Source of the DNA: Brucella cytisi | Lineage (GTDB): Bacteria; Pseudomonadota; Alphaproteobacteria; Rhizobiales; Rhizobiaceae | NCBI GenBank assembly: GCA_012103075.1 | Contig: JAAVLQ010000001.1 | Coordinates: 1,550,001 to 1,614,000, forward strand | Reading direction: 5' to 3' | Length of the DNA: 64,000 bases | Part shown: in pieces, positions 1 to 64,000 of the stretch | Layout of the letters: every line of letters starts with the position of its first letter | How positions within the stretch are numbered: the first letter of the stretch is position 1 | The notes under the pieces: generated by a model | What the model was told of the DNA's origin: nothing | Database searches by the model: none | The model's input: the letters and a program-made list of their open reading frames with translations, nothing else | Position numbers and translations under genes: made by a program

Positions 1-689
1 ATCATCGACAGCGGTGAACTGGGCGAAATTCGCAACTTTCGCGGTATTCATGCGGAAGACTTCATGGCCGATGCGCGCATTCCATGGACCCGGCGTCTCG
101 ATCCGGCAGGCGGTGGAGGAGCGTTAGCCGATATTGGCAGTCACATCATTGCCGCCGCACGCTATCTCGTTGGGCCGATAACGACGGTCATGGGAGACGC
201 CGTCACCATCATCAACGAGCGTCCAGATAGTTTCAACCTTTCGCAGATGAAACCCGTGAAAGTAGACGATATCTGCCGCGCTTTTGTCCGTTTTGAAAGC
301 GGGGCGACGGGCACAATCGAAGCGAGCTGGATCGCCTGCGGTCGCAAGATGCAGCACGACTTCGAAATTTCTGGATCGAAAGGCTCCCTGTTCTTTTCGC
401 AGGAACGCTTCAATGAGCTCGACCTGTTTCTCTTTTCCGACAAAAAGGACAACAAGGCTTCCGCAAGATCTTTGCTGGCCCCGAACACGAACCCTATGGC
501 GCATTTTGCGTGGCGGGCGGCCACCAGATCGGCTTCAACGATCTCAAGACGATCGAAGTCCGCGACTTCCTGTTGGCCATTGCGGGGCAGAAGACCAATC
601 ACGCCGACTTCCGCGAGGGTTACGAGGTCCAGAAGGCTGTAGAAACCATCTACGCTTCTTCCCGCGAGCATAGGTGGAAAAATGTCTAG
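1..689 (+). CDS. Gfo/Idh/MocA-family NAD(P)-dependent oxidoreductase, 3' part (frame break)
   Basis: The window opens inside this gene, so the N-terminal Rossmann fold is missing. What remains is the C-terminal catalytic/oligomerisation domain: a GGGALADIGSH segment with the family's conserved D..H pair, followed by the beta-sheet stretch ending in GATGTIEASW, typical of sugar or inositol dehydrogenases. One frame change occurs near 455-460, where AACAAGGCTTC would read in frame with one more G. After it the protein continues as GFRKIFAGPEHEPYG and ends VETIYASSREHRWKNV. The substrate cannot be told from the sequence. Its stop codon overlaps the stop of the convergent btuD gene by two bases. 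Confidence 0.8.
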
Positions 690-1458
690 CCAATACGTGA
701 GGTCGGATGGACGATGAACTCGCCATCCACCGTCATGATTTTCGCTCGAATACCATAGACGTCGTGCAGCAGTTGCGGCGTGAGAACTTTCGTTGGTTCC
801 CCATCCGCAACGATATGTCCCTTGTCGAGCAGAATAAGGCGTGTGCAATGCTGTGCCGCAAGGCTCAACTCATGCAATGAGGCGACAACCGTCCCCCCTC
901 TTTTGCAAGTTCGGCAAAACTTTCCATCAATCCAAGCTGATGAGAAGGGTCGAGCCCAGCCACCGGCTCATCGGCGAGTATTACGGGCGTATCCTGCGCC
1001 AGAACGCGCGCAATCAGCGCGCGTGCCCGTTCTCCGCCGGAAAGCTCGATCGCCGACCTTTCCCGAAATCGGGTAACATCCATACGCTGCATTGCGGTCT
1101 CGATGAGCATTTTATCCTGTGCGCTCATGCTCGCAAAAACCGGCTTCAAGGCGGAGCGTCCCAAAGAAACAAGCATCTCCACGGATACCGGCCACGCGAC
1201 ATCACGCTCCTGCGGCAGATAAGCGAGGTTCTGTGCTTTTGTCGAAGCGCTCATGTGGCGCACATCGCCTGTGTCGAGCGAAATTTCCCCGCTGGACCTC
1301 ACAAGTCCCAAAATGGCGCGCAACAATGTCGTCTTGCCAGCACCGTTAGGTCCGATCAGTCCGATGAATTCACCACCATGCATATCGAAACTTGCGTCGC
1401 TGAGTACTGCCTTCCCGCCAAGCGTAACGGAAAGATTCGTTATCGAAAGCGATGTCAT
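686..1458 (-). CDS. btuD: Cobalamin ABC transporter ATP-binding protein BtuD-like (frame break)
   Basis: ATPase of an FecE/BtuD-type importer that would power vitamin B12 passage through the BtuC channel. The start is taken as the ATG of MTSLSITN, which overlaps the end of the permease gene by four bases (ATGA type). Visible motifs are Walker A GPNGAGKTT (about residue 33), Q-loop YLPQERD, signature LSGGERAR, Walker B VILADEPVAGLDP, and, after the break, the switch region VASLHELSLAAQHC with its His. The frame change lies in a run of six C at 892-897; a seventh would restore EGGTVVASLHEL. It is the last gene of the riboswitch-controlled operon. Without the riboswitch it could be called a siderophore or heme ATPase; context favours B12. 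Confidence 0.85.
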
Positions 1459-2458
1459 ACGAGTTGCCTCCGATACTTGAACACAAGCCACAGAAAGAAT
1501 GGTGCGCCAATGATTGCCGTCAGGACGCCCAGTTTCAGTTCACGTCCCGGCATGACGATGCGCACCAACACATCAGCAGCCAACAATAGGGCAGCCCCGC
1601 CGAAACCGCTGGCAACCAGCAATCGTGACGGACGTGCACCGACAAGCGGTCGCAGAAGATGAGGAACCACCAACCCCACAAAACCGATTGCACCGGCAAC
1701 AGCGGTGGAAGCACCCACGCAGGCCGCTGTGCCCAGCACGGCAAAAAGCTGCACACGAGCCAGATTGACGCCCATCGTTGCCGCAGCATCAGCCCCCAGT
1801 GTCAGACTGTCGAGTGATCGCCCGAGTGCCAGAAGCATCGCCCAGCCAACAAGGATGAATGGTGCGGCGAGAGCCACATGCGTCATCGATCTGTCGGCCA
1901 GTGAACCGAGCATCCAGAAGACGATCTCCATTGCAGCAAAGGGGTTAGGTGACAGGTTGAGCGCCAGCGCCGTCAATGCACCGGCGAGACTGGTCACCGC
2001 GACACCGGCCAGAATGATGGCGAGCGCGCCAGCATTGCGCCCCGCCAGAAGCTTGACGAGAAACACCGATACAAAGGAACCTGCAAGCGCGAGGAGCGGC
2101 AAAGCCAGCGGAAACAGAAGCGAGAGACCGCTATAAATAGCAATAACAGCGCCGAATGACGCGGATGCACTCACACCCAGCAGGCCGGGTTCCGCAAGCG
2201 GATTGCGCAGGTAACCCTGCAAGGCAGCGCCTGATAATCCAAGCGAAGCCCCGATAAGGAGCGCAAGCAGTGCCCGAGGCAAGCGGATTTCGCGCATGAC
2301 CAGTACGATCATCTCGCTGTCATCGCCGAAAAGCGCCCTGAGGCTGTCGGTCATACTGATCGCAGCAGGCCCCGTCAGCAACGAAACGATGAAAAGCAAA
2401 AAGCCACAAGCATGGCCAGTCCGACGAGCAGAAGATAGAAGCGGTTCCGTTCAGTCAC
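1455..2458 (-). CDS. btuC: Cobalamin ABC transporter permease BtuC-like (frame break near N-terminus)
   Basis: FecCD/BtuC-family inner-membrane permease of about 334 residues with many hydrophobic segments. Family landmarks are visible: RLPRALLALLIGASLGLSGAALQGYLRNPLAEPGLLG-like sequence near residue 50, GAIGFVGLVVPHLLRP around residue 255, and a C-terminal GVLTAIIGAPFFLWLV. The start is a GTG reading VTERNRFYLLLVGLA that overlaps the btuF stop by eight bases, indicating translational coupling. After about 20 codons the frame changes at a run of five A (2399-2403); six A would join VAF to LLFIVSLLTGP. It forms the membrane part of BtuFCD. Confidence 0.85.
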
Positions 2459-3290
2459 GCGCCGCCTCCGCAAGTTCTGCCACAGCTTCGACGCTGAATG
2501 GCCCACCGCAAACCGTCAGATTATCCGCTATCGTCACCGCCCTCGCCTGTTTTTCAAGCACTCGCAACGCCGGATGTTCGAAATTCTCGAAAGCCAGCGC
2601 AGGCGCACGATCTCTTGAACTGCGCACCAGAATATCCGGCTTCTCAAGCACCAGTTTTTCCAGCGGCAGCGGAGCAGAACCGCTGACGCCTGCCTTGTCG
2701 GCCAGATTATCAAGTCCGGCAAGACGCACAGCCTCATCGACCAGCGTTCCCCGACCGGATGTGTAACTGTTGGCATAATAAAGCGCGACTGTCTTGCGAC
2801 GGGTCGGAGGTTGGATTGCCGCCAGAGCAGTTTTCATTTTGTCGATTTCCCGGCCGGCTTCCGTTTGTCTTCCGAGCACCTCACCCATGCGACGCAGATG
2901 ATCTTCTATATCGCCGAACGTGCGGGCAGGAGCGAACTCTTCCACACGGATACCCAGTCTGCGCAACAGCCCAACCGTTGCTCTCGACGAGAATGTGCCC
3001 GCCAGCACGAGATCAGGTTTCATCAGAAAGACTTCTTCTGCCTGCGCATGGTTGACCGGAAGCTCCCGGGGCTTTCACAGCCATGACGGATAGTTCCGGG
3101 TCCTGCGACAAGTAAGAAACCGATCGCAACTGGCCCTCATTGGCCAGCAACAATGCCAGCTGATCGGTGCATACGTTGATGGAAACGACGTGATGGGGAA
3201 TGTCCCCGCGTTCGCTGAATTTCGAACGAATAGGGCCAGCCCCGCCGCGAGGCAGAAGCTGGTTATCCAATTTGCGGACGCCCTTTTCAT
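2451..3290 (-). CDS. btuF: Periplasmic cobalamin-binding protein BtuF-like (two frame breaks)
   Basis: Class III periplasmic solute-binding protein of about 280 residues. An N-terminal signal peptide (MKRASANWITSFCLAAGLAL, then a cut near NANA) is followed by the binding lobe HHVVSINVCTDQLALLLA, a YLSQDP segment and the linking helix region. The C-terminal lobe includes PDLVLAGTFSS, GTLVDEAVRLAGLDNLA and EKPDILVRSS. One frame change is in the run of C/G at 3205-3208 just after the signal peptide; the second is at 3066-3070 (VKA to RELPVNHAQAEEVF). It starts 13 bases after the btuB stop and overlaps btuC. It delivers B12 from the outer-membrane receptor to BtuCD. Confidence 0.85.
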
Positions 3291-3303
3291 TCTCTGTTCA
3301 GCC

Positions 3304-5166
3304 TCAGAAATTCCGGGTCAATCCGACATTGATGGTGCGCCCCGGCGCAATATAGCCAGAGCTGGTCTGATAGTCCTTGTCAAAGATATTCTCGACCGAG
3401 AACTTCAACTGCGATTGCTTGTCGATGGAATAAAGTGCCACGAAATCAGCAGTCACATAGTCTCCGAGTTTCTTGCTGTTCGCAGCATCAGCGTAGCGCG
3501 AACCGCCATAGATCACTCTTGCAGTCAGATCGAGCTTTTCAATCGGCGTGAAATTGACCTCAGCCGCAGCCTTGAAACGTTCGCGATAAGGAAGATCCTT
3601 ATCCGTATCGTCATCGATTGGCTGCTTCAGGTCGATAGAACCTTTGACGCCCCAGCGATCATCAAAACGATGCGCCAGCGTAGCTTCGAAGCCTGTAACC
3701 CTTGCACTTGCGACATTGTACGGCAGATAGGTTGGCGCAGTGCTCATAATCGCCTCGCGCAACCATGTCTGGTAGAAAGCCATATCAAGGCTTGTCGAAG
3801 CCGTGGCCTGCCAGTTCGCCGATTTCATATGATCGGGACTTTTCCGGCTGCAAATCAGGATTGGCGAAGCCCGGATAATAAAGCTCGTTGAAAGTCGGCG
3901 CCCGAAAACCCGTGGCATAGGATGATCGCAAAACAAGGTCCGGCAGAACTTCATAACTCGTACCGAGATTGTAGGTCACGACATCGCCGAACTGCCCATT
4001 ATGGTCATAACGCAGCCCGCCATCGAAGCGCAGCGCCTCATACTCCAGCGAATACTGACCAAATACTGCAGCCAGATCGCGGCTGGTTTCATCATAAGCA
4101 ACGGTGGTGTTGATCTCCTCGCGATAGGCTTCCACACCAGCGGTCACGGTGTGGTTGACCGTGCCGGTGTCGAAACTCTTCTCGGTCGAGGCAAAAACGC
4201 CATAACGCTTGGTTTCAAACCGGTCCGAACCGCTCACGTCTTTCCGGAAGTTACGGCTGTTGTCGATACCGGTGCTGAATTCCAGCGTGGATGACCAATC
4301 CGCCGTATGATCGATGCGTGTTCCGATCTTGCCCGTAAATGCGGTACTATCAGCCGGTTTGGTGACGGTGCCTTGGCATCATACTGATTGCGCCCTCGGC
4401 TTAGGAGACCGTCTGCATAGATTTTACCCCAGTCGAAATCCTTCGACAGGGCAAAGTTGAACGAGCCCTGCAAGAATCCATCGCGGTCTGGTTCATGGCC
4501 ATAGGCATCCGGTGTGGTGAAGTCATATCCTTGCGTGCCGGTTATGGCCGCACCAAAGGCATAGTCGACACCGTCATTGCTTCTTCCCTGTATGGTCCCG
4601 GAAGCATATCCACCCCATGGATGGCTGACACCGGTAGAAAGACTGCCGCACCACGAGCGCTCACCGCAGGCTCCGCCTTGCTTGGTGATGATATTGATCA
4701 CCCCGCCCATGGCATCGGCACCGTATTGCGCAGAATGAGAGCCCTTGGCAATTTCAACACGGTCGATGGAACTCAGAGGAATGTTCGCAAGCGCAGTTGC
4801 TCCGGTTGTCGCCGACGCCGTGCGCGCACCATTGATGAGAACAACCGTCTGCTTGGAAGACATGCCACGCATGTAAATGTCCGACGACGAGCCCTGCCCG
4901 CCGTTCGTCTTTATGGAGATACCGCTATAGGACTTCAGCAACGATTGGAGATCGGGAGCAGCCGACCGTTCGATATCCGCTGAATCGATAACCGTTACAG
5001 ATGAGGTCGAGCGCTGCAGCGAAGACGCGCGGCGCAATGGCGTAACCACGATTGTATCGAGGACGACACTGTCAGCACCATTCGGCAGACTTTGAGCAAG
5101 CGTCGTGGACGGCAGCGCAAGAACGCTGGCCGATACCAATAAAACAGATGATTTCAAAAGATGCAT
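3304..5166 (-). CDS. btuB: TonB-dependent vitamin B12 receptor BtuB-like (two frame breaks)
   Basis: Outer-membrane receptor of about 620 residues. The ATG reading MHLLKSSVLLVSASVLALPS is chosen as start because a signal peptide follows immediately and a GAGGG ribosome site precedes it. The TonB box is DTIVVTPLRR (about residue 40). The plug domain carries VLINGARTASATTGATALANIPLSSIDRVEI and GADAMGGVINIITKQGG. The barrel follows and ends in the typical aromatic terminal strand INVGLTRNF. Frame changes lie near 4372 (GGC to GGGC would restore AKGTVTKPADSTAF) and near 3822. It heads the operon directly below a cobalamin riboswitch, which makes B12 the most likely ligand rather than iron or heme. 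Confidence 0.88.
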
Positions 5167-5340
5167 TTTTCCCTCAACCCGCCGAACCGAAGAACGATAC
5201 CGGCTTTTTCCTCGCACCGCAGGTTGAAGTGATCGTGGCACTGAAGGCCCTTCTTCCCGACGGCAACATTTCAACAATGTCACCGCCACGGACAGCCGCG
5301 CACGGACACACCCCGTATCCATGCATGGGTGACCGGATAC

Positions 5341-5512
5341 GGCAGGTCTCCTGACTTCCGGGTCTTCGCTTCCCCTCCGCCTTCCCGATCGCACCTAATG
5401 CTTTCAGTGGCTTTTACCGCTCACACGGCTGTGGAGGATAGCTCTCCGGTTACAGTTGCGGGGGCAGTCCCGGCATCAACCAGAATGGCTTCACCGTGTT
5501 CCCTTTTCATCC
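5341..5512 (-). promoter_or_regulatory. Cobalamin (adenosylcobalamin) riboswitch upstream of btuB
   Basis: Read on the minus strand, the conserved blocks appear in the family's order: GGGAACACGGTGAA, GACTGCCCCCGCAACTGTAA with CGG, GCCACTG (5404-5410), GGGAAGG, and finally GAAGTCAGGAGACCTGCC (5341-5358). The GCCACTG and CCCCCGCAACTGTAA boxes are the B12 box and its partner. The element ends about 175 bases before the btuB start, leaving room for an expression platform that would sequester the btuB ribosome site or terminate transcription. High cobalamin is therefore expected to repress btuBFCD. Confidence 0.95.
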
Positions 5513-5655
5513 GCCTGAACAGCGGAACCGTTTCCTGAGAATTGCGATAGCAACATGGTTAAGGATTCGCAACTCCGCTGAAGCACAATCCGGCACAGAA
5601 AACTGAATCACATTCGCAAGGAATGGATTCAACCTCCCGATTTCAAAAGAATTTT

Positions 5656-6767
5656 CTATCGCAGGAACGCACGGAAACGCTGGAGCGCGAAATAGAACAG
5701 CACAGAGCCGATGACGATCAGCGCCAGAAATTGCGGCCAGACGACACCGAGCCCTGCTCCGCGAAACAGGATCGATTGCGCCAATATGACGAAATGCGTA
5801 TTCGGTGCTGCCAGCATGATTGTCTGGATAATTTCAGGCATGCTTTCGCGAGGTGTTGTCCCTCCCGAAAGCACCTGCAAAGGCAGAAGCACCAGCATGA
5901 GCAGCATTCCGAACTGCGGCATCGAACCAGCCGCAGTTGCCAGAAAGATGCCAAGGCTGGTCGTCGCAAAAGCTGGAGCGCCGCACCAACGAGAAACAGC
6001 GATACCGACCCATAGATCGGAACGGCAAGCAGCCCCTGCACCACGAAAACCAATGCAAATGCCGAGGCAACCAGCACGACCAGCCCCATGGACCAAATCT
6101 TGCTGACCATGATTTCAACCGGCGTCACGGGCATAACCAATAGATGTTCTATGGTTCCATGTTCGCGTTCCCGAATGAGCGCCGCGCCCGTCAGGATGAT
6201 CGATAACATCGTAACCGATGAAATCACATTGTTGATCGCGCCGAACCAGCCCTTGTTCAAATCCTGATTGAATCTCGCTCTGAGATTGAGTTCAACCGGC
6301 GTTTGTGCGCCACCGCGATAGCGATTTAGAAACTCGCCCACCTCACTCGACACAATCGACTGCACATAGCCGCCACCGGTAAAGGCCCGGCTCATTCGGG
6401 TTGCATCGACATTGAGCTGAATTGTCGGCGAACGACCCGCCAGAAGATCACGCTGGAAATTCGGCGGTATATTCAGAGCGAAAGTATCAAGCCCCTCATC
6501 CATCCGGGCATCCATTTCATAGGATGAAATCAGCTTCGGAGGCACGAAATATGGCGGATAAAATGCCGTCGTGATCCGGCTCGAAACCGGCGACTGATCT
6601 TCGTCGACAATCGCTATCGCCGCATTGTTGAGGTTTTCGGGCATTGCCTTCGATGCCGTATAGATCGCAAGCGTAAAGGCATAGACAATCAGGATCAGCA
6701 GCATCGGATCGCGAGCCAAACCACGCAGTTCCTTCACGCCAAGCTGGAATATGTTAGATATCCGCAT
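5656..6767 (-). CDS. ABC-2 type efflux permease, YhhJ-like (frame break)
   Basis: Inner-membrane permease of about 370 residues, last gene of the efflux operon. The N-terminus (MRISNIFQLGVKELRGLARDP) leads into a first membrane segment, then a periplasmic domain with ALNIPPNFQRDLLAG, a feature of the YhhJ/YbhR family. The ABC-2 core follows: LIREREHGTIEHLLVMPVTPVEIMVSKI near residue 210 and several membrane helices, with TPRESMP near the C-terminus. A frame change near 5965 (VGAALQLL to ATTSLGIFLATAAG) splits it. It begins one base after the rbbA-like stop codon. The substrate is unknown; relatives export drugs or hydrophobic compounds. Confidence 0.82.
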
Positions 6768-6768
6768 C

Positions 6769-9551
6769 TTAGCTTGCCTGTTTCTTGAGAAGAACGATAG
6801 CGAGCGCCATGAGAACCGGCACCGCGATCAACAACGGCAAAAACGAACCTGCCAGATCGGCAAAACCCAGTGCCTTGGAGAAAACCCCGCGAGAAATGGT
6901 CACAAAATAAGTCGCGGGATAGATTTTACCGATGAACGCGCCCGCACCTTGCAGCGACGATACGGGGTCAATGATACCGGAATATTGCACAGCCGGAATG
7001 AGTGTCAGAAGTGCCGTTCCGAAGATCGCTGCAATCTGGCTGTTCATGAAGGTGGACAGCACCAACCCCATGCCGGTCGCAATTGTGACATAGAGCAGCG
7101 CCGCCAGCGCATAAGTCGGAAAACTCCCCTGTGAACGGCACCCGGAAAATAAACACCGCAAACGCTGTCAGCATCAGGAAATTCAAAAATGCCAGCCCGA
7201 TATAGGGCAACTGCTTGCCGAACAAAAACTCGAATTTCGTCACCGGCGTCACGTAAAAATTGATGATCGACCCCAGTTCCTTTTCCCGAACCACGCTCAA
7301 CACTGCCAGCATCGAAGGGATCATGAGAAGCAGTAGCGGAATCACTGCCGGCACCATAGCTACGAGGCTTTGTACGTCCGGGTTATAACGATAGCGTATC
7401 TCCAGATTGAAACTGCCAACATTCGCCGCGTTGCCATAGAGCTCGCGGGCTTTTTGCGTTAGCCAGTTGGCGTGCATGCCTTGAACATAGCCTTTGATCG
7501 TCTCGGCACGAGTGGGCATCGCTCCGTCAATCCGGGCAGCAACTTCCACCGGGCGGCCGCGCATGACATTTGCGCCGAAATTCGGCGGTATCTCGATAGC
7601 CAGACTGATCTTTCCATCGCGCATTCGCCGGTCCAGATCGTCATAATCGGTTATGGGAACCTGTTCAGAAAAATATCGCGAGCCTGCAATCTGCTGCGTG
7701 TAATCGCGGCTGATCGTCGTATCGTCACGATCAAGCACGGCAAACTTCAGATCCTCGACATCCAGATTAATACCGTAGCCAATAACGAACATCAGGATAA
7801 CGCTACCTAGAATAGCCAGCGTTGCGCGGATCGGATCACGCTTCAGTTCCAAAGCCTCACGTCGTGTGTATGCCAGCATTCGCCGCAGGTCTGGCAACCA
7901 GCCCGAGCCTTCTTTGGGTGTGTTTCGCCTACCTCTCCCATTTGATCTGAATTGGCTACCGGCAATGGCGCTGGCTGTTCTGTCTCGCCAATAGCGTCCT
8001 GCAGATATGCGACGAAGGCTTCCTCCAGAGTTTCAGCATTGCGACTCTTGGTAATCGCCTTCGGCGTATCGCTGATCAGCACCTTGCCCGCATGCATCAG
8101 CGAAATCCGGTCGCAAAGCTCCGCTTCGTTCATGAAATGGGTAGAGACGAAAATCGTCACATTATCCTTGCGCGATAGATCGGCGAGGATTTGCCAGAAA
8201 GCATCACGAGCGACCGGATCCACACCCGATGTAGGCTCATCGAGAATGAGAATATCAGGTGAGTGGATCAAGGCCACAGCCAGTGACAGGCGCTGGCGGA
8301 TACCGAGCGGCAAGCCATCGGGTAAGGAATCCATAACCTCAATGAGATCAAAGCGTTCGGTCAATTCCTTGATACGGCGTTCGGTCAGATCCGGCGCCAT
8401 ATCAAACAATTTGGCGTGGAGTTCCAAATTCTGACGAACAGTCAACTCCGAATAAAGCGAAAACGCTTGCGACATATATCCGACATGGCGGCGTATATCG
8501 ATATCTTTGGGATCGACCTCTCGTCCGAACAGTCGCGCCGTTCCGTCGCTGGCAGGCAACAGCCCGGTCAGAACCTTCATGGTCGTGGTCTTGCCGCAAC
8601 CGTTGGAACCCAGAAAACCAAAGATTTCACCGCGCGGAATTCGAAAACTTACATTATTCACCGCAGTGAAGCTGCCAAAACGAACGGTGACGTGTGCTGC
8701 CTCAATCGCGATTTCAGCATCCGCACCGAAGTCGCGGTGCGGAATTTCTATGTCCTGATGGCCTTTCCGCAATTCCTCCGGCAGGAGCGCAATGAAGGCC
8801 GCATCGAGATTTGGAGTGTTGGTGCGCTGCAGCAATTCCCGCGGTGTACCTGTCGCCAGAATCTGTCCATCATTCATCGCGACCAGCCAGTCGAAACGCT
8901 CGGCTTCTTCCATATAGGCGGTCGCGACAATGACGCTCATTCCGGGACGATCCTTGCGGATATCGTCAATCAGCTCCCAGAACTGGCGTCGGGATAGAGG
9001 GTCGACACCGGTCGTCGGCTCATCGAGTATGAGTAGATCGGGATCATGGATGAGGGAGCAGCAGAGGCTGGTCTTCTGCTTCATGCCGCCCGATAGTTTG
9101 CCAGCCGGACGATCCGCGAAAGCCGACATACCCGTGCGCGCCAGAAGATCGGCAATACGACGCTCGCGCTCTTTTCGATTATGCCCGAACAGCCGTCCGA
9201 AAAAGTCGATATTCTCGAACACCGAAAGCGTGGGATAGAGGTTCTTCCCAAGCCCCCCTGCGGCATATAGGCGATACGGGGGTAGGCAGACTGGAGATGA
9301 CGCTTGTCCGAAATATCACCGCCGAGAACCTCGATGCGTCCCTGTTGCATCGTTCGCGCTCCGGCGACCAACGATAACAGGCTTGATTTCCCGACCCCGT
9401 CAGGTCCGATCAGACCGACCATGCAGCCGACGGGAATATCAACGTTGACGTCGCGCAGAGCACGCGTCTTCCCATAGGACAGCCCTACGCCTTGCGCCCG
9501 GACGACAAAGCTGTCGTCATTGGCGCCAGCTTTAACAGGAACATCGTTCAT
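6769..9551 (-). CDS. RbbA-type fused ABC-ABC-permease efflux protein (three frame breaks)
   Basis: Read through its frame changes this is one protein of about 927 residues, close to the length of E. coli RbbA (YhiH). ATPase domain 1 has Walker [10 protein letters not shown] (about residue 40), signature KLSGGMKQK and Walker [14 protein letters not shown]. ATPase domain 2 has GSNGCGKTT (about residue 325), a degenerate signature [10 protein letters not shown] and [13 protein letters not shown]. The third part is an ABC-2 permease: [16 protein letters not shown], the periplasmic [14 protein letters not shown], then [21 protein letters not shown] and membrane helices. Breaks lie near 9255, 7912 and 7125. 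If the 7912 break were real the permease would be a separate gene. The start overlaps the upstream gene as ATGA. Confidence 0.8.
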
Positions 9552-10616
9552 TTCACAGTTTCCGCAAGATTCTTCGGCCACTCAGCATTAGGATCGAGCT
9601 TGACATAAGCCATGCCCGGCAATCCGGTTTTCACCTGCTGGATATATTTTTGAAGCAGTTCTTGCGGGATTTTAGCCTTCACACGGAACATCAGCTTCTG
9701 GCGCTCTTCCTCCGTTTCTACGGTCTTCGGCGTAAATTGGGCCACATCGGCCACAAAGCTGATCTTTGCAGGAATGACATATTGCGGCGCGGCATCGAGA
9801 ACAATCCGGGCGTCGGCCCCCCATGGCCACCCGCCCGGCTTGCCCCGTCGGCAGGAAGAAAGTCATGTAAACGTCGCTGACGTCTACAAGATTGAGTACC
9901 CTCCCACCTGCGGAAAGCACTTCACCCGGTTGGGCAACGCGGTATTGAACACGTCCCGGCTTCGGTGCTCTCAAAGTGGCGTCGTTGATATCGGCCTCAA
10001 TGCTCGCGATTGCCGCCTTGGCGGCTTCAACCGATGCTTCGGCATCCACGACCTGTGCCTTGGCAGCCCCAATGGCGGCCTCAGTGGCCGCAAGTTGCGC
10101 CTTGGCTGCACCGACAGCCGCCTCCGCACCCTGCGCAGTTGCACGGTCATCGTCCGGGACTTGCTGGGAAACCGTGCGCGATTGCGTCAATTGCTGGGAG
10201 CGGGCCAGACGGCGCTGGGCGGCATCCAGTTGCGCTTCGCGCTGTGCCACCGTCGCTTCTGCAGCCGTGTGTTCGGCTTCGCGCTGCGTGACAAGACTGC
10301 GCGCTGTCTCGATACCGATCTCAGCACGGCGCAATTGCGCCTCAGCTTGCTTGCGCTGGCTTTCCAGCTGATCTGTATCCATACGTGCAAGAATATCATT
10401 TACCTGAACGAAATCCCCTTCATCTGCGAGGATTTCGCGAATGCGTCCCGGGCTCTTCGTCGAAATATCGATTTCAACCGCCTCGATGCGTCCATTGCCC
10501 TTGGCAATACCGTCCGGCAACCCATCGCCATTCAGCGTTTTCCAAGCATAGTACCCGCCTGCGGCAAGGACGATAATCGCTCCAGCCAATATCCATTGCT
10601 TACGGTTGAAAGCCAT
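9548..10616 (-). CDS. HlyD-family membrane fusion protein, YhiI-like (frame break)
   Basis: Periplasmic adaptor of about 355 residues that would link the inner-membrane exporter to an outer-membrane channel. An N-terminal membrane anchor ([19 protein letters not shown]) precedes a biotinyl-lipoyl half ([18 protein letters not shown]), a long Ala/Glu/Gln-rich coiled-coil hairpin (about residues 80-210), and the second lipoyl half [21 protein letters not shown]. The C-terminal barrel follows a frame change in the six-C run at 9819-9824 (GRVAMG to [19 protein letters not shown]). It is the first gene of the operon and couples to rbbA by an ATGA overlap. The upstream gap holds an FNR/FixK-type box. 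Confidence 0.83.
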
Positions 10617-10856
10617 AATGAAACACCCTCATTGCCATCGTCGTCACAACGCCGTCTTCAAACGAAGCACCGGCAAGCAGTCGCCGCCTGCAAGGGTTTT
10701 GATTGTCCCCACCGCCCCGCCTCCGGCATCTGCCAGAACCTTCTCGGGAATGATATGGAACTACCTTTTCATTTAGCAACCGGTGAATTGGGGAAGCGAT
10801 CCAGAATCGCAAACTCCCGGTTAGACCTGCTCTAATCGGAATAAAGGTTGCCCGCC

Positions 10857-10870
10857 TTGATTAGGATCAA
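10857..10870. promoter_or_regulatory. FNR/FixK-type box TTGAT-TAGG-ATCAA
   Basis: This is an exact match to the symmetrical FNR/FixK/Anr consensus TTGAT-N4-ATCAA. Its centre is 42 bases from the first base (10906) of the candidate structured RNA on the plus strand, the class II activation distance, but the -10 there (around TTGCTA, 10895-10900) is poor. It also lies about 240 bases upstream of the efflux operon start on the minus strand, so the regulated direction is undecided. Confidence 0.6.
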
Positions 10871-10905
10871 GAACTGCTAAAATACAGAACAATGTTGCTA
10901 GAGAC

Positions 10906-11100
10906 GCGGGTGCTGATTTTATGAAACAGAGGGGAGTAACGCCGACAGCACCCGCTGGCTGTCGATAGACGACGTTACAGAAAGATCGCGCTCATGCGCT
11001 CGACAGATTGATTTAGCCGGGGTGCCATTCGAGTAGGGCCTCGGCACCCCGGGTCACCGACTCTGGTGGAAACCGGCAACGATTGTTGGTTAGCACCCGC
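10906..11100 (+). ncRNA. Candidate structured RNA with alternative closing helices (possibly yybP-ykoY-like)
   Basis: GCGGGTGCT (10906-10914) is exactly complementary to AGCACCCGC at two places: 10947-10955 and 11092-11100. The two pairings exclude each other, as in a conformational switch. Inside is a strong 10-bp hairpin, CCGGGGTGCC/GGCACCCCGG (about 11018-11053), followed by a smaller GGT...ACC helix. The segments GGGGAGTAAC (10931-10940) and GGGTCACCGACTC (from 11051) recall conserved loops of the yybP-ykoY manganese riboswitch, but the match is from memory and imperfect. No gene follows on the plus strand: the next gene is convergent. It could be an orphan riboswitch, a small RNA, or a leader whose gene was lost. 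Confidence 0.4.
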
Positions 11101-11114
11101 TCAAACGAAGCTCT

Positions 11115-11128
11115 TTGATTTCAATCAA
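11115..11128. promoter_or_regulatory. FNR/FixK-type box TTGAT-TTCA-ATCAA
   Basis: A second exact TTGAT-N4-ATCAA palindrome in the same intergenic region, 258 bases from the first. No convincing -10 lies at the class II distance in either direction. Plus-strand activation would give RNA antisense to the 3' end of the GHL10 gene; minus-strand activation would run through the candidate RNA towards the efflux operon. Confidence 0.5.
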
Positions 11129-11166
11129 ACAAACAACAATTCCGCAAATCGTCGTCGTTTTTGCCG

Positions 11167-12453
11167 TTAGTTTTTCCGGGGCCTGCACTTGCCCCACGTC
11201 TTTTTCAGATAGTTCGACACACCTTTCAGCTTCGGGTCGGAGAGGAAACCCTGACGAAAGAGAATGCTCCCTTTCACCTCTGGCAAAGATTCATTGAATT
11301 CTAGCTGGCGCTTGATTTCGGTCACGCCCTCGCCCGCCTGCCAACTGGGTTCAAGTGTGGTTCCAGAACCGGCCCGATAGAGTGCCAAACCAACATAAAG
11401 ATCGGTCTTCGTGCCGCGAACGGTATCGGCCCACCATTTCGCAATCGTCCCGTAAGACACATCCTTGCGGCCAAAGGACCAGTAAATCTGCGGCGCGATA
11501 TAGTCGATCATGCCTTCTTTCACCCAACGCCGGGTGTCGGCAAAATCTCCGTCATAGTTCGTTTTCCCGGCGCGGGTTGCAGAACCGCGGGGATCGTCCG
11601 CAGCGTTGCGCCAAACGCCACTCGGGCTGATGCCGAAACGGACATTTGGTTTGATGGCTTTTATCTTGTCTGAAATCTCCCGCACCAATGTATGGGTATT
11701 GTAACGTCGCCATTCGTATTTGCTCGAAAAGCGTGTGCCAAACCGTGCATATGATTTGTCGTCGTCGAGTTTCGACGATGCGGTTTCGTAGTAGAAATAA
11801 TCATCGAACTGAATCCCATCGACATCGTATTTCTGGACGACCTCTGCCGTCACATTCGTCACCCATTCACGGACAGCCGGAATGCCGGGATCAAGGACAT
11901 AACGGTCGGCTGAAACACCGACCCAGTCGGGGTGGAACTTGAAAACACTGACTGGCGACTCGTTTGACGAATTCCGCAATTCCTTGCGGGTAGACGGCTT
12001 CGTATCCATCGAAACACGGTAGGGATTAAGCCATGCATGCAGTTCTATGCCGCGCTTATGCGCTTCCTGAATTGCAAATTTCAGCGGATCAAAGCCGGGA
12101 TCTTTACCGAGAGTTCCAGTCAGATAGGACGACCACGGCAAATAGGATGACTGATAAAATGCATCGGCAGTCGGCGAAACCTGAAAGATGACAGCATTGA
12201 TACCATGCTCGGATGCTTCATCGAAAAGTCTGAGCAGCTCTTCTTTCTGACGCTTTATGCGTTCAGCATCGTCCTCGATACGGGACGAACTGCGTGACGG
12301 CCAATCGAGATTGAGAACTGTCGCTATCCAGCTGGCATGAAATGCGTCGCAGTCGAGGGGCATGAAATCGTTCCGTCTAAACAACTCGTCAGGCAAGGGT
12401 TTGAAATGGTTCTTTAACGCATCAGAGCGCCGTACGTCCATTTGGACGCACAA
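11167..12453 (-). CDS. GHL10-family (YngK/DUF187-like) glycoside hydrolase-type protein
   Basis: Uninterrupted protein of up to 428 residues. The TIM-barrel signature of the glycosyl-hydrolase-like 10 family is visible: WIATVLNLDWPS near the start, LLRLFDEASEHGINAVIFQVSPTADAFY, GIELHAWLNPYR, KYDVDGIQFDDYFY, FGISPSGVW and DYIAPQIYWSF. Family members act on cell-surface or peptidoglycan-associated glycans and are usually secreted lipoproteins. Here no signal peptide is seen from the longest start, and no clear ribosome site precedes it, so the true start may be the later ATG of MPLDCDAFHASW or lie beyond an unrecognised break. It is transcribed alone; its end faces the RNA candidate. Confidence 0.78.
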   Translation of the reverse strand: MCVQMDVRRSDALKNHFKPLPDELFRRNDFMPLDCDAFHASWIATVLNLDWPSRSSSRIEDDAERIKRQKEELLRLFDEASEHGINAVIFQVSPTADAFYQSSYLPWSSYLTGTLGKDPGFDPLKFAIQEAHKRGIELHAWLNPYRVSMDTKPSTRKELRNSSNESPVSVFKFHPDWVGVSADRYVLDPGIPAVREWVTNVTAEVVQKYDVDGIQFDDYFYYETASSKLDDDKSYARFGTRFSSKYEWRRYNTHTLVREISDKIKAIKPNVRFGISPSGVWRNAADDPRGSATRAGKTNYDGDFADTRRWVKEGMIDYIAPQIYWSFGRKDVSYGTIAKWWADTVRGTKTDLYVGLALYRAGSGTTLEPSWQAGEGVTEIKRQLEFNESLPEVKGSILFRQGFLSDPKLKGVSNYLKKTWGKCRPRKN

Positions 12454-12561
12454 AGGTCACTCTAATTTACTGAAATTACGCATCGTGCTTTCCAAAAAAT
12501 CGATCCCGATTTTTGGCCCGATGCTGTAGCTTAAAGATGGAAAAGCAACAGCGAGGGCAGC

Positions 12562-13005
12562 ATGTACAAGAATATTCTCGTAACCACCGATGGGTCAGAA
12601 TTTGCAGAGCGCGGGCTCGTCCACGCATTTAAACTGGCACGAACAGTCGGCGCGAAGGCGACGGTGCTGACTGTCACCGCTCCCTATTCCGTTTCGGGGC
12701 TTCCCGGCGGCTGGACTGATAGCCCTGCCTTCATCGAGCGCTTCGAACAAGAATGGAACGAGTATGCCGATAAATCCCTCGCTCGTGCGCGCGAACTGGC
12801 GGCTGAAACGGAAGTCGAAGTTCACACGCTGCATGTGGTTGCGCCACATCCGGCGACATCAATCATCGAAACTTCTAAAGAACTGCGCAACGATCTTATC
12901 GTCATGGCTTCCCATGGTCGTCGCGGACTGAAAGGTATGCTTCTTGGCAGTCAAACCTACGAAGTCCTGACACGCAGCAACACACCGGTTCTAGTGGTAA
13001 AATAA
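12562..13005 (+). CDS. Universal stress protein, UspA family
   Basis: A single Usp domain of 147 residues, full length. It starts with the typical MYKNILVTTDGSEFAERGL strand-helix and ends with the ATP-binding motif ASHGRRGLKGMLLGSQT (family pattern G-x2-G-x9-G-S/T) plus the final strand TPVLVVK. The ATG follows an AGCGAGGGCAGC ribosome site. It lies between the GHL10 gene (divergent) and a convergent flavin-barrel gene, with its own terminator. Usp proteins with the ATP motif act in stasis or oxygen-limitation responses. The upstream gap holds an inverted repeat (12495-12514). Confidence 0.9.
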   Translation: MYKNILVTTDGSEFAERGLVHAFKLARTVGAKATVLTVTAPYSVSGLPGGWTDSPAFIERFEQEWNEYADKSLARARELAAETEVEVHTLHVVAPHPATSIIETSKELRNDLIVMASHGRRGLKGMLLGSQTYEVLTRSNTPVLVVK

Positions 13006-13016
13006 AGCCACATCGA

Positions 13017-13050
13017 AAGGGCCCGAAACTATCGGGCCTTCTTCCTTTTC
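13017..13050 (+). terminator. Rho-independent terminator of the usp gene
   Basis: Stem GGCCCGA / TCGGGCC with a five-base loop, followed by the T-rich TTCTTCCTTTT on the plus strand, starting 11 bases after the stop codon. Confidence 0.75.
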
Positions 13051-13483
13051 AGCCAGTCTGGTGACCCGTCGCGCTTTCGATATCGATACGGAAGAAGATC
13101 GGTTCAAGTTTGCGTTCGTGTCCGTCCTTCGCGACCGTCTTTATGTATGCCGGTTCCCACCGGTCGGTTCCGAAGCCATAAGCGCGACGATCGCATTTTT
13201 TTTCGTCATCACGATCGATTTCCCGATAATGACCGTTCAGCACAACGGTGCGCCAGTTTGTCCGGGATTCGATATGATCGAAAAGAATACAAACTGCATC
13301 ATTCTTGCGCAGGGCCTCGGTCTTCTGCCCATCGGTGGTAAAAGAATAGAGCGAGCCGCCACTGAACCGGAAACTAAGCGGTACGATAAACGGACGATCG
13401 TCGAGAACATAAGCCAGCCGCCCGAGATGGGTATGCTGTATCATGTCCCGGATATCGTATTCCGACATTTCCCTGATCATCAT
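13049..13483 (-). CDS. Pyridoxamine 5'-phosphate oxidase-like flavin-binding protein
   Basis: Flavin split-barrel protein of about 144 residues. The start is the first ATG of [14 protein letters not shown] because GGAGG lies eight bases before it. Features are the strand [22 protein letters not shown], a substrate/flavin loop [23 protein letters not shown] and the [13 protein letters not shown] strand, as in NimA-type nitroimidazole-resistance relatives. The C-terminus is [13 protein letters not shown]. It probably binds FMN or F420-like or heme cofactors; the reaction is not predictable. A near-match to the FNR box lies 60-73 bases upstream of the start codon, and a usp gene sits beside it, which suggests a low-oxygen or stress setting. 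Confidence 0.78.
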
Positions 13484-13542
13484 GGCACGCCTCCGCTGTT
13501 TGTTTATCTGCCAACAAACTAACATAGGGCGGGCCTACAGCT

Positions 13543-13556
13543 TTGACTGCAATCAA
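13543..13556. promoter_or_regulatory. Near-consensus FNR/FixK-type box TTGAC-TGCA-ATCAA
   Basis: One mismatch from TTGAT-N4-ATCAA. It lies upstream of the flavin-barrel gene on the minus strand; a possible -10 (TATGTT, about 13521-13526 on the minus strand) is closer than the usual class II distance. Weak on its own, stronger given the other boxes nearby. Confidence 0.4.
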
Positions 13557-13578
13557 AAACACAAGCAGAGTTAATTTA

Positions 13579-14505
13579 TCAGACGAACAAACGCCCTTCC
13601 GCGATCTTGACCGCCGTGCCTCCAATCCTCGCTCCTGTGAGCTGCTGCTTGGCAACGTCCAGTTCGAGACGGATCCGCGAAGGTCGCCCCATCTCCATTC
13701 CCCTGCTCGATCCACCACTGCGAACTGCCGTCAACAGGTTTGTCGTTCGTCTGAATCATGCCTGCAAAGGCGGCTGCAGCCGAGCCCGTAGCCGGATCTT
13801 CATAGACATTCGCCCCCGTTACAAACATGCGCGCATGGAAATTGCTGTCGAACAAAATCGTTTCGCGGCAATAGACGTAAATCGGCAAAGGTCGGCCATC
13901 GACGTGTGGGAGGCTTTCGTTCACATAGACCGGGTCAATGGACACTTTTGCTGCGGCAATCAGATTGTGAACCGGCACGAGCAGATAAGGTGTACCCGCG
14001 CTCCAGACGCCGGGCACATGGTTCTCAAATCCGATCTCATGTGTACCGAGACCGATCGCAGCAGCAGCCTCTTCTTTCTCGACCTTGACATCAACTCGCT
14101 CTGGCAGGCGGGGCAGATCGAACTCGGCGAAGGCGCTATTCTCTCCCAATATCACGCCGCAGCGAACAATACCGACCTTCTCTTCCAGAGCCACGAGCCT
14201 GTCGGTCTCATCACCCGTTTTACGACGGCGAGCCAGCGACACGGCAGCCCCCACTGTCGGGTGCCCGGCAAAGGGAAGCTCATAATCAGGCGTGAAGATA
14301 CGCACTGCCGCTTCATGTGCGGGATTGTTCGGGGAAAAATGAAAACCGTTTCCGAAAGATTGAACTCGCGTGCGATGGCCTGCATACGCGCATCGGTCAA
14401 ACCTTCGCTATCATGGACGACAGCCAGCGGATTTCCAGCCAGAGCCTTGTCGGCGAAAACGTCGAAAACCTCATAGAATCTGCCGGAAACGGCGGCGTCA
14501 TTCAT
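13579..14505 (-). CDS. PhzF-family isomerase/epimerase-like protein (two frame breaks)
   Basis: About 308 residues, the usual PhzF length, with the diaminopimelate-epimerase-like double fold. Visible landmarks: [23 protein letters not shown] at the N-terminus, LSETVFIF with the conserved catalytic Glu, [19 protein letters not shown] in domain one, and [23 protein letters not shown] in domain two. A frame change at the five-A run 14334-14338 splits the N-terminus, and a second near 13700 splits the C-terminus, which should read [21 protein letters not shown] and end KIAEGRLFV. Family members range from phenazine synthesis to unknown metabolism; the substrate here is unknown. Confidence 0.8.
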
Positions 14506-14634
14506 CCCTTATTCTCCCCTCGACCTACACACAAAACCGACTGTGAGGTCGGTTTCACTCAATGTCTCATGCTTCGCATTGTCTGCGAGCATAGCCAATT
14601 TCGCGCCGCTGTCATCTGCAAGTCTGGCCAAGCT

Positions 14635-15345
14635 TTAGAGATTGTTGAAATGCCAGTCGGCAAATGCTCGCACATAGGACGGTGTTGCGTCTCCCATCGT
14701 TCGAGCTGCCTTCACTGGTATGATCTCTGATAGTTCCGGTTCTTCCTCCGCAGAAAGATATCGTTCAATCCGTGATACCAGATCGGTTGACGGCGCATCG
14801 AAATAATAACGGCGGAAAAGCGCGATGCTACGGTTTCCTGTCACAAGATTGATCTGTCGCTCCGCACGCGCGTCAAGAAGATCAAGACCCGTTTCCTCGC
14901 GAACCTCCCGTTGCCGATTGGCGTCATAATCGACAGCTCCATCGACAATGTCATTATCATCCACCGAGCCTGCCGGAAAATAGACCCTTCCCGCCCCGGC
15001 ATTTTGTGTGCTCATACGCCCGGCGATCAAATGTCCTTCGCTCGAGACAATCACACCGACACCGAAAATGTGCCACGGACGTTCCTGCGATACGTCATGC
15101 CGCCAGTGCATCAGCGTTGCAAAACTGGTGCGCTTGAAGCCAGCCTGAAACACGCCGCCAATCAGTTCTGCGTGTGGTGCCAGATAGAATTCGCCATCGA
15201 ACAAAGTGGGGTTGGCCGCCCGCTCACGTGTCCAGTTCGAAGCAATCGCTTCGTGGTTATCCACCGTATATGATAAAGGACCGGGCAGCACCCGGACATC
15301 GGCACTGTCAATAATGTGGACAGTATTTTCCCGAACCTGCTTCAT
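14635..15345 (-). CDS. Nudix hydrolase
   Basis: A 236-residue protein with a Nudix domain in its C-terminal half: WHIFGVGVIVSSEGHLIAGR leads into the Nudix box, ending in the core REVREETGLDL (about residue 150), which holds the metal-binding REXXEE pattern. The N-terminal third (VHIIDSADVRVLPGPLSYTVDN) is not recognised and may choose the substrate. It would hydrolyse a nucleoside diphosphate linked to another group. The start ATG lies three bases after the stop of the upstream EEP nuclease gene, so the two are probably co-transcribed. Confidence 0.85.
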   Translation of the reverse strand: MKQVRENTVHIIDSADVRVLPGPLSYTVDNHEAIASNWTRERAANPTLFDGEFYLAPHAELIGGVFQAGFKRTSFATLMHWRHDVSQERPWHIFGVGVIVSSEGHLIAGRMSTQNAGAGRVYFPAGSVDDNDIVDGAVDYDANRQREVREETGLDLLDARAERQINLVTGNRSIALFRRYYFDAPSTDLVSRIERYLSAEEEPELSEIIPVKAARTMGDATPSYVRAFADWHFNNL

Positions 15346-15348
15346 CGC

Positions 15349-16460
15349 TCAAACCATGTTCAATGTCACTGCAACCGGACAATGATCGCTTGCTTTCGGG
15401 CGATCCCAACCTGTTCTAGGATAACGCTCGATCTGCTGATCAGGTGGAAAAATCGTGCGCCAAGGCTGGCCACGCCGAATGATATTCGGAACCGCCTTCT
15501 CATTCTTCTTCGCAAATGAAGGCGATGCCATGATGTAATCAAGCTGGCAAAGATGACGCTCCTGCGGCCCGCGCGTATGGTAAAGCGTCCAGCGGTCCAT
15601 AACGGGACGACGTTCAACCAGATTGACCGCAAACCCATCGGCTAAGAGCACGTCCAACGCACTTTCTTCTTCAACCATTGGCGTGAACTGATAGCCGTTC
15701 CATTCATCGCCCCCGATAATGATCCGCTCACGATAATCATTGAAATCACCACAAATCAGCCAGCGGCGATCTGCAACATTGGATGGTCCGAACTTATCCT
15801 CGATGATACGGCGCATGGCGCGCGCGCCTCTGCGCGTCGCACCGGCAGAGATGCCGTCCGTCCGTCAAATCCGTTGCGCGCGCCCGTCATCGATTTCAGA
15901 TGCGTAACGAAGAGCGATATGGGCTTCCCGGCAATGCGGATATCCACATTCAGGCAATCCCGCTTGAAGATTCGGTCATGGGGTTCCAGCCCAAGTTCCC
16001 CAAGTACGGGCTCGTAGAGGCCAAAATCATTATAGGTTACATAGGCATAGCTGGTGACTTCGTCGACTTCGATGGGCTGCCCGTCCCGAGTCGTATCGCG
16101 CATCATGACGGCCACATCAATGCCACGGCTGTCATTGCCATCTATAAGATACTTATGCCGGAAGCCATGTCCTATCATCTTGAAAAGATAGCCATATTCA
16201 AACGCATTCAACGCTGCCAGATTATCCACCTCTTGCAGGCAGAGGATATCGGCCCGCGTTTCGGCAATCGCCAGAGCCGTCATCTGGCGTGTGTCGTCTG
16301 CGTGCGCCACAGCACGCGCCTGCTCAAGAAGGCGATACTGCGCCTCATCGTTGATTTCGAACAATTGCAGGGTGCGATCCCGGTGCAATTCATTGCGAAA
16401 GCCGGAAAAATCAAACCGGCGCATCAGATTTTCGACATTGAAAGTAGCTATGGTAAACAT
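15349..16460 (-). CDS. Endonuclease/exonuclease/phosphatase family protein (frame break)
   Basis: EEP-fold metallo-hydrolase of about 370 residues. The canonical motifs appear in order: TIATFNVENL at the start (Asn of the active site), CLQEVDN (metal-binding Glu, about residue 80), LFVTHLKS, WLICGDFNDYR (Asp and Asn) and KASDHCPVAVTL at the end (catalytic Asp-His). A single-base change in the GC repeat near 15816-15826 splits it after RRAEARA, where the frame should continue MRRIIEDKFG. No signal peptide is seen. It precedes the Nudix gene in one operon. Substrate (DNA, phospholipid or phosphoester) is undetermined. Confidence 0.85.
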
Positions 16461-16598
16461 GTCTTCGCAATCTCTCTGCTTGCTGGGCGATTGGCAAGAG
16501 GATGATTTCCGAAACCATTAAATTTCTGTCGAAGCGGTGACTTGGATATAAAGTATACCCATATATCGGGAGAACGTTGATTAAAGCGAGCTGAAACG

Positions 16599-17018
16599 AT
16601 GCGAAAAATTGTGCGCCTGACGATACTGACAGGACTATTCGTTGCAGGCATTGCAAGTGCGGGTTCAGCCGTCGAACTGCGTAACAGCCAATATCTTCCG
16701 TCCCTGAAACCGAGCGGACCGTTGATTATCGGCGGTCAGGCAGGTGCCAATCGCACAGATCCGAGCGCTCGCAACTGCTACGGTTCAACGCTTTGCCGGG
16801 AAAGTGGGACTTATATCACCGAACATGGCGTATTGAACTACAAGAACGGCGATGCTTTGCAATATCGACGCACGATGCAGCCACCGACTGCGGGCGCGCG
16901 ACCTAGCAGCAATCATATCCAGTGGTGTTCAAACCGCTATCGCAGCTATCGGACATCCGACAATACATTCCAGCCGTTGGCGGGTCCCAGAACAGGCTGC
17001 AATTCGCCATTCCAGTAA
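16599..17018 (+). CDS. BA14K-family secreted protein
   Basis: Small exported protein of 139 residues. A signal peptide (MRKIVRLTILTGLFVAGIAS, cut near GSA) precedes a low-complexity middle. The C-terminal module HIQWCSNRYRSYRTSDNTFQ followed by PLAGPRTGCNSPF matches the BA14K repeat (WC..RYRSYD....TF....G....C) known from the 14-kDa immunoreactive Brucella antigen. Four Cys residues in the mature part fit two disulfides in the periplasm. It is transcribed alone and has a strong terminator. The exact role is unknown; relatives affect cell envelope and lectin-like binding. Confidence 0.85.
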   Translation: MRKIVRLTILTGLFVAGIASAGSAVELRNSQYLPSLKPSGPLIIGGQAGANRTDPSARNCYGSTLCRESGTYITEHGVLNYKNGDALQYRRTMQPPTAGARPSSNHIQWCSNRYRSYRTSDNTFQPLAGPRTGCNSPFQ

Positions 17019-17019
17019 G

Positions 17020-17048
17020 AAAAAGCCGGGTCTGAACCCGGCTTTTTA
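17020..17048. terminator. Bidirectional terminator between the BA14K and aminotransferase genes
   Basis: AAAAAGCCGGGT, a four-base loop, then ACCCGGCTTTTT. The stem ends in T runs on both strands, so it can stop both convergent genes. Confidence 0.9.
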
Positions 17049-17059
17049 TTTCCACCAAC

Positions 17060-18292
17060 CTAGGCGGCAGCGGATTTCGTATGAGCACGTATCAAACGGC
17101 CAAGGCGCTTGATGCCTTCATCGATCATCTCATCGTTGGCGCATGAATAGCTGAGGCGCAGCGTGTTGGTACCGCTGCCATCGGCAAAAAATGCTCGCCC
17201 CGGAACAAACGCCACTTTCTCGCTATCAATGGATGCAGCAAGTAGCGCTGCGCCATCCATACCTTCCGGCAGCGTGACCCAGATGAACATACCGCCTTCA
17301 GGCTTCGTCCAGCTTGTGGTTTCAGGCATATATTTCGCCAGCGCTTCGAGCATCTTGTCGCGACGGTGCTTATAAACCTTGTGCAGCTTCGCGACCTGAG
17401 TACCAAAGCCGCTGCTCGCAACACGCTGAATAGCGATCTGGTTGATCGTGGACGAATGAAGGTCCGCAGCCTGCTTCATGAGAACAAGCTTACGAATGAC
17501 TGGCTTCGACGCAACCACATAGCCGACACGCAAACCCGGAGCCAGCGTCTTGGAGAACGAACCGCAATAGATGGTGCGGGTTTTCTCGATGTCACCGCTG
17601 TTGCGGGCAATGTCCAACGCCAGAATTGGCGAAATCGCATCGCCATTGTAGCGAAGATACTGATAGGCCGCATCTTCGATCACCGGAATGTCGAGCTCAT
17701 CAGCCTGTGCGAGCAGTTTCTCACGACCGGCAAGATCGACGGTTTCCCCTGTCGGGTTACTGAAATCGGCAGACAGATAAGCGAACTTGACCTGACCGCC
17801 GGCTTTCTTGGCAGCCTCTGCATAGGATTCCGGCGTGCGATTGCCGTTGATCGCCAGCATATCGTAATTGGGCTCGTAAGCGTTGAAAGCCTGCAGCGCG
17901 CCAAGATAGGTCGGTGCGGTCACCAGTGCTGTGTCGGCGGGCGACAAAAACAGCTTGCCCAGATAATCGAGAGCCTGCTGCGAACCCGATGTGATGAACA
18001 CATTGTCTTCCGTGCAGGGAATGCCAATCTTGGCAAGTTCTCCGACCAACCGGTGCGCAGCGGCTTGTAGCCTTCCGAAACGGAATATTGCAGCGCTGCG
18101 TTGGCTTCTGGACCCGTAAGAATGTCCTTATAGGCTGCCGGAATTCTTCGTGCGGGAAAAGAGCCGGATCAGGAATTCCGCCCGCAAAAACGAAATAATA
18201 TCTGGGCGTTCCAGAAGCTTCAGCAGTTCGCGGATTTCCGATGCGCGCATACGTTTCGAGCGCGTTGCAAATACATTTTCCCAGTCCAACAC
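17060..18292 (-). CDS. PLP-dependent class I aminotransferase (LysN/MocR-like; three frame breaks)
   Basis: About 410 residues of fold-type I aminotransferase. The GTG start (VLDWENVFATRSKRM) follows GAGGAG at a good distance. The N-terminus ASEIRELLKLLERPDIISFAGGIPDP, with ALFPHEEF, is the substrate-binding segment seen in 2-aminoadipate and valine-pyruvate-type enzymes. NPTGETV, the YCGSFSKTLAPGLRVGY segment (PLP Lys) and RLSYSCAN (carboxylate-binding Arg) follow. Frame changes are near 18190 (five-A run), 18150 and 18055. It has no DNA-binding domain, so it is an enzyme rather than a MocR regulator. The amino-acid substrate is not certain. Confidence 0.8.
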
Positions 18293-18671
18293 GGGAAATC
18301 TCCTCAATTAGACTATCCGTACATTTTACGGAACTTGTAATAGCTAAGTCTCCTCAAAACTTGGCTATTGGTTGTGAAGCTCTAGCGCACTTTTCGGCAA
18401 GCGAGAACAGCTTTTCCCATGCTTCTATGGAATAAAGATATTCGGAATTGTTTTGGGCCTCAAAGTGCACGAAACGAAAAATCTGGCACAGAATTTGGGT
18501 TCTTTTCGTTCGCCATGCGCTGACGATCAACCCGGCCATAGAGTGCCAACTACGAAGGGGGCGCAAGAAGCGCCCCTCTTTTCGAACTTCATCGAGGCCG
18601 AAAACCAGATGGCATTCTGGTTCTGGCGCCCATGTCATTTGCAGACAGCCAGAACCTGAACCCCGCCGATT
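18293..18671. other. Intergenic region, 379 nt
   Basis: No gene is supported here. The only clear structure is a hairpin GGGGCGC-AAGAA-GCGCCCC (about 18557-18577) followed by TCTTTTC on the plus strand; on the minus strand it lies about 95 bases after the ilvC stop and could be a weak terminator for it. A minus-strand open frame of 94 codons (18354-18638) lacks a convincing ribosome site or family resemblance. Confidence 0.5.
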
Positions 18672-20389
<1,718 letters not shown>

Positions 20390-20408
20390 GGGTCTTTTCC
20401 TCCACCTT

Positions 20409-20422
20409 GTACCGTACGGTAC
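20409..20422. promoter_or_regulatory. Candidate TetR operator, perfect palindrome GTACCGTACGGTAC
   Basis: The 14 bases equal their own reverse complement, and a further GGT follows to give a nested ACCGTACGGT repeat. It lies just upstream of the TetR-family start, where autorepression sites of this family normally occur. Confidence 0.55.
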
Positions 20423-20517
20423 GGTTCCCAATTCATAATTACTGTTTCTTCAGCGGTCAAGCATGTTTTCAAAAATTACGGTCGCTTAAAGCGGGATTAA
20501 TTTTCATTGACAACAAA

Positions 20518-20556
20518 TGCAAAAAGCGCCTCCCCGAAACCGGAAAAGCGCTCTTT
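20518..20556 (-). terminator. Probable terminator of kup
   Basis: On the minus strand, AGCGC and GGCGCT flank a GC-rich loop containing TCCGGTTTCGGGGA, followed by TTTTTGC, starting about 20 bases after the kup stop. Confidence 0.55.
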
Positions 20557-20577
20557 AAAACTATCAATTCAGATGAG

Positions 20578-22533
20578 TTACAGATTCACCTGCGTTCCAA
20601 TTTCCACCACACGACCGGTGGGAATCTGGAAATATTCGGTCGCGTCCGATGCCGTTCGGGCAAGCAGGATAAACAGCTTGTCCTGCCATAGCGGCAAGCC
20701 AGAATGGGCCGATGCCTTGAGCGAGCGGCGCGACAGGAAGAACGACGTCGTCATGATATCGAATTTCCAGCCAAGCTTTCGACAGATACCAAGCGCTCGT
20801 GGAATATTCGGTTGCTGCATATAGCCGAAGGTAAGCGTCACCTGCATGAAGCGCTCGTTATATTGGGATACACGCGCGCGGTCGGCACTTGAAACCCATG
20901 GCTTCGATGCCGTCACAACCGTCAGTATGACGTTATTCTCGTGCAAAACCTTATAGTGCTTCAAGCTGTGCATGAGCGCAGTGGGAGCGCTTTTAGGGTC
21001 GCCTGTCAGAAACACAGCCGTGCCCGGCACGATGGTCGGCGGACGTTTGGTCATTTGTTGGACGATCAAATCCAGTGGAACTTCGGCCTTGCGGGTCTTG
21101 TTAAAGAGATGCCGCGTTCCGCGCACCCCAGTCCACATGATGAGAACAAGTATCGCGGCAATACCAATCGAAGCCCAACCACCCTCATGGACTTTGATGA
21201 TATTTGCACCGAAGAACATAATATCGATGATCAGGAAGCCAACAATAATCGGCAGGGCGCGGCTCACGCGCCAATTCCAGATGCGTGTCATCACGATATA
21301 GAGAAGGACCGTCGTGACCAGCATGTTGCCGGTAACTGCAATGCCATATGCAGCGGCCAGATTGCTGGACTTCTCGAACCCGAGCACCAGAATAACCACC
21401 GCCAGCCCCAGAAGCAGGTTGACGCGCGGAATATAAATCTGGCCGTGCAGCTTTTCCGAGGTGTGCTGGATTTCAAGGCGCGGCAGAATGTTGAGCTGAA
21501 CGGCCTGACGTGCCACCGAATAAGCGCCCGTAATAACTGCCCGGCTAGCGATAACAGTCGCTGCAGTTGCCAGCAGGACCATGGGCAACAGCGCGAAGCT
21601 CGGCATCATCTGGAAGAATGGCAATGCAGCGGCTTCGCCATGTGAAAGGATGAAGGCTGCCTGTCCAAAATAGTTGAGCAGAAGGCATGGGAACACGATC
21701 CAAAGCCATGCGCGAACGATTGGCTTGCGTCCAAAATGACCGAGATCGGCGTAAAGAGCCTCGGCACCGGTCATTGCGAGGAACACGGCACCAACCGTGA
21801 TAAAGGCAATGCCCGGGCTGATCATCAGAAAGCGTACAGCATAATAGGGATTCAGCGCCACCATCACCGTAGGATCATCGAAAATATGCCAGAGACCCGA
21901 CGCACCCAGCGCCAAAAACCACAATGCCATAATCGGCCCGAAGACGATGGCCACCTTGCCAGTGCCGAGTTTCTGCACCGAAAACAGCGTCACAAGAATG
22001 ACGACAGTTATGGGAACGACGAACGGAGTAAGATCAGGAGCGACAATCTCAAGGCCTTCCATCGCCGATAGAACGGAGATTGCGGGCGTGATGACCGCGT
22101 CGCCGAAGAACAGCGCCGCACCGCAGATGCCTACCCCCAAGATAAGGTCAGGCCGGCCTTTCAACGCACCTCTGACAAGAGCCATCAGCGAAAGAATGCC
22201 ACCTTCACCGTTGTTATCAGCACGCAGAACAAACAGCACATACTTGATGGTCACAACCAGCGTCAGGGCCCAGAAGATCAGAGAAACAACGCCCAGAATG
22301 TCACTGCGGGCGAGAATGCCATCGCTCGCCGCCGCATGAAGGGCTTCACGAAAAGCATAGATGGGGCTGGTGCCGATGTCACCGTAGACAACGCCCAGCG
22401 CCCCAAGCACCAGCGTTTTCATGCTCTCATTGTGCTGTTCGGCATCTTCAGCAAAAGCGACGCTTTCAGGAACACCAACGGCAGGCATAGCGGCCTGTGT
22501 GGGCGTGTCATTGCCATTTAGCTCGCCGCTCAT
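20578..22533 (-). CDS. kup: Kup-family potassium uptake protein
   Basis: Low-affinity K+/H+ symporter of 651 residues, uninterrupted and full length. An N-terminal cytoplasmic tail of about 40 residues precedes the family signature LGALGVVYGDIGTSPIYAFREAL. About twelve membrane helices follow, including GVGICGAALFFGDAVITPAISVLSA with the conserved charged residues, and ALYADLGHFGRKPI. The C-terminal cytoplasmic domain (about residues 490-651) ends in a beta strand, VEIGTQVNL. It is transcribed alone, with a terminator. An 8-bp inverted repeat lies about 75 bases upstream of the start. Confidence 0.95.
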   Translation of the reverse strand: MSGELNGNDTPTQAAMPAVGVPESVAFAEDAEQHNESMKTLVLGALGVVYGDIGTSPIYAFREALHAAASDGILARSDILGVVSLIFWALTLVVTIKYVLFVLRADNNGEGGILSLMALVRGALKGRPDLILGVGICGAALFFGDAVITPAISVLSAMEGLEIVAPDLTPFVVPITVVILVTLFSVQKLGTGKVAIVFGPIMALWFLALGASGLWHIFDDPTVMVALNPYYAVRFLMISPGIAFITVGAVFLAMTGAEALYADLGHFGRKPIVRAWLWIVFPCLLLNYFGQAAFILSHGEAAALPFFQMMPSFALLPMVLLATAATVIASRAVITGAYSVARQAVQLNILPRLEIQHTSEKLHGQIYIPRVNLLLGLAVVILVLGFEKSSNLAAAYGIAVTGNMLVTTVLLYIVMTRIWNWRVSRALPIIVGFLIIDIMFFGANIIKVHEGGWASIGIAAILVLIMWTGVRGTRHLFNKTRKAEVPLDLIVQQMTKRPPTIVPGTAVFLTGDPKSAPTALMHSLKHYKVLHENNVILTVVTASKPWVSSADRARVSQYNERFMQVTLTFGYMQQPNIPRALGICRKLGWKFDIMTTSFFLSRRSLKASAHSGLPLWQDKLFILLARTASDATEYFQIPTGRVVEIGTQVNL

Positions 22534-22901
22534 ATGCAGGCACCTCGCAACTTCCTGAAAAGATTCTGGCTGGAGTTACTGGAGATCGATTTCAGATAAT
22601 GAGTGTATTCGCAAAAGTTGCGAATTGCCGCATCGCCGCCGCACCGTTGCCCAAATCAGCTTTATTCATAAGCGTGGTATCGATTGAACGTAGCAATTCG
22701 TCCGAATGCAACCGCAATAGAACTGCCTCGGCGCAGAAAGCAGACGTCGGAAAACTGCTTCAATGCTTCCCTCATACGATCCTGCGTCCCCCCAACGCAT
22801 CTGAATAGTGGCGGACGCCTAAAGCTTGTCTCACCCGAATGCAAATGCGCTTTTTGCAAAGCTTCAACCCGAGCCATGCACCAAGCGCATTGACTAACAT
22901 C
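22534..22901. other. Intergenic region, 368 nt, with an inverted repeat
   Basis: Upstream of kup and downstream of pdxJ. It holds ATTCGCAA-AAG-TTGCGAAT (22607-22625), a perfect 8-bp repeat. A 71-codon minus-strand open frame (22662-22877) begins with MARVEALQKAHLHSG but has no recognisable family or clear ribosome site, so no gene is called. Confidence 0.5.
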
Positions 22902-23639
22902 TTATGCCAATGCCGCTATATAACGGCTTACAGTTACCGGCATTCCATACATGAGTGCATCGGCGGTCAATCCATGTCCAATGGAAACTTCACTCAACTG
23001 AGGGATACGTTTTACCAGCGCCGGCAGGTTGTCTACTGTAAGATCATGCCCCGCATTGATATCGAGGCCTAGCGCCGTAGCGGCATTTGCAGCCTTCTCC
23101 AGTCGATCCAGTTCACGTATTGCGGCTGCCGGGTCATCATAGGTCGCACCATAAGGGCCGGTATAGAGCTCCACACGGTCCACACCGATAGCAGCTGCGC
23201 GTTCGTATCCAAGCGGATCGGGGTCGGCGAACAATGACACCCGCATTCCGCCTGCTTTCAAACGGGCCACGATAGGAGCCAGAAAGTCAGATTTCGACAC
23301 GAAATCCCATCCATGATCCGAAGTCGCCTGTGTTGGATCATCAGGAACGAGCGTCACCTGCTCAGGCTGATGTTTCTCCACCAGATCGAGAAATGCTTCG
23401 CTTGGAAAACCTTCGATATTGAACTCCGCCTGCGGAAACTCGTCATCGATCAAAGCGCGTATATCACCCAGATCGGAAAACCGGATGTGACGCTGATCGG
23501 GACGCGGATGCACTGTCAATCCCGCAGCGCCTGCTGCAAGCGCAGCGCGGCCCAGACCGGTAACGCTTGGCCAAGGCAAATCACGCCGATTTCGCAGCAT
23601 CGCAACAGCGTTGAGATTGACCGATAATTTCGCAGGCAT
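22902..23639 (-). CDS. pdxJ: Pyridoxine 5'-phosphate synthase
   Basis: Ring-closing enzyme of the DXP-dependent vitamin B6 pathway, joining 1-deoxyxylulose 5-phosphate and aminoacetone phosphate. Length 245 residues matches the family. Motifs include the N-terminal [32 protein letters not shown] (catalytic His), [53 protein letters not shown] and [13 protein letters not shown] with the late catalytic His. It is uninterrupted. It seems to be transcribed alone; neighbours do not belong to B6 synthesis, although many PLP enzymes lie in the window. Confidence 0.94.
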
Positions 23640-23852
23640 TGGCGACTCCCGGATAGATATTCCGCTTTATAACGCCTGCCACGAAAAATGTGAGTGCTTT
23701 GCCGTCGCACCGCAGCCGCAATCCCCAACCATGAAATCTGCCTGCAACAAACTGGGTTTGCATAGTTTTTCCAGTTCGCATCAATTTGGAGACTGTCCGC
23801 AACCTTTGCCCCCGCTTCGACGTTTAAATCTGATCAATGATGGAGGTCTATG

Positions 23853-24251
23853 ATGCGAAATGAGGACATACCCGTCATTCGCCGCATTCCAACAAACCGG
23901 GAAGACGTTTTTGCTTTTGCAATTGAAGGACATCTCGACGATGCGTCATTGGAGAACCTCTACGGGCTTCTCGACGCAGCTTACGAAACGCATGAAGAAA
24001 TTGACCTCCTGATCCGTCTCACCGGATATGAAGGTTTCGACTGGACGGCCGCTTTCTCGGAAAGCATGTTGTCCATGCGCTCCAAATCCCTGAAAAAGCT
24101 CCGACATTATGCAATCGTCGGTGGCCCCTTGTGGATACAAGCCAGCATAACTCTCATGCAGCCTTTCCTGTCCATAGAGCTTCGCGCTTTCGAAGCAGAC
24201 GAAGAAAACGAGGCACGGGAATGGCTGAGCGCCCGACCGACAGACGAATAA
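23853..24251 (+). CDS. SpoIIAA-like (STAS/SEC14-type) protein
   Basis: A 132-residue cytoplasmic protein of the SpoIIAA-like family: VFAFAIEGHLDDASLENLYGLLDAAYETHEEIDLLIRLTGYEGFD, then SKSLKKLRHYAIVGGPLWI and the C-terminal ELRAFEADEENEAREWL. The family has the anti-sigma-antagonist-like fold but usually lacks the phosphorylated Ser and its function is mostly unknown. The second of two adjacent ATGs is chosen because GGAGG lies six bases before it. Its stop abuts, without overlap, the end of the convergent helicase gene. Confidence 0.8.
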   Translation: MRNEDIPVIRRIPTNREDVFAFAIEGHLDDASLENLYGLLDAAYETHEEIDLLIRLTGYEGFDWTAAFSESMLSMRSKSLKKLRHYAIVGGPLWIQASITLMQPFLSIELRAFEADEENEAREWLSARPTDE

Positions 24252-25374
24252 TTATTTTACAATGGTCAAACGTTCGGCAGCCCGCGTGATCGCCGTATAA
24301 AGCCACCGCTCACGCGTATCGCGAAACGCAAAACTTTCATCGAAGAGTACGACTTCATCCCATTGGGAGCCCTGTGCCTTGTGCACAGTTAAAAGCATAA
24401 CCGTAATCGAAATCGTCGTAGCGTTTTTTGGTCTGCCACGGAATTTCACTGTCGGGGTCTTCGAACTGCGCCTTCAGCAGCTTGATCTTCGCCACACCGC
24501 GATCATCATCCTCAGGTGTAACCAGCAGATTGATACCGGGCTTCACCGTTTCCTTGGACGATGTCATCACCTTCCAGAGCGATCCGTTGAGAAGTCCCTT
24601 GGCAGGATCGTTGCGTAGGCAAACCAGTTTGTCGCCAGCCTGCGGGTAATCAGCAGTAAAGCCTTTTAGCTCCCGAAGGCGCTGGTTATAGCGGCGGCGC
24701 GTCCGGTTGGTACCGACGAGCACCTGATCGGCGGCTAACACCATCTCCTGATTGACGTCGCCTTTTCCGATAACCTTTGCAGCGCCATGGTCACCATAAG
24801 GAAGTTCACGCCCTTCCCGCACATCAAGCGCCATACGGATGATAGGATTGTCCTGCGCCTGACGATGAATCTCGGTCAGAAGATAATCCGGTTCGTGTTC
24901 CGTGAAAAAGCCGCCGCCGGAAATCGGCGGCAACTGCCCCGGATCGCCAAGAACGAGGATGGGCGTGCCGAAACTCATCAAATCCCGCCCCAGCGCCTCA
25001 TCGACCATGGAACATTCGTCCACGACGATCATCGCGGCTTTGGCGACAGGGCTCTGCCGGTTAAGCGAGAAGGTCGGCGCGATGGAAGTCTTGCCAGTCG
25101 TTTCGTCCTCAATCGCTTCTTCGCCACGTGGGCGATAGATCAGCGAATGAAGCGTGCGTGCGTTGCTAGCGCCTTTCGAGCGCAGCACCTGTGCCGCCTT
25201 GCCGGTAAAGGCCGCAAACTGCACATCGCCATCCACATGCTCGGCAAAATAGCGGGCGAGCGTCGTCTTGCCCGTACCCGCATAGCCGAACAACCTGAAA
25301 ATAGGGCTGCGGCCGTCTTTGAGCCACTGCCCGACGGCCTTCAGCGCCTGATCCTGTTCCGGTGAAAACTGCAT
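24252..25374 (-). CDS. RecD-like ATP-dependent helicase (SF1; frame break)
   Basis: Small superfamily 1B helicase of about 373 residues, much shorter than RecD2. Walker A is FGYAGTGKTTLARYF (about residue 30), motif Ia is AFTGKAAQVLRSKGA, Walker B is IVVDECSMVDEAL, motif III is ILVLGDPGQLPPISGGG and motif IV/V lies around TNRTRRRYN. The C-terminal UvrD_C_2 part, after a frame change near 24370-24385, reads LTVHKAQGSQWDEVVLFDE and YTAITRAAERL (motif VI). It has no RecB/RecC partner nearby. Such stand-alone proteins are annotated as exodeoxyribonuclease-V-subunit-like ATPases in Rhizobiales. Role in repair is inferred. Confidence 0.85.
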
Positions 25375-25422
25375 GATCCTTTCAGACAGGATTCGCCGCC
25401 CGAAAACAAGATCAAACCGTGA

Positions 25423-26390
25423 TCAAACGGTTTTGCTCACCAGTGCTGCAAGTCTGTCGAGATCGACATTGCCACCACTGACGATCACCCCTACACGCTT
25501 ACCTTGCAGCTTCGACGCCATCTGTCGTGCGCCAGCAAAAGCGAGACAGCCTGTCGGTTCGACCACCATTTTCATCCGGCTGGCGAAGAATTTCATGCCG
25601 TCAACCAGTTCATCGTCGCTAACGGCCAGAATATCACGAACAGTTTCGCGGATTATGGCAAAGGTCATGTCGCCAAGAGCTTGCGTCTGGGCGCCGTCCG
25701 CCAAGGTCTTCGGCACGTCGATGTGCACAATCTTGCCGGAGCGGAGCGACTGCTGGCCATCATTTCCGGCCATCGGCTCGACACCGTAGACGTCGCATTC
25801 CGGCGACAAGGCTTTTGCCGCTAGCGCTGAACCGGCCAACAGGCCACCACCGCCAAGACAGACAAACAGGGCATCAAGGGGACCGGTTTCCTCAATCAAT
25901 TCCTTTGCCGCAGTTCCTGCCCCGCAATTATATCAGGATGATTGAATGGCGGAATGAGGGTCAGCCCACCCTCTTCGGCGGGCGCTTCGAAAGCACATCG
26001 CGGTCTTCTTCATAGCGGTTATAGGTAACAACCTTCGCGCCATAGCCTCGCGTTGCATCAAGTTTCGCGCGCGGCGCATCCTCAGGCATGATGATGGTCG
26101 CGCCAATACCGAGCAGTTTTGCCGCAAGCGCGATCGCCTGCGCGTGATTACCGGACGAAAAAGCCAACACACCTCGCGCTTTTGCTCATCCGTAAACCGC
26201 GACAGAGCATTGAAAGCACCACGAAATTTGAAGGCACCGATGCGCTGGAAGTTCTCGCATTTGAAAAGAACTGAGCGCCGGTTTCGCGGTCGATAGTTGA
26301 CGACGTGAACACCGGCGTATGGTGCGCGTATCCTTCGATCTGCTTTGCGGCCGAAATAACATCATCATAAGTTGGAAGCTGGTTCATCAT
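25423..26390 (-). CDS. Threonine/serine dehydratase-like PLP enzyme (several frame breaks)
   Basis: Fold-type II PLP enzyme of about 322 residues without an ACT domain, so of the catabolic threonine dehydratase or serine racemase type. Parts in order: PTYDDVISAAKQIEGYAHHTPVFTSS, the PLP lysine in IGAFKFRGAFNAL, VLAFSSGNHAQAIALAAKLLG (substrate loop), ATIIMPEDAPRAK, the phosphate-binding CLGGGGLLAGSALAA and the C-terminal VIVSGGNVDL. At least four frame changes (about 26268, 26165, 25980, 25925) make it the most damaged gene in the window; these are mainly missing bases in short runs. It follows the LysE gene by 15 bases on the same strand. Confidence 0.78.
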
Positions 26391-26405
26391 TCGCCTCTTC
26401 ATTCT

Positions 26406-27007
26406 CTATTTCAGCATCGGCCATAGGCTCAGAACGAGCAGCAGGGCCATGATAAGGTTGAACCATTTCAATCGAACAGGATCGGAAAGCCAGTTGCGCA
26501 GCAATGTGCCAAACCCTGCCCAGACCGAAACGCTCGGCAAATTCACAATCGCGAAGGCGGAGCTGACCGGGGAGCACGGCGACATAATAGTTGTCGTGAT
26601 TGGCATAGGTGGCAATTCCCGTGATCGCCATTACCCGGGCTTTCGGATTGACCCATTGGAATGCCGCTGCCTGCAAGAAAGTCATTGGCTCAGCTTTATC
26701 TCGATGCTTTTGCCTCTCCGATGGAACGCGACATAGCAATCTTCCGGGCAAGGTAAAGCATATAGGCGCCACCAGCGAATTTCAGCGCGGCATAGAATGA
26801 CGGCACCGTTTCGATCAAAGCGCCGAGCCCGAAGCCGATCGCAAGCAGCAACACGAAGAAGCCCACACCGATTCCCAGCATATGTGGGATCGTTCGACGG
26901 AAACCAAAATTTACGCCTGATGCCAGAAGCATGAGATTATTTGGCCCCGGCGTAACGGACGACACGAAGGCGAAGACAAGAAGCGCCAGAAAAATTTCAA
27001 CAGACAT
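26406..27007 (-). CDS. LysE/RhtB-family amino-acid exporter (two frame breaks)
   Basis: Membrane protein of about 200 residues. The family start is clear: IFLALLVFAFVSSVTPGPNNLMLLASGVNFGFRRTIPHMLGIGVGFF, with the conserved TPGPN. Then comes GGAYMLYLARKIA, FLQAAAFQWVNPKARVMAI, and a C-terminal helix ending LLLVLSLWPMLK. Breaks lie near 26700 and 26600. It would export threonine, homoserine or another amino acid. Its position directly before the threonine dehydratase suggests the pair controls intracellular threonine or serine levels, which is inferred from context only. Confidence 0.82.
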
Positions 27008-27044
27008 AGGACGGCCCCAATTTATGGGGACAAATTAGCTCAAT

Positions 27045-27080
27045 AAAAAACCGGCACAATCGAAACATTGTGCCGGTTTT
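27045..27080 (-). terminator. Terminator of the ilvBN operon
   Basis: AAAACCGGCACAAT / ATTGTGCCGGTTTT with a six-base loop. On the minus strand it is followed by TTTTTT and lies 34 bases after the ilvN stop. Confidence 0.9.
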
Positions 27081-27113
27081 CAAACATATTGTATCGATTT
27101 CAGTTGAAAGCTT

Positions 27114-27686
27114 TTACATGCCTTCCGGGCCACGGTTCATAGCTGCAACACCCGTACGGCAGGTCTCAACCAGTCCGAGTGGCTTCATGATCGAGATGAA
27201 CTGATCAATCTTGGCAGTCTTCCCGGTGATCTCCGGGATGAAGTGATCCGTCGTCGCATCAACCACCTTGGCCTTGAACGCGTCGGCAAGACGAAGCGTT
27301 TCCGCCCTCGCCTCACCTTTGCCGGCAACCTTCACCAGTGCCAGTTCACGTTCAACCGGACGGTCGTGGCCCAGCTCAGAGGCGCGATGGCTGAGATCTA
27401 CGACGCGGTGAACCGGAACAATCCGGGCCAGCTGGTGGCGGATCTGGTCAAGCACGTGCGGCGTGCCGCGCGTCACGATCGTAATGCGCGACAGGTGCTT
27501 TTCATGCTCGGTTTCCGAAACCGTCAGGCTTTCAATATTGTAGCCACGTCCGGAGAAAAGACCGATCACACGGGCAAGGACACCCGGCTCATTGTCGACG
27601 AGTACCGCAAGCGTATGCGTTTCCGGCGTTTGCGTTTCGGCTGCAATGAAATAGGCCGATCCGGAAGCTAGGTTCTGTGCATTCAT
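27114..27686 (-). CDS. ilvN: Acetolactate synthase small (regulatory) subunit
   Basis: Regulatory partner of the large subunit, binding valine. Length 190 residues, uninterrupted. An N-terminal ACT domain is evident in THTLAVLVDNEPGVLARVIGLFSGRGYNIESL, the classical valine-binding start, and the C-terminal ALS_ss_C domain carries VDATTDHFIPEITG and IDQFISIMKPLGLVE. The gene lies 17 bases downstream of ilvB on the same strand. The symbol ilvH is equally used for this subunit. Expression follows the ilvB leader attenuator. Confidence 0.95.
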   Translation of the reverse strand: MNAQNLASGSAYFIAAETQTPETHTLAVLVDNEPGVLARVIGLFSGRGYNIESLTVSETEHEKHLSRITIVTRGTPHVLDQIRHQLARIVPVHRVVDLSHRASELGHDRPVERELALVKVAGKGEARAETLRLADAFKAKVVDATTDHFIPEITGKTAKIDQFISIMKPLGLVETCRTGVAAMNRGPEGM

Positions 27687-27703
27687 GATTTCTTTCCTCC
27701 GGA

Positions 27704-29527
27704 TCAGACGAGCGCGCGGCCCTTGGCATCGATGGCGTTGGCGACAGCTTCATCCGTTGCTTCATCCGGCAACAACATTTCGTTATGCGCCTTACCCGAT
27801 GGGATCATTGGGAAGCAGTTGGCGAGATTTGCCACGCGGCAATCGAAAATAACCGGCTTGTCGATGTCGATCATTTCCTGAATGGCGGCATCGAGGTTGC
27901 CCGGCTTGTCACAACGGATACCATGTGCGCCATAGGCTTCAGCCAGCTTCACGAAATCCGGCATCGCCTCGGTATATGAGTGCGACAGGCGATTGCCATG
28001 CAGGAGCTGCTGCCACTGGCGCACCATGCCCATATACTGGTTATTCAGGATGAATATCTTGATTGGCGCATTGTGCTGGATGGCAGCCGACATTTCCTGA
28101 ATGCACATCTGGATCGAGGCATCGCCCGCGATATCGATAACCAGTGCATCAGGGTGTGCGATCTGTACTCCGAGCGCTGCCGGCAGTCCGTAACCCATGG
28201 TGCCGAGGCCACCAGAGGTCAGCCAGCGGTTCGGTTCCTCGAAGCCATAGAATTGCGCAGCCCACATCTGGTGCTGACCAACTTCCGTGGTGATGTAAGT
28301 CTTCCGATCCTTGGTCAGTTCATAAAGCCGCTGAATTGCATACTGCGGCATGATGACGTCCTTGTTCGGCGCATAGGCGAGCGAATTGCGGGCACGCCAG
28401 CGATCGATCTGTTCCCACCGGGCACCGATTGCCTGCTTTTCCGGCTTCTTGTCAGAGGCACGGAACTGCCGAACAATATCTTCCAGAACATGCGCAACAT
28501 CGCCGATGATCGGAACATCAACGCGAACGCTTTTGTTGATGGAGGATGGGTCGATATCGATATGAATTTTCTTCGAGTTCGGAGAAAATGCGTTCAGACG
28601 TCCGGTAATACGGTCATCGAAACGGGCACCGACGCACAGCATGACATCGCAGTCATGCATGGTCATGTTGGCTTCGTAAGTGCCATGCATACCGAGCATG
28701 CCGAGCCAGTTCTTGCGGGAGGCCGGATAGGCGCCCAGCCCCATCAGCGTGGATGTGATCGGGAAATTGCTGATCTCAACCAGCTCGCGCAGCAGACGGG
28801 AAGCTGCCGGGCCGGAATTAATCACACCGCCGCCAGAATAGATGACGGGCTTCTTTGCATTGACGAGCAGACGAACGGCGTCCGAAATTGCCTGCGCCTT
28901 GCCGTCGAGAACCGGACGGTAGCTGGTGCGCGGCGCGGTTTCCGGTGGCGTGTAAATACCCTTGGCGAACTGGATATCCTTCGGAATGTCGACCACAACG
29001 GGACCGGGACGACCGGTGGAAGCGACATGAAAGGCTTCGTGCAGGATGCGCGCCAGATCGTTGACGTCCTTCACCAGCCAGTTGTGCTTGGTGCAGGGGC
29101 GCGTGATACCAATCGTATCGCATTCCTGAAACGCATCGGAGCCGATCAGCGTTGTCGGAACCTGACCGGAAATGCAAACCAGCGGAATGGAATCCATCAG
29201 GGCATCCTGCAGCGGCGTAACTGCATTGGTCGCACCCGGACCGGAGGTAACAAGCATCACACCGACTTTGCCGGTCGAACGCGCATAGCCTTCCGCAGCG
29301 TGTCCTGCGCCCTGCTCGTGTCGGACCAGAACGTGCTGAACCTTGTCCTGCTGGAACAGTTCGTCATAGATCGGAAGCACAGCGCCGCCGGGATAACCGA
29401 AGATGCTCTCCACACCCTGATCGATCAAAGCCTGAATGACCATTTCTGCGCCGGTCATTTCGCGTGGATTGCTTGCTTCCTGCGTTTCTGCGGCGTTTGC
29501 GTCCGCCTCACGTTTACCTGCAGTCAT
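27704..29527 (-). CDS. ilvB: Acetolactate synthase large (catalytic) subunit
   Basis: ThDP- and FAD-dependent enzyme condensing pyruvate with pyruvate or 2-oxobutyrate, the first step to Val, Leu and Ile. Length 607 residues, uninterrupted. The N-terminal domain begins TGAEMVIQALIDQGVESIFGYPGGAVLPIYDEL with the catalytic Glu in RHEQGAGHAAEGYAR. The middle domain holds the FAD site around MLGMHGTYEANMTMHDCD. The C-terminal domain has the ThDP motif IDIAGDASIQMCIQEMSAAIQHNAPIKIFILNNQYMG (GD to NN). The symbol ilvI is also used. A leader peptide rich in branched-chain codons and an attenuator precede it. Confidence 0.96.
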   Translation of the reverse strand: MTAGKREADANAAETQEASNPREMTGAEMVIQALIDQGVESIFGYPGGAVLPIYDELFQQDKVQHVLVRHEQGAGHAAEGYARSTGKVGVMLVTSGPGATNAVTPLQDALMDSIPLVCISGQVPTTLIGSDAFQECDTIGITRPCTKHNWLVKDVNDLARILHEAFHVASTGRPGPVVVDIPKDIQFAKGIYTPPETAPRTSYRPVLDGKAQAISDAVRLLVNAKKPVIYSGGGVINSGPAASRLLRELVEISNFPITSTLMGLGAYPASRKNWLGMLGMHGTYEANMTMHDCDVMLCVGARFDDRITGRLNAFSPNSKKIHIDIDPSSINKSVRVDVPIIGDVAHVLEDIVRQFRASDKKPEKQAIGARWEQIDRWRARNSLAYAPNKDVIMPQYAIQRLYELTKDRKTYITTEVGQHQMWAAQFYGFEEPNRWLTSGGLGTMGYGLPAALGVQIAHPDALVIDIAGDASIQMCIQEMSAAIQHNAPIKIFILNNQYMGMVRQWQQLLHGNRLSHSYTEAMPDFVKLAEAYGAHGIRCDKPGNLDAAIQEMIDIDKPVIFDCRVANLANCFPMIPSGKAHNEMLLPDEATDEAVANAIDAKGRALV

Positions 29528-29571
29528 TGTTCTCTTCCCGTCGTCTGCATTTCATTTCTGATTTGGATAAT

Positions 29572-29592
29572 AAAAAGGCCCCGAGGGAGCCT
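29572..29592 (-). terminator. Attenuator terminator in the ilvB leader
   Basis: On the minus strand, GGCTCC-CTC-GGGGCC followed by TTTTTATT. It stands between the leader peptide and ilvB and is the natural off-state hairpin of a classical amino-acid attenuator. Confidence 0.8.
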
Positions 29593-29624
29593 GTCTTTCG
29601 CACATGGGAGCTTTCGCCGGATGG

Positions 29625-29678
29625 TTACACCATCCTGCCCATGCGCGCCCGTACCACAAGAATAATAATCGTGTTCAT
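29625..29678 (-). CDS. ilvB leader peptide (branched-chain attenuator)
   Basis: A 17-residue open frame, MNTIIILVVRARMGRMV, with six consecutive Ile-Ile-Ile-Leu-Val-Val codons. It sits about 100 bases before ilvB and upstream of a terminator hairpin. Ribosome stalling at these codons when charged tRNA is scarce would favour an antiterminator and let ilvB/ilvN be transcribed. The mechanism is established for enterobacterial ilv operons and for alphaproteobacterial amino-acid operons; here it is inferred from sequence. Confidence 0.85.
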   Translation of the reverse strand: MNTIIILVVRARMGRMV

Positions 29679-29840
29679 GGTGGCGGACACTAATAGCCGG
29701 ATTTGGCGTCGTCAACGCATAAATACATCGCCCGCGATATTTTCTTAGGCTCACCCGCCCCAAACGATAACTTTATTTCAACGGAAGATTCTTATCCTGA
29801 CGCGAAACCTCCTGTTGAAAGTTGGGGCGGAGTGGGCAGC

Positions 29841-31721
29841 ATGAGCGAAATCGGGGACAGTTCCAACGCGCGCGAACAGAGCGAATATGTGCAGCGCAAT
29901 CGCACGGAAGGCTATGTCATCCAATGCGATGGCGAGAGTGCCATCGTCTCAGCGCTATCAGGCCCCTCTTCGGCAGCATCTGACGATTATTGGGCCGTAG
30001 GCCAGCTTATATCCATTCAGGCAGGCGACAATCGCGTCGTGGGACTCATCCGGCGCGTGCTTGTTCCCGGTGATGTCTGGATACGCGGCGGTGACAACAC
30101 GCTCCATGTCCATGTCGAGTTTCTGGGTGAAGTTCGCGTGCAACCGACCGGGCAGACCACTTTCAACGGCGGTATTTCGCAGTTTCCCCATCCCGGCGCT
30201 ATTGCTCACCGTATCCGCGCCACCGACCTTGCCGCCATTTATGCGCAAACAGGTCACAGCAGCGTTTCAATCGGTACACTCACGCAGGACGCAACCGTTC
30301 CGACTTACATATCGGTCGATGATCTTATCTCCCGACATTTCGCTATCGTCGGCACAACGGGCGTCGGCAAATCGAGCGCAGTCATCCTGCTGCTACGCCG
30401 GATCGTCGCCGAAAAGCCCAATCTGCGTGTGCTCATTCTTGATCCACACAATGAGTTCGCGAGCGCATTTCCCGATCTGGCCGTGGCGGTCGATCAGACG
30501 AATATCGAACTGCCATTCTGGATGCTGCGGCTGGATGAATTTGCAGATGTGATCTTTCGCGGGCGCGCGCCGGACCCGATGGAACTCGATATATTGCGTG
30601 ATCTGGTTCAGCTAGCCCGCGAAAAATGCAGGGCACAGAACTGTCAGCCGCGAAAACATTGCGACGGCAGCTTGCCGACCGCCAGAGCGTCAGCGCCGAC
30701 ACTCCCATCGCCTACCGTCTGCTTGACCTGATAGCCCTCATCGATGAGCGTATGGGTCTCCTCGACAGCAAGGCGGAACGTCCCTATCTGCGCAGCCTCA
30801 AAGCTCGGCTTGAATCGATCTCTGCCGATCCCCGCTTCCGTTTCATGTTCGCTGTAACTGGCGGCTCGGAAACAATGCGACAGGCCATTGGCCGGATTTT
30901 TCGCATCCCGCTGAACGGAAAACCCATCTGCACATTCCAGCTTGCAGGCTTACCATCCGAGGTTGTCAACGCTGTTGCTTCCGTCTTGTGCAGACTGGCA
31001 TTCGATATCGCCCTTTCAAGTGAGGGCAGCCTACAGACACTGGTAATCTGCGAGGAAGCCCACCGCTATATTCCAACCGACCGCGACGCCGGGTTCTGGC
31101 CGACAAGGCAGGCAATATCCCGAATTGCCAAAGAAGGTCGAAAATACGGTTCCTATCTCGGAGTTATAAGCCAGCGCCCCGGCGAGCTTGATCCAACGAT
31201 CCTCTCACAGTGCAATTCGATTTTTTGCGATGCGGCTCGGTAATGAACGTGATCAGGAAATCATCAAAGGTGCCATTCGCGGCGGCGCACAGAGCATGGC
31301 AGGCTTCCTGTCATCCATCGCCAACCGCGAAGCGATAGCCTTCGGCGAAGCCTTCTCAACACCGATGCGTCTCACATTCGAAACCATCCCACCTCATCAG
31401 CTTCCCGGACGCAGCAGAAGCGAGAGCGCTCTTTCCAGCTGGCGCAACGACGAAAAGATATCCCTCGACCGTATCGTTGAAAAATTACGTGCTTTTGAGA
31501 ACAGTTCACAGACGGAACCGGTGGACCAACTCGGAGACGAGGATAATCTGTGGGGCAGCCCAGTCTCCACCAGTCGCCGTGATCAAGCGCCTACCGACGA
31601 AGCTTACCATCGCTCATCTTCTTCGCCGAGGCCACAAACATCACTCAGTCTCGACACAAAACAGAGTATTGAGAAGATGGGCGAACTGGTGCGCAGCTTT
31701 CGCAAGGATCGCGAGCGCTAG
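29841..31721 (+). CDS. HerA-like ATPase with HAS-barrel (DUF87; two frame breaks)
   Basis: About 627 residues of the HerA/FtsK superfamily. The N-terminal HAS barrel (QLISIQAGDNRVVGLIRRVLVPGDVW) precedes the ATPase: TYISVDDLISRHFAIVGTTGVGKSS (Walker A, about residue 175), VLILDPHNEF (Walker B-like) and, after frame changes near 30625 and 31220, LVICEEAHRYIP, ISRIAKEGRKYG and SYLGVISQRPGELDPTILSQC. The start used is the ATG of MSEIGDSSNAR; an in-frame start upstream is possible. HerA proteins translocate DNA in end-resection with NurA, or serve in defence systems. No nuclease, Sir2 or DUF4297 partner lies beside it. Confidence 0.82.
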
Positions 31722-31758
31722 ATAGTGTAGCGAATCCGAAAATCCTATCAGCCTGAAG

Positions 31759-32549
31759 CTAGGCGCAGACGCGGTTACGGCCCATATTCTTCGCGGCATA
31801 GAGCATCTTGTCAGCGCGACGATAGAGATCTTTCGAGGTCTCGCGCCGATCCCATATCGCAAGACCGATACTGACGGTAACGCCAAGCTTTTCATCGCCA
31901 AGATCGATTTCGAGCGTCGATATGGCCTTGCGAATACGATTAGCAAGCTTGATCATCAATTCCGCGTTCATGTTCGGCGCAAGGACTGCGAACTCCTCGC
32001 CACCAAGCCGGGCGACAACATCATGATACCGTGTATAGTCCTTGAGACACCGCGCCACCTCCTGCAGCACGACATCGCCAATGTCATGTCCGTAGGTATC
32101 GTTCACGGCCTTAAAGTGATCGAGATCGATAATCATCAGTCCGACAGGCCGCTGTATACGGTCGAACTGGACCAGATATTCCTTTAGCGCCTCGTCGAAA
32201 TAGCGCCGGTTCTGCATACCGGTCAGGCTGTCCGTCAGCGCGGCATGTTCGAGGGTCTGCGACCGTTCGGAAAGATCCTGCGTGATGACCTGCAGTTTGC
32301 CGTGGTCCAGCGCATCGGTGCGAATTTGGGGATAGATCAGGAACAACCCGCAAGCGATTGTCGCAATCAGCACCCAGATTGTGACGTGGTTCAGTTGGTC
32401 GAGTCTCGAAACCAGCTCATAGGCGTTTGCATCAAGAGGCAATGTCTGCAATTGTCCGATGTCGACACGAGCTTGATAAAGCAACAGCCCGATACCGAAC
32501 ATCAAAACAATCAGAATAAAAATGCCCGTTCCGATTTATGAAACCGCAT
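31759..32549 (-). CDS. GGDEF diguanylate cyclase with N-terminal membrane segments (frame break)
   Basis: About 263 residues. Two hydrophobic segments (ILIVLMFGIGLLLYQ and VTIWVLIATIACGLFLIYP) flank a short periplasmic loop, followed by a coiled linker and the GGDEF domain: DSLTGMQNRRYFDEAL, GLMIIDLDHFKAVNDTYGHDIGD and the active-site loop RLGGEEFAVLAP (about residue 175), with VSIGLAI and YAAKNMGRN. The GGEEF form is compatible with c-di-GMP synthesis. No RxxD inhibitory site is visible five residues before GGEEF. A frame change at a five-T run near the start (about 32520, minus strand) separates the ATG of MRFHKSERAF from the rest. Confidence 0.85.
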
Positions 32550-32590
32550 AGCCCGCGCCCACCTCTCCTGTTTCAGAGAGTGCCAGCGAG

Positions 32591-33516
32591 TTATTTCGTT
32601 GTCGTTAATTGAGCGAAGGCATCATCGGAATTTGCGTGCGTGCACCAGCGATCATCAAGCTGATTTCGAAACCGGGTCGACTGACGCTTTGCATATTGCC
32701 GGGTGGCGATAACCGAACGTTCAATGGCTTCTTCCCGCGACATCGAGCCTTGCAAAAATGCCGTGATTTCACGCACACCGATGGCCTTCATTGCCGGCAA
32801 TGCCGGGTCGAGATCAAGCACCAGCAATGCCTTCACTTCGTCAATCGCACCATTGTCCCACATCAGGGCAAACCGCCGGTCAATACGTTCTGAAAGCCAT
32901 GTCCGGTCCGGCAGCAAGACGATCTTGCGGGCGCTATCATCGTCTACCAGTGCCTGCCCTTTCGTCTGTTGCCACGCAAGAAGCGACTTTCCGGTGCCCT
33001 CAAAACCTCCATCGCCCGAACGATGCGCTGGCCGTCGAAGGGTCGAAGGGTTGCGGCCATATCCGGGTCACGTTCGCTCAGAAGCCGGTGAAGAAGTTCC
33101 GGACCGTCCGTCTCCATACGTCCTCGCCAATAGGCGCGAACATCACCCGGCACCTCTGGCATCTGCGACAGTCCACCGAGAAGCGCTCTGAAATAAAGCC
33201 CCGTCCCGCCAACAAAGATCGGGGTCCTGTGCTTCATGGCAGGTTGCGTTAGCAGGGCAGCTACATCATCCAGCCATCGTCCGGTCGAATAGGACGTCGA
33301 TGGCGCGACATGTCCATAGAGATGATGTTCTGCCGCAGCGAGATCCGCTTTGTTCGGCCGCGCAGTCAGAAGGTCAAGAACATCGTAAACCTGCATGGAA
33401 TCAGTGTTCACGATGAAACCGCCGGTCTCATGAGCCATGCGAATGGCAAGTGCCGACTTGCCGCTGGCCGTCGGGCCAGCTATCAGGATTGCATTCGTGA
33501 TCGCACCCTCATTCAT
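32591..33516 (-). CDS. miaA: tRNA dimethylallyltransferase (frame break)
   Basis: Adds the dimethylallyl group of DMAPP to A37 of tRNAs reading UNN codons. About 308 residues. The start ATG reads [24 protein letters not shown], containing the P-loop; then [21 protein letters not shown] (catalytic Asp and substrate site), [38 protein letters not shown] and the C-terminal [13 protein letters not shown] with [14 protein letters not shown] missing base near 32996 splits it between LRA and [13 protein letters not shown]. The gene is divergent from serB, 17 bases apart. Confidence 0.9.
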
Positions 33517-33533
33517 CGTCGGAATTGCTCTCC

Positions 33534-34433
33534 ATGTCCCAACAGGTTTCTCTCGTCGCCACTTTGATTGCCAATCCGGCCAAGGCCTCGCTTGCATCAG
33601 CGCTTGGGATTAAAGCCTCAGCGGCAGTGAATGCAACTGGACTCTATTGGCTGGCCGACAACATTGCCTGCGACATTGCGCTTCCATCGGGGATCAGCAG
33701 CGAAGAAGCCGAAACCCTGCTGCGCCATTCGCTTGAGGGCGCGCCGGTCGACGTGGTGGTGCAGGAACAGGAGCACCGACGCAAGAAAATTCTGATTGCC
33801 GACATGGATTCCACGATGATCCAGCAAGAGTGCATCGATGAACTGGCAGAGGAAGCCGGGCTGCGCGAGCATGTGGCTGCAATCACCGCGCGCGCCATGA
33901 ACGGCGAGATCGCTTTCGAACCAGCCTTGCGCGAGCGGGTCGCCTTGTTGAAAGGTCTGCCGCTCAACGTAATCGACAAGGTCATTTCAACCCGCATTAC
34001 ACTGATGCCCGGCGGGCCGGAACTCGTGCGCACCATGCGTAAACATGGCGCTTACACGGCGCTTGTGTCTGGTGGCTTCACCTCATTCACCCAGCGTATC
34101 GCCGAAATGATCGGCTTCAACGAAGAACGTGCGAACAGGCTGATCGACGATGGCTTGCATCTGACCGGCCTTGTCACAGAACCAATTCTGGGCCGGGAAG
34201 CCAAGGTCGAGAAACTCGTGGAAATTGCCGATCGTCTTGGCCTCACACCGGATGACGCAATTGCGGTGGGTGATGGAGCGAACGATCTCGGCATGATCCA
34301 GCTTGCAGGCACCGGCGTCGCACTCCACGCAAAGCCGACCGTAGCTGCGCAGGCCAGAATGCGGGTTGACCATGGCGACCTGACCGCTCTCCTCTATATT
34401 CAGGGCTATCGAAAGACGGACTTCGTTCAATGA
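33534..34433 (+). CDS. serB: Phosphoserine phosphatase
   Basis: Last step of serine synthesis. Length 299 residues, uninterrupted; the ATG of [11 protein letters not shown] is chosen over an upstream TTG. An N-terminal regulatory part (about residues 1-75) precedes the HAD domain: nucleophile motif [35 protein letters not shown] and [15 protein letters not shown] (motif II Ser), the motif III Lys around GREAKVEKL, and motif [15 protein letters not shown]. It overlaps the following GNAT gene by four bases (ATGA). Confidence 0.95.
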
Positions 34434-34970
34434 TCATGCTAGAAACGCCACGCCTCATCATCCGGAACTGGGAAGATCGCGACCGCGACCTGTTCCATGT
34501 CATCAATTCCGATGAAGAAGTCATGCGTTTCTTTCCCTTTCGCAGAAATCGCTCGCAATCGGATGAACTGTTCGACCACCTCCGGAAGATGATTTCTGAA
34601 ACGGGTCTCGGTTTCTATGCGCTGGAAGAAAAGAAGAAGGTCAGTGCATCGGTTTCGCCGGTCTCGCCCGCACTGACCTTGAACCTTATTTACCGGATGG
34701 CACCGTTGAAATCGGCTGGCGGCTGGCCACGCCTTTTGGGGCAAAGGCTATGTGACCGAAGCGGGCAAAGCGCTGATCGAATATGCTTTCGGCACCCTTG
34801 GCCTCACCGAAGTGGTTTCCTTCGCCGTCCATAATAATGAGCGGTCTACAGCCGTCATGCGCCGCATCGGCATGATCCGCGATCCGTCGAGCGATTTCGA
34901 CCATCCCCGCGTGCCGGATGAAACTCCGCATTTGAAGCTTCATTCGGTCTACCGCATTCAAGCAGCCTGA
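34430..34970 (+). CDS. GNAT-family N-acetyltransferase, RimJ-like (frame break)
   Basis: About 180 residues. It starts [37 protein letters not shown], the standard start of the RimJ/RimL subfamily. After a frame change in the region 34640-34660 it continues GFAGLARTDLEPYLPDGTVEIGWRLATPFWGKGYVTEAGKALIEYAF, with the acetyl-CoA-binding pattern (R/Q)xxGxG/A represented by WGKGYVTEA, and VVSFAVHNNERSTAVMRRIGM. The acceptor is unknown. It is coupled to serB by a four-base overlap, and its 3' end overlaps the convergent flavoprotein gene by 13 bases. Confidence 0.82.
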
Positions 34971-36133
34971 CCGGCTACCCAGCCCGAAGACCATGCCCAC
35001 TGGAAATTATAGCCGCCGAGCCAGCCGGTAACATCGACGACTTCGCCGATGAAAAACAGGCCGGAAACGGATTTGGCTTCCATGGTCTTGGAGTCGAGAT
35101 CGCGCGTATCGACCCCTCAAGCGTAACCTCCGCCGTACGATAGCCTTCCGAACCGGCGGGCTTGATGCGCCAGTCGTTTATCGCGGCCTCGACACGGAGA
35201 AACATCTTGTCCGACATATCCGCCAGATGACCGGTCGCACCAATTTCCTCGGCTATGGTTTGCGCAAGTTTCCTCGGAAGATAAAGCGCCAGTGCGGTCT
35301 GCAATGCCTGCTTGCCGTTCTGTTTGCGCTGCTCACGCAGGGCTTCGAAAATGTCCGTCTCCGGTAGCATCGCAATGCGGATTTCATCTCCTTCACGCCA
35401 GTAGGAAGAAATCTGCAGGATCGAAGGGCCACTGATACCGCGATGTGTAAAAGCATCGCTTCGACAAATTTCGTTTTGCCGCAGGAGACAACGGCATCGA
35501 CGGCAACACCGGCCAGCGGTTTCAGCCGCTCGAGTGTGTTGGGTTCAAACGTCAATGGCACCAGTGCCGGTCGTGTTTCGACAATCCGCAATCCAAATTG
35601 TGTCGCGATATCGTAGCCGAAGCTTGTAGCTCCCATCTTCGGGATAGATTTCCCGCCACAGGCCACGACAAGTGATCGACAGCTAACAGGTCCATCCGTT
35701 AGCTGAAGCGTAAAACCATGTGCGGATTTTTCGACCGAACTGACACTGCAACCAAGCTTTAGTCGCGCACCATGGCGCTTCATTTCCCCAGCAACATTTC
35801 AATTATCTGCAACGCCGAGCCATCACAGAAGAGCTGCCCGAGTGTCTTCTCGTGATAGGCGATCCGATGACGTTCCACGAGCGCAATGAAGTCGCGCTGC
35901 GTGTAGCGGCTCATAGCAGAGATACAAAAATGCGGGTTCTGCGAGAGATAATTTTTCGGACTTGCATGAAGATTGGTGAAATTGCAGCGACCACCGCCCG
36001 ATATGCGGATTTTCTCACCGGCTGCCTTTGCGTGATCCACGACCAGCACGGAACGCCCGCGTTTGGCCGCCTCGATGGCACACATCATGCCTGCCGCGCC
36101 AGCGCCTATGACCACAATATCGACTGTTTCCAA
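34958..36133 (-). CDS. HI0933/YhiN-family FAD-dependent oxidoreductase (frame breaks)
   Basis: Flavoprotein of about 390 residues. METVDIVVIGAGAAGMMCAIEAAKRG is the Rossmann start; SGGGRCNFTN is diagnostic for the HI0933 (aminoacetone oxidase-like) family. CRSLVVACGGKSIPKMGATSFGYDIATQFG follows. The C-terminal part ends VTGWLGGYNFQWAWSSGWVAGQAA, the canonical last FAD-contact segment. Breaks lie near 35783, 35440-35380 and 35110. Physiological role is not defined for the family; FAD binding is confident. Confidence 0.83.
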
Positions 36134-36274
36134 CTCACCCTACTCCGAATGGCGCCGGTCCATAGCATACCGGAGGCGAATGAAACAGAAGGCTCTGCCA
36201 TTTCGAACGACAAATAAGGGAGTGCTCGAATCTCTTTCTACGGTTCTGGCGCCAAGTGATTCAAACCGCAAAAC

Positions 36275-36309
36275 AAAACGGCATTGCAGATTTCCCTGCA
36301 ATGCCGCTT
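36275..36309 (-). terminator. Terminator of the Do protease gene
   Basis: CGGCATTGCAG / CTGCAATGCCG, an 11-bp perfect stem with a six-base loop, followed by TTTTGTTTTG on the minus strand, 23 bases after the protease stop. Confidence 0.85.
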
Positions 36310-36331
36310 CAGCAGTACATTCAATTGAGGA

Positions 36332-37892
36332 TCAATTGATCCGGACAGTCACGAAACGCAGTTCCCCGAACGAGAAGCCAGCATCATAAGTGCATTCTTG
36401 CGTCCTTCGCGGCGCAGCGCATCAATGCGCTTCTTCACGTCTTCTGGCGTCTTCACGTTCACCTGCCCGATATCGACGATAACATCGCCGGTTTCGATAC
36501 GCTTCTCTCCAGCAGCTGAACCGGGGAGAGACGTAAAGAACAGCAACACCTTCTACATCTTCGGCAATGCCAAATTCTCCGCGAACATCGTCATTCAGCT
36601 CGCTGAGCTTCATTCCAAGAACGCTCGGGGTAGCGTCACTTCTTCTGTTCTTTTTGACGTATCCGGCGTTTCCACACCTTCATCACCGCCCTCGCCCTCG
36701 GGTAGCGGAGCCTGATCTTCCGTCGCAGCTTCGGTGCTCTTGTCATCCTCGACCAGACGTCCGAGCTTGACCTTCACCGTCTTTTCCTCACCCTGACGAA
36801 CGACGACAATCTCGACTTCCTTGCCAACCGGGGTTTCTGCAACCAGTCGCGGCAGATCGCGGGCGGTATCGACCGGCTTGCCTTCGTAGCGGATCACGAC
36901 ATCTCCGGCTTCAATGGCCTTGTTGTCGACGCCGGAATTTTCGATCAACCCGGCAATCAGCGCGCCCTTGGCTTCCTTCAGTCCAAGGCTCTGAGCGATA
37001 TCCTCGGTAACAGGCTGGATACGCACACCAAGCCAGCCACGGCGAACTTCACCGAACTCCTTGAGCTGGTCGATAACACCCACAGCCATTTCCGCAGGGA
37101 TGGCAAAGCCGATACCGATAGAGCCGCCCGAGGGCGAGATGATTGCAGTGTTGATACCGATCACCTTGCCATCCATATCGAACAGCGGCCCACCGGAATT
37201 GCCACGGTTGATGGCCGCATCAGTCTGGATGAAGTCATCATAGGGACCGGAATTGATATCTCGCTTGCGGGCCGAAATAATGCCCGCAGTCACCGTTCCA
37301 CCGAGACCGAACGGGTTGCCAATTGCGAGGACCCAGTCGCCGATACGCGCCTTTTCCGAATTACCGAACTCGACGGCCTTCAGCTTGTGCTTGGACGGAT
37401 CCACCTTGAGGATCGCCAGATCGGTCTTGATGTCCTTTCCGACCAGTTCCGCTTTCAGCTTGGACCCATCATTGAAATTGACTTCGATCTCATCCGCATC
37501 GGCGATAACGTGATTGTTCGTTACGATGAAGCCCTTTTCGGCATCGATGACGAAGCCGGAACCCAGCGACTGGACCTTGCGTGATTCATCGCCCTGCGCG
37601 CCGCCCTTGTCACCGAAGAAGTCCTTGAAATATTCTCGGAACGGAGAGCCTTCCGGCACCTGCGGCATCGGAACCGCACCGTCACCTTCGCCATCTTCCT
37701 TGACGGTCTGTGAGGTCGAGATGTTCACCACTGCATCTAGCAGCCCTTCGGCCAGATCGGCAACAGAAGCCGGCCCCTGAGCCGCGATTGCCGGAGGTGT
37801 TCCTACCGAAAGAGTGCCAGCGACGGTCATCGCCCCAATGCCACGGTTGCGAAAAGGGTGCGAGCAAATCCCGCCTTTGGTGCAATTACCAT
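36332..37892 (-). CDS. Do-family periplasmic serine protease, DegP/MucD-like (four frame breaks)
   Basis: Envelope protease/chaperone of about 520 residues. The ATG (MVIAPKAGFARTLFATVALG) gives a signal peptide interrupted by a missing G near 37842. The trypsin-like domain has all three catalytic residues: VTNNHVIADADEI (His), KTDLAILKVDP (Asp) and INRGNSGGPLFDMDG (Ser). PDZ1 includes RRGWLGVRIQPVTEDIAQSLGL. After an acidic linker rich in Glu and Pro, PDZ2 reads LGMKLSELNDDVRGEFGI, then SAAGEKRIETGDVIVDIGQ. Other breaks are near 36620, 36540 and 36360; the last would give an end ELRFVTVRIN. It lies upstream of DUF2065 and hflKC in the same orientation order hflK-hflC-DUF2065-protease. Confidence 0.9.
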
Positions 37893-38027
37893 GAAGCCCT
37901 GCTCCGTTCCTGTCTGCTTGCAGTCGTTTGATTAGCGATAGATGTACTAAGGCTTGATCGCTGCAAAATACGGCCTGTTTACGGCCCCGCATAGACTACA
38001 GACAATAAATAACAGAAGGAAAGCGGC

Positions 38028-38213
38028 TTATCCCCTGACAAGCCAAACAATGCCGACGCCGATTGCGAGCGCTGCAATCCCGGCAATGCGCAACATGTTC
38101 TCCGGCGTCTCACTCGCTTCACGAGCAAGCTTCTTCGCCAAGGAAGGAAAGCCGCCGTAGAGCAGCCCTTCGAGAACGAAGAGAAGACCTACGGCGGCTA
38201 GAAAATCGCTCAT
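38028..38213 (-). CDS. DUF2065 (YjeT-like) small membrane protein
   Basis: A 61-residue inner-membrane protein with two hydrophobic segments (DFLAAVGLLFVLEGLLYGGFP and MLRIAGIAALAIGVGIVWLV). The conserved FVLEGLLY and a P..M/LR.IG pattern fit DUF2065/YjeT. In many bacteria it lies beside hflC, as here (18 bases after it). Function unknown; a role with the HflKC complex is suggested by conserved context. Confidence 0.85.
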   Translation of the reverse strand: MSDFLAAVGLLFVLEGLLYGGFPSLAKKLAREASETPENMLRIAGIAALAIGVGIVWLVRG

Positions 38214-38231
38214 GAGCGTTTGACCCGGTTG

Positions 38232-39134
38232 TTACTGGGCAGGCGTTGCCAGCTTGCCGCCAGCATCGCGGAAGAACTTGAAGAACTCCGAGTCCGGCGA
38301 GAGAACCAGCGTTGTATCCGGGGTCTCAAGGGCTTCACGATAAGCAGACATCGAGCGGTAGAAGGCGAAGAAACCGGGATCCTTGCCTGCAGAGCCTGCG
38401 AAGATCTCGCTGCGCTGCGCATCGCCTTCACCACGAAGGATTTCCGATTCCTTGCGTGCTTCAGCAATCGTTTCGACGACCTGACGATCCGCGACAGCAC
38501 GGATGCGCTGGGCAGCTTCACGGCCACGGGCACGCAGACGCTCTGCTTCTGCAAGACGCTCTGCCTTCATGCGGTCATAGGTCTGCTGTGAGACTTCAGC
38601 CGTCAGATCGGTACGACGGATACGCACATCGGCGATGGTCAAGCCAAGCGACGTCGCATCGGGACGAAGCTGGTCACGCACTTCGCGCATCATGTCGCCA
38701 CGCTCTTCCGAAAGTGCCGCTTCAAATCCGCGCTGGCCGTAAACGCTACGCAATGCAGCATCAAGACGAGTACGAAGACGCTGCTCGGCAAGCAGCGTGC
38801 TGCCCGAAACGGTTTCACGGAACTTGCGCGCATCGGTAATGCGATAAACGAGGAACGCGTCGACGTCATAGAACTTGCCGCCCGAAACCTGAACGCGGAT
38901 ATCGTCCAGATCGAAGCGCAGCAGGCGATCATCGATCAACTGCACAGTATCTGCATCAAGGAAGCCAAAAGGTAGTTTGAAGTAGATGCCCGGTTCAGTC
39001 TTCACATCAACGATCTGACCGAAGCGAAGCACGATAGCCTGCTGACGCTCGGATACGATGAACGTGGCGGAGTAGATCAGGAAAGCGATGACGGCGATAA
39101 TGCCGCCAATGATTGGGAGCCTGTTCTGAGCCAT
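38232..39134 (-). CDS. hflC: HflC protease-modulator subunit
   Basis: SPFH-domain protein of 300 residues, uninterrupted, which with HflK forms a membrane complex that restrains FtsH. An N-terminal membrane anchor (PIIGGIIAVIAFLIYSATFIV) precedes the SPFH core ERQQAIVLRFGQIVDVKTEPGIYFKLPF, LRFDLDDIRVQVSGGKFYDVDAFLVYRI and VRIRRTDLTAEVSQQTYDRMKAER. A coiled coil rich in Ala/Glu/Arg and the C-terminal SEFFKFFRDAGGK follow. The ATG overlaps the hflK stop by one base (TAATG). Confidence 0.94.
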   Translation of the reverse strand: MAQNRLPIIGGIIAVIAFLIYSATFIVSERQQAIVLRFGQIVDVKTEPGIYFKLPFGFLDADTVQLIDDRLLRFDLDDIRVQVSGGKFYDVDAFLVYRITDARKFRETVSGSTLLAEQRLRTRLDAALRSVYGQRGFEAALSEERGDMMREVRDQLRPDATSLGLTIADVRIRRTDLTAEVSQQTYDRMKAERLAEAERLRARGREAAQRIRAVADRQVVETIAEARKESEILRGEGDAQRSEIFAGSAGKDPGFFAFYRSMSAYREALETPDTTLVLSPDSEFFKFFRDAGGKLATPAQ

Positions 39135-40284
39135 TACTGGTTACCTCCGCTCGGGGTCGTCGTGGTCGCATTCACGCACGGGCGTGGCTGCTGGCGCATG
39201 AGTTCGTTCAGCGGCAGATAAGGCACGACATCCTTTCCGGGTTCGACAATGACTTTCTTGGTGCTCTTCAGCACCTGTTCCATGGTTTCGAGGAACAGAC
39301 GGTTACGCGTCACTTCCGGCGCCTTCTGGTATTCACCCAGAACGGGCTGAAACGCTGCGCCTCACCTTCCGCGTCCTGAACGACACGGTTCTTGTAAGCG
39401 GCTGCTTCTTCGCGAAGCTGGGCTGCTTCACCACGAGCCTGACCGAGCTTCTGGTTCGAATACTGGTTCGATTCTTCCACGAAACGGTCTTCATCCTGTT
39501 CGGCACGCTGCACTTCATCGAAGGCATCAGCCACTTCACGCGGCGGTGCTGCATCTTCGATGGAAACGGCATTGATCTGGATACCCGTTTTGTAGGTATC
39601 GAGCGTCTGCTGAACAATATCGCGAACACTGGATGCGATTGCCGAACGGTTGTCGCGGAAAACGTCCTGAGCCGGTCGACGGCCAACGATTTCACGGATC
39701 GCGCTTTCAGAAACCTGCTGCACCATCGCATCCGGATTATCGACGTTAAACAGATAGGCCTGCGGATCGGAAACGCGATACAAAACCGAGAACTGAACGT
39801 TGACGATGTTCTGGTCGCCCGTCAGCATCAGGCCCTGCGTCGCACTTCGGTTGCCCTGCCCACCGATATTGATCTGCTTTTCGACGATCTGCGCCTTTTC
39901 ATAGGTTTCAATCGGCCACCAATGGAAATGCAGTCCCGGTTCGGACACTTCTTCCTTCGGCTTGCCGAAGCGCAATTCGACGGCAAGTTCGTCCGGCTGC
40001 ACGGTATAGACGGACTGGAAGAGCCAGAAGCCGACAACTGCCGCGCCAATAAGGAAAAAGAACGCCGCGATTGCTGCCGCCGTTGCCACCACCACCGGGG
40101 AAGACCTGCTTCAGACGATCTTGTCCTTTGCGCAGAATATCTTCGAGATCAGGTGGTGTGTTCTGGCCGCCGCCACGTGGGGCCTTTGGCCCTTGTCCCC
40201 AAGGACCGCCATTATTGTTGTTATTGTTATTATCGCCGCCGCCACCCCATGGGCCGCCGCCACCATTCTGATTACTCGGGGCAT
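39134..40284 (-). CDS. hflK: HflK protease-modulator subunit (three frame breaks)
   Basis: About 383 residues. The N-terminal tail is rich in Gly and Asn (GGGGPWGGGG, then a run of seven Asn) with PPDLEDILRKGQDRLKQVFPGG, typical of HflK. Then come a membrane anchor (FFFLIGAAVVGFWLFQSVYTV), the SPFH core QPDELAVELRFGKPKEEVSEPGLHFHWWPIETYEK, and a coiled coil. The C-terminus reads FLETMEQVLKSTKKVIV and PYLPLNELMRQQ. Breaks lie right after the start codon (about 40275), near 40062 and near 39349. The ATG at the annotated start is preceded by GAGGTGAGG. Confidence 0.9.
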
Positions 40285-40410
40285 CCTCACCTCTCGTCCG
40301 GGCGACGGGAAAGCGAGCTGCCCACTCCCGTCATCAACTAATGTTTCCGTTTTATAGGCATCGGGAGGTCCGCTTTCAACGCGAAGACGACAAAATTCGT
40401 GAACTATGCT

Positions 40411-40935
40411 TTACACAGCACGTTTTTCGTACACAAAATAGCGCGTTGGGTGACTATCCTTGTCACCAGCGGGCACATCCTCCTGCGAAACGACGCGCCA
40501 GATTTGGAGATCGATTTCTGGAAAATGCGTATCTCCATCGATCTCGGCCAGCACGCGGGTCAGGTGAATACGGTCCGCGAGAGGCAAAGTTTGCGCATAA
40601 ATTTCCCCGCCGCCTATGACGCAAACCTCTCCGACACCCGGGTCAGCGGCCAGTTTTTGTCCGAGCGCAATTGCCTCTTCGAGAGAACCGGTAGCACTTG
40701 CACCTTCAGCCTGAAATCCGTTGTCCCTCGTCACGACAATATTGGGCCGTCCCGGCAAGGGGCGCCCAATAGATTCCCATGTCCGCCGCCCCATGATAAC
40801 CGGCTTGCCGAGCGTCAGGGCCTTGAAGCGTTTGAGATCGGTTGAGAGCCGCCACGGCATATCATTGTCGCGCCCAATGACGCCGTTTTCGGCGGCAGCA
40901 ACAATGATCGAAACAATCGGTTCTTGTACGGACAT
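40411..40935 (-). CDS. folA: Dihydrofolate reductase
   Basis: NADPH-dependent reduction of dihydrofolate, regenerating the cofactor used up by ThyA. Length 174 residues, uninterrupted. Motifs: VSIIVAAAENGVIGRDNDMPWRLSTDLKRFKALTLGKPVIMGRRTWESIG, containing the substrate-binding Asp/Glu region and the NADPH loop, PGRPNIVVTRD, and VIGGGEIYAQTLPLADRIHLT. It follows thyA by eight bases on the same strand, the common thyA-folA operon. Confidence 0.95.
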   Translation of the reverse strand: MSVQEPIVSIIVAAAENGVIGRDNDMPWRLSTDLKRFKALTLGKPVIMGRRTWESIGRPLPGRPNIVVTRDNGFQAEGASATGSLEEAIALGQKLAADPGVGEVCVIGGGEIYAQTLPLADRIHLTRVLAEIDGDTHFPEIDLQIWRVVSQEDVPAGDKDSHPTRYFVYEKRAV

Positions 40936-40943
40936 GGAATGCC

Positions 40944-41738
40944 TCAGACAGCAATCGGCGCTTTGATCGTCGGATCGGCCTCATAGCCCTCAAGCTGGAA
41001 GTCTTCGAAACGGAAGGCAAAGAGGTCCTTCACGTCCGGATTAATCCACATTGTCGGCAATTTCTTTGGTGTCCGGGTAAGCTGCAGGCGCGCCTGATCG
41101 AAATGATTGGCATAAATATGCGCATCCCCGAGCGTATGGATGAACTCTCCCGGTTTCAGACCGGCAACCTGCGCGATCATCATCGTCAACAATGCATAGG
41201 AAGCGATATTGAACGGCACGCCGGGGAATATGTCCGCAGAGCGTTGATAGAGTTGGCAGGAGAGTTTTCCATCGGCGACATAGAACTGGAAAAGACAGTG
41301 GCATGGCGGCAAAGCCATTTCATCGACCAGCGCCGGGTTCCATGCCGATACAATCAGGCGCCGCGAATTGGGATTTCCATGCAGCATCTTGAGAAGATTC
41401 GCAATCTGATCGATATGGCGGCCATCCGGCGCTGGCCATGAGCGCCACTGATAACCATAAACCGGGCCCAAGTCGCCATTCTCGTCTGCCCATTCATCCC
41501 AGATCGAGACACCATTCTCCTTCAGATAGGCGATGTTCGTATCACCTTTCAGAAACCAGAGCAGCTCATGGATGATCGAGCGAAGATGCAGCTTCTTGGT
41601 CGTGAGAACCGGAAACCCCTCTTCGAGATTGAAGCGCATCTGATATCCGAAAACCGATCGCGTACCTGTACCCGTGCGGTCACCACGGTCGATGCCGTTA
41701 TCCAGCACATGTTGAAGAAGATCGAGATAGGTGCGCAT
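40944..41738 (-). CDS. thyA: Thymidylate synthase
   Basis: Converts dUMP to dTMP using methylene-tetrahydrofolate. Length 264 residues, uninterrupted and typical. [68 protein letters not shown] is the family start; the catalytic Cys is in [32 protein letters not shown] binds dUMP phosphate; the protein ends in the conserved PTIKAPIAV. First gene of the thyA-folA pair. Confidence 0.97.
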
Positions 41739-41780
41739 GGGGATGATCCAGAATCCGATTCGTTTAAGCCACTATAAAGA

Positions 41781-41806
41781 AAACCCCGGTGTAAGGCACC
41801 GGGGCT
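41781..41806 (-). terminator. Terminator of the DUF2853 gene
   Basis: CCCCGGTG / CACCGGGG with a five-base loop, followed on the minus strand by TTTTCTTTAT; 25 bases after the DUF2853 stop and before thyA. Confidence 0.85.
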
Positions 41807-41830
41807 TCGGATTCACCAGATCGCTGTGGA

Positions 41831-42142
41831 TCAAAGGCCGCCGAGTTTTCCGAGCTGCTTGGCGACCAGATAATAGAAGGTAACGCGATTCTTGTTGCGA
41901 TCACCCTTCATGACTTCCGCAACATGCGCGACGACTTCGTCACCCTTGGCTTCATCATCAACGCCGAGTTTCTTGGCAACCCAATTGGTGCGGACGCGCT
42001 TCAATTCTTCCGGGTCCGTTGCCGAAACGAGCGAGGAATCGCGATTGCGCAGCGCAATACCCAGATGCTTGACGATCTTGTCGACTACAGCTTCATCGGC
42101 ACCGGCATCGTAGCGACGGACATCCGCGAGATATTCACTCAT
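41831..42142 (-). CDS. DUF2853 family protein
   Basis: A 103-residue cytoplasmic protein of unknown function. The ATG of MSEYLADVRRYDAGADEAVVDKIVKHLGIALRNRDSSLV is chosen over an upstream frame because GAAGGAGAG lies before it. NWVAKKLGVDD and NRVTFYYLVAKQLGKLGGL near the C-terminus fit the family. No catalytic residues are evident. It has its own terminator. Confidence 0.85.
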   Translation of the reverse strand: MSEYLADVRRYDAGADEAVVDKIVKHLGIALRNRDSSLVSATDPEELKRVRTNWVAKKLGVDDEAKGDEVVAHVAEVMKGDRNKNRVTFYYLVAKQLGKLGGL

Positions 42143-42364
42143 ATATCCACTCTCCTTCGAATGGGGTATCAGCACCCCGTTTCAGCCACGGAATCCGGCT
42201 ATATAAGAATTTACTTGCCGACCCCGATATGTTGCGAGGATTGACCAGCAAATGCAGGCTGTCAATGAAAAATGAACACAAGGGCTGGTTGTCGGGAGCC
42301 TATTGGCAAAACCCGTTAAAAACTACGCACCCTCTTCCAATCATGATCAACCGCGCTTATATAC

Positions 42365-42705
42365 GGCGTGTCGGCGCAAGCTGACTATGGTGATAAACGG
42401 ACGGTGTAATAAACCCATTGGACCCGGGGGCGGTACCCGGCGCCTCCACCAGAGTACAAATCTGCCTATCGGTTTGTATTGTGGCGGGGGCGAAACAGGA
42501 TCGACAAGGGTGTAAAGATCGCTCTTTTACTCGGCATGATACCACCGTTATCGGGTCAATTGAGTAGTTGCAAATGACAACAAAGCTCAGGGTTATGCTC
42601 TCGCTGCCTAATGGCGGTGCGGGAAACCCACTCTAAAGTCCTTAGGGTTAGCCCCTTAAGGCGGGGTTCGGAGGCACGGCAACAGAAGCCTCCACTTTCC
42701 CTTTC
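42365..42705 (+). ncRNA. ssrA: Permuted (two-piece) tmRNA gene
   Basis: Ribosome-rescue RNA in the circularly permuted layout of alphaproteobacteria. The acceptor piece comes first and ends in CGCCTCC-A-CCA (42441-42451). A 34-base spacer (42452-42485) is removed. The coding piece then begins GGGGGCG (42486-42492), pairing with CGCCTCC as the acceptor stem; GAAACAGGATCGACAAGG follows. The tag frame is at 42570-42611: GCA resume codon, peptide ANDNKAQGYALAA, stop TAA. The ALAA end is the ClpXP/ClpAP degron. The 5' and 3' outer ends are approximate; GGAGGC/GCCTCC near 42670-42700 is a likely final hairpin. SspB, which recognises tagged proteins, is encoded 2.3 kb away. Confidence 0.93.
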
Positions 42706-42712
42706 ACATTAC

Positions 42713-43922
42713 TTATGCAGCGGCGGCTTCCGTATCAAGTTCACTTGCCTTGCGCGAAAGAACGATCTGCGTCAGCACGAAGGCCGTGAGCGCACAACCG
42801 GCAATTCCGCCGACCATCGGCACAGCCGTCCCGTCAAAGAACGAGCCTGTCACACCAATGGCAACGCCACCAATCACGAAATGCAGCGTACCCATCAGCG
42901 CAGAAGCAGTTCCTGCAATCTCGCCGTGGTCTTCCAGAGCCAGCACCGCCGTTGTCGGGATGACAAGGCCAAGGAAACCATAGCCAACGAACAGGAAGCC
43001 TGCGATCAACCAGAGCGACTGATGCCCCATGAGTGCGGCGGCGAACATGGCGAGCATTGCCGCTGCAAATCCGGAAACGGCGAATCGCATGACACGGCGA
43101 AGCCCGAAGCGTGCCCCAACCAGCCGTTCAACTGCGAAACGCCAAAGAACGATACTGCATTGGCCGAAAACGCGATGGCATATTGCGTCGGCGTCAGGCC
43201 GTAATGGTCGATAAGCACGAAGGACGAGTTGGCGAGATAGACGAAAAAGGACGCGATGCCAAAGCCGCCAACAAAGACCAGTCCGAGGAAATAGCGATCC
43301 TTAAGCAGACGACCGTAGCCGCGCAAGGCGCTGCCCAGATTGCTTTCAAGCCGGGCCTCTACCGTCCGCGTCTCTTTCTGTGCAGTGGCCACCAGAATGA
43401 TACCAATAACGGCAGCGACCAGAACCGCCCAGAAAACACCACGCCAGCCAAAGAAGTTGATGATGACGGAACCGGTCAGCGGCGCCAGAATCGGCGAAAT
43501 GGAGAAAACCAGCATCAGAAGCGACATCAGACGCGCTGCCTCGATACCTGTGTGAAGGTCTCGCACGACGGCGCGCGGGATCACCATACCAGCTGCTGCA
43601 CCCAGCCCCTGAACGAAGCGGAAAAGCACGAGCACATCTATATCGGTCGCGACGGCGGAGCCAATGCTGCCGATACCGAACAAGACCAGACCGCCATAGA
43701 GCGGAAGTTTACGCCCGACCATATCGGACAGCGGCCCGCAGAAAAGCTGCGCAACCGCGAGAGCAATGAAAAGGCCAGAAGGCTCATCTGCACCGCACCA
43801 GTTTCCGCGTGCAAATCGGCGGCAATGGTGGGCAGGGCTGGCAGATACATATCGATCGCAAATGGGCCAATGGCGGAAAGAAGGCCAAGAACAATGGCAT
43901 TGCGCACAAGACTGGAAGCCAT
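42713..43922 (-). CDS. Bcr/CflA-family drug-resistance MFS exporter (two frame breaks)
   Basis: About 403 residues, twelve membrane helices. The start MASSLVRNAIVLGLLSAIGPFAIDMYLPALPTIAADLHAETGAVQMSL is the Bcr/CflA hallmark (IDMYLPALP). FCGPLSDMVGRKLPLYGGLVLFGIGS is MFS motif A, and RFVQGLGAAAGMVIPRAVVRDL is motif B. Breaks lie near 43770 and 43112. The protein ends ASELDTEAAAA. It would pump out drugs or small peptides/metabolites by proton exchange. A TetR-family gene lies divergently, with two tandem palindromes between them, a normal arrangement for substrate-induced efflux. Confidence 0.87.
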
Positions 43923-44152
43923 GGGGACGCGCTTTCATCAATGTTTCGTGAGGTTCCCGCACCGATTTCGGATCTCCGGTTTTGCTTGGGAGGATGGCGC
44001 CGTCGGGCTCGCAAAACCGGTACAGGACAGATAAATATTTGTATTCGCTACCGGTTTTCGTTCCATCTTGACGATATCGACCTGTTTTCCATTACGGCCG
44101 ACACTTGAAAACTCTGTAGCGAAAGGCATTCTATACGCATGGTCAAAACAGA

Positions 44153-44188
44153 TTTGACACTGATGTCAAATTAGACACCATTGTCCAA
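44153..44188. promoter_or_regulatory. Tandem TetR operators TTTGACA-N4-TGTCAAA and TTAGACA-N4-TGTCCAA
   Basis: Two adjoining 18-bp boxes with the common form TTNGACA-N4-TGTCNAA. The first (44153-44170) is a perfect palindrome and the second (44171-44188) has one asymmetric position. They lie 28-63 bases before the TetR-family start and about 230 bases from the exporter start, and contain a TTGACA -35-like element. Confidence 0.7.
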
Positions 44189-44215
44189 AACGTCAAGCTA
44201 TCTTATGTTGGAGTT

Positions 44216-44910
44216 ATGAAGCCTACTGACATTATCGACATGGCCGCCCTGCCCGAGAAGCGTGCTGCATCCGAAAAGGGCCTGAATTCCGCGGTGATAA
44301 AGCCCGGACAGTGCATGAAGCGCGACTTCATTTTGTGCTCTGCTGCGCGTGTTTTCAATCGCGACGGATTTCAAGGCGCGAGCATAGACCTCATTGCCAA
44401 CGAAGCGGGCGTGTCACGTCAAACCATCTATAACCACTATCGCGATAAGGAAGCTTTGCTTGCTGCCGTCGTCGAGGATGCGCTTGCACGTATGAACGCG
44501 AGCCTGTTCGCAGTTCTGGCCACTTTCCCCAGACTGGCGAAAATCTGGAGCGCGATCTGGTGGCTTTCTCGATCCGCATGAGCCGGAATTGCATATACGA
44601 TTCGTCCGGTGCGTTTCTGCGCAAGGTAATGCAGGCCAATGAGACCAACCTGCCGCTTGCAGCCAATATTTGCAGCACCAAAGGCCCGGCACAAGCCATT
44701 CCGGCCATAGCAGCCCGTCTGGCGCGCCTCGCCATGGATGGTCATCTGCGCGTCGACGATCCGGACCTTGCCGCACGCCATTTCATGGCACTCATCAATG
44801 CCGACACGCACTACCATATGCTAACCGGTCAGGGTGTGGACGATGCAATCATCGAAAAGAGCGCGATCAACGGAGTACGCACGTTCCTGATGGCCTTCGG
44901 AAGTCGATAG
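44216..44910 (+). CDS. TetR/AcrR-family regulator (frame break)
   Basis: About 231 residues. The first 35 residues are a variable tail; the HTH is MKRDFILCSAARVFNRDGFQGASIDLIANEAGVSRQTIYNHYRDKEALLAAVV. After a frame change near 44530-44550, the ligand-binding domain continues LVAFSIRMSRNCIYDSSGAFLRKVMQANE and ends VRTFLMAFGSR. It is divergent from the Bcr/CflA exporter and very likely represses it through the tandem boxes between the two genes. Confidence 0.87.
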
Positions 44911-45052
44911 AGGCAAGCGCACCCTATTGCGTTCAAAAATTGCACATCTTTCCGCCACAGGCGTCGCCCTATTGCTTTTTCAGATCATATATCATCCGTT
45001 CCGGCGAGAACGAACTTGACATCGACCTCCGAATCCGTGGGATAAGCAAACC

Positions 45053-45637
45053 ATGGTACAGGACCTAATCCGTTACGATATTCTCGCTCAGGAAGCCCTA
45101 CGCGGCGTCATTCGCAAGGTTCTTGCGGAAGTGGCCAAGGCTGGCTTGCCGGGCAACCATCATTTCTTCATCACGTTCCTGACTGGAGCGCCCGGTGTGC
45201 GAATTTCCTCGCGCCTGAAGGAAAAATATCCCGAACAGATGACAATCGTTTTACAGCATCAGTTCTGGGACATGCTCGTTACGGATCAACTGTTCGAAGT
45301 TGGCCTGTCTTTCGGTGATATTCCTGAAAAGCTGACTGTACCTTTTTCTGCCGTCCGTGGTTTCTACGACCCTTCGGTCAATTTCGAACTCGAATTCGAT
45401 GTCGCGATCGCACAGCCTGAAAGCGACAATGACGAAGGCGGCAATGTAGCCCCTATCGAAATCCTCCCCACGGAAGCACCGGTCGAGAAGGCAGAAAAGC
45501 CCAAATCGAAGTCGCGCAAGACTGCAGCCGAAAAAGAAGCCGCTACGGCCAAAGACAACAATGCAGATGATGGCACCGACAAGGAAGCCAAACCTTCTGC
45601 CGATGTTGTTTCACTGGATGCTTTTCGGAAAAAGTAA
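45053..45637 (+). CDS. sspB: SspB-type ClpXP adaptor (alphaproteobacterial)
   Basis: Adaptor tethering ssrA-tagged proteins to ClpXP. Length 194 residues, uninterrupted. The peptide-binding domain is DLIRYDILAQEALRGVIRKVLAEVAKAGLPGNHHFFITFLTGAPGVRISSRLKEKYPEQMTIVLQHQFWDL-like through VGLSFGDIPEKLTVPFSAVRGFYDPSVNFELEF. A long acidic and Lys-rich flexible linker (about residues 125-180) leads to the short ClpX-docking tail VVSLDAFRKK, exactly as needed. The tmRNA gene of its substrate tag is in the same window. Confidence 0.93.
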   Translation: MVQDLIRYDILAQEALRGVIRKVLAEVAKAGLPGNHHFFITFLTGAPGVRISSRLKEKYPEQMTIVLQHQFWDMLVTDQLFEVGLSFGDIPEKLTVPFSAVRGFYDPSVNFELEFDVAIAQPESDNDEGGNVAPIEILPTEAPVEKAEKPKSKSRKTAAEKEAATAKDNNADDGTDKEAKPSADVVSLDAFRKK

Positions 45638-45725
45638 TTCCGCACACACCATCCTCATGTGAATAATGGGCCAGAACTCCGGTTGGTTTCGTCCGTTTGT
45701 TTGATTGGACAGTTCCGTTTCACGG

Positions 45726-45768
45726 TTGATCGTGATCAATGGTGAAAAGCAAACAGGCGCTTTATACT
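45726..45768 (+). promoter_or_regulatory. FNR/FixK-type class II promoter
   Basis: TTGAT-CGTG-ATCAA (45726-45739) is an exact box. A good -10, TATACT (45763-45768), begins 30.5 bases from the box centre, so transcription would start near 45774, giving the textbook -41.5 position. The next start codon on this strand is the small membrane protein at 45804. Confidence 0.75.
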
Positions 45769-45803
45769 CTGTTCTGACGGCAACCAGTTCAGGATTGAGT
45801 TCG

Positions 45804-45980
45804 ATGATTCGTGCAATTGCTCAGGCAGTATTGTGGGTAAGCGGCATTGTCGCGGCTTTCTTCGTAGCAAAGGACGAGCCCAACTTTCCTCTTCTGCAGA
45901 TGACAGTTGGGCTTATACTTCTGATTCTAGCGTCCTTGGCCGTCTGGTGGTTCACCAACCCCAAAGACCCACAGAAGTAG
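45804..45980 (+). CDS. Small two-helix membrane protein under an FNR-type promoter
   Basis: A 58-residue protein beginning MIRAIAQAVLWVSGIVAAFF and ending WWFTNPKDPQK. Two hydrophobic helices (about residues 5-20 and 32-50) are joined by a short charged loop containing VAKDEPNF. An upstream in-frame TTG/GTG extension is unlikely because the promoter would start transcription at about 45774. No family is recognised. Size and regulation recall small subunits that accompany respiratory complexes, but this is only analogy. It lies between sspB and DUF4169 on the same strand. Confidence 0.65.
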   Translation: MIRAIAQAVLWVSGIVAAFFVAKDEPNFPLLQMTVGLILLILASLAVWWFTNPKDPQK

Positions 45981-46060
45981 AGCCAGCCTATTACGAGCTT
46001 GCGAGACCGGGCCGAAACGCGGTAATTTTTCAGGAATCTTCAACATTTCCACGTGGTTCC

Positions 46061-46261
46061 ATGAGCGATATCGTCAATCTCAGACAGTTCAAGAAGCAGA
46101 AAGCCCGCGCTGAAAAAAGAAAAGCAGGCTGATCAGAACCGCATTCAATTCGGTCGTACGAAGACCGAAAAAGCTTTCGTTCGCACGGAGACGACAAAAG
46201 CGGAACGTTTTCTGGATCAGAACCGTCTGAAAAGAACGATAAGTCGGACGAGACAAAGTGA
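46061..46261 (+). CDS. DUF4169 family protein (two frame breaks)
   Basis: About 66 residues, Lys/Arg/Glu-rich. MSDIVNLRQFKKQKARAEK is the family signature; removing one A from the six-A run near 46118 gives EKQADQNRIQFGRTKTEKAFVRTETTKAERF, and a second correction near 46232 gives the ending EKNDKSDETK. This stop overlaps the GTG start of the next gene as GTGA. The family is found in alphaproteobacteria next to ribbon-helix-helix and sspB/fumC genes, as seen here. Function unknown; the charge suggests nucleic-acid or ribosome contact. Confidence 0.72.
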
Positions 46262-46494
46262 ACTTGTCCGGGCGGTTGCGCAAACATTCTGTCAGTATTC
46301 GCGGACACGCGACCAGCTACACGCTTGAAGACCCGTTTTTCGAACTGATTGAGGAGATTGCTGCCGAGCGGAAGCTTTCCGTGGCAGCTTTGATCGCCGA
46401 AATCGACAGCAAGCGTGACAGATCAATCAATCTGTCTTCCGCACTTAGACTTCATGTTCTGGATTGGCTCAAATCCAGAATAACTCAAGGCTGA
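46258..46494 (+). CDS. Ribbon-helix-helix domain protein
   Basis: A 78-residue protein. HSVSIRGHATSYTLEDPFFELIEEIAAERKLSVAALIAEIDSKR matches the RHH_4-type fold: a beta strand (SVSIRGHATSYTLED) for DNA contact followed by two helices. The C-terminus is LSSALRLHVLDWLKSRITQG. It starts at a GTG that overlaps the DUF4169 stop by four bases, so the pair is translationally coupled. It may act as a transcription regulator. Its end overlaps the convergent AsmA-like gene by 10 bases. Confidence 0.83.
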   Translation: MNLSGRLRKHSVSIRGHATSYTLEDPFFELIEEIAAERKLSVAALIAEIDSKRDRSINLSSALRLHVLDWLKSRITQG

Positions 46495-49400
46495 GGTACA
46501 GGCACCACAGGCGTCGTTTCCAGACTTTTCAGGAATTCGTTGAGGGATTGACCACCTTCCGGCGATGCCAGAGGATCTTTCGATCCACCCGCCGGCCCGC
46601 CTTGCGGCTTCTCTGCCTCAAGCCGTTGGGCTTCCTCGGCAGCATTCCGGGCCGCTTCGCGCGCACTGGCTTCGGCACGACGTCTCGCCTCGTCCTCACG
46701 CTGCGAACGATCACGTTCCACTTCTTCTGCTTCGAACAGCCCAAGCTGACGACGGAGGCGCTGTTTCTCCATCAAACTCGCCTGCATGGATTCAACACGT
46801 TCCTGTTCGCGTTCAAGCGCACGCTGGGTCAGAAACTGAACGAGCGGCTGCTTGTCGAATGACACCTCCGGCGCGCTATAACTTCCGCGGAGAGAAAAGG
46901 CCACCTGCGGAGAAATACCTGTATCGGCGCCATCCCCGTTCTGGAACGTCAAAGTACCGTTTCCGCCAATTCCCAGTGTCGACAGGTCGAATTGCAGATC
47001 GCTGAGAAGAGCCGCATTTCCATCGCTCAGATTTGCCGCAGCCATACGCGCGACACCGCCGCTGATCGTAAAGTCAAACCGCGCGTTGCCCGGCGCAAAT
47101 GTGCCCTGCCCGGTTGCCTTGTCGGCAATGCCGACAAATTGCTTGGAAGCAAGCTTGTCTGAAGCGGAGAACTGATCGCCCGTTGCATCGGCCGCCGCTA
47201 TCATTGCAGGCAATGCCGCCCCATCCAGACCGTCGACGGTGAAATTCTCCACGTCAAAACTTGCCGCCCCGCCAGCGATCCGACCAGCGCCGCAACGCTC
47301 TCGCCGCTACCATTCAGATTGACGGCAGCTTTCACCACACCGCCCAGCGGTGCAGAACCGTTCTCTAGCTGGTAAAAATCCTTGAGGTTTGCGCCACTCC
47401 ATTTGAGCTCTGTCGAGAGGAGTGCATTCTTGTCGCTATTGCTCAGAGAAACGTTTCCAACCAGATATCCACCTGCCCAGTTGCCGGTCAATTCGTTCAA
47501 CTGAAGACTATCCATGGTCTTCAGAAGCCGGGTTGAAAACTCCGTAACGGTCCCGAACCCTTCCATATGAGCTTGCGCCACGTTGAGCTTCATATCCAGC
47601 AATAGCGGCAGGGACGGACGGACCGCGAATGCACCACGCGGCCAGATTGTCTTCGTGGTGGGCTTTGCCGGCTCAAATGCATCCTGCCCAAGCATGATAG
47701 CAGCAAGACTATCAACCTCGAGCGTCGCGAGCTTTGCCTCACCCTTCAACTGCGGCAGGCCGCTATCGGCAAAATTGGCCTCCAGCCGCGCGGAAACATC
47801 TTCTCCATCCAGCTTTCCTGTCAGATTGGGAAACCGCAAGATACCCTTTGCGAACTGAAAATCGCTGGTAAGGTCTGCTGAAAGACCTTCACCAAATCCG
47901 GGCAGCGCAAAACCGACCGTTGCGATGAATGGTGGCAGATCGGCGGAACTCAGCTGGGCCTTGCCGCTGGCAGCGATATCCCCTCCGACCAGCGAAATCA
48001 CACCATCAGTTGTGGCCGTCCCGTCAGGCGCCGTCAGTTTGAGTAACGTCCGCATACCTGCACTCGGCGCGCCCTGCATGCTCAGGTCGGCGGTAAGTTC
48101 ACCAGCCAACCCCAAGGGCAAGGCGGGCATACCGATCAATGCAAGTACCACTTCACCTTGATCCGATGAAGCAGTGCCGTTCAATTGCATCTGCAACGGC
48201 TCGCTCTCACCCTCGCCACCGCTCGCCGTGCCCGACAGGTCCAGCTTCATGCCGCCTGTTTTTCCGGTAACACTGAACGAAAACTCACCGACACCGGGAG
48301 CGCTTTTGGTGTTTGCCTCAGCAGGCCGCGCGCTTTTACCCTTGGATGCCGCGCCTTTAGCAGGCGTCTTGTTCGCCACAGGCACGGACGGCGCCACCGC
48401 ATTGGCGATGACATTAATTTCGCTATCCTCGAACAGCCCGGGGAAATTCGCCGCGCGCAACGAAAGCGCATGAAATAGCGGTAGCTGGGGATAGCGATTG
48501 GCCATCAGCGAGAGGAACCGCGAAAGATCTCCAGACAGGATCGTCGCATCGAGCGAGCCGGAAGGCATATTGGAGAACGGTTCATAGGTGCCTGTTGCGG
48601 TCAACGTCGTGCCTGCTACATCGCCAACCAGCAACCGGTCGAAATCGAAGCGCCCGTCATGCAGCCGGAGCGCCATATCGACATTGCCCGCTTCCATGTC
48701 CTGATAGCGGACAGGCCCTGCCTTGAATGCCGGGTTCAGCGATTGGCCATCGAGAAAATCCAGCCCGTCACCACTGGAAAAAAGGCTGTAAAGCTTGCAG
48801 CGCTTCGCTTTCCACCGTTCCACCATTGAGGGCGAGCGTAATTGCAGGCTGTGCCAGACCCTTTACTTCGCGAACGAACGAACCTTTGAGTGTGGTTTTC
48901 CCCAACGCAATTTCGAGATTATTGATCCGCTGCATTCCGTCGCGAAGATCGACCTGTCCTGAAAAACCCGCGCCTTCGAGTTTGCGCACAGAATCGTCAA
49001 CGGTCTCGTTCAGCCAGCTTGCGAGACCGGACGGCTGACGCGACGCAACAAGCATATCACCCTTGAAGCCGAAATCCTTGCCAACCGAGAGCGTGCCCTT
49101 GGCTTCCACCTTGGTTCGCCCCGGAAGATCGGCAGCGAACTGACGAATATTCCAGTTCTTTCCGTCAGGTTCCGCGCTCACTGTGACTGAGCGTATCGTT
49201 GTACCACCTGCAATGACGGCAGGCAGGCGCAAATCCACATTGCCGGGTATGGTCGGAATAGGAAATTGTTCGAGAACGCGGCGCGCTATCGCAATACGAT
49301 CCGCAACCGGCATTGCAGAACCGGATTGTTCTTCGCTGCCGGCTTCATTCGGCCCCCAGAAAAGCTGTTGTCCGTCAGCGCTAACTTCAAAACGCGGCTT

Positions 49401-50319
49401 GTCGCCATAATCAATAAATGCCTTGCCATTCACCACATAAGGATTGTCGGCGGGGCCCTGCTCCATCCGGAATTCGCTGGCATCGAAGCGACTGCGATCC
49501 GCCTTGAATTTACCGGTTACGCGTACACCACTGAAAAAAGGCGTTTCCGTCGGCGTTTTCTGATCCTTAGTCGTCTTGACGACCAGATCGGAAGACCGAA
49601 GCGAAAAATCACCGGCGTAGTCGAGCCGACCTTCGGTCACGGTCACATCGCCATCGGTCTCGAAAGTAGCCGGGATTGCCTCCGGCGAAATGCGAGCGCG
49701 TACGCGCAGCGAACCGTCCGGCTTCGCCTCGCCGCTTGTAAGGTCGATCGCCAGCTTTTCGCCCTGAAGAACGAGACTTCCGTTTGCCTGCCACGGACCT
49801 GCAAGACTGTTTGCGGAGATCACGGCATTGAGTCCTGTAGCTGTATGACTGCGACCGCTTGCCTCTTCGCGAAGGATAATTGTTCCGTTACTGACGGAAA
49901 GCCTTTCCAGCTTGATTTTCGTCGGATCGAGCGGCGTCGACGGGCGGATTGCCCAATCGACCTTACCGCTTTTTTGTCGGGGAAATCGTGGCTCGCGGGC
50001 GATCCACGCGCATATCGAAAATCAGAAGTTGGCCGCGCAGAAACGGCATCAGTTCGGCATCCATCGAAAACGTATCGACGGTCATCACTGGATGAGCCGC
50101 ATCGGATCCAACACGCACATCGGAGAAAGCGACAGAAGGAAATGGCAAAAGCCGTGCGCTGACGTCACCAGCAACCTTGACAGGGCGCCCCAAAACACGG
50201 CTGGCCTCGCGCTCGAAATCGGCACGATAGCCGCTCCAGTCAACAAAAGGCGGCACGACAAGTGCTGCCGTCAACAGCAGCACGAGAAGCCCGCCGACGA
50301 TGACGAATATGCGGCCCAA
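46485..50319 (-). CDS. Large AsmA-family protein (three frame breaks)
   Basis: About 1,278 residues. An N-terminal membrane anchor (IFVIVGGLLVLLLTAALVVPPFVDW) is followed by the AsmA start YRADFEREASRVLGRPVKVAGDVSARLLPFPSVAFSDVRVG. A long beta-rich periplasmic body carries repeated strands, typical of the AsmA/TamB bridge-like lipid-transfer fold, and a low-complexity Lys/Ala patch around KGAASKGKSARPAEANTKSAPG. The C-terminus has a charged coiled coil (LEREQERVESMQASLMEKQRLRR) and ends in a Pro/Val-rich tail. Breaks lie near 49965, 48785 and 47240. The likely role is phospholipid traffic or outer-membrane biogenesis. Confidence 0.85.
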
Positions 50320-50504
50320 GAACCAGCTCCGGTCAAACAGATTGCAAGTTAGCGCGAAACAAAGAGTGAATCACGCTGTCTTTATCTGCGCAACATAACG
50401 GCATCGATCCGGCGACAACAAGGCAAATTGCATCACAGCCACATCGATATGCACGCCTGCCTGAATCAAACTCTTGGCAAACCCACCCAAACAGCTGAAT
50501 TGAA

Positions 50505-51912
50505 TCATGAAATCAGTATTTTGCCCGGATTCATGATGTTGTCTGGATCGAGCGCTTTCTTGATGGCCCGCATGTAATCCGTGGCTTCACCCAGCTCCAT
50601 GGCCAGATACTTCATCTTGCCCTGCCCGATGCCATGCTCGCCGGTACAGGTTCCCTCCATGGCAATGGCACGCTTGGCCAGCCGATCCATGAAAGCTTCG
50701 GCACGCTCCATTTCGCTCGTATCATCCGTATCGAGAAGCAGGAGAAGGTGAAAATTACCATCCCCACATGCCCGACAATTGGTGCTATCAGGCCTGTTTC
50801 GGCAAGGTCTTTTCCGTCTCGCCAATGCAATCGGCCAGACGCGAAATCGGTACGCAGACATCGGTGGAAACACCCTTGCAACCGGGCCTCAGCAAAAAGA
50901 TGCAAGATAGGCGTCGTGACGCGCCCGCCATAGCCGGTCGCGTTCCTCGGCATTGTGGGTCCACTGGAAATTGCCCCCACCATTGCCTGCAGCAATTTCT
51001 CCAAACAATTCCGCCTGTTCGGCAACGCCGCTTTCCGTGCCGTGGAACTCGACAAACAGATAGGGGCTGCGCCTCATAAGGCAGTTTGGAGTGGAGGATC
51101 AACGCCTGCATCTGAAGCGTATTCACAAGCTCGATACGTGCAACGGGGATACCCATCTGGATGGTTTCAATCACCGTGCGGCAAGCCGAATCCACATCCG
51201 GGAAAGGACAGATACCGCCGGAAATTGCCTGCGGAATCCCCTGCAGTTTCAATGTCAGTTCGGTAATGATGCCAAGTGTTCCCTCGGCTCCGACAAGCAG
51301 CCTTGTTAGATCGTAGCCCGCAGCCGTCTTCTTCACGCGTTTGGAGGTCTCGATCAGCCGTCCATCCGGCATCACGACTTTCAGAGCCAGCACGTTCTCG
51401 CGCATAGTCCCATAACGCACCGCATTCGTACCAGACGCACGGGTGGAAGCCATACCGCCCAGCGTGGCATTTGCTCCCGGATCGATCGGAAAGAACAGTC
51501 CGGTATCGCGCAGATATTCATTCAATTCCCGGCGCGTAATGCCCGGTTCCACCACGCAATCCAGATCTTCCGCATGCACGGCAATCACCCTGTTCATGCG
51601 CGTGAGATCGAGTGATACACCACCTGCAGGTGCATTGACCTGCCCTTCGAGCGAAGAACCGGCACCGAAGGCGATAACCGGAACGCGATGTTCAGCACAG
51701 ATGCGGACTACATCCTGTACCTCCTGTGCGGTCTGGGCAAAGATGACGATGTCCGGCGCCTGTGTCGGTACATAGGTCGTCGTGTGACCGTGTTGTTCGC
51801 GGATAGCCTGACCTGCCTGTGCCCGCTCACCAAAACGCTGCTTGAGAATACCCACTGCTGCGGCAATACCGTCCTCATTGCGTGCAAGCGCGACAACATT
51901 TTCAAGCGACAT
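50505..51912 (-). CDS. FAD-linked oxidase, D-lactate dehydrogenase/GlcD-like (several frame breaks)
   Basis: About 470 residues. The FAD_binding_4 domain includes [45 protein letters not shown] and [40 protein letters not shown]. After breaks near 51070 and 50905, and another near 50820-50770, the FAD-oxidase_C domain carries [25 protein letters not shown] with the metal/substrate His, and [20 protein letters not shown]. It would oxidise D-lactate or another 2-hydroxyacid and pass electrons to quinone or cytochrome. It is followed upstream by UPF0303, a common neighbour. Confidence 0.87.
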
Positions 51913-51935
51913 CGTTCATTCTCCGAAATTCATAG

Positions 51936-52443
51936 TCAAACGGCAGGCAACGCCAATGCGACCGGGTCTTGTCCAAGATGCTCGGCAACGGCGCGGATCA
52001 CCAGATTGTGGTCCCGCGCTGCGGCAGCCCCGATACGATTACTGCGCCGATTACGCCTGCCCCTGCAACGCGGATCGGAAATCCGCCGCCCGCCAGCGCG
52101 TAATCTTCGACATTCAATGCTTTATGGAGAGCAAACATGCGATCGTAGCGATTCTGTTCCAGAACAAGACGATAGGTCGAAGCATGAAAGCGGCGCACGA
52201 CATTGAACTTGCGGCGCAACCATTCCTGATTATCCACTGTGCTTCCGGCAGTCGTCGCATAAAACAATTGCCGGTCCCACAGGAAATTTCGGTGGCAATG
52301 CCGAGCTTTTCCTTCACGGCGATATCGCGAATACGATGACCAAGCGCGAATGCTTCATTCTCGCCAAATGACGGAAAAATAAGCGCCTGTTCCTGCCGGA
52401 TGATCTGCGCAATCGCCTGCTTGCTGTCGTCGCCCTGTGCCAT
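51936..52443 (-). CDS. UPF0303 (heme-degrading-domain-like) protein (two frame breaks)
   Basis: About 169 residues. The start MAQGDDSKQAIAQIIRQEQALIFPSFGENEAFALGHRIRDIAV fits the family as known from Brucella. A missing C near 52285 turns SLWDRQLFY into SCGTGNCF; reading on gives ATTAGSTVDNQEWLRRKFNVVRRFHASTYRL, then [38 protein letters not shown]. This is related to GlcG/HbpS-type proteins that bind heme or corrinoid. A second break lies near 52010. It lies 24 bases upstream of the GlcD-like oxidase on the same strand. Confidence 0.8.
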
Positions 52444-52571
52444 TTTCTGCATTTCCCCGATGAGCCGCACGAAATCTGTGCGTTCCTTGTGCGCCTTCGA
52501 TCACGTGATTGCAATAAGGGTTGTCCGCCATCAAACTTGATTGATCGGATGCAATCCACTAGTGGAGCCCT

Positions 52572-53650
52572 ATGGTTCAGAATCCCAATATAGATGTGCC
52601 TCTGAAAGGCGATCAAATACCGGAATTTGTCGAAACCGCCGTATTCAAGCGCGACGTGTTCTCGGAAACCCATGCCGGCTATTTCATAGGCGATCCCGAT
52701 ACCCGTATCATCCGTCGCGTTGTAAGCGCTGCTCCCCACGGTGGTCGAAGCCGCTGGCATGGATATTGGCCCGGCGCGAAATCCGCGGCCTCAAGACGGT
52801 ACGCGGTATTGAAGGTGTCCCACAGCTCCTCGCCGTCGACAAGGACGGGCTGTATCGATCCCGGACGGAAGGCACACCGCTGCATCTTGCGCGGCCTTCC
52901 GATCCGAAATGGTATCGCACCGCGCACCGCATCCTGCGCGATATGCGCCGTCTGGGTGTCACCCACAACGATCTCGCCAAACCGCAGAACTGGCTGATGA
53001 CGCCCGAAGGTGAAGCCGCAGTCATCGATTTCCAGCTTGCAAGCGTTCATCGTCGTCGCGGCGCGCTCTATCGCCTGATGGCCTATGAGGACTTCCGCCA
53101 TCTCATCAAGCAAAAGCGTGCTTTCGCAAAAGACCTGATGACGCCGACCGAAAAGCGCATTCTGGCGCGCCGTTCTCTGCCGTCGCGCATCTGGCTGGCG
53201 ACAGGCAAGAAAGTCTACAACTTCATCACCCGCGGCATTTTCAGCTGGTCGGATGGTGAAGGCACTGGTGATCGCATCGACAATGAAGGGCCAGCAATTC
53301 AGGCCGCACTCAAATCCGATCCGCGTGTGTCAGATGTGGCTCTCGCGCTCTATTCACTGCCAGCCAAGGGCGTCGGCATCTACGCTTTCGTGGAAACACT
53401 GAACGCCGATGAGAAAAGTCTGCGCGCAAGGCTCAAAGGCCAAAAGGTTGAACTGATCCAGCCGGTTGCGCATCTGCCGCGGCGCGCCGATGGGACCATC
53501 CGGGACGATATTCTGCGGCTGATCGCAATGAACCAGATGACGGAGCTCGATGATCTTCTGCAGCGTGAACCGGAACTGCGTGGACTGGTTGAAGCACTGG
53601 CCTCGCACCGCCTGAACTTTACGGATCGTCGCGTCACTCAATTAGAGTAG
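52572..53650 (+). CDS. RIO-like kinase fused to an adenylate-forming-enzyme C-terminal-like domain (frame break)
   Basis: About 359 residues. The N-terminal half is kinase-like: ARREIRGLKTVRGIEGVPQLL, the catalytic loop RRLGVTHNDLAKPQNWL (HxDLxxxxN) and VIDFQLAS, where the usual DFG/DxD is DFQ. Residues from about 240 on (SDPRVSDVALALYSLPAKGVGIYAFVETLNADEKSLRARL, then HLPRRADGTIRDDILRLIAMNQ) resemble the small C-terminal domain of ANL adenylating enzymes, but the conserved GK lysine is replaced by GT and there is no adenylation domain. One frame change lies near 52740. Similar proteins are annotated as Ser/Thr kinases in Rhizobiales; substrate unknown. Confidence 0.7.
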
Positions 53651-53708
53651 TCGAATATTTTAACCCTTTCGCTGGTCTTTCAGCCACGAATCATTACATT
53701 CGGGTCAA

Positions 53709-56288
53709 ATGTCTGACTTTCCCGACGATATGCCGTTTTTCGGCGATGACAACGCTCCGGCAGGCCGCACGCCTGCTCCCGGTGGCATTGCCGCACGTGC
53801 CATGGCAGCACGCAACCAGCAGCGTGGCGAACCCGATTACCTGAAAGGACTGAACCCCGAACAGCGTCAGGCTGTCCTGACGACAGAGGGTCCTGTTCTG
53901 GTGCTTGCCGGTGCGGGCACGGGAAAAACGCGCGTTCTGACGACGCGTATCGCACATATTCTGACCACCGGCCTTGCCTATCCAAGCCAGATTCTCGCCG
54001 TGACTTTCACGAACAAGGCCGCGCGCGAAATGAAGGAGCGTATCGGTCATCTGGTCGGCGGCGCAGTCGAAGGCATGCCGTGGCTCGGCACGTTTCACTC
54101 GATCGGTGTTAAGCTTTTGCGCCGCCATGCGGAACTTGCAAATCTGACATCGGATTTCACCATCCTCGACACTGATGATGTGATCCGCCTCATCAAGCAA
54201 CTCATTCAGGCTGAAGGCCTCGATGACAAGCGCTGGCCTGCCCGCACCTTCGCCAACATGATTGACGGCTGGAAGAACAAGGGATTCGGGCCATCCGATA
54301 TTCCTGAAGGCGATGCGCGCTCATTCGGTAATGGTCGTGGACGCGAGCTTTATCAGGCCTATCAGGAGCGCCTGCGCACATTGAACGCCTGCGATTTCGG
54401 CGATCTTCTGCTGCATCCGATCCGTATCTTCCGCAATCATCCGGATATCCTGCGCGAATATCACGCGAAGTTCCGCTACATTCTGGTGGACGAATATCAG
54501 GATACCAATACGGCACAATATTTGTGGCTGCGTCTGCTGGCGCAACGACCAAAATCACGAACGACAGCGCCAACGCAGGCCGGAGGCTCGCCGGTACAGC
54601 CCGCCAAGGCATCCGAAGCCTCCCGCAGGACCGATGAGCGCAGCGAATTCGGCGTGAGTGGAGATAAAGTCAATCTGTGTTGCGTCGGCGACGACGATCA
54701 GTCGATTTACGGCTGGCGCGGAGCGGAAGTGGACAATATTCTTCGCTTCGAAAAGGACTTTCCCGGCGCAGTCGTCATCAAGCTGGAGCGCAACTACCGC
54801 TCCACTGCCCATATCCTCGGTGCAGCCGCCCACCTGATCGCACATAACGAGGGTCGCCTTGGTAAAACGCTGTTTACCGAAGCACCCAATCCGGACGATC
54901 CACGGGTCAAAGTTCATGCGGCCGGGACTCGGAAGAGGAAGCCCGTGCTGTCGGCGAAGCCATTGAGCAGGCCCAGCGTCAGGGGCATCTCCTCAACAAC
55001 ATGGCGATCCTCGTCCGCGCGTCTTTCCAGATGCGTGAATTCGAAGACCGTTTTGTCACACTCGGTCTCAACTACCGCGTCATCGGCGGCCCGCGCTTCT
55101 ACGAGCGGCTCGAAATCCGTGATGCGATGGCTTATCTGCGCGTTGTCGCGCAACCGGCCGACGATCTGGCGCTGGAGCGCATCATCAACACGCCTAAGCG
55201 TGGTCTGGGCGAAGCCGCAATCCGCCAAATCCACGATTATGCCCGCGCACGCGATATTTCCATGTTCTCGGCGGCCTGCGATCTCATTGAAACCGAGGAA
55301 TTGAAGCCGAAGCCACGCTCCGCACTGCGCGAAGTGGTCGAAAACTTCCTGCGCTGGCAGTCCCTGATCGACAACACGCCGCATACGGAGCTGGCCGAAA
55401 CCATTCTGGATGAATCCGGCTATACGGCCATGTGGCAGAACGACAAATCGGCAGAAGCACCGGGCCGGCTTGAAAACCTCAAGGAACTGATCCGTTCCAT
55501 GGAGGAATATGAGAGCCTGCGTGGATTCCTTTTTGAGCATGTCGCACTCGTCATGGACGCCGAACAGAACGAGGATCTGGATGCCGTCAACATCATGACG
55601 CTGCATTCGGCCAAAGGTCTGGAATTTGAAACCGTCTTTCTTCCCCGGCTGGGAAGAAGGCTTGTTTCCGCACCAGCGCGCGCTTGATGAAGGCGGGCGT
55701 TCCGGCCTTGAGGAAGAGCGCCGCCTCGCCTATGTCGGCGTGACCCGCGCCAAGAAAAACCTGCATATCTGGTTCGTTTCCAACCGGCGCATCCACGGCA
55801 TGTGGCAATCGACCATTCCTTCTCGTTTTCTGGAAGAACTGCCGGAAGCGCATGTGGAAGTGGCCGAACTGGAAGGCAATTACGGCGGTTATGGCGGTGG
55901 CTATGGACAATCCCGCTTCGACAAGGCCGATCCGTTCCAGAACTCCTATTCCACACCCGGCTGGCAGCGTGCACAGCAGAACCGTTCCGATGCCACTCGC
56001 AACAACTGGGGTTCTCGTTCGGGCAGCAAAGTGGAACGCATCGGCTATGGCGAGACCGATTCCGGCTTCGGTGCCGGGCGCGGCTCCGTGAAGGGACGCA
56101 CGATTGACGGTGAACTCGTGGCCAAGTCAGTGGCCGATAAGCCATCGGCCTTCAAGGCGGGCGACCGCGTGTTCCATATCAAGTTCGGCAACGGAACGAT
56201 TTCGCTTATCGACGGCAACAAGCTGACCATCGATTTCGACAAGGCCGGACAGAAGCGCGTTCTCGATAGTTTCGTCCAGCCGATCTAA
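53709..56288 (+). CDS. uvrD: UvrD/PcrA-type DNA helicase II (two frame breaks)
   Basis: About 859 residues, SF1A helicase for excision and mismatch repair. [35 protein letters not shown] holds Q-motif and Walker [16 protein letters not shown] motif Ia, [17 protein letters not shown] Walker [18 protein letters not shown] motif [14 protein letters not shown] motif [30 protein letters not shown] motif V and [15 protein letters not shown] motif VI. A Gly/Tyr-rich tail and a Tudor-like end ([16 protein letters not shown]) follow. Breaks lie near 54922 and 55645. About 35 extra residues (54550-54660) interrupt the space before motif III, rich in Thr/Ala/Ser/Arg. Confidence 0.92.
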
Positions 56289-56323
56289 ATTCACATCTCC
56301 AACGGAGAAACAGGGCAGCCGGA

Positions 56324-56821
56324 TTATTCCGGCTTGCCCTTCGTCCACGTAACATCACCCTTGTAAAGCGGCACGGTTGAAAGCGACGTTTTCGCTGAAC
56401 CGTCCTGAACCTGTGTCGCATGGGCGAGATAAAGCAGCGTATTGTTTGTCTTGTCGTATATGCGCGTGATGACAAGCTTCTTCCAGATCAAGCTTGTACG
56501 CTCGGAGAACACCCGTTCCCCGCCCTTACCGAGATCGATATCTGCGATAGTGATCGGCCCTGTCTGCTCGCAAGAGATGGACGCATTGGACGGGTCCTCA
56601 AACCAGTTGCCTTTCTGCAGCCGGTCGATCATGCCGCGCGAAAACGACGCCAGATGACAGGTTACGCCCTGCACTTTCGGATCCTGTACGGCATCGATGA
56701 CGATATCGTTTCCAAGCCAGTCGACGCCAACCTTGCCAACTTCTTCAGCCGGAGCGGCCGAAGCCGCAACGACCAACATGGGAGCAAGCAACAACCCGGC
56801 AAAACGCTTCAGTCCGACCAT
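56324..56821 (-). CDS. creA: CreA family protein
   Basis: Exported protein of 165 residues, uninterrupted. The ATG of MVGLKRFAGLLLAPMLVVAASAAPA gives a signal peptide and is preceded by GGAGG. The mature part has the family pattern KVGVDWLGNDIVIDAVQDPKVQGVTCHLA, SNASISCEQTGPITI and ERTSLIWKKLVITRIYDKTNNTLLYLAH. Two Cys residues may form a disulfide. Function in the periplasm is not established. Its 3' end overlaps a hairpin (GGGCAGCCGG/CCGGCTTGCCC, 56313-56339) that may terminate uvrD. Confidence 0.9.
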   Translation of the reverse strand: MVGLKRFAGLLLAPMLVVAASAAPAEEVGKVGVDWLGNDIVIDAVQDPKVQGVTCHLASFSRGMIDRLQKGNWFEDPSNASISCEQTGPITIADIDLGKGGERVFSERTSLIWKKLVITRIYDKTNNTLLYLAHATQVQDGSAKTSLSTVPLYKGDVTWTKGKPE

Positions 56822-56891
56822 ATCTTCCAGCCTCCAGAACTGTTGTGATGCCAAGGTGGGTGAACAATTGCGGCTTTGCAAGAGCCGGAAT

Positions 56892-57525
56892 TCAGCCGCT
56901 CCACTTTTCCAGAAACGCTTCGATTTCGAGCGTCTGGATGTCTGGAACCGCTTCATAGAGCTTTTCCACCGACCAGTTCCACCATTCGAGTTCGAGCAGT
57001 CGGTCTATGACAGCATTATCGAAGCGTTTGCTGATGAAACGAGCGGGAACACCACCGACCACATGATAGGGTGGCACATTCTTCGTCACGACCGCATTCG
57101 CGCCAATCACGGCACCGTGGCCAATCTGAACGCCCGGTGTGATGACCGCGCCGTGGCCGATCCATACATCGTTGCCGATGATCACGCGCTGCGCCTGACG
57201 CCTTGCCCGAAACTCGCCATCAACGCCCAGATAACGAAAATACTCATTCGGTCGATAACTGACTTTTATGAGTCGTGAGCCGCTCCATCGGGTGTTCGAG
57301 AGCATTGATGCGAACATTCGCAGCAATGGAACAAAACTTGCCGACCTCGGCATAGATTCCCTCGCCGTTCCGCTCGAAATAAGTGAAATCGCCGACCGTG
57401 ACTTCACGAAGAATCACACGCTCGCCAATATCGGCATACCGTCCCAGCTTGACGGATTTCAGCTGAGCTGTCGAATGAATGCGGGGTTCGCTGTTCTGGA
57501 AACGGAGATCATCTGACGACATCAT
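56892..57525 (-). CDS. Hexapeptide-repeat acyltransferase, CatB/Phn-type (frame break)
   Basis: About 210 residues of left-handed beta-helix. [63 protein letters not shown] forms the first coils; after a break near 57262 come [13 protein letters not shown], then [58 protein letters not shown] with the later NDVWIGHGA is as in xenobiotic acetyltransferases and the phosphonate-associated branch, but no phn genes lie here. The acceptor is unknown. It lies 53 bases downstream of the Stealth gene on the same strand, so a glycan substrate is plausible. Confidence 0.8.
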
Positions 57526-57578
57526 TGCAAATTCACCTCAAGCTTCCCTGCAGCGCAGTCAGCTCTGGAACGAACTGC

Positions 57579-58584
57579 TTAAGCCGCTTCCTGCGAACTA
57601 TCTTGCTCGCCGGAAAGATAATCCTTGATAACATTCGGCAGAACATCGTCAAACTTCGCAATGAGGGTCCGGTGAATTTGGGCTCGAAATGCGGGATCGA
57701 AACGCTCAAAACCCTGCACGCAGCCGAAGGGCGCTGAACCGGCCTCGATTGCTTGCAGTTCTTCCGCCCAATGTTTTTCCTGGACAAAATCCAGATAAGC
57801 CAGTTCTCTCGCCGGACAAACAGAAGCTTTGTGCCGCAAAATCTCCAGATGATTGGAGAGAGCAACCGTATTGAACTGTTCGATATCGCGATACCGGAAA
57901 CTTACCTGCTTATTCAGAACGCCGGGTTTCTCGGCTAAGAAAGTCGCCAACGTGCTGCGCCGCAGCGGGTGCGGGTGATGGTGGATCGACATGAAGCGAT
58001 CCTTCATGCCAGCCGCAACGGCGCCTTTCCATTGCGCCATGCGGAACTTCGGAAACGTATATTCGTACCGCGATATCTTGCCGAGCAATCGGCGCAGCTT
58101 GTACTTCCAGCGGGTATTTTCAGGCCGCACCCAATCACCATGGAGAACAGGACGTTCGTTCTCATAAAGATCGGAAATTGTCAGCGGAGCATTCACAAAG
58201 AAATCGTCGTTGGAGTAGATGAAATGTTCCGACAAACCCGGTATCCGCCACATCGCGCCTTCGATAGCACGGGCGTTGAACGAAGGACGGGCAGCGGGCA
58301 GACCTCTAAAAATGTCATCATGGGACACGATCTGGATAAAAGAAGCATCACATTTGTCCTCATGCTTGAATGCATCGAGGAAACGGGGCTTTTAATGATC
58401 GGTGATGATGAAAATGCGCTTGATGAACGGGGCGAATTTGATGACGGAGATAACGTTCGTTTGTAACGGCTTCGAAATGCGTACGATCAGAATTTGGCGC
58501 GAACCTTTTTCTGGCAGCCATATGCGCGGGATCCTGCCCGTCAACCCAAGCGATTACGTAATCGACTTCCAAAATTGCTCTCAC
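57579..58584 (-). CDS. Stealth-family sugar-phosphate transferase-like protein (frame break and in-frame TAA)
   Basis: About 335 residues. The N-terminal conserved region 1 reads VDYVIAWVDGQDPAH, then, after a frame change near 58440-58460, VISVIKFAPFIKRIFIITDH and KPRFLDAF, followed by conserved region 2 IVSHDDIFRGLPAARPSFNARAIEGAMWRIPGLSEHFIYSNDDFFV and region 3 around SIHHHPHPLRRSTLATFL. Stealth proteins transfer hexose-1-phosphate in capsule or exopolysaccharide synthesis. The codon between TDH and KP is TAA (58392-58394) where the family has Gln (CAA), a substitution rather than an indel. The start codon is uncertain (GTG assumed). Confidence 0.75.
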
Positions 58585-58895
58585 AAGAAATTGCAATTTT
58601 ATGACCGAAATATATCAGTTCGATCAACCTTGCAAAAAGAAAGAACGAAGAAGCTGTTCAACTTTGGTCACGCGAATGAGACAGGAGCCAAACTGTGCGA
58701 AGAGCCATTTCCACCGCGCGACAAATAGTCAAAAGTTTCAGAAATTATTGAAAATTGAGCAAATGGCCGTACATTACCGCCATGCTCTTCATGATGCAGG
58801 ATGCGGCTATATCGACGGTTCTGCAACGCATAAAGAAAAGATAGATTGTTGATCAGTGCATCAAGGCGCGTTCGGAAATTCAAGGCTGACTGGAC
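58585..58895. other. Intergenic region, 311 nt
   Basis: Between the divergent Stealth and SCO genes; it must hold both promoters. No gene, terminator or palindrome stands out. TTGAT and ATCAA half-sites at 58849-58864 are six bases apart and so are not counted as an FNR box. Confidence 0.5.
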
Positions 58896-59486
58896 ATGAA
58901 AAAATTCCTGCCCATCTTCATCATCGCCTTCATCGTCGTTATCGTCGGCGCTGCGGGTCTCAATCTTTTCCGAGACAAGGAAGCGGCTAAAGAACCCTTC
59001 GGCGGTCCGCTTAACCTTGTGACCATGGATGGCACGCCTTTCACCGAGAACGACTTGCGCGCTGCGCCAGCAGCAATCTTTTCGGCTTCACCCATTGCCC
59101 GGACGTCTGCCCCACCACGCTCTATGAGCTTGATGGCTGGCTGAAGCAGCTTGGGCCGGAAGCCAGTGACATCAAGGCTTATTTCATCACCGTTGATCCG
59201 GAACGCGACACGCAGGAAGTCATGAAGACCTATGTCGGCAACGTTTCCGACCGCATCATTGGCATCACCGGTACACCACAGAATATTGCTGATATGGTCA
59301 AATCCTACCACGTCTACGCCAAGAAGGTTCCGGGCGAAGATGGCGAATATACGATGGATCATACGGCATCGGTATTTCTGCTCGACAAGGGCGGTCGTTT
59401 TCCGCAGCACCATCGCCTATCAGGAAAACCCGGATACGGCTCTGGAAAAGTTGAAGAATCTGGCCAAAGGCGCTGCAAAGAGCTAA
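58896..59486 (+). CDS. SCO1/SenC-family copper chaperone (two frame breaks)
   Basis: Membrane-anchored thioredoxin-fold protein of about 196 residues. MKKFLPIFIIAFIVVIVGAAGLNLF is the anchor; PFGGPLNLVTMDGTPFTENDL follows. A missing T near 59078-59081 hides the motif FFGFTHCPDVCPTTLYELDGWL with the copper-binding CxxxC; EYTMDHTASVFLLDKGGRF carries the conserved His. A second break near 59405 precedes ENPDTALEKLKNLAKGAAKS. SCO proteins deliver copper to the CuA site of cytochrome oxidase or act as thiol reductants. No oxidase gene is nearby. Confidence 0.88.
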
Positions 59487-59658
59487 ATAGAGATCTACGA
59501 AGCATTTCCATCGGAAATGCGTCAGAGCCTGAATCAAAAGCGGCATGTATGTGCGAAATGGTGATTTTCGAGTACCGGAACGCAGAAAAATTGCAAATTG
59601 CAGCCATACAGGGCGGCTTTTGGAACAGACTCTCAAAGATAGAGAGCTTTATTACTTC

Positions 59659-60516
59659 ATGGCCCAGTCACGACTTTTCTTTTCGGCGGATAAGGCGGAA
59701 GCCGAGCGCGTCTACAACGTTCTCGAACAGGCTTTCGAGGAAGACGGCTTCCCCATCGCTATCACCGAAATCGATGAAGACCGGCAGATTTTCGAGGTGT
59801 CGGTCTATGTCGAGGACGATGCCGAAGATGTCGCCAAGCGGATCGATGCGTTGGTCGGTGCGGACATTTTCGCCGTCGAAGAACTGCCCGACATCGACTG
59901 GGTCACACATTCGCTGGAAGGTCTGAAGCCTGTCAGAGCCGGACATTTCTTTGTCCATGGCTCGCACGACCGCGACAAGATCGAAGCAGGCGACATCCCT
60001 ATCGAAATCGATGCTGGTCTTGCCTTCGGCACTGGTCACCATGGAACGACCGCAGGATGTCTTGAACTGATCGAGGAAACCGTCAACAGCGAACATCCGA
60101 CCAATGCGCTCGACCTTGGCACCGGCAGCGCTGTTCTTGCCATCGCCATCGCCAAGCTGGCTCCCATTCCGGTACTGGCTACCGACATCGACCCTATCGC
60201 CGTTACGGTCGCCGCTGAAAATGCCGCCAAGAACGGCGTGGCAGAGCACATCGTTACGGCAACGGCGGAAGGCTTCGGCCACCCGATCTTCCGTTCCTAT
60301 TCGCCATTCGACCTCATCGTCGCCAATATTCTTGCCAATCCGCTTATCGAGCTGGCACCTTCCCTCAAGGAACATATGGCATCCGGCGGTTCCATCGTTC
60401 TTTCTGGAATACTTGACAGTCAACACGATGCAGTGCTCGCTGCCTATCAGGCACAGGGACTCACCCACCAAAAGACGCTGCATCGCGAAGGCTGGGTAGC
60501 AATTCATCTGAAATAA
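59659..60516 (+). CDS. prmA: Ribosomal protein L11 methyltransferase
   Basis: SAM-dependent methylation of ribosomal protein L11. Length 285 residues, uninterrupted; the ATG of [20 protein letters not shown] is chosen rather than upstream in-frame codons. An N-terminal substrate domain (about 1-100, with [13 protein letters not shown]) is followed by the methyltransferase: [43 protein letters not shown] (motif I), [48 protein letters not shown] (NPPY-like NILA) and [10 protein letters not shown]. It is followed 48 bases on by the aminopeptidase gene. Confidence 0.94.
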
Positions 60517-60564
60517 CAGGCCGTTTGAACCACGGCGTATTCCTGTTTTGAGCGAGTTAAATCT

Positions 60565-62396
60565 ATGGCTTTTCAGAGTTTCGACGTCACCACAAATCCG
60601 GCCAATGGTGGCCCACGCGTCGCGAAGCTGCGCGCGAAAATGGCTGAACTTGGCCTTGACGGCTTTCTGGTTCCTCGCGCGGATGAACACCGGGGCGAAT
60701 ATGTTCCGCCCCATGCGCAGCGCCTCGCCCGGCTGACCGGCTTCACCGGTTCGGCTGGTGCCGCGCTCATCCTCAAGAATAGCGCCTATATTTTTGTCGA
60801 TGGACGTTATGAACTGCAGGTCCGCGCTCAGACCGATCCGAAGGTCTTCTCCTATGAAAGCCTTGTCACAAATCCACCGGCTTCCCCGGCTAGCGGAAAA
60901 CGGCAAGGGCCTGCATATCGGCTTCGATCCTTGGCTCCATACCATTTCCGAAGCCCGCAGTTTACGTGAAGCACTGGAGGCTCAGGGCGGGCAACTGGTT
61001 CCCGTCGAAATCAATCTCATCGATGCCATATGGGGCGATCAGCCTGAAGTACCGACGGCGGAAGTCACCATCCAGCCTGCCCGCTTCTCCGGCCATGAAG
61101 CGGAAGACAAGATCAAGGAAATGCAGGCCGCAGTTGCCGCAAGCGGCGCCAGCGCAACTGTCCTGACCGATCCGTCATCAGTTGCATGGGTGTTCAATAT
61201 CCGCGGCAAAGACGTGTCCAACACACCACTGCCGCTGAGCTTTGCCATTATCCCTGCAAAGGGCGAACCGGAGCTTTTCATTGATGAACGCAAGCTCGCC
61301 ATCGAACCGCACGCCTATCTGACCCAGCTCGCCAAGCTCTCGGCGCCGAGCGATCTGGAAGGGCACCTCAGTGCTCTCGCGGCCAAGGCAGAAGCTATTC
61401 TTCTCGACCCGACCCTTGCGGCTGAGCAGCTCCGCCTCGTTGTCACCAGCGCAGGCGGCAGTGTGATCGAAGGCAAAGACCCTGCCCGTATTCCACGCGC
61501 AATCAAGAACAAAGCCGAACTTGACGGCTCACGCGCTGCCCATGAGCGCGACGGCGTGGCAATGGTCAATTTTCTCTCGTGGATCGACGCCCAGAAGCCC
61601 GGCACAATCGATGAAATCAGCGCAGCGCAGAAGCTGGAAGAATCGCGTGCCGATGCCGGGCGCGACTTCCAAATGCCGCTGGAAGACATATCCTTCGACA
61701 CAATATCTGGTGCGGGGCCAAATGGCGCGATCATCCATTATCGCGTCAATACCGACACCAACAGAACGCTTGAAGATGGCGAGCTTTTTTTATCTGGTCG
61801 ATTCCGGCGCGCAATATCGTGATGGCACCACCGACATCACCCGCACCGTCCCCATCGGCAAGGTAACACCGGAGACAATCAAGGCATTCACGCTCGTGCT
61901 GAAAGGTGTGATCGCGATCACGACGGCCCGTTTCCCAAAGGGAACGCGCGGGCAGGATATCGATGTTCTGGCGCGTATCGCACTATGGAAGCACGGTTTC
62001 GACTATGCGCATGGAACCGGCCACGGCGTCGGCTCCTACCTGTCAGTGCACGAAGGCCCACAGAGCATTTCGAAAAAGGGCGCACAGGAACTACTGCCGG
62101 GCATGATCCTTTCCAATGAACCGGGCTATTACAAGCCGGGTTCATTCGGCATCCGCATCGAAAATCTCATCATCGTCACTGAACCGGAAGTGCCGGAAGG
62201 CGGCGACATTCCGATGATGGGCTTCGAGACACTGACGTTCTGCCCTATCGACCGGCGCCTGATCGACAAGTCGCTTTTCACGCAGGAAGAAATCGACTGG
62301 CTGAACAGCTACCATGCCAGCGTGCGCGAGAAGCTGTCAGGCCACCTCAAGGACACTGAACGCAAATGGCTTGAAGCGGCAACCGCGCCGCTTTGA
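60565..62396 (+). CDS. Xaa-Pro aminopeptidase, M24B (two frame breaks)
   Basis: About 609 residues, the long three-domain form. Creatinase-like domains 1 and 2 span residues 1-310 (MAELGLDGFLVPRADEHRGEYVP, LTGFTGSAGAALIL, and WVFNIRGKDVSNTPLPLSFAII). The catalytic domain has the five metal ligands: LVDSGAQYRDGTTDITRT (two Asp), HGTGHGVGSYLSVHE (His), LSNEPGYY (Glu) and GIRIENLI (Glu). Breaks lie near 60885 and 61789 (seven-T run). It cleaves the N-terminal residue before proline in peptides; co-transcription with prmA is likely. Confidence 0.92.
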
Positions 62397-62404
62397 TAAT
62401 GCAT

Positions 62405-62701
62405 TCACACCGTGAAATGGCGTAGCGCGATCAAAAGCGCTACGCCCGCAAAGAACATGGTCATCATGCTGAGCCGCAACGAAAGCACGATGCAAACCGC
62501 GAGCACGAGCAGTTCCCGCCAGCCATGATCCGAAGCAGGCGCGGCCACGATGGCCGTCAGAACGGCTGCAGGCACGGCGTTGAGCGCCGCTTCCACCCGG
62601 TAATGCACACGACTGAAGCGTGACAGGACCAGATGCCCACCAATACGGGTGAGATAAGTGCAGAGCGCGCCCGCAAGAATGATCCAGATTGTGATGGACA
62701 T
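62405..62701 (-). CDS. azlD: AzlD-family branched-chain amino-acid export subunit
   Basis: A 98-residue protein with about four hydrophobic helices: TIWIILAGALCTYLTRIGGHLVL (the conserved TYLTR near the start), VEAALNAVPAAVLTAIVAAP, and LRLSMMTMFFAGVALLIALRHF. Uninterrupted. The start ATG follows directly on the azlC stop (TAAATG). AzlC and AzlD together export branched-chain or hydrophobic amino acids (BrnFE type). Its 3' end faces the aminopeptidase gene, eight bases apart. Confidence 0.9.
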   Translation of the reverse strand: MSITIWIILAGALCTYLTRIGGHLVLSRFSRVHYRVEAALNAVPAAVLTAIVAAPASDHGWRELLVLAVCIVLSLRLSMMTMFFAGVALLIALRHFTV

Positions 62702-63424
62702 TTACGCCTCCCCTTCGCGTGGCCCGGCAATAATCGCCGCAAGAACAATCCCGCCAAGTGCGCCCAGCGAAACATGCCACGGAGATCCCACGAACTTGTA
62801 GGCCGCCACGGCTGAAATCGCACTGACGATGACGACCGGCTGCCAGTTCTGTCGATGACGGAAACTCATCACCATGCCGAGAAAATAGATCGGCAGCAGA
62901 AAGTCGATGCCGAAGGCATAGGGGTTTGTAATCAGATTGCCGAACAGCCCACCGATTAGCGCTTCGACAACCCGGGTCAGATAGAATGTGAGGCCGATGG
63001 CCATATACCAGACGAAGGTGACCGGCTTACCGGCTTCCGCTCGTTGTTCAACTTCCGCATACTGGATGTCTACCAGTACGAAAAAGGCCAGTGCCTTCTG
63101 CCATGGCTTGAAGTGACGGATACGCCGACCTGTGCTCGCCGAATAAAGCACGTGCCGGAAATTGACGGCGAAGATCGACATGACAATCATCCACGGCGCG
63201 ATATTCTGGCCGAAAAGATCGAGCCCGACCATCTGGCTGGCACCTGCATAGATGATGGAACTCATGAACACCGCTTCGGCGAGCGACAATCCGTTATCGA
63301 CAGCAAGCGCACCGAACAGCAGGCCAAAGGGCGCGCCGGCAACGACAAGCGGAAGTCCGCGTCGGACACCGTCAATAATATCGGCGCGCGCTGAAGCCCT
63401 TACGGGCCGAAAAGTCTGATCCAC
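62702..63424 (-). CDS. azlC: AzlC-family branched-chain amino-acid exporter
   Basis: A 240-residue membrane protein. DIIDGVRRGLPLVVAGAPFGLLFGALAVDNGLSLAEAVFMSSIIYAGASQMV is the diagnostic AzlC start (PFGLLFG, AGASQ). FAVNFRHVLYSASTGRRIRHFKPWQKALAFFVLVD follows, with the RH pair, and five to six helices. Uninterrupted. It forms an operon with azlD. Substrates in the family are Leu, Ile, Val, Met or azaleucine; this fits with the ilv genes of the window but there is no direct link. Confidence 0.92.
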   Translation of the reverse strand: MDQTFRPVRASARADIIDGVRRGLPLVVAGAPFGLLFGALAVDNGLSLAEAVFMSSIIYAGASQMVGLDLFGQNIAPWMIVMSIFAVNFRHVLYSASTGRRIRHFKPWQKALAFFVLVDIQYAEVEQRAEAGKPVTFVWYMAIGLTFYLTRVVEALIGGLFGNLITNPYAFGIDFLLPIYFLGMVMSFRHRQNWQPVVIVSAISAVAAYKFVGSPWHVSLGALGGIVLAAIIAGPREGEA

Positions 63425-63566
63425 GAATATTCACTCCTCCGAATGAAGAGTAGTTAGGAAATTCTGGGGCCTGTTGGAATAAGATTTCCAAAAAAAATCA
63501 TACTATTAAACAGGAATGCCGCATTTGCGCATCACTCATAAATCCGGCAGATGCATTCATGAACGA

Positions 63567-64000
63567 TCATGATTGTTGCGGAACTGTCTTTTCGATTTTG
63601 TGCATCCAGTCCACAAGCGGGCGGGCCCGTTCGGTGAAGTCGACAAGACGATCTGCCAGATCGGTGCGGGTAATCGTTTCAGGGTCGATTTCTATCCGCA
63701 CCGAGAAATGCCGATTGCGAATTGCTTCCAGCAAATCATCATCAGTGACGGCCTCGAAACCACGTGGCGTGCGTTTCAGCCGGTCGTAATCGCTGATTTT
63801 CAAACCGTTTTTCTTGAGTTTCGCGACCATGGTGCGGAATTCTTCCGGCTTCTCGGCAATGGCCGTGCGTATAGCCAGAAGCAGTTCTTTTCTTGGCCCC
63901 CACCAAGCCACACAGGCGTAGCAGTCGCGGACACCCGGCAGGCCGATGCAGACATAGAAGCAACCGCTCTCGTCCCACTTTGTACCCGATTGCGACAGCA
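63567..64000 (-). CDS. DUF2461 family protein, 5' part beyond the window
   Basis: The C-terminal 143 residues are present; the N-terminus lies beyond the window edge. SGCFYVCIGLPGVRDCYACVAWWGPRKELLLAIRTAIAEKPEEF and DYDRLKRTPRGFEAVTDDDLLEAIRNRHFSV, ending ERARPLVDWMHKIEKTVPQQS, fit the DUF2461/TIGR02453 family (GG/W..P....L..IR.AI; LKR.PRGF). No enzyme activity is established for the family. The frame is open through the window end. Confidence 0.72.
   Translation of the reverse strand, partial: LSQSGTKWDESGCFYVCIGLPGVRDCYACVAWWGPRKELLLAIRTAIAEKPEEFRTMVAKLKKNGLKISDYDRLKRTPRGFEAVTDDDLLEAIRNRHFSVRIEIDPETITRTDLADRLVDFTERARPLVDWMHKIEKTVPQQS

What the first reader, a model, noticed from the sequence alone, without database searches (positions are those of the whole stretch)
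10906..11100. Possible RNA switch with two mutually exclusive closing helices
GCGGGTGCT at the 5' end can pair perfectly with AGCACCCGC at 10947-10955 or with an identical copy at 11092-11100. Between them is a 10-bp hairpin. The segments GGGGAGTAAC and GGGTCACCGACTC recall the yybP-ykoY manganese aptamer. The first base lies at the class II distance from an FNR box. No downstream gene exists on that strand, so this could be a free-standing regulatory RNA or a riboswitch whose gene has been lost. This is my best candidate for something undescribed.
Basis: partly seen in the sequence, partly recalled or inferred. Interest (0 to 1): 0.72.

Follow-up and report, generated by a model that had tools for sequence, protein, structure and literature searches.

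The report
Low-oxygen-controlled folded RNA, opposite strand

Summary
The conserved thing is an RNA of about 176 nt on the MINUS strand (predicted 11080 to 10905). It occurs in 32 of 35 same-genus genomes; no credible copy was found outside the genus. All 32 have TTGAT-N4-ATCAA at -41.5/-42.5 and an extended -10 TGNTA: a class II FNR/FnrN/FixK-type promoter. Structure is supported by covariation (99.3% of cells paired; 82 double-changed cells against 26.8 in shuffles; 24 double changes on a tree of the neighbouring gene, 3 of them in P4). Wobble pairs favour the minus strand 121 to 3. Its competitor is an internal hairpin (P4, pseudoknot-capable), not the distal copy, which is promoter DNA and exact in only 10 of 31 relatives. 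No Rfam family matches credibly, yybP-ykoY included. Most likely a free-standing, anaerobically induced regulatory RNA, working like FnrS but unrelated in sequence. Transcription, targets and switching are inferred.

The parts
11115..11128 (-). FNR/FnrN/FixK-type box (anaerobox) TTGAT-N4-ATCAA, centred at -41.5 from the predicted start
   Evidence: Present in 32 of 32 homologous loci; half-sites invariant, central 4 bases in 6 forms
11091..11095 (-). Extended -10 element TGCTA (TGNTA)
10905..11080 (-). The structured RNA, about 176 nt; predicted start 11080 (G), end at or just after 10905
   Evidence: Conserved block in 32 of 35 same-genus genomes, covarying structure, minus strand by wobble asymmetry. 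Ends are predicted, not measured
11053..11080 (-). Hairpin P1 with invariant loop CCACCAG (11063-11069)
   Evidence: 3 of 7 pairs with double changes, the other 4 vary on one side
11017..11052 (-).
   Evidence: 5 of 10 pairs with double changes, 5 invariant
10985..11008 (-). P3, GCGC hairpin with flanking AUC/GAU pairs
   Evidence: All 7 pairs invariant in 31 of 31, so no covariation test possible
10936..10978 (-). P4, long hairpin (9-bp outer and 5-bp inner stem), loop GCGGGU able to form a 6-bp pseudoknot with 10906-10911
   Evidence: 4 of 9 outer pairs with double changes, resting on 3 double changes on the tree plus stepwise G-U changes; pseudoknot pairs invariant
10959..11006 (-). Alternative helix S1a: 11000-11006 with 10959-10965, excludes inner P4
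   Evidence: 217 of 217 cells paired but only one pair varies
10906..10955 (-).
   Evidence: 310 of 310 cells paired, one pair varies U-G/U-A; T-enriched tail in many relatives
10929..10933 (-). CCCUC, unpaired in both states, resembling an anti-Shine-Dalgarno
   Evidence: Invariant in 31 of 31; role inferred
11167..12453 (-). Upstream neighbour: GHL10 glycosyl-hydrolase-like gene
   Evidence: PF02638; an ORF of the same cluster lies upstream of the RNA in 32 of 32 loci
10857..10870 (-). Second FNR-type box, assigned to the downstream HlyD operon, not to the RNA
   Evidence: A TTGA-N6-TCAA box lies there in 22 of 32 loci, all of them with HlyD downstream; variable spacing

Best explanation
A free-standing structured regulatory RNA of about 176 nt is transcribed on the minus strand from a class II FNR-type promoter (box 11115-11128, extended -10 TGCTA 11091-11095, start about 11080). 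Shown by sequence comparison: conserved promoter layout, conserved and covarying RNA structure, strand, independence of the identity of the downstream gene. Inferred: FnrN/FixK switches it on when oxygen falls, and it then acts in trans by pairing through exposed invariant segments (CCACCAG in the P1 loop, CCCUC in the 3' linker, which resembles an anti-Shine-Dalgarno) with mRNAs. Its 3' half can fold as P4 plus a loop-to-tail pseudoknot, or as S1a plus S1b, where S1b is a terminator-like 3' stem. In the energy model P4 and S1a are about equally stable before the last bases are made, and S1b takes over afterwards.
For: Conserved in 32 of 35 same-genus genomes; of the 22 shorter alignments 20 start at the same base, 10905. 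Box, TGNTA and start G at -41.5 (12) or -42.5 (20) in 32 of 32 (L008 read by eye because the script's pattern caught an earlier G). TTGAT-N4-ATCAA occurs at 22 sites in the genome against 2 for the reversed control, and pieces of an FnrN-like gene are there (Cys cluster seen in the ORF; HTH piece 90.8 bits to FnrL, below that model's whole-protein cut-off as a fragment must be). Covariation: 99.3% of 1345 cells paired; 82 cells with double changes (shuffles 26.8, reached by 0 of 500) and 12 pairs (shuffles 8.3, reached by 2 of 500); at most 3 pairs and 17 cells when slid. On a tree of the GHL10 region: 24 double changes (11 in P1, 10 in P2, 3 in outer P4), 64 single kept, 8 broken, 1 restored. 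Strand: 121 G-U against 3 A-C cells; alifold -105.8 against -96.4 for the other strand's own best fold. Autonomy: downstream gene is HlyD-type in 25 and TonB-receptor-type in 7 of 32 (one of each checked). In G025 and G032 the GHL10 gene is followed directly by a cobalamin riboswitch with neither RNA nor box. No conserved reading frame. Two states: positions paired only in S1 are invariant in 12 of 13, against 25 of 75 paired in neither; truncated RNA: S1a lower than P4 by 0.24 kcal/mol on average, P4 the more probable in 25 of 31; full length: S1b mean probability 0.985.
Against: No transcript was seen; no expression data were available. S1a, S1b, P3 and the pseudoknot hardly vary, so covariation cannot prove them, and outer P4 rests on 3 double-change events. 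In the full-length model P4 has a mean probability near 0.001, though the pseudoknot is not modelled. The folds used sequences with about 8 bases before the predicted start. The U-run after S1b is weak in the window's own clade (TCTCT) and the terminator scan listed none there (loop limit 8). No target was tested. The helices for the strand test were chosen as minus-strand helices, which favours minus; the promoter evidence is independent of that. Fitch counts depend on arbitrary choices at ties.
Confidence: 0.7

Rival explanations
1. Cis-acting leader (attenuator or riboswitch) of the HlyD/ABC efflux operon: the FNR-driven RNA reads through into HlyD unless S1b terminates it, and P4 acts as anti-terminator.
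For: An HlyD-type gene is the next one on the same strand in 25 of 32 loci; P4 and S1 exclude each other and are nearly balanced before S1b completes; T-enriched tail after S1b, 0.44 against 0.33 in the next 60 bases.
Against: 7 of 32 loci have another gene downstream, and in the 4 of these 7 that were scanned a cobalamin riboswitch lies between; distance to HlyD runs from 103 to 314 nt; in 22 of 25 HlyD loci another FNR-type box lies between RNA and gene.
Confidence: 0.15
2. Plus-strand RNA with two closing helices.
For: Copies are exact in the window and the single-sequence plus fold is good (z -3.43).
Against: Distal copy exact in only 10 of 31 relatives; wobble asymmetry 121 to 3 for minus; the FNR box on that side is at variable distance and not found in 10 of 32.
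Confidence: 0.03
3. mRNA for a small protein.
For: Some relatives have open frames across parts of the RNA.
Against: Starts, stops and lengths of the frames differ between relatives; the longest ATG frame that starts in the RNA ranges from none (L012) or 4 codons to 115; changes follow base pairs.
Confidence: 0.04
4. A bistable RNA that senses a ligand or protein at low oxygen and whose P4/pseudoknot and S1 states have different activities in trans.
For: State-specific invariance and near-equal energies before completion.
Against: S1 helices hardly vary; no ligand pocket was identified; the full-length model strongly prefers S1b, though without pseudoknot energy.
Confidence: 0.15

Closest known systems
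FnrS, the FNR-activated anaerobic sRNA of E. coli (PMC8139620, passages seen)
   Same: Regulatory RNA behind an FNR-type promoter; FnrS represses more than 30 mRNAs dispensable without oxygen; a like role here is only inferred.
   Different: No Rfam relationship found; this RNA is longer and has two alternative 3' folds. FnrS length and structure are recalled only.
Anaerobox (FnrN/FixK) promoters of rhizobia (PMC7888657, passages seen)
   Same: FnrN and FixK both bind the anaerobox and activate at low oxygen; the site here fits the consensus as I recall it (the letters were not in the passages seen).
   Different: Here it would drive an RNA, not fixNOQP or fnrN.
yybP-ykoY manganese riboswitch (RF00080)
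   Different: No match up to E=10; the look-alikes are on the other strand.
Rfam Rhizobiales and Brucella sRNAs (Atu_C8, BASRCI and others)
   Same: Intergenic Rhizobiales sRNAs; Atu_C8 lies elsewhere in this window.
   Different: None matches this RNA; the one Brucella sRNA hit, BASRCI408, is a 16.8-bit match (cut-off 398) elsewhere in L013.

Membership tests
FNR-activated regulatory RNA (works like FnrS) | FNR-type box at class II position with a -10 element | tested here: met
   32 of 32 loci, -41.5 or -42.5
FNR-activated regulatory RNA (works like FnrS) | FNR-family regulator present in the genome | tested here: met
   FnrN-like pieces at L185 with FNR-type HTH and N-terminal Cys cluster, in two frames in this assembly; whether the protein is intact was not settled
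FNR-activated regulatory RNA (works like FnrS) | Induction without oxygen, lost without the regulator | not testable with these tools
   No expression data
FNR-activated regulatory RNA (works like FnrS) | Base-pairing repression of target mRNAs | not tested
   Only the invariant unpaired CCACCAG and CCCUC segments were seen
FnrS RNA family itself | Covariance-model match in Rfam | tested here: not met
   No FnrS match at gathering score, at E up to 10 or up to 5 in 9 relatives
yybP-ykoY riboswitch RF00080 | Covariance-model match | tested here: not met
   None up to E=10, both strands
yybP-ykoY riboswitch RF00080 | Upstream of a regulated gene on the same strand | tested here: inconclusive
   The look-alike motifs are on the plus strand; the next plausible plus-strand gene is a Usp gene at 12562-13005, behind the minus-strand GHL10 gene
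Conserved structured RNA | Covariation beyond controls | tested here: met
   strongly for P1 and P2, less strongly for outer P4
RNA switch (two exclusive conserved states) | Covariation exclusive to each state | tested here: inconclusive
   P4 outer stem covaries (3 double changes on the tree); S1a and S1b are complete but nearly invariant

The most novel reading that the evidence does not exclude
A genus-wide RNA switch made only at low oxygen: its 3' half chooses, while being transcribed, between a pseudoknotted hairpin (P4) and a terminator-like arrangement (S1a/S1b), so that oxygen sets its synthesis and a second signal sets its shape and activity.
Probability: 0.18. Interest if true: 0.8.

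Novelty: new member of a known kind. Interest (0 to 1): 0.56.

Why it matters
FNR-controlled RNAs are known in E. coli (PMC8139620, passages). In this group, relatives of the brucellosis agents, a review of Brucella sRNAs had no occurrence of words beginning anaerob, oxygen or FNR (PMC9751625, word search only). A conserved RNA tied to an anaerobox, with a folded model ready for searching, would make oxygen-dependent riboregulation in these bacteria directly testable, and its two exclusive folds make it a candidate for a second input.

Tried and rejected
Rejected: plus-strand RNA; distal closing helix; yybP-ykoY; small ORF; plasmid or phage origin (no match in 72,556 plasmid and 50,697 phage records); a repeat element (one match in the genome). 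Rfam at E up to 10 gave two matches near the locus, both far below their cut-offs and taken as chance: PyrR204 (16 bits of 71, E 2.9, overlapping P2) and c-di-AMP (11.5 of 38, E 9.1).

Weak model hits outside the genus: 40 of the 47 genomes with E up to 1 and 53 of the 54. I looked at 10 of these loci; 9 of the 10 were scanned for the relaxed box TTGA-N6-TCAA and none has one (L064 was not scanned), and the 5 alignments shown cover parts or poorly matched stretches, so I treat them as chance; the rest were not looked at one by one, and a diverged copy is not excluded. The searches used stricter filters. Of 82 stretches of the pattern scan 80 had ids and were re-scored: 23 score 138-210 bits, all titled Brucella, Ochrobactrum, Falsochrobactrum, or Rhizobiales/Hyphomicrobiales bacterium; the others score 25.4 or less, mostly on the short pattern itself. 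The three same-genus genomes without the RNA stayed without it: no match with the model at E up to 1, and with filters off at the GHL10 locus nothing better than 9.4 bits, E 0.025. A viral-contig scan with the GHL10 gene gave nothing. Target prediction was not attempted.

Literature: seven searches; several lists were cut at 12 or 20 rows, and no listed title or abstract start describes this RNA. Passages were seen of PMC4845025, PMC4365724, PMC9751625, PMC3927594, PMC7888657 and PMC8139620. Supplementary sRNA tables could not be opened, so an entry there is not excluded.

My notes give the box as 11117-11130, and one search gives 20 of 32 for the second box; the correct values are 11115-11128 and 22 of 32.

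Full report
What is there. The 10617-11166 interval lies between a HlyD-type gene and a GHL10 glycosyl-hydrolase-like gene, both on the minus strand. A DNA search of 120 genomes found it in 32, all of the same genus (32 of 35, the own genome included). Ten alignments cover nearly the whole interval; of the other 22, 20 start at one base, 10905. Such a sharp edge is what a gene for an RNA gives.

Strand. In an alignment of 31 of the 32 (one whose RNA looked the same as another was dropped), helices read on the minus strand depart from Watson-Crick pairs by G-U in 121 cells and by A-C in 3 (P1, P2, P3, P4, pseudoknot). The helices were chosen on that strand, which helps it; but the consensus fold is also better on minus, -105.8, than on plus, -96.4, each with its own best fold. 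Single-sequence folding alone would not have told: z -3.43 for plus, -2.88 for minus.

Promoter. Reading on the minus strand, TTGAT-N4-ATCAA stands at 11115-11128; its half-sites are the same in 32 of 32 while the middle takes six forms. TGNTA follows in 32 of 32, and the first G of hairpin P1 stands 41.5 (12 loci) or 42.5 (20 loci) bases from the box centre (in L008 the script's pattern caught an earlier G, and the position was read by eye). This is the layout of a class II FNR-dependent promoter with an extended -10 (recalled knowledge). That FnrN and FixK act through the anaerobox at low oxygen is stated in PMC7888657 (passages seen). The genome has 22 such sites against 2 for the reversed pattern, and an FnrN-like gene, seen as two open pieces in different frames.

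Structure. In one search, 99.3% of 1345 cells pair. 12 pairs have changes on both sides (8.3 in shuffles, reached by 2 of 500) and 82 cells do (26.8, reached by none); slid structures reach at most 3 pairs and 17 cells. On a tree built from the neighbouring GHL10 region, 24 double changes keep pairing (11 in P1, 10 in P2, 3 in outer P4), 64 single changes keep it, 8 break it and 1 restores it (ties resolved arbitrarily). P1 and P2 are thus very well supported and outer P4 moderately. The P4 loop GCGGGU can pair with the 3' tail ACCCGC, with a two-base connecting loop and no spacer, a good pseudoknot geometry by established rules (recalled). These exclude P4. S1a and S1b are intact in all 31 sequences but one pair in each is all that varies. 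Positions paired only in S1 are invariant in 12 of 13 (the other is A or G opposite U), against 25 of 75 positions paired in neither state (Fisher 8e-5, not corrected for kinship). Before the 3' arm exists, S1a is lower than P4 by 0.24 kcal/mol on average and P4 has the higher mean pair probability in 25 of 31; with the arm, S1b has mean probability 0.985 and P4 about 0.001 (pseudoknots not modelled, about 8 bases before the predicted start included). Fifteen bases after S1b are T-richer (0.44) than the next 60 (0.33), with clear T-runs in some relatives and a weak one in the window's clade; the terminator scan lists none there.

Autonomy. A GHL10-type ORF is upstream in 32 of 32. Downstream lies an HlyD-type gene in 25 and a TonB-receptor-type gene in 7 (by similarity clusters; one member of each checked with Pfam). 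Of the 7, the 4 that were scanned have a cobalamin riboswitch between. In G025 and G032 the GHL10 gene is followed directly by that riboswitch, with no RNA and no box; G027 also lacks the RNA. A box like that at 10857-10870 is found in 22 of 32, all with HlyD, at variable distance, so I assign it to HlyD.

Reach. The model R1 was run on 394 family and 397 order genomes (drawn evenly, overlapping sets, stricter filters). Strong matches, 177 bits or more, occur in 7 genomes, all of the genus; the next best is 21.8 bits. The eighth same-genus genome listed in that draw, G032, has none. No Rfam family matches credibly.

Interpretation. Shown by comparison: a conserved structured RNA, its strand, and a conserved FNR-type promoter layout. 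Inferred: transcription, oxygen control, trans action through CCACCAG and CCCUC, and a fold switch. The closest known kind by function is FnrS (PMC8139620, passages seen); it is not a member of that family by covariance model. The leader rival for the HlyD operon stays open at about 0.15.

Noticed in passing
window 10857-10870 (-): Second FNR-type box ahead of the HlyD/ABC efflux operon; a like box is found in 22 of 25 loci with HlyD downstream: the operon itself may be oxygen-controlled.
   Followed up: partly
window 9548-10616 and 7843-9581: HlyD and the ABC ATPase gene are each split over two frames here, while HlyD is one 355-aa frame in L003. The assembly is rated 85.8% complete, so sequencing indels are likely.
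   Followed up: partly
L185 1008-1755 (G000:C1 near 733,600): FnrN-like regulator seen as two open pieces in different frames; a TTGAT-N4-ATCAA site lies just beyond it at C1:733899.
   Followed up: partly
window 5324-5547 (-), 29560-29679 (-), 42331-42696 (+): Cobalamin riboswitch, Atu_C8 sRNA and alphaproteobacterial tmRNA.
   Followed up: no
window 45726-45739: A third TTGAT-N4-ATCAA site in the window.
   Followed up: no
L180, L182: Empty site: the GHL10 gene is followed directly by a cobalamin riboswitch, RNA and FNR box both missing.
   Followed up: yes
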